Of a DNA stretch of 37,567 nucleotides, positions 1 through 37,567 are shown piece by piece. This DNA comes from Hyphomicrobiales bacterium. Its GTDB lineage: Bacteria; Pseudomonadota; Alphaproteobacteria; Rhizobiales; Xanthobacteraceae. The DNA lies in NCBI GenBank assembly GCA_018335895.1, contig JAGXQU010000008.1:1-37567 (forward strand), given 5' to 3'. How positions within the stretch are numbered: position 1 is the stretch's first letter; every line of letters starts with the position of its first letter. The notes under the pieces were generated by a model that worked only from the letters and a program-made list of their open reading frames with translations, was not told where the DNA came from and did no database searches. Position numbers and translations under genes: made by a program.

Positions 1-828
1 GGTGTGGCCGACAGACAGGTGGCGCATGCCGTAGGAGCCGTCCTTCTGGAAGCCGAAGCATTCGGTGACGGTGCGCGTGAGCAGATCGGCCATCACGTAT
101 TTGTCGCGCGTCGCGACCTGCACGGTGCGCGCCTTGAAGGGCGTCAGCCAGTTCGTGTTGATATGCGCGAGCACGCCGTTCGCGGTGCGGAACTGAAGAA
201 GCGCGATATCCTCGCGCTCGGCGATCACGGAGGAAATCTGCGGCTGCACTTCCGCGATTTCGGATTCGGTGAACCAGCGGATGAGGTCGATGTCGTGCAC
301 GGCGAGATCGATCACCACGCCGACATCCGACATGCGCGGCGGGAACGGGCCGACCCGCGTGATGCCGATGGAAAGAATTTCTTCGCCCGCGAGCGCCTGC
401 TTCACCGCCTGCACCGCCGGATTGAACCGCTCGACATGACCGACCGCGAGGGTCACGCCGTTGCGGGCGGCGGCGGTCACGATCTCCCGGCCCTGCTCGA
501 CCGTGGTCGCGATCGGCTTCTCCACGAGAAGTGCGACACCCGCGTCGATCAGTTCGAGCGAGATCTTGTGATGAAGCGGCGTGGGCGCGGCGACGACGAC
601 CGCGTCGACCTTGCGCGCGATCAGGTCCTTGTGGTCGGAAAAGACTTCGGCGCCCTGGGCCTGGCCCGCCGCCTGCGCGGCTCGGCCGGCATCGGGATCG
701 GCAACGCCCACGAGTTCGATGCCCGGAAGTTCGGAAAGCACGCGCGCATGGTTGCGGCCCATGACACCGGCGCCGACGACGCCAATCCGCAGAATACGCT
801 CGCTCGCGCTCGATTTGCTGGACGCCAC
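1..828 (-). CDS. Gfo/Idh/MocA family NAD(P)-dependent oxidoreductase (3' end outside window)
   Basis: The minus strand is open from a GTG at 828 to the window edge, giving 276 residues of a usually 310-350 residue family; the C-terminus is missing. The Rossmann motif G-x-G-x-x-G lies at residues 19-24, the family's E-K-P at 103-105, and the D-x-x-x-H-D-x-D stretch with catalytic-type His178 at 174-181. A GAGGGG sequence stands six bases before the GTG, which decided the start. The 'GHVERFNPAV' and 'DVGVVIDLAVHDIDLI' stretches resemble UDP-N-acetylglucosamine 3-dehydrogenases such as GnnA, which make the diaminosugar of some rhizobial lipid A. The neighbouring LPS-core genes fit that role. The exact substrate is inference; other sugar-nucleotide or inositol dehydrogenases of the family remain possible. 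Confidence 0.85.
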   Translation of the reverse strand, partial: MASSKSSASERILRIGVVGAGVMGRNHARVLSELPGIELVGVADPDAGRAAQAAGQAQGAEVFSDHKDLIARKVDAVVVAAPTPLHHKISLELIDAGVALLVEKPIATTVEQGREIVTAAARNGVTLAVGHVERFNPAVQAVKQALAGEEILSIGITRVGPFPPRMSDVGVVIDLAVHDIDLIRWFTESEIAEVQPQISSVIAEREDIALLQFRTANGVLAHINTNWLTPFKARTVQVATRDKYVMADLLTRTVTECFGFQKDGSYGMRHLSVGHT

Positions 829-933
829 CGTAAACCCCTCAAAAGTCCCCTGACCGTGAGGCACGGATACCCCGCCCCTCCGGGGGCCGGAACCCCTGAA
901 GGCTCACAAATCGTGTCCTAGGATTACAGCGAC

Positions 934-1689
934 TTATTCAGCGGCAGTCTGCCGGATTTTTGCGCCGGGCAGGTCGAGACCCGCGGAAAGCGTGTCGTCC
1001 CGGAACGCTTTCACACCATCGAGCGCGAGATCGGCGGCAGTCTTGGTGCCGAGCGCTTTCAATTTCTTGAGGATATCGGCGGGCGCGGTGATGATGTGTG
1101 TGCCCATATCGTTCGCCTCGATCACGTTCCAGACCTCGCGGGTCGAGGCCCAGATCACTTCGACGTTCTTCGCCTGATTCGCGAGCTTCACCGCAAGCGA
1201 CACCGCGGGCTTGTAGTCGATGCCGAGATCGGCAAGCCGGCCAGCGAACACCGAGGTACAACCCGGCGCATTGCCCGCGAGCGCAGCGGTCGCGCGCTCG
1301 ACCTGCTCCACGGTGCAGAGCACGGTGACGTTGATTTTCACGCCGTCCTTCGAGAGCGTGTTGATCGCCTCATAAAGCGTCTCGCCGCGCGTATTGATGA
1401 CCGGCAGCTTCACATAGACGTTCTTGCCCCAGGTGGTGATGAGGCGCGCCTGCGCGATCATCTCCGGAATGTCGTCGGACAAGACTTCGAACGAGATGTG
1501 GCGGTCGGGCACGGCCGCGACCAGATCGCGCGCATAGGCCTCGTAGTCGGTTACCCCCGCCTTCTTGAGCAGCGACGGGTTCGTGGTGAAGCCCGCGACG
1601 TGCTTCTGCTTCGCCATCTCCACGATCTGCACCTTTTCGGCGCCGTCCGTGAACAGCTTGATCTTCAGCGACTCCAGCGTGCGGGTCAT
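934..1689 (-). CDS. Transaldolase family protein (small TalC/FSA-like type)
   Basis: This 251-residue protein has the single-barrel look of the short transaldolase/fructose-6-phosphate aldolase group. The N-terminal 'LFTDGAEKVQIVEMA...GFTTNPSLLKKAG' segment and 'VYVKLPV' are characteristic, and Lys94 in the latter is the expected Schiff-base lysine. 'VLCTVEQ' and 'ISVFAGRL'-like strands follow in order. Transaldolases move a dihydroxyacetone unit between sedoheptulose-7-phosphate and erythrose-4-phosphate in the pentose phosphate pathway. A GGATAGG-type ribosome site lies about ten bases before the ATG. It reads toward the sugar dehydrogenase, with a 105-base gap, and is divergent from the LPS glycosyltransferase gene. 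Since sedoheptulose-7-phosphate is the precursor of ADP-heptose, its place beside two heptosyltransferases may be meaningful, though this is inference. Confidence 0.88.
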   Translation of the reverse strand: MTRTLESLKIKLFTDGAEKVQIVEMAKQKHVAGFTTNPSLLKKAGVTDYEAYARDLVAAVPDRHISFEVLSDDIPEMIAQARLITTWGKNVYVKLPVINTRGETLYEAINTLSKDGVKINVTVLCTVEQVERATAALAGNAPGCTSVFAGRLADLGIDYKPAVSLAVKLANQAKNVEVIWASTREVWNVIEANDMGTHIITAPADILKKLKALGTKTAADLALDGVKAFRDDTLSAGLDLPGAKIRQTAAE

Positions 1690-1706
1690 GATCTTTGCCT
1701 ATCCTC

Positions 1707-1734
1707 GCGCCAATACTTGCGCCAATCCTTGCGC
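1707..1734. repeat. Short tandem repeat in divergent promoter region (12-bp unit)
   Basis: Two consecutive 12-bp units, GCGCCAATACTT and GCGCCAATCCTT, differ at one base and are followed by a third partial GCGC. They lie between the divergent transaldolase and mannosyltransferase genes, 18 to 45 bases upstream of the transaldolase start. Such helical-phase direct repeats can be regulator half-sites or simple slippage; nothing in the sequence decides between them. Confidence 0.5.
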
Positions 1735-1789
1735 TTCGTCCGAAATCAGGGCAATCGAACCCCTCCTCGAAGTCATACCAAATCCCGGC

Positions 1790-2866
1790 ATGCTTTCCAC
1801 CGACGATCTGAAGGCCCTCGAAGTCCTGCACCCCTGCCTGCACAAGCGCTATTCGGGGGTCACGACCACGATTCTGGCGGTCGCCCCGCAGATGGCGAAA
1901 ATCGCGAAAACCGCGCTCGTCGGCCTGCGCTGGACCGCGCCGGGGGTGCCGACCATTTCGCTAAAAGACGTGCGCAGCCTCGGTCGCTCGGTTCCGCCGA
2001 CAAAACCGTTCCGCATCTGGCATGCGCGCCGTAACGACGAGATGATCGTCGGGCTGCTGTTGAAAAAGTTTCTGGGCCTGAAGCTCGGCATGGTGTTCAC
2101 CTCGGCCGCGCAGCGCAAGCACAAGCGCTTCTCGCGCTGGCTGATGGGCAAGATGGACGCGATCATCTGCCCCTCGCCTGACGCTGCGAGCTTTCTCACC
2201 TTTCCTTCGACCGTGGTTTTTCATGGCGTCGATGCGGAGCGCTACCGCCCTTCAGAAAACCGCAGCGCCGAATGGGCGGCGACCGGTCTGCCCGGCAAAT
2301 ACGGCATCGGCGTCTTCGGCCGCATTCGCGCGCAGAAGGGCACCGATCTCTTTATCGAATCGATGTGCCGCCTGCTGCCGCGCTACCCGGATTTCACCGC
2401 GGTCGTGATCGGTCTCGCGACCCCGCAGGAAAAAGAGTGGGAAGCGGCGCTGAAAAAGAAAGTTGAAGACGCAGGCCTCGCAAAGCGCGTCGTGTTTCTG
2501 GGCGAGTTGCCGGAGAACGACGTGCCGGGCTGGTTCCGCAAGCTCACGGTCTTCGTCGGCCCGCAGCGTAACGAAGGCTTCGGCCTCACCACGCTGGAAG
2601 CCATGGCGAGCGAACTTGCCGTGGTCGCGACCAAGGCCGGTGCTGCGCGCCATCTCGTCGAGGAAGACGTCACCGGCCATCTCGTCGAGATCGGGGATGT
2701 GGACACGATGACCGCGCGGATCGAAAACCTGATTAAAGATCCGCAGCGCGCGGTTCAATTCGGCAAGGCCGGCCGCGCGCGGGTGCTGGAGAAATTCGCC
2801 ATCCAGCGCGAGGCGGAAGGCATATATAAAGTCTATAAGCGCGTCTGGAGCACGAAGAAAATCTGA
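1790..2866 (+). CDS. lpsB: LpsB-like LPS core mannosyltransferase (glycosyltransferase family 4, GT-B)
   Basis: The frame is open well upstream, but the ATG at 1790 gives 358 residues and an N-terminus ('HKRYSGVTTTI') matching rhizobial LpsB. The C-terminal half has the GT-B donor-binding domain: 'GVFGRIRAQKG', 'VVFLGELPENDVPGWF', and the E-x7-E motif with Glu262 and Glu270 in 'EGFGLTTLE'. LpsB enzymes transfer mannose from GDP-mannose to the LPS inner core on the cytoplasmic face of the inner membrane. No strong ribosome site precedes the ATG. The stop overlaps the next gene's ATG by one base, so the two are likely translated together. GDP-mannose can be made by the ManC enzyme later in the window. 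The sugar specificity is inferred from family resemblance. Confidence 0.88.
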   Translation: MLSTDDLKALEVLHPCLHKRYSGVTTTILAVAPQMAKIAKTALVGLRWTAPGVPTISLKDVRSLGRSVPPTKPFRIWHARRNDEMIVGLLLKKFLGLKLGMVFTSAAQRKHKRFSRWLMGKMDAIICPSPDAASFLTFPSTVVFHGVDAERYRPSENRSAEWAATGLPGKYGIGVFGRIRAQKGTDLFIESMCRLLPRYPDFTAVVIGLATPQEKEWEAALKKKVEDAGLAKRVVFLGELPENDVPGWFRKLTVFVGPQRNEGFGLTTLEAMASELAVVATKAGAARHLVEEDVTGHLVEIGDVDTMTARIENLIKDPQRAVQFGKAGRARVLEKFAIQREAEGIYKVYKRVWSTKKI

Positions 2867-3828
2867 TGCCTGAAATTCTCTTCATCAAGACGTCTTCGCT
2901 GGGCGACGTGATCCATCATATGCCGGCCGTTACCGACGCTCGGAAGCATTTCCCGAACGCCAAGATTTCGTGGATGGTCGAGGAAGCTTACGTGCCGCTC
3001 GCGAAGCTGCATCCGGGCGTCAACGACGTGATCCCGGTCGCGGTGCGCCGCTGGCGGAAGGCGATCCTGAAGCCCTCGACCTTCTCGAAAACATGGAATG
3101 AAGTCAGCCGCTTGCGCGCGAAGCTGAAACTCAAGCGCTTCGAAAAGATCATCGACACACAGGGTCTCGTGAAAACCGTCGTGCTCTCGAAATGGGCACG
3201 CGGCGAGCGGCACGGATATGACGCGAAGTCCATCCGCGAACCGTTCGCATCGCGCTTCTATCACGTGAAGCACACGGTGAGCCGCGAGTTGCATGCGGTC
3301 GACCGCAACCGGGCGCTCACCGCCGCCGCACTCGGATATAAAGTCGAAGGCGACACCGACTACGGCATCGACCGCAAGCGCATCGCGCCGGTGTCGGACG
3401 CGCCCTACGCACTTCTGTTCCACGCCACCGCGCAGGAAAGAAAAGAATGGCCGGAGGAGCGTTGGATCGAAGTCGGCAAGGCGTTAGAGGCCAAAGGCAT
3501 CACGCCGGTTCTGCCCTGGGGTAACGACCGTGAGCACGCACGCAGCCACCGCATCAAGAATGCGCTTAAGAATGCACGCGTACCGGCCAAACAGCCGCTC
3601 GGCGAGGTGGCGGGACTGATCGCCGGCGCGACTTTGGTCGTCGGCGTCGATACCGGCTTGCTGCATCTGGCGGCCGCACTCGAAGTGCCGCTGGTCGCGA
3701 TCTTCATCGCGACCAAGCCCGGTCTTTCCGGGCCCGTCAGCAGCGGCCCGATGACGACGCTCGGCACCGCGGGCGAAATGCCGACGGCAGCGGAAGCGAT
3801 TGCAGCGATCGAGAAGTTGCCGCGCTAG
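2866..3828 (+). CDS. waaC: Lipopolysaccharide heptosyltransferase I (GT9)
   Basis: This 320-residue protein begins 'ILFIKTSSLGDVIHHMPAV', the typical N-terminus of heptosyltransferase I, where the Asp of 'LGD' is the proposed catalytic base. The donor-site signature 'DTGLLHLAAAL' starts at Asp262. WaaC adds the first L-glycero-D-manno-heptose from ADP-heptose to Kdo2-lipid A. Its ATG shares one base with the upstream mannosyltransferase stop. Its TAG stop is interlocked with that of the convergent heptosyltransferase II gene in a CTAG tetranucleotide. It lies between two other LPS core transferases, which supports the call. Bradyrhizobial cores are often poor in heptose, so some acceptor or donor divergence is possible. 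Confidence 0.88.
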   Translation: MPEILFIKTSSLGDVIHHMPAVTDARKHFPNAKISWMVEEAYVPLAKLHPGVNDVIPVAVRRWRKAILKPSTFSKTWNEVSRLRAKLKLKRFEKIIDTQGLVKTVVLSKWARGERHGYDAKSIREPFASRFYHVKHTVSRELHAVDRNRALTAAALGYKVEGDTDYGIDRKRIAPVSDAPYALLFHATAQERKEWPEERWIEVGKALEAKGITPVLPWGNDREHARSHRIKNALKNARVPAKQPLGEVAGLIAGATLVVGVDTGLLHLAAALEVPLVAIFIATKPGLSGPVSSGPMTTLGTAGEMPTAAEAIAAIEKLPR

Positions 3829-4871
3829 ACCTTCGCGAACCCTGGCATCGTCATCGCCCGCTTCACCGACGCCACGACGCGCGAGGCCGGAATCTCTCGC
3901 ATGCAGTTGTGATGCTGGAGCGGACAGACATACTTCATGCAGAACTGGCAATCCAAGAGCGGCTCGTGCGTGATGATGTCCGCGACCGGATTGATCGGCG
4001 CCCACTTTGCGGGATCGGTCGGGCCGAACATGCCGATTGCGGGAACGCCGAGCGCGGCGGCGACATGCAGCAGGCCTGAATCGTTTGCGACCACCGCGCT
4101 CGCCTGCGAGAGTGCGATCACGCCGTCGGAGAGTTTCCCGCCCGTGAAATCGCGCACGCCGCTTCCCGCGTGATCGAGAATCTCTTTCGCGAACGGCTTT
4201 TCGTCAGGCCCGCCGATGACCCAGACCTCGACGCCGCTCTGCGCAATCTGTTTCGCCGCTTCCGCGTAATAGGCCACCGGCCAGCGCTTCGCCTCGCCGA
4301 CCGATCCCGGCGCGAGCGCAACCGCGCGCGTGCCCTTCACGACATTCATCCGGCCGCGCCATTCGTCCGCCTGCGCCTCGCTCACGACAAGCTGCGGCAG
4401 CGGCCAGGTTTCCGGTAGCGGCGCATTCTTCGGAAGCGCGAGCGCGCAGGACTGGTCGATCATGCGCGTGTGGTTCTTTTCGTCCCAGCGGATGTCGTTC
4501 AGAAGCAGAAAGCGCGCCTCGCCCAAGACTCCCGTGCGTTCCGGAATACCGGCGAGCCACGGCGCGAACGCCGCCTTCCACTTGCGCGACATAATGAGCG
4601 CCGAGCCGTAGCGCTCCTCGCGCAGCAGTTTCGCGAGCGCGAAGTTTTCGGCGAACGCCGCTTTCTTTCGCGGAATGTCGAAGGAGATCGCTTTTCGCAC
4701 GCCGGGCATGAAAGAAGTTAGCGGCGCGGTCAGCTTCGAGGCCAGCATGTCGATGGGCCGGCCCGGGAAGCGCTCATTGAGAACGCGGACCACCGAGTGG
4801 CAGCGCACGAAATCGCCGATCCAGACATAGGGCACGATCAGGATCGGCCGCTCATCGTTCTCTTTATTCAT
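3825..4871 (-). CDS. waaF: Lipopolysaccharide heptosyltransferase II-like (GT9)
   Basis: The 348-residue protein is a GT9 member: N-terminal 'ILIVPYVWIGDFVRCHSVVRVL', a nucleotide-sugar site 'NDSGLLHVAAALGVPAIGMFGPTDP', and the C-terminal cysteine cluster 'DCQFCMKYVCPLQHHNC' typical of WaaF. WaaF adds the second heptose from ADP-heptose to the inner core in the cytoplasm. Here the usual 'iGDavl' motif is 'IGDFVR', so the catalytic Asp is kept. The gene runs convergent with waaC and the two share a CTAG in which both stop codons lie. It is divergent from galE across 158 bases. WaaF is the best fit, but a transferase for another core sugar in the same family cannot be excluded. Confidence 0.87.
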   Translation of the reverse strand: MNKENDERPILIVPYVWIGDFVRCHSVVRVLNERFPGRPIDMLASKLTAPLTSFMPGVRKAISFDIPRKKAAFAENFALAKLLREERYGSALIMSRKWKAAFAPWLAGIPERTGVLGEARFLLLNDIRWDEKNHTRMIDQSCALALPKNAPLPETWPLPQLVVSEAQADEWRGRMNVVKGTRAVALAPGSVGEAKRWPVAYYAEAAKQIAQSGVEVWVIGGPDEKPFAKEILDHAGSGVRDFTGGKLSDGVIALSQASAVVANDSGLLHVAAALGVPAIGMFGPTDPAKWAPINPVADIITHEPLLDCQFCMKYVCPLQHHNCMREIPASRVVASVKRAMTMPGFAKV

Positions 4872-5029
4872 GACACTTCTTTGAAAAAACTACGGGCGCA
4901 GCGCAAGCCCTATGGTGAATCCTTCGTAAACCTTCCCGGATTCTCAGAAAATCAACCCTGTCGCTTAGGGGGCCTTCAACCCGCGACTGTTATCCGTCTG
5001 TCGCAGAAAAGAGGCAAAGCGGACGGCGA

Positions 5030-6022
5030 ATGGCAATTCTGGTCACAGGCGGCGCCGGCTACATCGGCAGCCATATGGTCCTCGCGCTTTGCGACGCGGG
5101 CGAGACCGTCGTCGTACTCGACGATCTTTCGACCGGCATCCGCGAGAACGTCGATCCGCGCGCCCGCTTCGTGCAAGGAGACGTCTCCGATCCGCTGATC
5201 GTCATGCGGCTGATCGCCGAACACCGCATCCGCGCGGTGGTGCATTTCGCAGCCAAGATCGTGGTGCCGGATTCGGTCGCCGATCCGCTCGACTATTATC
5301 TCGCGAACACCGTGAAAACGCGCGCGCTGCTCGCCGCGGTCACGAGCGCGCACGTTCCGCATTTCGTGTTTTCATCGACCGCAGCCGTCTACGGCAATGT
5401 CGGCCAGGAGCCGGTCAGCGAAGAAACGCCGGCCAGCCCCGTCTCGCCTTACGGCGCATCGAAGCTGATGTCCGAGTGGATGCTGCGCGACAGCGCCGCG
5501 GCCTACGGACTGAAATACGTGGCGCTTCGCTACTTCAACGTCGCCGGCGCCGACCCGAAAGGCCGCGCGGGGCAGTCCACGCCGCGCGCCACGCACCTCA
5601 TCAAGGTCGCCTGCGAAACTGCTACGGCTAAGCGCAAGAGCATGCAGGTTTTCGGCACGGACTATCCGACCGCGGACGGCACCTGCATCCGCGACTATAT
5701 TCACGTGAGCGATCTCGTGAGCGCCCACATGGACGCGCTGAACCATCTCAGGAACGGCGGCGGCAACCAGATCCTCAACTGCGGCTACGGCACGGGCTAT
5801 TCGGTGTTCGAAGTGATCGAGACCGTGAAACGGGTTTCGGGCGTCGACTTCCCGGTAGAACTCGCGCCTGCCCGCGCGGGCGATCCGGCGGCGATCGTGG
5901 CAAGCGCCGGAAAAATCCGGAGCACGCTCGGCTGGCAGCCGAAATACGACGATCTCGAAACCATCGTTCGCCACGCACTCGCCTGGGAGCGCAAGCAGCC
6001 CGCGAAATCTGCGGCGGCCTGA
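5030..6022 (+). CDS. galE: UDP-glucose 4-epimerase
   Basis: This 330-residue extended short-chain dehydrogenase interconverts UDP-glucose and UDP-galactose. The NAD motif G-x-x-G-x-x-G is at residues 7-13 and the catalytic Tyr141-x3-Lys145 pair in 'SPYGASK', with the active-site Ser/Thr in 'FSSTAAVYG'. The C-terminal 'DYPTADGTCIRDYIHVSDL' is a GalE hallmark. Length is normal. It opens a plus-strand run galE-ugd-galU-exporter-manC devoted to nucleotide sugars. The 158-base upstream gap must hold its promoter and that of the divergent waaF, but I see no convincing -35/-10 pair. Confidence in the function is high. Confidence 0.95.
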   Translation: MAILVTGGAGYIGSHMVLALCDAGETVVVLDDLSTGIRENVDPRARFVQGDVSDPLIVMRLIAEHRIRAVVHFAAKIVVPDSVADPLDYYLANTVKTRALLAAVTSAHVPHFVFSSTAAVYGNVGQEPVSEETPASPVSPYGASKLMSEWMLRDSAAAYGLKYVALRYFNVAGADPKGRAGQSTPRATHLIKVACETATAKRKSMQVFGTDYPTADGTCIRDYIHVSDLVSAHMDALNHLRNGGGNQILNCGYGTGYSVFEVIETVKRVSGVDFPVELAPARAGDPAAIVASAGKIRSTLGWQPKYDDLETIVRHALAWERKQPAKSAAA

Positions 6023-6097
6023 CGCTTTTTCAGCACAAACTTGCCGCGGACGACGCCCTCGTGGCACAAGCCTTCCGCAATAGCCGGGTAGGTTTCG

Positions 6098-7408
6098 ATG
6101 CACATCACGATGATCGGCGCGGGTTACGTGGGCCTCGTTTCGGGCGCCTGCTTCGCCGATTTCGGCCATAACGTCTGCTGCGTCGATACCGACGCCGCCA
6201 AGGTCGCGGCACTCCGCGACGGCAAGATTCCGATCTTCGAACCGGGCCTCGACGAGATCGTCGCACGCAACGCGAACGCGGGCCGCCTCTCTTTCACGAC
6301 GAAGATTGCGGAAGGTCTCGCACATGCCGAGGTCGTGTTCATTGCGGTCGGCACCCCCTCGCGGCGCGGCGACGGGCATGCCGACATTTCTTATGTGCTT
6401 GCCGCTGCCCGCGAGATCGCGAACGCGGCGACAAAGCCCCTCGTCGTCGTCACGAAATCGACCGTGCCGGTCGGCACCGGCGACGAGATCGAGAAGGTGA
6501 TCGCCGAAACAAAGCCGAAGGTGAAAATTTCGGTGGTCTCCAATCCGGAATTCCTGCGCGAGGGCGCTGCAATCGAGGATTTCAAGCGTCCCGACCGCAT
6601 CGTAATCGGCGCCGAAGACGAAGACGCGCGCAAGGTGATGGCCGCGGTCTATCGTCCGCTCAACCTCAATCAGGCGCCGCTTCTCTTTACCGGGCGCCGC
6701 ACGGCGGAGCTGACGAAATACGCTGCCAACGCGTTCCTCGCGACCAAGATCACGTTCATCAACGAGATGGCGGACCTCGCGGAGAAGGTCGGCGCGAACG
6801 TGCAGGAGATCGCGCGCGGTATCGGCCTCGACAACCGCATCGGCGCGAAGTTCCTGCATGCCGGTCCCGGCTATGGCGGGTCGTGCTTTCCGAAAGACAC
6901 GCTCGCGCTGATCAAGACCGCGAAGGATTTCGGCGCGCCGTCGCGCATTGTCGAGACCGTCGCGGACGTAAACGACAAGCGCAAAGCCGCGATGGCGGAG
7001 CGCATAATCGCCGCAGCCGGCGGCTCGCTCAAGGAAAAGACGGTCGCGGTGCTCGGTCTCACCTTCAAGCCGAATACCGACGACATGCGCGATGCGCCGT
7101 CGCTCGAAATCGTGCCCGCCCTGCAGAAGGCAGGCGCGAAAATCCAGGCGCACGATCCCGAGGGCATGGAAGCGGCGGCGAAACTCCTGCCGGATGTCGC
7201 ATTTTGCAGCGGCCCCTACGAGGCAGCGAAGGACGCTTCCGTCCTCGTGCTGATCACCGAATGGGATGTCTATCGCGCACTCGACCTCGACCGGCTCAAG
7301 GCTTCGCTTCTTTCTCCGTCCGTCGTCGATCTGCGCAACGTCTACGTGCCCGCCGAGATGGCGGCCAAGGGCTTCCGCTACGTGAGCATCGGCCGACCGC
7401 CGGTTTAA
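6098..7408 (+). CDS. ugd: UDP-glucose 6-dehydrogenase
   Basis: The 436-residue protein oxidises UDP-glucose to UDP-glucuronate with two NAD+. It shows the N-terminal Rossmann motif G-x-G-x-x-G at 7-12, 'KSTVPVGTGD' and 'NPEFLREG' in the first domain, the linker helix with 'ELTKYAANAFLATKITFINE', and the catalytic Cys263 in 'GGSCFPKD'. The C-terminal UDP-binding domain has 'LGLTFKPNTDDMRDAPS'. Length is typical. It follows galE after 75 bases, with GGTAGG before its ATG. UDP-glucuronate is a precursor of acidic exopolysaccharide and of galacturonate in rhizobial LPS cores. Confidence 0.96.
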   Translation: MHITMIGAGYVGLVSGACFADFGHNVCCVDTDAAKVAALRDGKIPIFEPGLDEIVARNANAGRLSFTTKIAEGLAHAEVVFIAVGTPSRRGDGHADISYVLAAAREIANAATKPLVVVTKSTVPVGTGDEIEKVIAETKPKVKISVVSNPEFLREGAAIEDFKRPDRIVIGAEDEDARKVMAAVYRPLNLNQAPLLFTGRRTAELTKYAANAFLATKITFINEMADLAEKVGANVQEIARGIGLDNRIGAKFLHAGPGYGGSCFPKDTLALIKTAKDFGAPSRIVETVADVNDKRKAAMAERIIAAAGGSLKEKTVAVLGLTFKPNTDDMRDAPSLEIVPALQKAGAKIQAHDPEGMEAAAKLLPDVAFCSGPYEAAKDASVLVLITEWDVYRALDLDRLKASLLSPSVVDLRNVYVPAEMAAKGFRYVSIGRPPV

Positions 7409-7426
7409 CGCTGGCCCGATCCGCGA

Positions 7427-7454
7427 TTTGCCATTCCCGCCGGGACGCGGCAAA
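7427..7454. other. Intergenic hairpin between ugd and galU
   Basis: The arms TTTGCC (7427-7432) and GGCAAA (7449-7454) enclose a second small stem CCC-GCC-GGG at 7436-7444. It is followed by an A-run rather than a T-run, so it is not a classical plus-strand terminator. It could be an mRNA-stability or processing element that adjusts galU relative to ugd. Only the inverted repeat itself is certain. Confidence 0.4.
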
Positions 7455-7495
7455 AGGCGGTGAATCCAGCGAATTTTGATGGTTTAAGCCCGAAA

Positions 7496-8380
7496 ATGCA
7501 GCGCATTCGCAAGGCCGTGTTTCCTGTTGCTGGCCTAGGCACCCGCTTTCTGCCAGCCACCAAGGCCATGCCGAAAGAAATGCTCACCGTGGTGGACCGC
7601 CCGGTGATCCAGCACGTCGTGGACGAGGCGCGCGCGGCCGGCATCGAGCACCTCATCTTCGTCACGGGGCGCGGCAAGGCCGTGATCGAGGACCATTTCG
7701 ACCGCGCCTATGAACTCGAAGCCACGCTGGCGGCACGCGGCAAGAAAGCCGAACTCGAAATTCTGAACGCAGCGCAGCCCGGCGCGGGAGAAACCAGTTT
7801 CACGCGCCAGCAGTCGCCGCTCGGTCTCGGTCACGCGGTCTGGTGCGCACGCGATCTCGTCGGCAACGAGCCCTTTGCCGTGCTCTTGCCGGACGTGCTC
7901 GTGCTCGCGAAGAAAAGCTGCCTCGCGCAGATGATCGACGCGCACAGGGAGACCGGAGAAAAAACGAACCTGATCGCGGTCGAGGAAGTCGCGCCCGACC
8001 AGACGCATCAATACGGCGTCGTCGGCATGGGCGCGCGCAAAGGCCCTGCCTTCGAAGTCACCTCGATGGTCGAGAAGCCTGCCAAAGGCACGGCACCGTC
8101 GAACAACATCGTCACCGGACGCTATATTCTCCAGCCGGAGATTTTCGAAGTGCTCGAGAAACAGGAACGCGGCGCAGGCGGCGAAATCCAGCTCACCGAC
8201 GCGATGGTCGCGCTTGCGAAGACGCAGAAGTTCTACGGCTTCAATTTCGAGGGCACGACCTACGACTGCGGCTCCAAGCTCGGCTTTCTCGCTGCAAACG
8301 TCGCCTTCGGCCTTGCGCGCGAAGACATCGCAGAAAGCTTCCGCTCCGAATTGAAACGCATTACGGCGGGCAGCAAGTGA
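7496..8380 (+). CDS. galU: UTP-glucose-1-phosphate uridylyltransferase
   Basis: This enzyme makes UDP-glucose from UTP and glucose-1-phosphate, feeding the galE and ugd products upstream. From the ATG at 7496 the protein has 294 residues and starts '[29 protein letters not shown]', a canonical GalU opening with the nucleotide-binding G-x-G-T-R at 13-17 and Lys23. 'MVEKPAKG' and '[10 protein letters not shown]' further on are also typical. An in-frame GTG at 7460 would add 12 residues unlike the family, and neither start has a strong ribosome site, so I chose the family-length form. Its stop overlaps the exporter's GTG by four bases (GTGA), implying translational coupling. Confidence 0.93.
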
Positions 8381-10194
8381 AAGAAACCCTGCAAGGCGAA
8401 TTCTTCGACAAGCTGAAATTCCGGCTGTCCGGGATACTCGGCGAGGACGCACGCGCGATCATTCCGCGGCTCGTGAAGTCCGATGGGCGCCGCCACGCGA
8501 AAAAATATGCACTGGCGCTCTTCATGATGTTTTTGGTCGCGGCCTCGACCGGCCTGACCGCCTATTTGATGCGGGACGTCATCAACAAGATCTTTGTCGA
8601 CCGCAATCATCTGGCGGTCTGGGCGCTCGGCGGCGCGCTGATCGGGCTCTACATGATGAAGGGCCTCGCCGGATACTTCCAGACGGTAACCCTCGCCAAG
8701 GTCGGACACCGGATCATCGCCGACTATCAGAAGCGGCTGTTCGATACCACGCTGATGCAGGGCATCCCCTTCTTCTCGAAGCAACATTCGACCGACTTCC
8801 TGAACCGGATGAACAACGGCGCGAACGGCGCGCGGCTGGTGCTCGATCTCGTGGTAACGAGCCTCGGCCGCGACGTGCTCACGCTCGTGTTCCTCGTGAC
8901 CGTCATGGTCGTGCAGGAACCCGTGATGGCGTTCTTCTGCCTCGTCATCCTGCCGATCGTCGTCGTCGTGGTACGCCAGTTGATCCGCCGCGCGCGGCAG
9001 ATCGTGCATCGCAATTTCGTCGGCTCCGGCCGCGTCTTGCAGACCATGCAGGAAACGGTGCAGGGCATTCGTGTCGTGAAGTCCTACAATCTGGAAGATC
9101 GTGTCCGCGAACGCATGGCGGAAAGCATCCACGATCTCGAAGAAAGCCTGAACAAGCAGGCGCGGGTCGGTGCCCGCACCGGCCCGCTCATGGAAACGCT
9201 TGGCGGCATGGCGGTCGGCCTGTTCGTGATCTACGCGGGATATAGCGTGCTGAACGGCGCCAAGATGCCGGGGGAATTCTTCTCCGCGATCACTGCGCTC
9301 CTGCTCGCCTATGAACCGGCAAAACGCCTCGCCCGCCTGAACCTCGATATGGCGACGGCGCTCACCATGTCGCGCTTCCTGTTCGATGTTCTCGATTCGA
9401 AGCCCGCAGAAGTGGAGCCCGCATCGCTGCCCTCGCTCAAGGTCTCGAAGGGCGAAATCGAATTCCGCAATGTCTTTTTCGAGTACCGCGCGGACGAGCC
9501 CGTGCTGAAGAACGCATCCTTCGTCGCAGATGCGAAACGGACGACCGCGCTGGTCGGCAGCTCCGGCGGCGGAAAGTCCACGATCATGAACTTGATCGAG
9601 CGCTTTTACGAACCGGTCTCGGGCACGATCCTGATCGACGGTCAGGACATCGCGGCCTGCTCGCGCCGCTCGCTGCGCGACCAGATCGCCTACGTCAGCC
9701 AGGACCTGTTCCTGTTCTCGGGCACCATTCGCGAAAATATCCGGCTCGGCCGGTCCGGCGCGAGCGACGAAGATTTCATCGCCGCCGCGAAAGCCGCCCA
9801 CGCGCACGAATTCATCATGGGCTTCGAAAAGGGTTACGACACGGAGGTCGGCGAGCACGGCACGCAGCTTTCCGGCGGGCAGCGTGCGCGTATCTCGATC
9901 GCCCGCGCATTCCTGAAGAACGCGCCGATCCTGCTCCTCGACGAACCCACTGCCGCACTCGACGCAGAATCGGAAAAGGAAGTGCAACGCGCGCTCGACG
10001 ACCTGCGCAAATCGCGCACCACGCTCCTGATCGCGCACCGGCTGCAAACCGTGATGTCGGCGGACAAGATCTGCGTCGTCGACGACGGCAGCATCGTCGA
10101 AACGGGCACGCATCAGGAACTGCTTGCGCGCCGCGGCCGCTATCACGCCTTCTATCGCCTGCAATTCGACGACCGCAATGTCGTCAATGGCTGA
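8377..10194 (+). CDS. MsbA-like ABC exporter (fused permease and ATPase)
   Basis: The 605-residue half-transporter has about six membrane helices in its first 320 residues, followed by an ABC ATPase. Walker [10 protein letters not shown] is at 394-402, signature LSGGQ at 498-502 and Walker B 'ILLLDE' ending at Glu523. The frame is open far upstream, but the GTG at 8377 overlaps galU's stop in a GTGA arrangement and gives the expected length. Homodimers of this type flip lipids, lipid-linked sugars or drugs across the inner membrane. Placement between galU and manC, downstream of LPS core genes, suggests export of lipid A-core or another glycolipid. The substrate is inference, and a beta-glucan or multidrug exporter of the same architecture is possible. 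Confidence 0.9.
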
Positions 10195-10201
10195 AGCAAA
10201 A

Positions 10202-11629
10202 ATGTCCGATCTGATCCGGCCGGTAATCCTGAGCGGCGGCGCCGGCACCCGGCTATGGCCCGCGTCGCGCGAAAGCCTGCCCAAGCAGTTCCTGAAGCTT
10301 CTCGGCGAGCGCTCGACCTTGCAGGAAACGCTTCTTCGCGTCTCCGACAAGAAGACCTTCGGCAAACCGGTCATCGTCGCGAACCACGCCTATCGCTTTC
10401 TCATCCGCGAGCAGCTCGCCGAAATCGCAATCGACGCCGACATCATCCTTGAGCCGATGCGCCGCGATTCCGGCCCGGCGATTGCGGCCGCAGCACAATG
10501 GATCGCGAAGACCGCGAACGATGCGCTCGTGCTCGTGCTTGCCGCCGATCATGTGGTCACGAAGCCCAAGCAGTTCGTAGCAGCCTGCCGGAAAGCGCGC
10601 GCCGCCGCGAAGAAGGGCAGTATCGTCACCTTCGGCATCAAACCCGACCATCCCGCAACGGGTTATGGCTACATCCGGCCCGGCAAAACGATTGCAGGTG
10701 CCGCGCCCGCGCAAACGCTCGACGCTTTCGTCGAAAAGCCCGATGTGAAAACGGCGGCGAAATATCTCAAGAAGAAGTACCTCTGGAACTCCGGAAACTT
10801 CATGTTCCGCGCGGACGTGCTGCTCGAAGAATATGCAAAGCACGATGCCGCGACCGTTTCCGCGGCCGGGGACGCAATCGAAAAGGCCGCGACGGACCTC
10901 GGCTTCCTGCTGCTCGACGAGAGCGCCTTCAAGCGCACGACGAAGAAGTCCATCGACTATGCGGTAATGGAAAAGACGAAACGCGCGGCCGTGATCCCCG
11001 CGGAATACGGCTGGTCGGATTTTGGCGGCTGGAGCGCTGCCTGGTCGCTCTCGAAACGCGACAAACACGGCAACGCCACCCGTGGGCCGGTCGCGGTCGT
11101 CGACGCGAGAAACAACTATATCTCGTCGGACGGAAAGCTGACGGCGCTGGTCGGCGCGGAGAATCTCGTCGTCGTCGTGACCGACGATGCGGTGCTGGTC
11201 GCCGATCGCGCGCGCGCCGAAGACCTGAAGAAACTCGTCGAAAAGCTTCGCGCCGAGAAGCGCGAAGAGGCCGACACCCACGCCAAAGTGCATCGCCCCT
11301 GGGGCAACTACCAGTCGCTCGACCGCGGCGAGCGCTATCAGGTGAAGCGCATCGTCGTGAATCCGGGCGGGCGGCTGTCGCTGCAAAAGCACTCGCATCG
11401 CGCCGAACACTGGGTCGTTGTGCGTGGCACGGCACTCGTCACCATCGGCGACGAAAAGAAGATGCTGAAGGAGAACGAGTCGGTCTATGTGCCGCTCGGC
11501 GCCGTTCACCGTCTTGAAAATCCCGGCAAGACGCCGGTCGAGATGATCGAGGTGCAGTCGGGAAACTATCTCGGCGAAGACGACATCGTCCGCCTCGAAG
11601 ACGTCTATCAGCGCACAGCGAAGGATTAG
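10202..11629 (+). CDS. manC: Bifunctional mannose-1-phosphate guanylyltransferase / mannose-6-phosphate isomerase
   Basis: The 475-residue protein combines an N-terminal nucleotidyltransferase with a C-terminal cupin isomerase. Residues 8-20 hold 'VILSGGAGTRLWP', the GTP/mannose-1-P site; 'FVEKP' follows in the middle. The cupin contains 'HRPWGNYQSLD', and metal-type ligands His397, His399, Glu402 and His403 within 'KHSHRAEHW'. It makes GDP-mannose from fructose-6-phosphate together with phosphomannomutase, which is not in the window. I took the ATG at 10202, preceded by GAAG. ATGs at 10187 and 10178 are also in frame and would overlap the exporter's end. It closes the nucleotide-sugar run and is followed directly by a palindromic repeat. 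Confidence 0.93.
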   Translation: MSDLIRPVILSGGAGTRLWPASRESLPKQFLKLLGERSTLQETLLRVSDKKTFGKPVIVANHAYRFLIREQLAEIAIDADIILEPMRRDSGPAIAAAAQWIAKTANDALVLVLAADHVVTKPKQFVAACRKARAAAKKGSIVTFGIKPDHPATGYGYIRPGKTIAGAAPAQTLDAFVEKPDVKTAAKYLKKKYLWNSGNFMFRADVLLEEYAKHDAATVSAAGDAIEKAATDLGFLLLDESAFKRTTKKSIDYAVMEKTKRAAVIPAEYGWSDFGGWSAAWSLSKRDKHGNATRGPVAVVDARNNYISSDGKLTALVGAENLVVVVTDDAVLVADRARAEDLKKLVEKLRAEKREEADTHAKVHRPWGNYQSLDRGERYQVKRIVVNPGGRLSLQKHSHRAEHWVVVRGTALVTIGDEKKMLKENESVYVPLGAVHRLENPGKTPVEMIEVQSGNYLGEDDIVRLEDVYQRTAKD

Positions 11630-11633
11630 GCGG

Positions 11634-11682
11634 CCTCATCCTGAGGAGCGAGCGGAACGGCTCGCGTCTCGAAGAATGAAGG
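11634..11682. repeat. REP-like palindromic repeat, copy 1
   Basis: This 49-base element starts CCTCATCCTGAGGAGC and ends TCTCGAAGAATGAAGG. It has an inner perfect stem GCGAGC (11648-11653) / GCTCGC (11660-11665) and an outer imperfect stem formed by its ends. It begins five bases after the manC stop. A diverged copy lies at 31474-31523, also right after a stop codon. I recognise the pattern as a high-copy intergenic repeat of Bradyrhizobium-type genomes. It could end transcription or protect the mRNA 3' end. Confidence 0.8.
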
Positions 11683-11737
11683 TTTGTTCGGCGCCGTCCC
11701 GGGCATTAACGCTGTTCCCGCGAAACCTTTCTCTCCG

Positions 11738-11766
11738 TTGACCGGGCAGTTCGCCTGCTCATATTC
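11738..11766 (+). promoter_or_regulatory. Candidate sigma-70 promoter for the FAH-family gene
   Basis: TTGACC at 11738-11743 matches the -35 consensus at five of six positions. It is followed after 16-17 bases by CATATT/ATATTC at 11760-11766 as a modest -10. Transcription would start near 11772, leaving a leader of about 80 bases before the ATG at 11853. It lies after the palindromic repeat that ends the manC unit, which supports a new transcription unit here. The rest of the 11683-11852 gap shows no gene. Confidence 0.45.
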
Positions 11767-11852
11767 TCCGCACGCGGCGTCTGGCGGCATTCTGAAAAAT
11801 AGCCGCTGGGAGAAATGCGCTTGTTCGATGGCGCAAAGGCGAGTGTCAGTTC

Positions 11853-12722
11853 ATGCGTTTGTGCCGCTACGACGATAACCGGCTCGGACTGGTTGAAGGC
11901 TACACCCTGCGCGACGTGACGCGGGCCACAGAGAAGCTGCCGCAGCTGCGCTGGCCATTTCCGCATGGCGATCAGCTCATCGCATCGCTCGACACGATGC
12001 GGAACGCGATCCGCGATGCCGCAGAAGCCTCACCACGCAAACTTGTAAGCGAAGTGAAGCTCTTGAGCCCGGTCGCAAATCCGCCCCGCATCATCGGCGC
12101 GCCGCTGAACTACAAGCTGCATGTGGACGAAACGGCCGATCCCGCGATCAATCATGGCGTGCCGCTCGCGAATTTCGACGGCTTCGCGACGCCCATCGAC
12201 AAGCACGGGCTGTTCCTGAAATCGCAGACCGGCGCCGCCGGCCCCGGCGAAGGCATCGAGATCAAGTTTCCCGGCCGCCGCAACGACCACGAAATCGAAC
12301 TCGCGGTCATCATCGGCCGCGGCGGGAAGAACATTCCGCGCGGCTATGCGATGGATCACATCGCCGCCTACACCATCGGCCTCGACATGACCGTGCGCGG
12401 CACCGAAGACAGAAGCTTCCGAAAATCCGCGGACAGTTACTCGCTACTGGGTCCGTGGCTTGTTACCGTCGACGAGATTGCCGATCCCGGTAATCTGCAT
12501 ATGCACATGGCGGTCAACGGCGAAATACGCCAGAATGCGAACACGCGCGACATGCTCGTTCCCATTCCCGATCTGATCGCGCGCCTTTCGAATATCTATG
12601 CGCTGCATCCGGGCGACGTGATCATGACCGGAACGCCGGAAGGCGTCAGCGAGATTCAACCGGGCGATACCATCATCGCCACTATCGAACAGATCGGTGC
12701 GATGGAAGTGAAAGTAAGATAA
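11853..12722 (+). CDS. Fumarylacetoacetate hydrolase (FAH) family protein
   Basis: The 289-residue protein has a short N-terminal domain (about residues 1-70) and a C-terminal FAH fold with 'PPRIIGAPLNYKLH', 'FLKSQTGAAGPGE' and 'DVIMTGTPEGV'. The acidic metal-binding set is visible as Glu147 and Glu149 in 'HEIELAVIIG' and Asp178 in 'IGLDMTVRG'. Family members cleave C-C bonds or decarboxylate or isomerise beta-diketo acids in aromatic and sugar-acid catabolism, using Mg2+ or Mn2+. The true substrate cannot be read from the sequence. AAAGGCGAG precedes the ATG at a plausible distance. The next gene starts at the base after its stop, so the pair is one operon. Confidence 0.9.
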   Translation: MRLCRYDDNRLGLVEGYTLRDVTRATEKLPQLRWPFPHGDQLIASLDTMRNAIRDAAEASPRKLVSEVKLLSPVANPPRIIGAPLNYKLHVDETADPAINHGVPLANFDGFATPIDKHGLFLKSQTGAAGPGEGIEIKFPGRRNDHEIELAVIIGRGGKNIPRGYAMDHIAAYTIGLDMTVRGTEDRSFRKSADSYSLLGPWLVTVDEIADPGNLHMHMAVNGEIRQNANTRDMLVPIPDLIARLSNIYALHPGDVIMTGTPEGVSEIQPGDTIIATIEQIGAMEVKVR

Positions 12723-13322
12723 ATGCGCGACGAAGATTCCGACCGCCGTATCATCCGCGAACTCGTCGAGAACTGGGCGGTCTGGCGCGATGCGCGGCTC
12801 TGGGATCGCTTTCGCACGGTCTGGCATTCCGACGGACGCATGATGGCGACCTGGTTTCAGGGCAGCTTCGAGGAATTCATCGCCATGAACGACGCCGGCT
12901 GGAAGAAGGGCGTGCGCATCCTCCATTTCCTCGGCGGCAGTTCGATCGATGTCAACGGCGTCCGCGCGATCGCGCAAACGAAGATGACCATCTCCCAGCG
13001 CGCGCCGGTCGAAGGCGTGATCTGCGACGTGGTCTGCACCGGCCGCTTCTACGACTTCTTCGAATATCGCGAAGGCCGCTGGGGTCTCGTGCTTCGCCAG
13101 CCGATCTATGAAAAGGACCGCCTCGACCCCGTCGATCCGTCGGCGAAGCTCGAACTCGACAGGGAACTGCTCGCGCGCTTCCCGGAAGGCTATCGCCACC
13201 TCGCCTACCTCCAGACGCGCATCGGCTACAATGTGAAGCCGGACATGCCGGGCATCGAAGGCGAAGAGATCGAGAAGCTGTACCGGCGTGGCGCGGATTG
13301 GCTTGGCGGAAAGCCGCTGTAG
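12723..13322 (+). CDS. SnoaL/NTF2-like domain protein
   Basis: The 199-residue protein opens with 'IIRELVENWAVWRDARLWDRFRTVWHSDGRMMATWFQG', the usual start of SnoaL-like (NTF2-fold) proteins with a small alpha+beta cone. 'GRFYDFFEYREGRWGLVLRQPIYEKDRLDPV' forms the later sheet. The last 50 residues are an extra C-terminal tail. Such proteins act as isomerases, dehydratases or ring-cleavage helpers, or bind ligands without catalysis. The ATG directly abuts the FAH-family stop, so the two are co-translated and probably share a catabolic route. I do not know the substrate. No signal peptide or membrane segment is visible. Confidence 0.82.
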   Translation: MRDEDSDRRIIRELVENWAVWRDARLWDRFRTVWHSDGRMMATWFQGSFEEFIAMNDAGWKKGVRILHFLGGSSIDVNGVRAIAQTKMTISQRAPVEGVICDVVCTGRFYDFFEYREGRWGLVLRQPIYEKDRLDPVDPSAKLELDRELLARFPEGYRHLAYLQTRIGYNVKPDMPGIEGEEIEKLYRRGADWLGGKPL

Positions 13323-13350
13323 CACCGCCTAATCGTCGGTATGCAGACTA

Positions 13351-13380
13351 TTAAGAGCACCTTAACAATACCGTTATAGT
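13351..13380 (+). promoter_or_regulatory. Candidate promoter of the chemoreceptor gene
   Basis: TTAAGA at 13351-13356 and TATAGT at 13375-13380 are separated by 18 bases and resemble a sigma-70 pair. The predicted start of transcription, around 13387, would fall on or just after the first ATG (13385). The message would then be leaderless, or translated from the internal ATG at 13418. No Shine-Dalgarno sequence precedes 13385. Confidence 0.4.
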
Positions 13381-13384
13381 TGCT

Positions 13385-14800
13385 ATGGCTGCGACGCCAT
13401 CAACGCAGACAGAAACAATGTCTATCCCTCCCGCCTATCAGGTAGGCCTCGGTCTCTTCGGCATCGACGACGAAACGCTTGCCGCACGGCGGCAAGTCTG
13501 GGAGTTGATGAGCCCGCACATCGATGAATTCCTCGATGACCATTACAAGGAACTCGAGCAGCACTCGCCGTTCTACATCGAAATGATCCGGAACCGTGGC
13601 GACGCCTACAAAGGGCTGATCAAGAAATACACGGAGCGGATGTTCTGCAATCCGCTCGACGAGAACTGGGTCCGCGACACGCAGGACCGCGCGAAGCAGG
13701 AAGTCGAACTCGGCCACGACGTGCGCAGCCGGCCCGGCGTTTCGGCCTATCTCCAGCGGCGCTTCGCCGGCCTTCTGCAAACGCAGCGCATGATGCCGCG
13801 CGCCAAGGCCTGCAAACTGATGGATGCCTGCACGCGCATGTTCGGCGTCGATGTGGCGACTGCGGTGTCGATTCACTATCACTTCCAGTTCAAGAACAGC
13901 CGCTCCGACGGCGACCGCATCAACAGCGCAATCAAGGGCTTTGGCGAGACGATCCAGACCGTGCGGAGATCCGTATCGAGCGCCGTCGATCTTCTGAACG
14001 AAACCTCGGGCGGCCTGAAGGAACTCGCGGAGTCCGCCTCGACGCAGTCGAATACTGCCGTCGAAGCCGCCTCCAGCACCGCGCAGAACGTCAGCACCAT
14101 CGCCGCGGCGACCGAAGAGCTGAACGCTTCGATCGCAAGCATTCACGGCCAGGCGACGAGCAGTTCCAACCTCGCACGCGAAGCCGTCGCCCATGCCGAA
14201 CGCACGAACGGCACGATCCGTTCGCTGAAGGAAGCCGTCGATAAGATCGGTTCGGTCGCCGGCCTGATTTCGGAGATCGCGAGCCAGACCAACCTGCTCG
14301 CGCTGAACGCCACTATCGAAGCCGCACGCGCCGGCGAGGCCGGCCGCGGTTTCGCGGTGGTCGCGTCGGAAGTGAAATCGCTCGCGACACAGACTTCGAA
14401 GGCCACGACCGAAATCGGTCAACAGATCGCGATGATCGAGGAAGCGACCCGCCGCTCGGTGGACGAGATCGCCAATACGGGCGAGACGATCCTGAGCATC
14501 GCGCGCACGTCGGAGATGATCGCAAACGCGCTGAACGAGCAGGCCGCGGCCACCGGCAACATCGCGGAAAGTGCAGTTGCAGCGGCGAACAACGCGAATA
14601 CGGTCGCGAACGCGATGAAGACGGTGGAAGACACAATCGCAAAGACGAAAGCCGCGGCGGAAACCGTTCGCTCCTCCTCGCGCGACCTCACCGGCTCGAC
14701 CGGCGAAGTGGCGAATGCGATGGATTCGCTCTTTGCAGCCGCCTCGAAATACGAAGGCACGCAGAAGTTCCAGGACCTTTCGGTGGCGAAGCGGGCCTGA
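13385..14800 (+). CDS. Soluble methyl-accepting chemotaxis protein with globin-coupled-type sensor
   Basis: The 471-residue protein has no membrane segment or HAMP domain. Residues 20-170 form an all-helical sensor resembling the protoglobin/HemAT group: '[30 protein letters not shown]' and then '[21 protein letters not shown]', where His111 could be the proximal haem ligand. The rest is a long coiled-coil signalling domain with the highly conserved hairpin tip '[34 protein letters not shown]' that contacts CheA and CheW. No C-terminal pentapeptide tether is seen. It probably senses oxygen or another gas in the cytoplasm. An ATG at 13418 is an alternative start. Haem binding is inference; the sensor could have lost it. 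Confidence 0.85.
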
Positions 14801-14824
14801 CGCTAGGGCGGCGCCCGCTCCGCC

Positions 14825-15502
14825 TCAGGCCATCACGGAAGCTGCGCGGATCGATTCCATCCCCGTCCACGGACGGTGATTGATGGACACCACGCGCCAC
14901 AGCGAATTTTCGCCCGTACCAAGCTGATCGAGGCGCGTAATCGAACAGTTGTCGATTGCGAAGGCGAGCGCCGCGTCGGTCGACAGATTGAGTGCATGCG
15001 CGATCGCGGCCTTGATCGTCCCGCCATGCGTGACCGCGACGATGTCGCGGCCCAGATGCGCGGCACTCAGCCGCTCGATCACGGGAGTCACGCGCGCATA
15101 GAGATCGTCGAAACTCTCCCCACCCGGAGCCCGCTCCGATGCCGGGCCGAACCAGAACGGATGCGAGAGGTGCGCGCGGGCGGCGAAGAACTCCGCCCGG
15201 TTCAATCCCTGCCATTCGCCGAGATGCTGCTCGGCAAACTCGTTCACCGGATGCCGCATGGCGCTAGCCGGATCGCGGTCGGTCATCGCACCGATGATGG
15301 CTTCCGCCGTCTGGTGCGTCCGCCTGAGATTGCTCGTGAACCAGGCAGCGCCCCGCGGCAGCTCGCGCGCCAGCGCTTCGAAGACGTGGCGATCGCTCAC
15401 GTCGGAATCGACGTCATTCTGGCCGTAAATGTTCACGGTGTCGGGTACGGGCGCGTGGCGCACCCACCACCAGCGGGTGACATGCATGGAAATCTGATTC
15501 AT
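14825..15502 (-). CDS. Histidine phosphatase family protein (phosphoglycerate mutase-like)
   Basis: The 225-residue protein carries the branch-1 histidine phosphatase pattern: 'WWWVRHAPV' with catalytic His16 after Arg15, 'TSNLRRTHQTAEAI' for the phosphate pocket, 'FAEQHLGEWQG' with the acid, and the second histidine His159 in 'VAVTHGGTI'. The usual R-H-G is R-H-A here. Such enzymes dephosphorylate small metabolites such as alpha-ribazole phosphate or sugar phosphates; the substrate is unknown. I chose the ATG at 15502, 17 bases after the acyl-CoA dehydrogenase stop; an ATG at 15487 is possible. It ends the long minus-strand unit and converges on the chemoreceptor with 24 bases between them. 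Confidence 0.87.
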   Translation of the reverse strand: MNQISMHVTRWWWVRHAPVPDTVNIYGQNDVDSDVSDRHVFEALARELPRGAAWFTSNLRRTHQTAEAIIGAMTDRDPASAMRHPVNEFAEQHLGEWQGLNRAEFFAARAHLSHPFWFGPASERAPGGESFDDLYARVTPVIERLSAAHLGRDIVAVTHGGTIKAAIAHALNLSTDAALAFAIDNCSITRLDQLGTGENSLWRVVSINHRPWTGMESIRAASVMA

Positions 15503-15519
15503 GAGCCGAGCTTCTAGCC

Positions 15520-16659
15520 TCAAAGCGAGCGGCCGATCAATTCCTTCATGATCTCGTTGGTTCCGCCGTAAATCTTCTGGACCCGCGAGTCGGTCCACAT
15601 CCGCGAGATCGGATATTCCTTCATATAGCCGTAGCCGCCGAAGAGTTGCAGGCACTCGTCCGCGATCTCGCATTGCTTCTGCGTGGTCCACCACTTCGCC
15701 ATGGCGGCGGTCTGCACATCCAGCTTCTTTTCCATGAGCAACGCCGTGCAATGCTCGACGAAGCTGCGCGCGACCGCCGCTTCGGTCTTGCACTCGGCGA
15801 GCTTGAAGCGCGTGTTCTGGAAGTCGAGCAGCCTTTTCCCGAAGGCCTTGCGGTCCTTCGAATAGGCGACTGTAATTTCGACGGCGCGCTCCATCGCGGC
15901 GACGGCCTGGATCGCGATCACCAAACGCTCCTGCGGAAGCTGCTGCATCAGCTGGATGAAGCCGAGACCCTCGCGGTCGCCAAGCAGGTTCGCGGTCGGC
16001 ACACGCACGTCATCAAAAAAGAGCTCAGACGTGTCCTGAGCATGAAGCCCGATTTTTTCGAGATTGCGGCCGCGGCGATAGCCCTCGACATCGTCAACCT
16101 CGACCATGATGAGAGAGACGCCCTTGGCGCCCTCCTTGGGATCGGTCTTCGCGACGACACAGACGAGCCCTGCGTGCTGGCCGTTGGTGATGAAGGTCTT
16201 CTGGCCGTTGATCACATACTGGTTTCCGTCGAGCTTTGCCGTCGTTCTCACGCTTTGCAGGTCGGAGCCGGTGCCGGGCTCCGTCATGGCGATCGCGGCC
16301 ACGAGTTCGCCGGAGGCAAGTTTCGGAAGCCATTTCTTCTTTTGCTCCTCCGAGCCGTAATGCAGCAGATACGGCGCGACGATGCCGCTGTGCACCGCAT
16401 TGCCCCACCCGGTGACACCTGCGCGGATCATTTCCTCGATCAGAATCTTCTCATGCGCAAAACTTCCGCCCGCGCCGCCATAGGCCTCCGGGATCATCGC
16501 GCAGAGCAGGCCCGACGCCCCCGCCTTGTTCCAGATTTCACGGTCGACAATGCCTTCGCGCTCCCAGCGCTCGACATGCGGCAGGCATTCGCGCTCGAAA
16601 AAGCGGCGCGCGCTGTCGCGAAAAATTTTCAGGTCTTCGGACTCTGCGGCGGCATGCAT
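15520..16659 (-). CDS. Acyl-CoA dehydrogenase family protein
   Basis: This 379-residue flavoprotein has normal family length when started at 16659, where GGGAGAAAG gives a good ribosome site. It oxidises an acyl-CoA to the 2,3-enoyl-CoA with FAD and passes electrons to ETF. Visible signatures are 'AIAMTEPGTGSDLQSVRTTA' for flavin and substrate, 'YSKDRKAFGKRLLDFQN', and 'LFGGYGYMKEYPISRMWTDSRVQKIYGGTNEI'. The Glu of the medium-chain 'YEGT' motif is Gly here, as in long-chain and isovaleryl types whose catalytic Glu sits upstream on another helix. It lies 31 bases downstream of coxE on the same strand. A role in oxidising a CoA intermediate of the cluster's substrate is inference. Confidence 0.93.
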   Translation of the reverse strand: MHAAAESEDLKIFRDSARRFFERECLPHVERWEREGIVDREIWNKAGASGLLCAMIPEAYGGAGGSFAHEKILIEEMIRAGVTGWGNAVHSGIVAPYLLHYGSEEQKKKWLPKLASGELVAAIAMTEPGTGSDLQSVRTTAKLDGNQYVINGQKTFITNGQHAGLVCVVAKTDPKEGAKGVSLIMVEVDDVEGYRRGRNLEKIGLHAQDTSELFFDDVRVPTANLLGDREGLGFIQLMQQLPQERLVIAIQAVAAMERAVEITVAYSKDRKAFGKRLLDFQNTRFKLAECKTEAAVARSFVEHCTALLMEKKLDVQTAAMAKWWTTQKQCEIADECLQLFGGYGYMKEYPISRMWTDSRVQKIYGGTNEIMKELIGRSL

Positions 16660-16690
16660 GATGCTTTCTCCCGCCGCACAGTCTGCCCGA

Positions 16691-17884
16691 TCAGGCAGCA
16701 CCAAGCCAATGCTTGGGATCATGCAGCCGGGAAGTGCGCGTTTCCGTAAGGGCATCGCAGAGCGAGGCGAGGCTTGAAAGATCGTGCACCGGCCGCAGTT
16801 CGTCGACATGCGGGAGGATCGCGCGGATTCCCGCGGCTTTCGCCTCGAAGCCCTCGAAGCGCAGGAGCGGATTGAGCCAGATCAGCTTGCGGCAGGACCG
16901 ATGCAGCCTGCCGGTCTCGCGCGAAAGTTCTCCGCCGCCTTCGCGCTCCAGCCCGTCGGTCACGAACAGCACAGTGGCACCCTGCGAAAGCACGCGCCGC
17001 GACCAGCGCTTGTTGAATTCCTCCAGCGCGGTCGCAATCCGCGTGCCGCCGGACCAGTCGGCGACACCGGCCGAGCAGAGCGCGAGCGCTTCATCCGGGT
17101 CGCGCGTTTTGAGCGCGCGCGTGACGTTGGTGAGCCGGGTCCCGAACAGGAAGGTCGAGACGTTGCGCCGCCGCATCGCGAGCGTATGGAAGAACTGCAA
17201 CAGCGGTCGCGTATAATCGCTCATCGAACCGGAGATATCGACGAGCGCGACGAGCGGCGGCTTCTTTTCGCGCGGCGAGCGGAAACGCAGTTCGATCAGG
17301 TCTCCGCCCGAGCGGACACTGGCCCGTAAGGTGCGTGCGAGATCGATCCGCCCGCGCGGCGACGGCATAAAGCGGCGCGTCGCGATCTCATCGTCCGGCA
17401 TTTTCATCGCGGCGATGCGCCGCCGCGCTTCCTCGAGTTCGGAAGCCGACATCTGCGCGAAGTCCTTGCGCCTGAGCGTTTCCGCATCGGAGATCGTGCC
17501 GCGCATGTCGAAGACGGTTTCCTGCGGCTTCTGCGACTTCGGCATGCGCCGTTGCAGACCGAGCGCCTCTTCCACGCGCCGCTGCGCAGCCCGGCTTTTC
17601 ACGCCTTCGGTGCGCGTGACCGGCAGCATCTCGCGCAGCACGCGGTCCACCTGATCGCGCTGCCAGAAGCGATGAAACGCCTCGTGGAAAAGTGCCCGAT
17701 GTTCATGCCGCTTGATGAGCACGGAATGCAGCGTCCAGTAGAAATCGGCGCGCGTGCCGATGCCTGCGATCATGACCGCATCGAGCGCGTCGATCACCGA
17801 GCCCGGCCCAATGGGAATGCCCGCACGCCGCAACAGCCGCGCAAAAGCGATCAGCCGGTCGAGGAGCTGGCCTGAAGCATTCAT
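16691..17884 (-). CDS. coxE: CoxE-like VWA-domain protein
   Basis: The 397-residue protein has an Arg/Glu-rich helical N-terminal half and a C-terminal von Willebrand A domain. The MIDAS motif D-x-S-x-S starts at Asp216 in 'VDISGSMSDYTR', with 'WSGGTRIATALEEF' and 'VLFVTDGLERE' supplying the other metal-site loops. CoxE works with the CoxD ATPase as a chaperone pair that matures the molybdenum-copper centre of CO dehydrogenase. Homologues serve other molybdenum hydroxylases. Its ATG overlaps the coxD stop by four bases (ATGA), the usual tight coupling of MoxR and VWA partners. No membrane segment is visible. Confidence 0.9.
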   Translation of the reverse strand: MNASGQLLDRLIAFARLLRRAGIPIGPGSVIDALDAVMIAGIGTRADFYWTLHSVLIKRHEHRALFHEAFHRFWQRDQVDRVLREMLPVTRTEGVKSRAAQRRVEEALGLQRRMPKSQKPQETVFDMRGTISDAETLRRKDFAQMSASELEEARRRIAAMKMPDDEIATRRFMPSPRGRIDLARTLRASVRSGGDLIELRFRSPREKKPPLVALVDISGSMSDYTRPLLQFFHTLAMRRRNVSTFLFGTRLTNVTRALKTRDPDEALALCSAGVADWSGGTRIATALEEFNKRWSRRVLSQGATVLFVTDGLEREGGGELSRETGRLHRSCRKLIWLNPLLRFEGFEAKAAGIRAILPHVDELRPVHDLSSLASLCDALTETRTSRLHDPKHWLGAA

Positions 17885-18798
17885 CCCGCCGCCTTCAGCG
17901 CCTCGCGCGAGACGGAAAGCACGCTGTCGATCTTCGCCGGATTGAAACGCTCGACATCGTCCTGATACTTCAGCACCACGCCGAGCGTATCGCCGATCAA
18001 AGCGGGATCGAGCACTTTCGCATCGAGTTCGACGAGGGCAGACGCCCAGTCGAGCGTTTCAGCGGTGCCAGGATTCTTGAAGAGGTCTTCCTTGCGGAGC
18101 GCCTGCACAAAGGCGACGACCTCGCGCGTGAGACGTTCGGAGGCGCGCGGCACCTTGGCCCGCACGATTGCAAGCTCGCGCGGAAGATCCGGGTAGTCGA
18201 TCCAGTGATAGAGGCAGCGGCGCTTGAGCGCGTCGTGAATTTCGCGCGTGCGGTTCGAGGTGACGATCACGATGGGCGGCGTCTCCGCCTTGATCGTCCC
18301 GAATTCCGGGATCGTCACCTGAAAGTCGGCGAGCACTTCCAGGAGAAACGCCTCAAAGGCTTCATCCGCGCGGTCGAGTTCGTCGATGAGCAACACCGGC
18401 GCACCGGCGGGATCGGGCGAAAGCGCGTCCAGCAGCGGCCGCCGGGTCAGAAAACGCTCCGAGAAAACATCCTCGGCGAGTTTCTCGCGGGTGGCCGCGC
18501 CGCCCGCTTCGGCGAGCCGGATCGCGATCATCTGCGCTGCATGGTTCCATTCGTAGAGCGCGGAAGCGCTATCGAGCCCCTCGTAGCATTGCAGGCGCAC
18601 GAGACGCCGCCCGAGCGCGGCAGAAAGTACCTTCGCCACTTCCGTCTTGCCGACGCCCGCTTCGCCTTCGAGAAACAACGGCCGGCCCATCTTCAGCGAA
18701 AGATAGACGACAGTCGCAAGCGCACGGTCGGCCACATAGCTACCGCTCGACAGGAGCGTGATGGTTTCGTCGATGGAGTTGGGGAACGCGGCCGTCAT
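17881..18798 (-). CDS. coxD: CoxD-like MoxR-family AAA+ ATPase
   Basis: The 305-residue protein is an AAA+ ATPase of the MoxR branch. Walker A 'GEAGVGKT' is at 45-52, the preceding 'LSLKMGRPLFLEG' is typical, Walker B 'LLIDELDRADEAF' lies near 131-143, and 'PPIVIVTSNRTREIHDALKRRCLYHWIDYP' carries sensor 1 and the arginine finger region. CoxD is known to be needed for sulfuration and copper insertion in CO dehydrogenase. It is followed by coxE with a four-base overlap. It is separated from coxM by 130 bases that contain a perfect GC hairpin, so coxDE may be expressed at a different level from the structural genes. Confidence 0.92.
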   Translation of the reverse strand: MTAAFPNSIDETITLLSSGSYVADRALATVVYLSLKMGRPLFLEGEAGVGKTEVAKVLSAALGRRLVRLQCYEGLDSASALYEWNHAAQMIAIRLAEAGGAATREKLAEDVFSERFLTRRPLLDALSPDPAGAPVLLIDELDRADEAFEAFLLEVLADFQVTIPEFGTIKAETPPIVIVTSNRTREIHDALKRRCLYHWIDYPDLPRELAIVRAKVPRASERLTREVVAFVQALRKEDLFKNPGTAETLDWASALVELDAKVLDPALIGDTLGVVLKYQDDVERFNPAKIDSVLSVSREALKAAG

Positions 18799-18860
18799 TC
18801 CAATATCCTAACTCCACACGGAATCCAGACAAATCCCCACCGGCTCACGCACGCTCGCTT

Positions 18861-18884
18861 CCCTCCCCCGTTTGTGGGGGAGGG
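18861..18884. repeat. Palindromic GC repeat between coxM and coxD
   Basis: CCCTCCCCC (18861-18869) and GGGGGAGGG (18876-18884) form a perfect 9-bp stem with a six-base loop GTTTGT. Partly complementary flanks CTCACGC and GAGTGAGGG extend it. I recognise it as a common intergenic repeat type in Bradyrhizobium-like genomes. Lying between the structural and maturation genes of one operon, it may stabilise or cut the mRNA, or weaken read-through. There is no T-run typical of an intrinsic terminator. Confidence 0.75.
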
Positions 18885-18928
18885 ACTAAGAGTGAGGGTA
18901 CGGCACCCGGAATGACAATGAAGAGATA

Positions 18929-19729
18929 CTATTTCGCCGCCGCCACCGCGCGGCGTGCCATCACGCCGATCAGGTGCGCGCGATATTCGGCGGTGCCGTG
19001 GATATCCGCGATCATGTTCTTCGCAGGCACCTTGATGCCTTCGATGGCTTTCGCGGAGAAGTCCTTGGCGAGCGCCGTTTCCATTTCCTTCACACGGAAC
19101 ACGCCGCCCTCGCCTGCCCCGGTGACGGCGACACGCACACCGTCCTTCGACTTGGAGACGAAGACGCCGACCAGCGCAAAGCGCGACGCCGGATTCGGGA
19201 ATTTCTCGTAGCCCGCCTTTTCCGGAACCGGAAAGCTCACGCTCTCGATGATTTCGTCGCCCGCCAGTGCCGTCTCGAAAAGGCCCTTGAAAAACTTGTC
19301 AGCCGGAAGCTCGCGCTTGTTGGTCTTGATCGTGGCGCCGAGACCGAGTGCCGCCGCGGGATAGTCGGCCGAAGGATCGTTGTTGGCGAGCGAACCGCCG
19401 ATGGTGCCGCGGTTCCTGACCGCCGGGTCGCCGATCAGTGACGCCAGATGCGCAAGCGCCGGGATCGACTTCTGCACTTCGGCGGAGCCCATCACTTCAA
19501 TATGCTTCGTGAGTGCGCCGATGGTCACGGCCTTGCTGCTGGCCTTGATCCCGGAAAGACCCTTCACGCGGGAAAGGTCCACGATCGTGTCCGGAGATGC
19601 GAGCCGAAGCTTCATCGCGGGCAAGAGCGTCTGGCCGCCGGCGAGGATTTTTCCGTCCTTCGCCTTCTTCAGAAGCTTGACGGCTTCGTCGACGTTCTTC
19701 GGCCGCTCGTAAGTAAATGCGTACATCAT
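18929..19729 (-). CDS. coxM: FAD-binding medium subunit of CO dehydrogenase-like molybdenum hydroxylase
   Basis: The 266-residue protein is the flavin subunit that takes electrons from the iron-sulfur subunit. The two FAD pyrophosphate-binding motifs are 'AGGQTLLP' at 30-37 and 'TIGGS' at 109-113 in 'RNRGTIGGSLANNDPSADYPAA'. The C-terminal part has the CO dehydrogenase flavoprotein fold. I start it at 19729, where GGGAGAG provides a ribosome site lying at the end of coxL; the next codon is also ATG. The gap to coxL is eight bases. Length is normal for the family. The order here, S-L-M, differs from the M-S-L order of the studied form I CO dehydrogenase operon. Confidence 0.93.
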   Translation of the reverse strand: MMYAFTYERPKNVDEAVKLLKKAKDGKILAGGQTLLPAMKLRLASPDTIVDLSRVKGLSGIKASSKAVTIGALTKHIEVMGSAEVQKSIPALAHLASLIGDPAVRNRGTIGGSLANNDPSADYPAAALGLGATIKTNKRELPADKFFKGLFETALAGDEIIESVSFPVPEKAGYEKFPNPASRFALVGVFVSKSKDGVRVAVTGAGEGGVFRVKEMETALAKDFSAKAIEGIKVPAKNMIADIHGTAEYRAHLIGVMARRAVAAAK

Positions 19730-19737
19730 GGCTCTCC

Positions 19738-22104
19738 CTATTCCGCGGCTTTCTTCATGACTGCGCGTTGCGCGGCCTTCCAGACCGTACCCGGCGTTGC
19801 CGGCATCGGCACATTCTCGTGCCCGACGGCGTTGGTGATCGCATTGATCAACGCAGCCGGAGACGCGATCGCGCCCGCCTCGCCGCAGCCCTTGATCCCG
19901 AGCGGGTTCGACGGACACTTCGTCATGGTCGTATCGACCTTGAACGACGGCAGATCGCCGGCGCGCGGCATGGCGTAGTCCATGAACGAGCCGGTAATGA
20001 GTTGGCCATCGGCATTATAAGAGGCGCCTTCGAGAAGCGCCTGACCGACGCCCTGCGCGATGCCGCCGTGCACCTGCCCTTCGACGATCATCGGATTGAT
20101 GATGACGCCGAAATCGTCCACCGCGACCCAGTTTGCGATCGTGGTCTTGCCGGTTTCCGGATCGATCTCGACCTCCGCGATGTGGCAGCCCGCGGGGAAA
20201 GTGAAGTTGGTCGGATCGTAGAATGCACCTTCCTTCAGGCCCGGCTCCAGCTGGCCGCCGGTGAACTTGTGCGCGACGTAGGCGTTCAGCGTGACATCGC
20301 CCCAGCCCACCGACTTGTCGGTGCCCTTGACGGTGAACTTGCCGTCCTTGAACTCGATGTCGTCGGCGGAGGCTTCCATCATGTAGCCCGCGACCTTCTT
20401 GGCCTTGTCCTCGATCTTGTCGAGCGCCTTCGAGATCGCGGACATGCCGACTGCGCCGGAGCGCGAGCCGTAGGTGCCCATGCCGAACTGCACCTTGTCG
20501 GTGTCGCCGTGCACGACGCTGACGGTTTCGATCGGAACGCCGAGACGCTCGGACACGAGCTGCGCGAACGTGGTCTCGTGGCCCTGACCATGACTATGCG
20601 AGCCGGTGAGGATTTCCACCGAGCCGGTCGGGTTTACGCGGACTTCCGCGGATTCCCAAAGACCGACGCCGGCGCCGAGCGAACCGACCGCCTGGCTTGG
20701 CGCGATGCCGCAGGCTTCGATGTAGGTCGAGAAGCCAATACCGCGCAGCTTTCCTTTGCGCTCCGACTCCGCCTTGCGCTTTCCAAAATTCCTGTAGTCA
20801 ACCATCTCCATCGCCTTGGTGAGCGAGGCGTCGTAGTCGCCTGCATCATAGGCCATGATGACCGGCGTCTGGTGCGGGAAGGACTTGACGAAATTCTTCC
20901 TACGCAGCTCGGCAGGATCGATGCCGAGTTCACGTGCGGCAACTTCGACGAGGCGTTCCACCACGAAGGTCGCCTCGGGGCGGCCCGCGCCGCGATAAGC
21001 GTCGACCGGCGCCGTATTGGTGTAGACCGCCTCGACCTCCGCATAGATGTTCGGGATCGCGTACTGGCCGGAGAGCAGCGTCGCATAGAGATAGGTCGGC
21101 ACCGACGACGAGAACGTCGACATGTACGCGCCGAGGTTTGCGATCGTCCTCACACGAAGGCCTGTAATCTTGCCGTCCGCATCAAGCGCAAGCTCGGCAT
21201 GCGTCACGTGATCGCGGCCATGTGCGTCGGTCAGGAACGCTTCCGAGCGATCCGAAACCCACTTCACCGGGCGTTTCACCCGGCGCGCGGCCCACAGCGC
21301 CACGACTTCTTCCGGATAAATGAAAATCTTCGATCCGAACCCGCCACCGACATCCGGCGCGATCACGCGGAGCTTGTGCTCCGGCGCCATGCCGATGAAC
21401 GCGGATATTACGAGACGCGCGACATGCGGATTCTGGCTCGTGTTCCAGAGCGTGAGCGCATCGTTGCCCTGATCGTATTCGGCAATCGCCGCACGCGGCT
21501 CAATCGCGTTCGGCACGAGACGGTTGTTCACGATCTCGAGCTTGGTGACGTGCTTCGCGGAAGCGAAGGCCGCATCGGTCGCGTTCTTGTCGCCGATGTG
21601 CCAGTCGTAAATCTGGTTATTCGGCGCGACATCGTGAATCTGCGGCGCGCCTTTGGCGGTCGCTTTCGCCGGATCGACGACAGACGGCAGCACGGCGTAA
21701 TCGACCTTCACCTTCTCGGCGGCGTCGCGCGCCTGGTTCAGCGTCTCGGCGAGCACGACCGCGACCTGATCGCCGACGCAGCGCACCTTGTCCGCCGCAA
21801 TCGCAGGATGCGCGCCCATCTTCATGGGAGAGCCGTCTTTCGAAGTAATTGCCCAGCCGCAGATCAGCCCGCCGATCTTGTCGTTCGCGAGATCGGCACC
21901 CGTAAGCACGGCGACCACGCCCGGCATCTTTTCGGCCGCCTTGGTATCAATCTTCTTGATCGTCGCGTGCGCATGCGGCGAACGGACGAACCAGGCCCGC
22001 ACTTCGCCCGGACGCGAAATGTCGCTGGTGTAATTGGCCGTGCCGGTAATGAAACGCTGGTCTTCCTTGCGGCGTACTGCTGCGCCAATTCCTGTCGCGC
22101 TCAT
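19738..22104 (-). CDS. coxL: Molybdopterin-binding large subunit, form II CoxL type
   Basis: The 788-residue protein is the catalytic subunit of a xanthine-oxidase-family molybdenum hydroxylase. The active-site loop reads AYRGAGR at residues 369-375, the form II signature. True form I CO dehydrogenases have AYxCSFR with the copper-binding cysteine, which is absent here. 'APDVGGGFGSKIFIYPEE' and the C-terminal 'GCGEAGAIASP', with its catalytic-type Glu, are present. Form II enzymes are mostly of unproven substrate, and several act on N-heterocycles or other organic compounds. It sits between the 2Fe-2S subunit (30 bases upstream) and the FAD subunit (8 bases downstream). Assignment to an organic substrate rather than CO is inference. 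Confidence 0.93.
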   Translation of the reverse strand: MSATGIGAAVRRKEDQRFITGTANYTSDISRPGEVRAWFVRSPHAHATIKKIDTKAAEKMPGVVAVLTGADLANDKIGGLICGWAITSKDGSPMKMGAHPAIAADKVRCVGDQVAVVLAETLNQARDAAEKVKVDYAVLPSVVDPAKATAKGAPQIHDVAPNNQIYDWHIGDKNATDAAFASAKHVTKLEIVNNRLVPNAIEPRAAIAEYDQGNDALTLWNTSQNPHVARLVISAFIGMAPEHKLRVIAPDVGGGFGSKIFIYPEEVVALWAARRVKRPVKWVSDRSEAFLTDAHGRDHVTHAELALDADGKITGLRVRTIANLGAYMSTFSSSVPTYLYATLLSGQYAIPNIYAEVEAVYTNTAPVDAYRGAGRPEATFVVERLVEVAARELGIDPAELRRKNFVKSFPHQTPVIMAYDAGDYDASLTKAMEMVDYRNFGKRKAESERKGKLRGIGFSTYIEACGIAPSQAVGSLGAGVGLWESAEVRVNPTGSVEILTGSHSHGQGHETTFAQLVSERLGVPIETVSVVHGDTDKVQFGMGTYGSRSGAVGMSAISKALDKIEDKAKKVAGYMMEASADDIEFKDGKFTVKGTDKSVGWGDVTLNAYVAHKFTGGQLEPGLKEGAFYDPTNFTFPAGCHIAEVEIDPETGKTTIANWVAVDDFGVIINPMIVEGQVHGGIAQGVGQALLEGASYNADGQLITGSFMDYAMPRAGDLPSFKVDTTMTKCPSNPLGIKGCGEAGAIASPAALINAITNAVGHENVPMPATPGTVWKAAQRAVMKKAAE

Positions 22105-22134
22105 GACGTCCTCCAGATCCCTGCTTCTGTTTCG

Positions 22135-22632
22135 TTATTCGGCGGCGCGTGCGGATTTTCCTCCGCCCTTCATCGCCTTCGCGCCGGCTCCGACCGCTTT
22201 CACGATGTTGTGGTAGCCGGTGCAGCGGCAGATGTTGCCCTCCAATTCCTCGCGGATCGTCTGCTCGTCGAGTTCGGAGCCCTTGCGGTTCACGATATCG
22301 ACAGCCGACATGATCATGCCCGGCGTGCAGAACCCGCATTGCAGACCGTGATGCTCGCGGAAGGCTTCCTGCATCGGATGCAGCGAGCCGCCGTTTGCCA
22401 GACCTTCGATGGTCGTGACGCTCGCGCCATCGGCGCTCATCGCCAGCATGGTGCAGGATTTCACCGCCGCTCCGTCGACGTGCACGACGCAGGCGCCGCA
22501 TTGCGACGTGTCGCAGCCGACATGCGTGCCGGTCAGCCGCAGCTTTTCGCGGAGCAGTTCTACGAGAAGGGTTTCAGGCGCGACGTCAACGGCATGTGAT
22601 TTCCCGTTGACCGTAACGGTCACTGTCGGCAT
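22135..22632 (-). CDS. coxS: 2Fe-2S small subunit of CO dehydrogenase-like molybdenum hydroxylase
   Basis: The 165-residue protein holds two [2Fe-2S] clusters. The plant-ferredoxin-like N-terminal cluster uses Cys40, Cys45, Cys48 and Cys60 in '[16 protein letters not shown]...SC'. The C-terminal helical domain uses Cys99, Cys102, Cys135 and Cys137 in 'QCGFCTPG' and 'NICRCTGY'. It carries electrons from the molybdenum site to FAD. The frame is open upstream, but the ATG at 22632 has GGGAGAG in front and gives normal length. The upstream 166-base gap contains a perfect palindrome, so coxSLM probably has its own controlled promoter. Confidence 0.95.
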
Positions 22633-22669
22633 GGGCGCTCTCCCGGCTTGGAAGAAACCGTGGCCCATG

Positions 22670-22687
22670 CGGTCAGTCGACTGACCG
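22670..22687. promoter_or_regulatory. Perfect 18-bp palindrome upstream of coxS, candidate repressor operator
   Basis: CGGTCAGTCGACTGACCG is fully self-complementary. With one mismatched pair it extends to 24 bases (22667-22690). It lies 37 bases before the coxS start codon on the minus strand, in the only sizeable gap between coxG and coxS. Its length and two-fold symmetry suit a TetR-type dimer. No regulator gene is adjacent in the window, and I see no clear -35/-10 pair, so the assignment is inference. Confidence 0.6.
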
Positions 22688-22798
22688 TATTCTCTAAGTC
22701 CCGGCCGCGTTTCTTCTCTAATTTTTTTTACAGTTCCAGTTTGGGCCGGTTCCACATTGCGGGTCAAGCGCGCTCTGGCATTACAGATGAGGTGTCAA

Positions 22799-23251
22799 CT
22801 ACTTGTAATCTTGCAGCGCCTCGACAAAGTTCTCGAAGAACTGGTCGGCCGTCTTCTTCGCAGAGCCCGCAATCAGGCGCTGGCCTAGCTGTGCAATCTT
22901 ACCGCCGGTCGCCGCTTCTGCCGTGTAGGTGAGCTTGCAGCCATCGCTTGCATCCGCGAGCGCAACACTGGCTTGCCCCTTTGCAAAGCCCGCGACCCCG
23001 CCCTCGCCTTCGCCGACGATGGTATAGCCGTTGGGAGCGTCGATGTTCTCGAGTGCCACCTTGCCTTTGAAGCGCGCGCTCACCGGGCCGATTTTCAATT
23101 TCACGGTCGCCTGAAATTCGGTGTCGGAAAGCTTCTCCAGCGTCTCGCAACCTGGAATGCATTTTTCCAAAACCGCGGGATCGTTGAGCGCCTTCCACAC
23201 GACTTCCCGCTTCTGCGGCAGGTCGTATTCTCCGGTCATCTCGAGCGCCAT
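22799..23251 (-). CDS. coxG: CoxG-like SRPBCC-fold protein
   Basis: The 150-residue protein belongs to the CoxG (DUF1857-like, START/SRPBCC fold) family. Typical elements are 'MTGEYDLPQKREVVWKALNDPAVLEKCIPGCETLEKL', the central sheet 'VKLKIGPVSARFKGKV', and the C-terminal helix 'GSAKKTADQFFENFVEAL'. CoxG is thought to help attach or assemble CO dehydrogenase at the membrane; its biochemical role is poorly defined. The start at 23251 is fixed by GAGGAAGCG in front of the ATG. It lies 13 bases downstream of the hydratase-like gene, so both are in one transcript, while 166 bases separate it from coxS. Confidence 0.92.
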   Translation of the reverse strand: MALEMTGEYDLPQKREVVWKALNDPAVLEKCIPGCETLEKLSDTEFQATVKLKIGPVSARFKGKVALENIDAPNGYTIVGEGEGGVAGFAKGQASVALADASDGCKLTYTAEAATGGKIAQLGQRLIAGSAKKTADQFFENFVEALQDYK

Positions 23252-23264
23252 CGCTTCCTCCCGA

Positions 23265-24047
23265 TCAGACGAATTGAATCGCAAGCCCGCCGAGCGGGCC
23301 GAAGTCCGCGTGGATTGTGTCGCCCTTTGCGGCATGCACGGGGCGGGTGAAAGAACCCGACAATAGGATATGTCCCGGCTTCAACGTAATTCCGCGCGGA
23401 CCCAGCTTGTTCGCAAGCCACGCGATGCCGAGCGCCGGATGACCGAGCACACCCGCGGCAATACCGGTCTCCTCGATCTCGGAATTCTTGTAGAGGATTG
23501 CGCCGGCCCAGCGCAGGTCGAAGTCGTCGGGCCGCATTACCTGCCCGCCGATCACGATGCCGGCCGCAGCGCCGTTGTCGGACACGGTATCGAAAATCTT
23601 GCGCGGATTGATAAGCCGCGCATCGATGATCTCGAGCGACGGCACAACGTACTCCGTCGCGCGCAACACATCGAACAGTCCGACGCCGGGGCCTTTCAGG
23701 GGCTTGCCTAATACGAAGGCGAGTTCGACCTCGATACGCGGAACGCAGTAGTTCTCGAAGACAAGCTTCGCGCCGTCCGCGACCATCATGTCGTCGAACA
23801 GGTGGCCGTAGTCGGGCTCGTTGATGCCGAGCGACTGCTGCATGGCCTTGGAGGTGAGCCCGATCTTGTGGCCGATCACCGTGCGGCCCGCTTTCAGCTT
23901 TCGTTTCGTCACTTCCTGCTGGATCGCATAGGCGTCGTCGATATCGATCTTCGGAAAGGTGACGGAAAGCTGCTTCGCCTGCTTCTTCGTGCGCTCGGCT
24001 TCGATGAGAATGGCGGCGGCCTTGGCCCGCTCTGTTTTCGACAACAT
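23265..24047 (-). CDS. 2-keto-4-pentenoate hydratase / 2-oxohepta-3-ene-1,7-dioate hydratase family protein
   Basis: From the ATG at 24047 the protein has 260 residues. The metal-binding acids fall at Glu106, Glu108 ('[14 protein letters not shown]') and Glu139 ('SLEIIDAR'), the positions I recall for MhpD, which supports this start over the ATG at 24080. '[25 protein letters not shown]' is a family hallmark. These enzymes hydrate a 2-hydroxydienoate made after meta-cleavage of aromatics; decarboxylases of the same fold (DmpH/NahK type) are an alternative. It precedes coxG by 13 bases, tying ring-degradation chemistry to the molybdenum hydroxylase. The precise substrate is unknown. Confidence 0.9.
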
Positions 24048-24145
24048 TCGTATTGCGCTCTTGTTTGTTGCCGGATGCATCCATCCGGGCGTTTCAAGGG
24101 TTACGATAGACTGAAACTCAAACCCCCGTCATCTTCGAGGCCGGC

Positions 24146-24559
24146 ATGACCCGCTATATCCTCGCGTATATCTCGACCCTGATCGTGTTCCTCGCGCTCG
24201 ATTTCGTTTGGCTTTCCTCCACGGCGAACACACTCTACAGGCCCATTCTCAAGGACATCCTGCTCCCCGACTTCCGGCTCGCTCCGGCGCTCGTGTTCTA
24301 TCTCCTGTTCGTGCTGGGGCTCGTGATCTTCGGTATCGCGGCGGGCCTGCGCAGCGGCAACTGGACCGACGCGCTGCTCTATGGCGCGTTGTTCGGCTTC
24401 TTCACTTATGCGACCTACGACCTCACCAATCAGGCGACGCTCAAGAACTGGGAAACGAAGCTCACCGTGATCGACATGCTCTGGGGGACGTTTCTCGGCG
24501 GCGCGGCATCGACCGCAGGCTTCCTGATCTCCGGCTGGCTCGAGCGCTTCATCCGCTAG
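24146..24559 (+). CDS. DUF2177 family membrane protein
   Basis: The 137-residue protein has about four membrane helices (near residues 5-22, 45-68, 75-92 and 108-130). The stretch 'GFFTYATYDLTNQATLKNW' is the family hallmark. The function of DUF2177 is not established; members recur beside cyclopropane-fatty-acid synthase, DUF1295 and FAD oxidoreductase genes. GAGGCCGG precedes the ATG. It is divergent from the hydratase-like gene and converges with the next minus-strand gene, the coding ends overlapping by 11 bases. Confidence 0.9.
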   Translation: MTRYILAYISTLIVFLALDFVWLSSTANTLYRPILKDILLPDFRLAPALVFYLLFVLGLVIFGIAAGLRSGNWTDALLYGALFGFFTYATYDLTNQATLKNWETKLTVIDMLWGTFLGGAASTAGFLISGWLERFIR

Positions 24560-25112
24560 GCTGCTTCCGCGCGAGCGCGGCCGTCAAGGCGAAGCATACG
24601 ACGACGCAAATGGCAGCCGCGCTGACCGCATGAAGCGTGAACAGCGTGGCATGCTCGCCGCTCGAATAAGTCTCGAGCGCGGGGCCATAGCTGCCGCGCA
24701 GAATGAGATAGAGAACGATAGGTGCGAGCGCGGCACTCCAGCGCGAATAGCGTTCCTTCTCGCCGAAAAGAAGGGCACCGAGCACGACGCAGGGAAAGAA
24801 AAAGAGTTCAATTCCGCTTTGCGGGCCGAGCGCCTTGATTGCAACCATCGTGTTGCCGAGGCTCGCAATCATCAACAGCCACTTGCCGGCGGGAATGCTC
24901 CTGCGCATCACCCAGGGCACCAACGCATAAAGCGGCGACGACAACAGCGTGAGCAGCGCCGGCCAGAAGCGATTGCCGATCAGAAAATAAACGTAGAGCG
25001 GATAGAACGGCTGATTGCTCAGGATGAACATCGCAATCACGTTGCCCGCACGCGCGAGCGGATCGCGATGTTCGATATATGCGTAGAAGCGCCCGAGCGC
25101 TTTCACATGCAT
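24549..25112 (-). CDS. Unrecognised multi-pass membrane protein
   Basis: I do not recognise this 187-residue protein. It shows about six hydrophobic segments, among them 'VIAMFILSNQPFYPLYVYFLIG', 'ALLTLLSSPLYALVPWV', 'GIELFFFPCVVLGALLFG', 'WSAALAPIVLYLILRG' and a C-terminal 'AAICVVVCFALTAALA'. An arginine-rich tail ends it, so it is probably an inner-membrane protein. A short N-terminal stretch 'RFYAYIEHRDPLARAGN' precedes the first helix. Its ATG overlaps the stop of the DUF1295 gene by a few bases, so it is co-translated with it in the order hydrolase, DUF1295, this gene. The start at 25112 is chosen because upstream sequence in frame is antisense-like. Its context suggests a lipid-linked role, which is inference. 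Confidence 0.8.
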   Translation of the reverse strand: MHVKALGRFYAYIEHRDPLARAGNVIAMFILSNQPFYPLYVYFLIGNRFWPALLTLLSSPLYALVPWVMRRSIPAGKWLLMIASLGNTMVAIKALGPQSGIELFFFPCVVLGALLFGEKERYSRWSAALAPIVLYLILRGSYGPALETYSSGEHATLFTLHAVSAAAICVVVCFALTAALARKQPSG

Positions 25113-25948
25113 CACCGCTTCCGGCCGGCGGAAGCGCGGCTGCGGTCTTCCCGGCGCGGCCCGGGAAAGAACGCATTCACGCGCGCCTGATAGGCGCGAA
25201 ACTTTGCGCCGCGCGAGCGCAGCATGTGCGCTTCCAGCGGCGGAATGCCGGAGGCATGCACAAGCAGCCAGTACATCATCGCAGGCGCAAGCAGCGCGAG
25301 CGGCCACCACCAGTAGCCGCCGCCGACGTTGAACGCGATCAGCACGTAGGCGAACCAGCCCAGCCACTCGAAGAAATAGTTCGGGTGCCGCGAATAGGCC
25401 CAGAGCCCAATTTCCGCGATATTGCCTTTATTTTTCTTCTTACCGACGAATGCCTTGAGTTGCCGGTCGGCAACACCTGCACCGGCAATCGCAAAGACGA
25501 GCAGCATGGCACCGGCCCAGTCGATCGCGCGCAATGCGGACGCCGGATTCTGCGCGGCGACGAAGACAGCGAGCACGAGTACGAACGCGCATAACGCCTG
25601 AATTTGGAGAAACCAGAACATTCGCCGCGGCGCGTCCCTACGCCACTCTTTCTTGAGTTGCGCGTAGCGCGGATCGTCCCCCCCCGAGAGCGTGCGGAAG
25701 AGAATGTGCGTACCGAGGCGCACTGACCAAGTCGCGCAGAGTGCGGCCACGAGCCATTGCCGCGCCGTGATGGCGTCGCCGGCAGCGAGCGGCACAAGCA
25801 AAGCCAACGAGACGCCTGCGATCCCGACGCCGTAGGACCAGAGCGTATCGACCCACCCGGATTTTCCGGTCCGCCACTGCAGCCACCAGGCAAATGCCAT
25901 CCATGCAGACAGGAAAACTGCGGCTGCGATCAAAGCACCTGCGATCAT
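25112..25948 (-). CDS. DUF1295 family membrane protein (steroid 5-alpha-reductase-like C-terminus)
   Basis: The 278-residue protein has six or seven membrane helices and the C-terminal signature 'NIAEIGLWAYSRHPNYFFEWLGWFAYVL', in which 'SRHPNYF' corresponds to the NADPH-contact region of steroid 5-alpha-reductases and isoprenylcysteine methyltransferases. 'VDTLWSYGVGIAG' near residue 33 is also typical of COG3752. A double-bond reductase or methyltransferase acting on membrane lipids is plausible, but no substrate is proven for the family. It starts within the end of the alpha/beta hydrolase gene (four-base overlap) and its stop overlaps the next start, giving a tightly coupled three-gene operon. 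Confidence 0.9.
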   Translation of the reverse strand: MIAGALIAAAVFLSAWMAFAWWLQWRTGKSGWVDTLWSYGVGIAGVSLALLVPLAAGDAITARQWLVAALCATWSVRLGTHILFRTLSGGDDPRYAQLKKEWRRDAPRRMFWFLQIQALCAFVLVLAVFVAAQNPASALRAIDWAGAMLLVFAIAGAGVADRQLKAFVGKKKNKGNIAEIGLWAYSRHPNYFFEWLGWFAYVLIAFNVGGGYWWWPLALLAPAMMYWLLVHASGIPPLEAHMLRSRGAKFRAYQARVNAFFPGPRREDRSRASAGRKR

Positions 25949-26826
25949 CTCGGCACCGCTCCACCGGAGGATTTCGCGCGAACGAACGCGACGAGATCGT
26001 CGCGGGCGGGCGCGAGGAATGAAAGCAGCGGCGAGAACGCGCCGAGAATGGACAGATGGCCGACGCGGTCATAGGTGATGACCGCGGCGTTCCCGCCCTT
26101 CTCGTTCACACGTTGCGCGAGCCTCGATGAATTGCCGGGATCGACCACACGGTCGTTTTGCGGACGCATGAGCAGAAGCGGCGGCTCGCCGCCATCCACG
26201 TAGTTGATCGGCTGCGTCTTTGGCCGCTCGCCTTCGGGGCCGAAAATGATCTTCAGATATTCGTCCGTGAGCGGCAGGAAATCGTAAGGACCTGCGATCC
26301 CGATCACGCCCGCGATGTCGCTCCTGGGATCGAGCTTCGCGCCGCCGAGCCAGCGGCGGTCGGTCGCGAGGGATACCGCGTTGTAGGCCCCCGCCGAATG
26401 TCCCGCGAGAAACACTTTCCCGGCATCTCCGCCGAACCGCCCAGCATTGTCCTTGGTCCAGCGCACCACGAGCGCGGAGTCGCGGAGGAAATCCGGGTAA
26501 CGCACCAGCGGATAGAGCCGGTAATTCGGAACGACCGCGACGATGCCCGCGCGGGCAAGCGCGCTGCCGACGAAACGATAGCTGGCCTTATCGCCCCGCT
26601 GCCACGAGCCGCCGTAGAAGAAAACCACCACAGGCAAAGGCCCGCTCGCCTCGGCGGGCTTGTAAATATCGAGTTTGAGCCTCTCGCCGTCGCCAAATGC
26701 GATGTCGCGCTCGACGGTAACGTCCGCGCCCCGCGCCACGAGATTGAGCAGAAAGGCCGGAGACCAGACTGCAAACGCGGCCAGCGCCGCAATAGCTGCC
26801 AGAACTGTGATCCACACCCGCTTCAT
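25945..26826 (-). CDS. Alpha/beta hydrolase (carboxylesterase/BD-FAE-like), N-terminally anchored or secreted
   Basis: The 293-residue protein begins with a Lys-Arg pair and a hydrophobic helix of about 17 residues, a signal peptide or anchor, placing the enzyme in the periplasm. The oxyanion-hole segment is 'VVFFYGGSWQRGDK' (YGG in place of the usual HGG) and the nucleophile is Ser144 in 'GHSAGA'. 'MRPQNDRVVDPGNS' supplies the Asp loop and 'YDRVGHLSIL' the His. It is an esterase of the hormone-sensitive-lipase-related group. An ATG at 26856 is an alternative start. It opens the operon with DUF1295 and the unknown membrane protein, divergent from the FAD oxidoreductase across about 90 bases. 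Confidence 0.88.
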   Translation of the reverse strand: MKRVWITVLAAIAALAAFAVWSPAFLLNLVARGADVTVERDIAFGDGERLKLDIYKPAEASGPLPVVVFFYGGSWQRGDKASYRFVGSALARAGIVAVVPNYRLYPLVRYPDFLRDSALVVRWTKDNAGRFGGDAGKVFLAGHSAGAYNAVSLATDRRWLGGAKLDPRSDIAGVIGIAGPYDFLPLTDEYLKIIFGPEGERPKTQPINYVDGGEPPLLLMRPQNDRVVDPGNSSRLAQRVNEKGGNAAVITYDRVGHLSILGAFSPLLSFLAPARDDLVAFVRAKSSGGAVPR

Positions 26827-26917
26827 CGCCCAAGGTTGTCCCGATTGATCCTTCATAACCCGCCCTGTGGCGCTACGGATGCATCCAAACCTGGGGGCCT
26901 GCGGGTTCCCTTTATGC

Positions 26918-28279
26918 ATGTTAGTCCCAGCTTCCTCACCCCACCGCCCATTGGAAATCGCCGTGATCGGCTCCGGCATTTCGGGCATGAGCGCCGCCTG
27001 GCTCTTGTCCGCGCGGCATCGGGTCACAGTCTACGAACGTGAAGGCCGCCCCGGCGGCCATTCGAATACGGTCGAGGCGCCCTCGCCGTTCGGGCCGTTG
27101 CCGGTCGATACCGGGTTCATCGTCTTTAACGAGACCAACTATCCGAACCTGACGGCGCTGCTGCGGCATCTCGGCGTTCCGACCAAGGACTCGAGTATGT
27201 CTTTCGCCGCCTCCTTCGACGGCGGCGCCTTTGAGTATTCGGGCACCGATCTGCGCGGTCTGTTCGCGCAGAAGAGCAATCTGTTCAGCCCGCGCTTCTG
27301 GTCGATGCTGAAGGACCTGCTTCGCTTCTACCGGGAAGCGCCGGCGCACGCGAAGTCGGCGGCGCTCATGCCGATCGGCGAGTATCTCGCGCAAAACCGC
27401 TACGGCCGTCCGTTCTGCGAAGATCACCTGCTGCCGATGGCGGCCGCCATCTGGTCGTCCTCGCCCGCGCAACTCTCGGCCTACCCCACCGCGGCTTTCG
27501 TGCGCTTCTGCGAAAACCACGGCCTGATGAAGATCGCGAACCGTCCGGTCTGGCGTACGGTCGAGGGCGGCAGCCGGGAATATGTGAAGCGCCTCACCGC
27601 AGCCTACGCCGACCGCGTGCAACTCAACTGCGCTGCGACACGCGTGATGCGAAGACCCGATGGTGTGCAGGTGGATGACATCCACGGCGGAGCCCGCAAG
27701 TTCGATCATGTCGTGATCGCAACGCACGCGAACGAAGCGCTGCGCCTGCTCGCCGATCCGAATGACGCCGAGTGGAGCGTGCTCTCGAAATTCCGCTACC
27801 AGCCGAACACCGCTATCCTGCACAGCGACCCCTCGCTGATGCCGAGGCGCCGCGCCGCCTGGTCGAGCTGGAATTACATCGGCACGCGCAGCGCCGAAGG
27901 CGCGAAGCAGCTTTGCATCACCTACTGGATGAACCGCCTGCAAGGCATTCGCGACGACGTGCCGCTGTTCGTGACGCTCAATCCGCCGCGCCTCCCGCAC
28001 GAAGAGTTCATCATCCGGACCGAGCACTACGACCATCCGCTCTTCGACGCGCCGGCGCTGCGCGCGCAAGAGAAACTCTGGTCGTTACAGGGCGCACGCA
28101 ACACATGGTTCTGCGGTGCGTATTTCGGCTCCGGCTTTCACGAAGACGGTTTGCAGTCCGGGCTTGCGGTTGCCGAGGCGCTCGGCGGAGTCAGACGCCC
28201 GTGGCAGGTCGCAGACGAGAACGGAAGGATTCGCGTCGGCGCGTCGACTTTTACGCCCATGCAGGAAGTCACGGCATGA
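26918..28279 (+). CDS. FAD-dependent oxidoreductase, amine-oxidase-like (COG2907)
   Basis: The 453-residue protein has the ADP-binding G-x-G-x-x-G at 18-23 ('IAVIGSGISGMSAAWLL'), then 'YEREGRPGGHSNTV' and 'VDTGFIVFNETNYPNL', diagnostic of COG2907. The C-terminal 'TWFCGAYFGSGFHEDGLQSG' is the second FAD motif. Members accompany cyclopropane-fatty-acid synthase and DUF1365 genes and are thought to desaturate or oxidise fatty-acyl chains of phospholipids; a homologue takes part in furan fatty acid formation in Rhodobacter, as I recall. In-frame starts at 26867 (GTG) and 26879 are possible; none has a good ribosome site. Its stop overlaps the DUF1365 start (ATGA). Confidence 0.9.
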   Translation: MLVPASSPHRPLEIAVIGSGISGMSAAWLLSARHRVTVYEREGRPGGHSNTVEAPSPFGPLPVDTGFIVFNETNYPNLTALLRHLGVPTKDSSMSFAASFDGGAFEYSGTDLRGLFAQKSNLFSPRFWSMLKDLLRFYREAPAHAKSAALMPIGEYLAQNRYGRPFCEDHLLPMAAAIWSSSPAQLSAYPTAAFVRFCENHGLMKIANRPVWRTVEGGSREYVKRLTAAYADRVQLNCAATRVMRRPDGVQVDDIHGGARKFDHVVIATHANEALRLLADPNDAEWSVLSKFRYQPNTAILHSDPSLMPRRRAAWSSWNYIGTRSAEGAKQLCITYWMNRLQGIRDDVPLFVTLNPPRLPHEEFIIRTEHYDHPLFDAPALRAQEKLWSLQGARNTWFCGAYFGSGFHEDGLQSGLAVAEALGGVRRPWQVADENGRIRVGASTFTPMQEVTA

Positions 28280-29109
28280 CGAAGTCCGCCTCCGCTCTTT
28301 ACCAAGGCGAGGTCGTTCATCGCCGGCTGCGCCCGAAAGCGCACCGGCTCCGCTACGGCGTTTTCAACATCCTGTTCGATCTCGATGAACTTCCGGATCT
28401 CGACCGCCGACTGCGTTTTTTCTCCCGCAACCGGTTCAACCTGTTCGCCTTCTACGACCGCGATCACAGCGGCGGCGAGATGCCGCTGCGCCGTCACGTT
28501 GAAACGATCCTGAGAAGCGAAGGCATCGACATCGCTGGAGGCCCGATCCGGCTCCTCTGCATGCCGCGCGTGCTCGGTTTCGTGTTCAATCCGCTCAGTG
28601 TCTATTTCTGCTACCGACCGTCCGGTCACATCGCCGCCATCCTGTATGAGGTCAGCAACACCTTCGGCGAGCGGCACTACTACCTGATACCGTCGCGCGG
28701 AATTCCAGATTCCGGCGAGGCGTTCACGCAAACGGCGGCAAAGCGCTTTCACGTTTCGCCGTTCCTGCCGCGCGAGATGGATTACCGGTTTCGCATTACA
28801 CCGCCCGGCGAGCGCGTCTCCGTATCTGTTCACGTCCACGACGCGCGGGGGCTTCTTGTTGCTGCGTCATTCTCGGCAGTGAAATCGGAGCTCTCCGATC
28901 GGTCGCTGGCCAGAGCTTTCGTGGCCTATCCGTTGCTCACACTGAAAGTGCTTGCGGGTATTCACTGGGAAGCGCTGAAGCTCTGGCTGAAAGGAGTGAA
29001 GGTCTGGTCGAAACCTGAGCAACTGGCGGAGCGCATCACGATCGGAACGCAGGAAGGAGGTGTCGGGAATGAGAAAATACTTCAACCCGCATCTGACCAC
29101 GCAGCCTGA
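28276..29109 (+). CDS. DUF1365 family protein
   Basis: The 277-residue protein shows the family's 'LYQGEVVHRRLRPKAHRLRYGVFNILFDLDELP', the 'FNPLSVYFCYRPSGHIAAILYEVSNTFGERHYYLIP' core and 'KRFHVSPFLPREMDYRF'. Conserved His, Tyr and Arg residues are consistent with a lipid-binding or catalytic role at the membrane face, but no reaction is established. It is nearly always next to the COG2907 flavoenzyme and a cyclopropane-type methyltransferase. AGGAAG lies upstream of the ATG at 28276, which overlaps the flavoenzyme's stop by four bases. It is probably needed for the same acyl-chain modification. Confidence 0.92.
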   Translation: MTKSASALYQGEVVHRRLRPKAHRLRYGVFNILFDLDELPDLDRRLRFFSRNRFNLFAFYDRDHSGGEMPLRRHVETILRSEGIDIAGGPIRLLCMPRVLGFVFNPLSVYFCYRPSGHIAAILYEVSNTFGERHYYLIPSRGIPDSGEAFTQTAAKRFHVSPFLPREMDYRFRITPPGERVSVSVHVHDARGLLVAASFSAVKSELSDRSLARAFVAYPLLTLKVLAGIHWEALKLWLKGVKVWSKPEQLAERITIGTQEGGVGNEKILQPASDHAA

Positions 29110-29345
29110 GTCTGACCTTCACAACGAAAGCCTCCAGACACATCATATTACCGCCCGGGCGATTGCATCGCGTGTGATCATCGCGATCCGTGTGCCCGGA
29201 GATGCCATCCACTGCTTTTCACGCCCCTCCCGCCGCACCGCAGCAAATAAATTTCCTGTATTTTTCTGGATTGACTATCGGCGCGCCTTTTACGACCTTT
29301 GTCTAAGAGAAACACGCAATACAAGACGAATTTGGGGAAGGAAGT
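29110..29345. other. AT-richer intergenic region before the cyclopropane synthase gene
   Basis: This 236-base gap is poorer in GC than its surroundings, with an AATAAATTTCCTGTATTTTT tract near 29245-29265 and TTGACT at 29271-29276. No -10 box at a proper distance stands out. A frame starting at 29069 within the DUF1365 end, behind a near-perfect AGGAAGGAGG, stays open through the gap to 29386. I do not call it a gene because its composition looks non-coding. The region probably contains a promoter for the synthase gene. Confidence 0.5.
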
Positions 29346-30599
29346 ATGCCGTGGTCATCACAGGCGCCGCAGTTCCCGCGGCCTGATGTTCGCGCGCAGA
29401 TCGAAGATGCACTCGATCACTCGCGCTTTGCCGACCGCTGGATCGCCCGCGTAGTCCGATCCCTGAAAGTCGGTGATCTCATCATCGAAACGCCGAGCGG
29501 TGCGCGGGTCGAAGGCAAAGGTGAGATCGAAGGCCCACGCGCGACTCTCATCTTGCACAGATGGCGCACCATGCGCCGCCTCATGTTCGGCGGCGACGTC
29601 GGATTTTCCGAAGCCTATATGGACGGAGACTGGTCGACGCCCGATCTCGCGACGCTCATCGAGCTTGCCGCGCTGAACGAACGCGCCTTGAGCGAGGTCA
29701 CCGCCGGGCGGTGGTTCAAGCGCTTCCTGCACCGCGTGAAGCATCTTCTGCGCGCGAACACAAAGAGCGGCAGCCGCCGCAACATCGAGGCGCACTACGA
29801 TCTCGGCAACGACTTCTACAAGCTCTGGCTCGACCCGAGCATGACCTATTCGTCGGCGCTCTATGCAACGCCAAAGCAGTCGCTCGAGGACGCGCAGGAC
29901 AACAAGCTCGCGCGCATCATGGATCTGCTCGCGCTCAAGGGCGATGAGCGCGTACTCGAGATCGGCTGCGGATGGGGCCGCCTCGCCGAGCGCCTCACCA
30001 CCGAGCGCAACACGCATGTCACAGGGCTTACACTTTCGCCTTCGCAACTTGCGGGCGCGAAGGAACGCCTCGCGAAAGCGGGAGCGGGCGGCAAGGCGGA
30101 TCTCCGCCTCCAGGACTATCGTGATGTGACGGAAAAGTTCGACCGCGTCGTATCGATCGAAATGATCGAAGCGGTCGGAGAGAAATACTGGCCGACCTAT
30201 TTCGGCAAGATCGCCGATGTTTTGAAGCCTGGCGGCCGCGCGGTGCTGCAAGTCATTACCATCGCCAACGAGCGCTTCGAGCTTTACCGGAAGAACGCCG
30301 ATTTCATTCAGCGCTATATTTTCCCGGGCGGCATGCTGCCGTCAGACGAAGTAATGCGTGGACAGATCAGGCAAGCGGGTATGAAGTTTCTCTCGCTCGA
30401 GACTTTCGGGATCAGCTACGCGCAAACGCTGAACGAGTGGAACCGCCGCTTCCAGCGCGCATGGCCCGAGATCGAAGCGATGGGCTACTCGAAAAAATTC
30501 AAGCGGACCTGGGAGTACTATCTCGCCTATTGCGAGGGCGGCTTCCGCTCCGGCTCCATTGATGTCGGTCTTTACGTGATGGAAAAGCCCGCGCATTGA
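29346..30599 (+). CDS. cfa: Cyclopropane-fatty-acyl-phospholipid synthase family methyltransferase
   Basis: The 417-residue protein methylates or cyclopropanates unsaturated phospholipid acyl chains with S-adenosylmethionine. The N-terminal domain (to about 140) holds 'FSEAYMDGDWSTPDL'. Then come 'NIEAHYDLGNDFYKLWLDPSMTYSSA', the SAM motif 'VLEIGCGWGRLAERL' near 202-216, 'SIEMIEAVGEKYWPTYF', and 'YIFPGGMLPS'. These match the family throughout and the length is normal. GGGGAAGGAAG directly before the ATG is a strong ribosome site. With the COG2907 and DUF1365 genes upstream, an alternative product is a methyl-branched or furan fatty acid rather than plain cyclopropane; sequence alone cannot decide. 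Confidence 0.94.
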   Translation: MPWSSQAPQFPRPDVRAQIEDALDHSRFADRWIARVVRSLKVGDLIIETPSGARVEGKGEIEGPRATLILHRWRTMRRLMFGGDVGFSEAYMDGDWSTPDLATLIELAALNERALSEVTAGRWFKRFLHRVKHLLRANTKSGSRRNIEAHYDLGNDFYKLWLDPSMTYSSALYATPKQSLEDAQDNKLARIMDLLALKGDERVLEIGCGWGRLAERLTTERNTHVTGLTLSPSQLAGAKERLAKAGAGGKADLRLQDYRDVTEKFDRVVSIEMIEAVGEKYWPTYFGKIADVLKPGGRAVLQVITIANERFELYRKNADFIQRYIFPGGMLPSDEVMRGQIRQAGMKFLSLETFGISYAQTLNEWNRRFQRAWPEIEAMGYSKKFKRTWEYYLAYCEGGFRSGSIDVGLYVMEKPAH

Positions 30600-30630
30600 C
30601 CGCGCCCGCGCGCTTCGCAACACTCCGCGA

Positions 30631-31473
30631 ATGAAGACACGCTCCTTCGGGCCGGGGCAATCTGGCGTTTCCGTCATCGGTCAGGGCACATGGAATCTCG
30701 AGCTTGCCCCTCGCGCGGAAGCGGTCAAAACGCTTCAGCGCGGCATCGATCTCGGCATGACGCATATCGACACCGCGGAGATGTATGGCTCGGGCCGCGC
30801 CGAGGCGATCACCGGCGAAGCCATCGCCGGACGCCGCGACAGGGTATTTGTGGTCTCTAAAGTGCTGCCGTCGAACGCCTCACACAAAGGCACGCTCGCT
30901 GCCTGCGAGCGCTCGTTGAAACAACTGAAAACCGATTACCTCGACTGCTATCTGTTGCACTGGCGCGGCTCCTATCCGCTCGAAGAAACCTTCGCGGCAT
31001 TCGATGAATTGAAAACGGCGGGAAAAATCCGCTCCTGGGGCGTTTCCAATTTCGACGAAGACGATCTTGATGAAGCGCTTGCCGTCGCCGGCAAGGGCAA
31101 GATCGCGTGCAATCAGGTGCTCTACCATCTGCGCGAACGCGCGATCGAACACGCGGTGATCCCCTGGTGCGAGAAGCATGGGGTCGCGGTCGTCGCCTAC
31201 AGTCCTTACGGTCAGATGGCCTCGCCCGCGCTTTCCACCCCCGGCGGTAAAGTGCTTGCCGAAATCGCCGACGCCCGCGATTCAACGCCACGGCAGATCG
31301 CACTCGCATTTCTGACGCGAAAGCAATCCGTGCTCGCGATTCCAAAGGCTTCAAAGGTTGCGCATGCGGAAGAGAATGCGGGCGCTGGCGAAATTGAAAT
31401 AAGCGCAAAAGAAATCGAGCAGATCGATAAAGCGTTTCCGCGCGGGCGGCCAAGAAGCCTGCCGATGCTTTAG
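30631..31473 (+). CDS. Aldo/keto reductase
   Basis: The 280-residue protein is a TIM-barrel NADPH-dependent carbonyl reductase. The catalytic tetrad is complete: Asp47, Tyr52, Lys77 and His110, in 'HIDTAEMYG', 'VVSKVLP' and 'LLHWRG'. 'WGVSNFDEDDL' and the NADPH-binding 'VLAIPKASKVAHAEEN' are typical. The physiological carbonyl substrate is unknown; family members detoxify aldehydes or work in sugar metabolism. It lies 31 bases after the cyclopropane synthase and could be read from the same transcript. A REP-like repeat follows its stop at once, suggesting that transcription ends or is trimmed there. Confidence 0.93.
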   Translation: MKTRSFGPGQSGVSVIGQGTWNLELAPRAEAVKTLQRGIDLGMTHIDTAEMYGSGRAEAITGEAIAGRRDRVFVVSKVLPSNASHKGTLAACERSLKQLKTDYLDCYLLHWRGSYPLEETFAAFDELKTAGKIRSWGVSNFDEDDLDEALAVAGKGKIACNQVLYHLRERAIEHAVIPWCEKHGVAVVAYSPYGQMASPALSTPGGKVLAEIADARDSTPRQIALAFLTRKQSVLAIPKASKVAHAEENAGAGEIEISAKEIEQIDKAFPRGRPRSLPML

Positions 31474-31523
31474 CCTCGTCTTAAGGCGCGCGAGCAGCAG
31501 AGAGCGCGTCTCGAAGGATGAGG
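31474..31523. repeat. REP-like palindromic repeat, copy 2 (diverged)
   Basis: Fifty bases from CCTCGTCTTAAGGCGCG to GCGTCTCGAAGGATGAGG share both ends and the TCTCGAAG-ATGA core with the repeat at 11634-11682. The first arm is degenerate and the loop longer. It starts at the base after the aldo/keto reductase stop and precedes the convergent trmO stop by five bases, so it lies between two converging genes and may serve as a shared 3' structure. Confidence 0.75.
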
Positions 31524-31528
31524 AAATA

Positions 31529-32020
31529 TTATCTCTTCTGAAAATCCTCCGGCTGCGGCACCGCGTCCGCCGAGAAGTGGCAGTGATCCGGCTTGAGATC
31601 GACAAGCGGTGTGCCGTCGAGGCAATCGAGCCCGCGGACGAAGAGCGAATTTTCTTCCACCCTCTCGAGCTTCACCAGCGACGTACCGATCGGATTGGGC
31701 CGCATCGGCGAGCGTAGCGCGAAGGTGCCGGTCGTTTGATCGCTGTGTTTCGGATTCTGCTGGACCAGATCGCGGCGCGACCGGTCGAGCCAGTATAGCA
31801 CTTCGAGCTTCGCGAACTTCTCGATGCCTTTCAGCGCGGCAACCCAAGGCTCGAAAATCTCGATCCGGCAGATGGGACCATCCCGCCTCCCCTGACGGGG
31901 ACATGCGGAGCGGCTTTGCCACGGCGTATGAATCCGCCCGATGAAAACCAGACCCGCATCGCGCGGCGCTGGCGCCGTGACGACAACCTCTCCGGGACGA
32001 ATTTCATCGCGTCCATCCAT
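31529..32020 (-). CDS. trmO: tRNA (N6-threonylcarbamoyladenosine37-N6)-methyltransferase TrmO
   Basis: The 163-residue protein has the TrmO/TsaA (UPF0066) beta-barrel fold. 'IGRIHTPW' starts it, followed by 'CRIEIFEPWVAALKGIEKF', the signature 'RPNPIG' at 107-112 and 'VDLKPD' at 140-145. TrmO uses S-adenosylmethionine to methylate t6A37 in ACY-reading tRNAs, tuning decoding. This is the short single-domain form. It is convergent with the aldo/keto reductase and divergent from the sulfhydrylase gene, with only 45 bases before that gene's ATG, so the two promoters must overlap. Confidence 0.93.
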   Translation of the reverse strand: MDGRDEIRPGEVVVTAPAPRDAGLVFIGRIHTPWQSRSACPRQGRRDGPICRIEIFEPWVAALKGIEKFAKLEVLYWLDRSRRDLVQQNPKHSDQTTGTFALRSPMRPNPIGTSLVKLERVEENSLFVRGLDCLDGTPLVDLKPDHCHFSADAVPQPEDFQKR

Positions 32021-32065
32021 GGTACGGATATACTATGCGCAGAGGAAACGCGCGAAAGAAACCAG

Positions 32066-33361
32066 ATGGCCGCACCCAAACCGCCAGCCTTTGAAACTCT
32101 GAGCCTGCACGCCGGCCAGCATCCGGACCCGGTGACCGGCGCGCGTGCCGTCCCGATCTATCAGACCACGTCCTACGTCTTTCAGGACACCGACCACGCT
32201 GCGGCACTCTTCAATCTCGAGCGCGCGGGCAACATCTACACGCGCATTTCCAACCCGACCACGTCGGTGCTCGAGGAACGCATTTCTGCGCTCGAAAACG
32301 GCGTCGGCGCGGTTGCGACCGCAAGCGGCATGGCGGCACTTCATCTCGCGATCGCGACGATCGCGAGCGCCGGCGATCACATCGTCGCTTCCGCTTCGCT
32401 CTACGGGGGCACAATCAATCTGCTCGCGCATACGCTGCCGCGCTTCGGCATCACGACAACCTTCGTGAAGCCGCGCGATCACGCCGCCATCAAGGCCGCG
32501 ATCAAGCCGAACACCAGGCTCGTGATCGGCGAGACCATCGGCAATCCCGGCCTCGAAGTGCTCGACATTCCGAAGGTCGCGGAGATCGCGCATGGCGCGA
32601 AGATTCCGTTACTGATCGACAACACCTTTGCGACACCCTATCTCTCGCGCCCGCTTGAACTCGGCGCCGATCTCGTCATGCACTCCATGACCAAATGGAT
32701 CGGCGGGCATGGCATCGCGATCGGCGGCATCATCGTCGATAGCGGCCGTTTCGACTGGGTCGGAAGCGGCAAGTTTCCGCAGCTCACCGAACCCTATGCC
32801 GGCTATCACGGCATCAATTTCGTCGAGCAATTCGGTCCTTGGGGCTTCGTGATGCGTGCGCGTTCGGAGGGTCTCCGCGATTTCGGCGCCTGCATTTCCC
32901 CGACCAACGCATTTCAGATTCTGCAAGGCGTCGAGACACTGGGCGTACGCATGGACCGTCACGTTGCAAACACGAAAGCCGTTCTGGAGGCTCTTTCCAA
33001 AAATCCGGCCGTCGAATGGGTATTGCACCCTTCCCTGCCTTCGCATGAAGACTTTGAACTTGCGAAGAAACTCCTCCCCCGCGGCGCGGGCTCCATCGTC
33101 AGCTTCGGCATCAAGGGTGGCCGTGCAGCCGGCAAGAAATTCATCGAGAGCCTGCGGTTGGCGAGCCACCTCGCAAACGTCGGCGATGCGAAGACGCTTG
33201 TGATCCACCCGGCCAGTACGACGCATCAGCAGATGGATGCGCGGCAACTCAAAGCTGCCGGCATCGGCGAGGAACTGATCCGCCTCTCGGTCGGCATCGA
33301 AAATGCCGCCGACATCATCGACGATCTCGCGCAGGCGCTGCGCACCTCGCAGAAAGCGTGA
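32066..33361 (+). CDS. O-acetylhomoserine aminocarboxypropyltransferase / sulfhydrylase family (PLP)
   Basis: The 431-residue protein belongs to the Cys/Met metabolism PLP family (MetY/Met17 type). The PLP lysine is Lys210 in 'MHSMTKWIGGHG'. 'YTRISNPTTSVLEERISALE', 'ATASGMAALHLAI' and 'IHPASTTHQQMDARQLKAAGI' match O-acetylhomoserine sulfhydrylases, and the 430-residue length separates it from the shorter MetB/MetC and MetZ forms. The enzyme makes homocysteine from O-acetylhomoserine and sulfide. The frame is open upstream, but the ATG at 32066 gives the normal N-terminus. The next gene follows after four bases, so the pair is one operon. I see no SAM riboswitch in the short upstream gap. Confidence 0.94.
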   Translation: MAAPKPPAFETLSLHAGQHPDPVTGARAVPIYQTTSYVFQDTDHAAALFNLERAGNIYTRISNPTTSVLEERISALENGVGAVATASGMAALHLAIATIASAGDHIVASASLYGGTINLLAHTLPRFGITTTFVKPRDHAAIKAAIKPNTRLVIGETIGNPGLEVLDIPKVAEIAHGAKIPLLIDNTFATPYLSRPLELGADLVMHSMTKWIGGHGIAIGGIIVDSGRFDWVGSGKFPQLTEPYAGYHGINFVEQFGPWGFVMRARSEGLRDFGACISPTNAFQILQGVETLGVRMDRHVANTKAVLEALSKNPAVEWVLHPSLPSHEDFELAKKLLPRGAGSIVSFGIKGGRAAGKKFIESLRLASHLANVGDAKTLVIHPASTTHQQMDARQLKAAGIGEELIRLSVGIENAADIIDDLAQALRTSQKA

Positions 33362-33365
33362 TTCC

Positions 33366-34145
33366 ATGCGCATCAAGGTCAATGGTTCAGAGGTTTTTGT
33401 TGCGACCGGCGGCAAGGAGTTTGATCCGGCAAAGCCGCTGGTCGTTTTCCTGCACGGCGCGGGTTTCGATCACTCGATATGGGCGCTTTACACACGCTGG
33501 CACGCACACAACGGCTACTCAGTGCTCGCGCCCGATCTTCCCGGGCACGGATTGTCCGGAGGCAAGCCGCTCGCAACCGTCGCGGAAATCGCCGACTGGG
33601 TTGCAGCGTTGATCGACGCGTCTGGCGCGAAGAAGGCGCGTCTTGTCGGACATTCGCTGGGTTCGCTGATCGCTATCGAGACGGCAGCGCGTCATCCGGA
33701 GCAAGTTACGAGCCTCGGCCTGATCGCCGGTGCGACCGTGATGCCGGTAAGCGAGCCTCTGCTCAACGCAGCGAGGGAAGACTCGCCCGATGCCATCGCC
33801 ATGATGACGCTCTGGGGGTTCGGCTCCCGCGCGAGCCGCGGCGGCTCGCTCTCACCGGGCAACTGGATGTTGGGCAAGGGTCTCCGCGTCCTGGAGGCTG
33901 CGAAGTCCGGCGTACTTTTCACCGATCTTTCAGCGAGCAATGCTTACGACGCGACCGAGGCCGCGAAGAAGGTGAAAGTGCCGACCACACTCGTCCTTGC
34001 CGAGCGCGATCTGATGACGCCTGCGAAGAACGGCAAGGCGCTCGCAGCGCTCATTCCCGGCGCAAAGATGGTCGTGCTTCCCGGCGCGGGCCACATGCTG
34101 CTCGCGGAAAAGCCGGACGAGGTGTTGAAGGCGATCGCAGCCTGA
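33366..34145 (+). CDS. Alpha/beta-fold hydrolase
   Basis: The 259-residue protein has the oxyanion segment 'VVFLHGAGFDHSIW' (HG at 30-31), nucleophile Ser97 in 'GHSLGS', an Asp in 'LAERDLMTPAKN' and His in 'PGAGHMLLAEKP', so the triad is complete. 'LAPDLPGHGLSGG' is typical of the esterase/lactonase/haloperoxidase-like branch. The substrate is unknown. No signal peptide is present, so it is cytosolic. It begins four bases after the sulfhydrylase stop, though whether it works in sulfur metabolism is open; such hydrolases often follow metY in related bacteria by my recollection. Its stop codon is in one arm of a perfect hairpin. Confidence 0.9.
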   Translation: MRIKVNGSEVFVATGGKEFDPAKPLVVFLHGAGFDHSIWALYTRWHAHNGYSVLAPDLPGHGLSGGKPLATVAEIADWVAALIDASGAKKARLVGHSLGSLIAIETAARHPEQVTSLGLIAGATVMPVSEPLLNAAREDSPDAIAMMTLWGFGSRASRGGSLSPGNWMLGKGLRVLEAAKSGVLFTDLSASNAYDATEAAKKVKVPTTLVLAERDLMTPAKNGKALAALIPGAKMVVLPGAGHMLLAEKPDEVLKAIAA

Positions 34146-34163
34146 CCGCATAAGTTGCGGTCA
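34143..34163. terminator. Bidirectional hairpin containing both stop codons of convergent genes
   Basis: TGACCGCA (34143-34150) and TGCGGTCA (34156-34163) form a perfect 8-bp stem with a five-base loop TAAGT. The first three bases are the hydrolase TGA and the last three, read on the minus strand, are the aminotransferase TGA. A symmetrical stem between convergent genes suits a shared terminator or 3'-end protector. No T-run follows on either side, so Rho-independent termination would be weak. Confidence 0.6.
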
Positions 34164-35396
34164 CGCCCGCTTCTGCACGTTTGCACTGCGCGCGGGCACG
34201 CCGAACTCGGCGCGGCACACTTCCGCAAGCACGGCAATGCCTTCACGGATCTGCTCATGCGAGGGACTCGCGTAGCAGATGCGGATGCGGCTCTTCGAGT
34301 GCGCGGCATCGACCGACCACTCCGGTCCCGGATTGATGGCAACACCTGCGGCAAGCGCCTTCTGATAAAGCCGCATCGCATCCACCTGATCCGGCAATTT
34401 CACCCAGAGGAAGATGCCGCCCGGCGGGTCCTGAAATTCCGCTGCGGTGCCGAACTGCTCGTTCAGCGATTCCTTCAGTGTTTCCAGTTTCGAGCGCAGC
34501 GCAGACCGCAAGACCGGCACATGGGATTCGAAGTGCGGTTTGCAGAATTCGGCAAGCACCATCTGTTCGAGCGCGCCGGAACCTGCGTCGGTTTTAAGCG
34601 AAAGCACGCGCGACAGAATTTCCCATGGCGCGACGATGTAACCGACACGGAGCGCTGGCGCGACCGACTTCGAAAACGACCCGATATGCACGACACCGCC
34701 GGTCTTGCTCATGGCGTAAATCGCGGGCGGACGCTTTCCGCTCCAGATCAGATCCGCATAACAATCGTCCTCGAAGACCGGCACGCCGTATTCTTCGGAG
34801 AGCTTCAGCAACTCGCGCCGCCGCTCCTCGCTCATGATCGTCGCGGTCGGATTCTGCACTGTCGGGATCGTGTAGATGAACTTCGGCCGCACGCCGCGCG
34901 CCTTCAGATCGGCTAGCGCATTGCTGAGTGCATCCATCCGCATTCCGCCTTCGTCAAGCGGGATGCCCACGACATTCACGCCCATCCGTGTCATGCGGTT
35001 GATCGAGCCCTGATAGCTGTCCTGCTCGTAGATCACGGTGTCGCCGCGCTCGCAGAGCACGGCGTTCACGAGATCCAGCGCCTGCAACGAGCCGGACACC
35101 ATCACGATGTCTTCAGCGGTGCATGAAATTCCGGCATCGCGCTTGAGCTTCTGCGCCACGAATTCGCGCAGCGGACGATAGCCCTGCGGACCTGTGTTCA
35201 CGGTGTAGTTCGAAAGCGCGTTGCCTTCCCGCGAAAGCACGCTGTCTGCCGCGGCGCGCAGCGCATCCACCGGCACCACGTCCGGATCGTTATTGCCGCC
35301 GACGAAACTGAAGCGCGGCGCACCGGTCCATTTGACCGCAGGTGCAGGCAGAGATCGCGCGAAAAGCGCAGAGAAATCGAACGCACTGGAACGCAT
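34161..35396 (-). CDS. PLP-dependent aminotransferase (class I/II, MocR/2-aminoadipate-like)
   Basis: The 411-residue protein is a fold-type I aminotransferase. The PLP lysine is Lys243 in 'GSFSKSVAPALRVGYIVAP', and 'YTIPTVQNPTATIMSEERRRELL' and 'VFEDDCYADLIWSG' carry the Asp and Tyr that hold the cofactor. 'SNYTVNTGPQGYRPLREFVAQKL' resembles LysN/2-aminoadipate and MocR aminotransferase domains. No winged-helix DNA-binding domain precedes it, so it is an enzyme rather than a MocR regulator. The amino donor and acceptor are not determined. It lies downstream of the Crp/Fnr gene on the same strand with 89 bases between, and ends in the shared hairpin. Confidence 0.92.
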   Translation of the reverse strand: MRSSAFDFSALFARSLPAPAVKWTGAPRFSFVGGNNDPDVVPVDALRAAADSVLSREGNALSNYTVNTGPQGYRPLREFVAQKLKRDAGISCTAEDIVMVSGSLQALDLVNAVLCERGDTVIYEQDSYQGSINRMTRMGVNVVGIPLDEGGMRMDALSNALADLKARGVRPKFIYTIPTVQNPTATIMSEERRRELLKLSEEYGVPVFEDDCYADLIWSGKRPPAIYAMSKTGGVVHIGSFSKSVAPALRVGYIVAPWEILSRVLSLKTDAGSGALEQMVLAEFCKPHFESHVPVLRSALRSKLETLKESLNEQFGTAAEFQDPPGGIFLWVKLPDQVDAMRLYQKALAAGVAINPGPEWSVDAAHSKSRIRICYASPSHEQIREGIAVLAEVCRAEFGVPARSANVQKRA

Positions 35397-35485
35397 GAAC
35401 CGGGTCCTTCCGGCCGCGCAGGATCGCGGCTCGGGAGGAGATTATCCGGGATTGTCAGCACCTTGCCAGTGCGGCGCGATGGTCT

Positions 35486-36319
35486 TCAGTCCCACTCCAC
35501 GAGTTCCTGCAAGCGCCGCTCGTCGAGCAGCGTAAGCCGCCGCCCGTCGAGCCGCAGAAGCCCGCTCGTCCGGAACCGGCTCAGAATCTTGCATACGTGA
35601 ACTGCGGTAAGTCCGGTTGCATCCGCGAGCTGTTGCTGGCGAACCGGAAAATCGATCGTACCATCATGCGCCAGTCCTTTTTTGTGCAGCCGATTGTGCA
35701 CGCTTAAGAGCAGCCGCGCGATCCGAGCCTCTGCCGAGCGCCGGCCGAGATCGAGGCTCAACTGATCCGCGCGTTCTCGCTCTTCGGAAATCGCGCGGCC
35801 AAGCTTCGCAGCAAGACTGCGGCTCTGAATAACCGCCTCGATCAATTCGCTGCGGCGGAATTTGCGGCAGGAGACCTGCGAGACCGCTTCGATGGCGCGT
35901 CCTGCACAGGTTTCGAAGAGATAGTTCATCGAGACCGCTTCGCCCGCGAGCGCGAAGGACACGATCTGCTTTCGTCCGTTTGCCACGGTGATCGAAGCCG
36001 CTGCCCAGCCGGAGCAGATCACCGGCACATAATCGCTTTCCTCGCGCTGGTGAAGGATCGTGCGGCGCGGGGGAAAGACCTGAACCTGCGAAGGCACGTG
36101 CGGCATGCCGCGCCCCGGCGGCGGATCGGTCTCGCTTTTTACTCCGAAACCGGGGCAGGCTCCGGTTTCGCGAACGAAGCATCCGCTGCAGGTCGGCAGG
36201 TAACGGGCATCGGCCGCTACGGGAGCCGCCTTGCCGTTTTCGCCGGGTGGGGTTTGGCGGAAACCGAACGCTTCGCCGGGTACGCTTTCACTCGAACGAT
36301 CCTCTCGAGTCTTCAGCAT
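35486..36319 (-). CDS. Crp/Fnr family regulator with FNR-type cysteines and atypical recognition helix
   Basis: The 277-residue protein has an N-terminal extension, a cyclic-nucleotide-type beta-roll (about 75-170), a dimerisation helix and a C-terminal winged helix. Cys44, Cys47 and Cys55 form C-x2-C-x7-C, the FnrN/AadR spacing, and Cys151 in 'VSQVSCRKF' matches the fourth FNR cysteine, so an oxygen-labile 4Fe-4S cluster is plausible. The recognition helix reads 'GLTAVHVCKILSRF'. The E-x-x-S-R that reads TTGAT in FNR is V-x-x-C-K here, so its DNA site should differ. The start could be later, but must precede Cys44. Its targets may include adjacent genes. Confidence 0.87.
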   Translation of the reverse strand: MLKTREDRSSESVPGEAFGFRQTPPGENGKAAPVAADARYLPTCSGCFVRETGACPGFGVKSETDPPPGRGMPHVPSQVQVFPPRRTILHQREESDYVPVICSGWAAASITVANGRKQIVSFALAGEAVSMNYLFETCAGRAIEAVSQVSCRKFRRSELIEAVIQSRSLAAKLGRAISEERERADQLSLDLGRRSAEARIARLLLSVHNRLHKKGLAHDGTIDFPVRQQQLADATGLTAVHVCKILSRFRTSGLLRLDGRRLTLLDERRLQELVEWD

Positions 36320-36385
36320 GGTCCACCGAGAATCAGTTGCGCATGGGAAACAATACCCAGCGCCAAGAGTGCAATATATTGGTGT

Positions 36386-36391
36386 ATTATA
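36386..36391 (-). promoter_or_regulatory. Candidate -10 box of the Crp/Fnr-type gene
   Basis: The minus strand reads TATAAT here, an exact -10 consensus, about 67 bases before the regulator's ATG. No good -35 sits 16-18 bases upstream, which would fit a promoter needing an activator. The palindrome CAATATATTG just downstream could allow autoregulation. Confidence 0.4.
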
Positions 36392-36601
36392 AGAAGGTCG
36401 CCGTTCTAGGGTTGTAGCCTCGCGAGGTGCTCAGTGAGACCTGCTCCCGTGCGGACCGACCGGGGAGCCGGACCAGCGCCTCCTTTGCCAAGCTAAGTTG
36501 TTGTGTTGCTTAGCGAACACTCCACTGCAGGACTGATCCGCTAAAAATACCGCTTGATCGACGGGCTTTGCTCCAGCTATTAGCCCTGCACGTGAAATCG
36601 A

Positions 36602-36628
36602 TATAATCACATATATAGATGTGATTAT
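36602..36628. promoter_or_regulatory. Palindromic operator overlapping a TATAAT box upstream of the YeeE permease
   Basis: Arms AATCACAT (36605-36612) and ATGTGATT (36619-36626) surround a six-base centre. Adding the flanks gives a 26-base palindrome (36603-36628) with one mismatched pair. TATAAT at 36602-36607 is an exact -10 box and lies inside the left arm. The ATG is 37 bases beyond. A dimeric repressor bound here would block RNA polymerase. AT-rich operators of this size suit ArsR/SmtB-type sulfide sensors of the BigR/SqrR group, which control YeeE permeases elsewhere; that link is inference. Confidence 0.65.
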
Positions 36629-36665
36629 TGGAGCGGCGCAAAACCGCCGGCCGGAAACGAAAATC

Positions 36666-37567
36666 ATGAGTCCGTTGGTACTTTCTCTTTGGGCCGGTCT
36701 TGCGATCGGCGCGGCGTTCGGCGTGACCGTGCAGCGGACAGGCTTCTGCCTGAACTCCGCATTCCGTGGCGCGCTCGTCTCCGGCGACAATCGCAAGCTC
36801 GCGTCATTCGGACTCGCGATGGCGATTGCGGTTCTATCGACACAGGCGCTCGAAGCATCCGGCCTGATCGACCTCAAACGCTCGATCTATCTGTCCACGC
36901 CTTCCTCGTGGCTCGTCGTTCCTCTTGGCGGTGCGCTGTTCGGCTACGGCATGATCGCCGCGAACGGCTGCGGCCCGCGCGCACTCGTGCTCCTCGGCCA
37001 GGGCAACCTGCGCTCGTTCCTTGTTCTGCTTTGTCTGGGTATCGCCGCCTTCGCGGCGCTGAGCGGCATCTTCGCGCCGGTTCGCACAGCACTTGCAGCG
37101 CCGACCACGCTTGTTTTCGAAAAGCTGCCTTCCGTGCCGCGCTATCTCGAAGCCTCGCTCGGCGCGGGTGCTGCACGCCTGCTTCCTGCCGCGGTGTTGT
37201 CGCTGGTCCTCGCGGGCCTCGCATTCAGGAGTGCGGCGTTCCGCGCTAGTCCGCGCGACATCGTCGGCGGTGTAGCCGTAGGGCTCCTGATCGCAGCAGG
37301 CTGGTTTGCTACCGGCTATCTCGGTCAGGACGAGTTCGAGCCCGCCCCGGTGGCGTCGCTCACCTTCATCGCGCCGGTCGGCGAAACGATTCAATACGCG
37401 ATGTTCGCTACCGGCGCGCGCATGACCTTCGGGATTGCGGTCGTCTGCGGCGTGTTCCTTGGGTCGCTTGTATCCGCCCTCGCGACGCGCAGCTACGAAT
37501 TGCAGAGTTTCAGCCGCCCGACACAAATGCTGCGATACATGGCGGGCGGCACGCTGATGGGTCTCGG
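36666..37567 (+). CDS. YeeE/YedE family sulfur-compound permease (TsuA-like, 3' end outside window)
   Basis: The frame is open from the ATG at 36666 to the window edge, giving 300 residues of a protein usually 330-400 long. It has about seven or more hydrophobic helices. The family repeats are visible as 'VQRTGFCLNSAFRGAL' with Cys28 and 'IAANGCGPRALVLLGQGN' with Cys102; these pore cysteines pass thiosulfate by transient hydrogen bonds in the studied TsuA. 'MLRYMAGGTLMGL' at the edge opens another repeat. It imports thiosulfate or another reduced sulfur species across the inner membrane. Only a weak GGAAACGA precedes the ATG. The palindrome over its -10 box suggests induction by a sulfur signal. 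Confidence 0.88.
   Translation, partial: MSPLVLSLWAGLAIGAAFGVTVQRTGFCLNSAFRGALVSGDNRKLASFGLAMAIAVLSTQALEASGLIDLKRSIYLSTPSSWLVVPLGGALFGYGMIAANGCGPRALVLLGQGNLRSFLVLLCLGIAAFAALSGIFAPVRTALAAPTTLVFEKLPSVPRYLEASLGAGAARLLPAAVLSLVLAGLAFRSAAFRASPRDIVGGVAVGLLIAAGWFATGYLGQDEFEPAPVASLTFIAPVGETIQYAMFATGARMTFGIAVVCGVFLGSLVSALATRSYELQSFSRPTQMLRYMAGGTLMGL

Follow-up and report, generated by a model that had tools for sequence, protein, structure and literature searches.

The window, which is the whole of contig C8 (37,567 nucleotides) of a Hyphomicrobiales genome assembled in 191 contigs (G000), ends in a sulfur permease gene preceded by a long palindrome, and the question raised by this locus is what such an element might do there and which protein might read it. 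The inverted repeat occupies positions 36603-36628 and reads ATAATCACAT-ATATAG-ATGTGATTAT. Its arms (36603-36612 and 36619-36628) match perfectly over 10 bases around a 6-base centre, and with the centre included 12 of 13 pairs are formed. The initial annotation had described a 26-bp palindrome starting at 36602; the palindrome is real but begins one base later. Two further statements, that the repeat overlaps an exact TATAAT (36602-36607, forward strand) and that it ends at 36628, 37 bases ahead of the start codon (ATG, 36666) of a YeeE/YedE gene, were confirmed. The same annotation had called the TATAAT, which overlaps the left arm, a -10 box. It is a putative one at most: a search for sigma-70-type promoters (-35 and -10 hexamers with a spacing of 16-18) found none in 36200-36800, and no -35 hexamer was seen by eye at the usual spacing from TATAAT. 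The hexamers aligned to it in related genomes are TTTAAT, TAAAAT and CATAAT.

By length alone the palindrome is unremarkable. The window contains four palindromes with perfect 10-base arms separated by at most 10 bases, as compared to 1.5 per dinucleotide shuffle, and at least one such palindrome occurred in 195 of 300 shuffles of the whole window. When only the 346-base intergenic region was shuffled, 17 of 5000 sequences contained one. The pattern AATCACAT-N6-ATGTGATT with up to three mismatches matched once in the window against 0.01 matches expected, and one in 100 shuffles had a match. What sets the palindrome apart is that it is intergenic and conserved. Elsewhere in the window, a perfect G+C-rich palindrome TCCCTCCCCCGTTTGTGGGGGAGGGA at 18860-18885 is possibly a terminator stem, and two more G+C-rich palindromes with perfect 10-base arms are located at 3692-3715 and 32345-32367.

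The gene downstream of the palindrome (36666-37565, forward strand) encodes a YeeE/YedE-type permease, P0002, that belongs to the Sulf_transp family (PF04143; 150.4 bits, curated cut-off 27). Since the contig ends at 37567, inside yeeE, relatives were used in place of the sequence to the right. The comparison set consisted of eight genomes of the genus (G000-G007), with a reported completeness of 99% for G006, 90% for G003 and 86% for G005, and a wider set comprised 391 genomes of the family. The site was found in four of the eight. In G000 and G005 it stands directly before yeeE, and in G003 and G006 it precedes fccA-fccB-yeeE, with soxYZ divergently oriented on the other side; fccAB encodes flavocytochrome c sulfide dehydrogenase. 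FccB of G003 matches PF09242 and PF21706 (FCSD_central, FCSD-flav_bind), FccA carries a cytochrome c domain, and SoxY and SoxZ match their own Pfam families, all above the Pfam cut-offs. Among the NCBIfam models that these proteins match, only the one for SoxZ was passed at its cut-off. The domain matches of FccB, SoxY and SoxZ mark the unit as sulfide-related. FccB proteins 86-91% identical to that of G003 are encoded in G001, G005 (contig C68) and G006, and a fragment (88%) in G004. The FccB matches in G000 are more distant, with 48% identity in a separate sox cluster on contig C55 and 25% on C109.

No trace of the additional genes was found beside yeeE in the two shorter loci: over the final 9.6 kb of the G000 contig, soxYZ, fccA and fccB gave nothing better than an E-value of 0.6, and contig C203 of G005 had no match. 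By eye, the TTGGAG that follows the palindrome in G000 resembles the ribosome binding site before fccA in G003 and G006, which would fit a takeover of the fccA leader by yeeE. The simplest history would be that soxYZ and fccAB were lost and the promoter was retained for yeeE; the reverse, a later insertion of soxYZ/fccAB in G003 and G006, is possible.

Seven close yeeE copies (at least 70% identity) are present in the genus, and the start of the transcription unit is visible in six of them, because the G004 contig begins inside fccB. The palindrome, whose absence before orthologous permease genes would have counted against a role in their control, is present at four of these six copies and absent at two, namely at fccAB-yeeE of G001 and at a second, partial copy in G005 (C68), where the best matches have two and three mismatches. 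No yeeE match at all was found in G002 and G007. A genome-wide search for AATCAC-N7-12-GTGATT returned one match each in six of the eight genomes. In G000, G003, G005 and G006 this sole match sits where the yeeE transcription unit begins. The two others (G001:C1:569681 and G007:C2:884704) have exact arms with N7, and the one in G001 is far from its fcc/yeeE unit.

The four promoters that carry the site are pairwise 55-76% identical, and G000 shares 55-58% with the other three. Against this divergence AATCAC, GTGATTA and the block AAAAATACnnCTTG (36543-36556) are invariant, the latter at a gap-free distance from AATCAC in all four carriers. Also kept in all four, six bases ahead of AATCAC, is the block ACGTGAAAT (36590-36598; ACGTGrAAT, one base variable). 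Spacing is fixed across the four promoters save for one base in the centre, AATCAC and GTGATT being separated by N10 in G000 and by N11 in G003, G005 and G006. All 13 arm columns are invariant compared to 36 of 85 over the ungapped footprint, which has a chance of 3e-6 if columns are interchangeable; this figure is optimistic because the pattern used to find the G003 and G006 rows already required 12 of these bases. The G005 row had already been found through a protein search before the pattern search. Together, the gene context and the conserved letters support the assignment of the palindrome as a putative regulatory site of sulfur oxidation.

An extended pattern occurred in four of the 391 family genomes, all in this genus and once each, while its reversed control gave none. 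Among 38 loci found with the permease alignment, the 33 from other genera had no exact arms. One of them from Campylobacterales (L130) has the arms with one mismatch about 3.2 kb ahead of the permease gene. The fccA promoters of Pelagibacterium, Aliihoeflea, Halomonas (two loci) and a Bradyrhizobiaceae bin revealed no similar palindrome by eye. Within G000, ATCACAT-N6-ATGTGAT with up to three mismatches gave 68 forward matches versus 3 for the reversed control; among the matches listed one was exact, one had one mismatch, five had two and the rest three. Besides the site itself, G003, G005 and G006 have 9 to 12 two-mismatch matches each versus 1 to 4 for the control. Neither excess was taken as evidence for more sites, which may nevertheless exist, since in our judgement the reversed control differs in codon-like words. 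A genome scan for the two half sites with a 6-base centre had been suggested: the window site is exact, but no second regulon member was counted. The one-mismatch match at C191:84225 in G000 falls inside a cytochrome c biogenesis reading frame, presumably ccmF.

The best explanation is an operator, since an inverted repeat covers a plausible -10, its letters do not vary and each carrier genome has a single exact copy. We infer that the palindrome forms the core of a putative conserved operator in the promoter of a sulfide-oxidation unit, bound by a dimeric regulator encoded elsewhere; the balance for and against this interpretation appears about even to us. The ancestral-type layout would have the palindrome between divergent soxYZ and fccA-fccB-yeeE, as in two relatives, and in G000, where soxYZ and fccAB are missing at this locus, the promoter would have come to stand directly ahead of yeeE. 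A dimeric DNA-binding protein would most likely bind AATCAC-N10/11-GTGATT, overlap the RNA polymerase site and repress transcription until a sulfur signal releases it. Repression is more likely than activation. Several observations count against an operator. A rigid dimer site would not usually vary in its centre spacing between 10 and 11, fccAB-yeeE occurs without the site in G001 and in the second G005 copy, no -35 was recognized, and the arms also form an RNA hairpin. The operator interpretation rests on four sequences from one genus.

The initial annotation had proposed a sulfide- or persulfide-responsive switch of the BigR/SqrR type. The site could then be the operator of a thiol-switch ArsR repressor (SoxR/SqrR/BigR) encoded elsewhere, which would leave the promoter once a per- or polysulfide links two of its cysteines. 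As had been stated, the window has no ArsR gene: a PF01022 search (E ≤0.001) gave seven matches in G000, none of which falls on contig C8. Two such thiol-switch proteins are encoded in G000. The one on C55 has 125 amino acids, with cysteines at 50 and 116 only, and adjoins a second yeeE in a sox cluster; the same positions are given for Hyphomicrobium denitrificans SoxR in the available sections of PMC10451225. The other, on C109, lies next to an ETHE1/Blh-like gene; it has a cysteine in ILCQL and another close to the C-terminus. When compared to the NCBIfam BigR model, three ArsR proteins (two from G000, one from G005) scored 85-104 bits, below the cut-off of 155. As far as the same sources go, H. 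denitrificans SoxR affects sox genes and binds beside soxT1A, a YeeE-like gene (PMC10451225, PMC11582611). Furthermore, the ACGTGrAAT block of G006 is overlapped by an exact ATTC-N8-GAAT, which is the SqrR site as deduced in the part of PMC9774250 available; in G000, G003 and G005 this motif is at least two mismatches off.

The distribution of these repressors fits the site poorly. None of the four PF01022 matches in G006 is of the SoxR/SqrR/BigR type: one is a 334-aa fusion, two lack the cysteine pair, and the fourth is a 123-aa ArsR-type protein (L102, G006:C5:34820 region, 1333-1704, reverse strand) with five cysteines elsewhere (46, 95, 96, 103 and 112) and no match to the BigR-like query; this last protein could still be a thiol sensor. 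A cysteine-pair ArsR of this type is therefore not detected in every carrier. G001 has such an ArsR gene and fccAB-yeeE, yet no site, and G002 and G007 have such genes without yeeE. The BigR-like promoter of G000 carries another palindrome, TATATTAGATTACTCTAATTTA. Because of this different palindrome and the G006 result, the BigR/SqrR part of the proposal is weakened and we consider control by a repressor of this kind unlikely, while its broader sulfur part stands in that the site is kept before yeeE or fccA-fccB-yeeE in half of the genus genomes.

Both G000 loci with these ArsR genes have a sulfur-related setting. On C55 (L060, G000:C55:1-12000) a sox cluster contains the SoxR-like ArsR gene, the second yeeE (37% identical), soxY, soxZ and more sox-like genes, and the fccB relative with 48% identity is at C55:11294-12559. 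On C109 (L168, G000:C109:38000-47000, 3733-6378) the ETHE1/Blh-like gene, which encodes a metallo-beta-lactamase fold, is divergent from the BigR-like ArsR gene; rhodanese-domain and TauE-family genes follow, and an AT-rich palindrome of its own lies between the ETHE1/Blh-like and BigR-like genes. The ETHE1/Blh-like protein scored 383 bits with the NCBIfam Blh model, below the cut-off of 625.

A second candidate is the neighbour itself. The divergent gene at 35486-36319 (reverse strand) encodes P0001, which the initial annotation correctly called Fnr-like: it is a Crp/Fnr-type regulator (PF13545, PF00027) and might bind the palindrome and control yeeE. Such a gene is the divergent neighbour in G000, lies beside soxZ in G003 and is left as a remnant beside an aminotransferase gene in G006. 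G006 has an intact site but retains just 34 C-terminal codons of this gene. In G005 a homologue (55%) is encoded on a different contig from the site, and G001, G002 and G007 have homologues (49-61%) without having the site. Crp/Fnr-domain proteins occur in all eight genus genomes, so their presence does not discriminate. Crp/Fnr sites consist of inward-facing TGTGA or TTGAT, with TTGAT-N4-ATCAA as the FNR and TGTGA-N6-TCACA as the CRP target pattern, whereas GTGATT in the palindrome faces outward. The FNR pattern was not found within three mismatches in the G000 promoter and is matched with two mismatches in G003 and three in G006 and G005; no CRP site was recognized, as judged by eye only. 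In favour of this candidate, the recognition helix region of P0001, TAVHVCKIL, lacks the residues of E. coli FNR, so that its target may be a different one. P0001 is probably not the regulator acting on the palindrome, and we regard its control of yeeE through this site as improbable.

Two side observations concern this family. P0001 has an N-terminal cysteine cluster CSGCFVRETGAC, where its relative in G003 has CNGCFVRKTGAC. The remnant in G006 (L057, contig C16, 10459-10563) has one stop in the matched stretch and adjoins a transglutaminase-family gene.

Alternatively, the arms could pair in the transcript and form a hairpin in the 5' leader, by which the fccA or yeeE mRNA is controlled in its translation or stability. 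The loop is variable, the hairpin is close to the ribosome binding site in G003 and G006, fold z-scores are -2.6, -2.9, -1.8 and -1.8, and one of the ten stem pairs is changed on both sides in the four sequences compared. Against this, six of the stem pairs have the same letters throughout, which speaks more for sequence than for shape being recognized. Two inner pairs are broken in G005 and a single one in G000, and the covariation term, at +0.5 for four sequences only, is unfavourable. The left arm would lie outside the transcript if TATAAT is the -10. A hairpin also leaves the conserved upstream blocks unexplained, and no match in the window attained the gathering score of an Rfam family. 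An RNA role seems to us about as improbable as control by P0001. A chance palindrome, or an inherited relic without function in G000 after fccAB loss, is very improbable: about 1.5 such palindromes are expected per window and the G000 site is one centre base shorter than the other three, but its arms are exact despite the drift of the promoter, and G005 likewise keeps the site directly ahead of a lone yeeE.

If the palindrome is an operator, its regulator may be of another kind. Three GTGA half sites that alternate in direction can be read from the sequences at 36592, 36607 and 36621, in 15-base steps with a final step of 14 in G000. We tentatively suggest, with more doubt than confidence, that an undescribed sulfur-responsive regulator other than SoxR/SqrR/BigR, CsoR or the Fnr-like neighbour reads these three half sites and controls the divergent soxYZ and fccAB-yeeE units of this genus. 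The regulator families searched were ArsR, CsoR and Crp/Fnr. CsoR/CstR was rejected as a common factor: PF02583 has two matches in G000 and none in G003, G005 and G006, of which G003 and G005 are the less complete genomes. Judged by title, none of the reports listed on AATCAC/GTGATT operators deals with sulfur oxidation, which weakly suggests that the element is undescribed. The available parts of PMC8014003 and PMC7315123 hold nothing on the palindrome site. It is a conserved sulfur-linked cis element, an ordinary kind of switch, that the obvious candidate regulators fit poorly.

Comparison with known systems places the locus as follows. The gene order fccA-fccB-yeeE of G003 and G006 is the same in the inspected loci of Pelagibacterium and Halomonas (L124, L109), which have no AATCAC..GTGATT within one mismatch. 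The TsuA/YeeE thiosulfate transporter has structures in PDB 6leo and 8j4c, and the permease aligns with 6leo over residues 8-300 of 300 with an E-value of 3.9e-11; with 81 bits against the NCBIfam TsuA cut-off of 400, P0002, whose query sequence is cut off, is a family relative and not an established TsuA. Like the palindrome, SqrR/BigR/YgaV operators are inverted repeats that cover the polymerase site of an operon responding to sulfur, but as far as described in the accessible text they read ATTC-N8-GAAT (PMC9774250) instead of AATCAC/GTGATT with 10-11 bases between, and the motif of this type in G006 is beside the palindrome, not inside it. The SoxR/sHdrR system of H. denitrificans, also an alphaproteobacterium, likewise has YeeE-like permease genes beside sulfur-oxidation genes, under repressors that bind intergenic regions with repeats (PMC10451225, PMC11582611, PMC12423496, available sections); these sections give no operator sequence. 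SoxR and sHdrR bind intergenic regions of the cluster, one of them adjoining soxT1A (PMC10451225, PMC12423496), and the YeeE-like SoxT proteins import sulfur or relay a signal to SoxR (PMC11582611). In the part of PMC5748708 available, SoxR of Bradyrhizobium diazoefficiens is likewise a repressor, and activation is by CbbR and RegR. In the papers cited here, so far as their text was accessible, sulfur oxidation is mostly controlled by ArsR-type repressors, as it is in H. denitrificans, whereas none of that thiol type is detected in G006, one of the carriers. The palindrome site is compatible with this general picture, yet the evidence does not allow it to be classed as a SoxR operator. Its occurrence at fccAB-yeeE in such a genome points to another regulator, for the capture of which the conserved site provides a short DNA probe.
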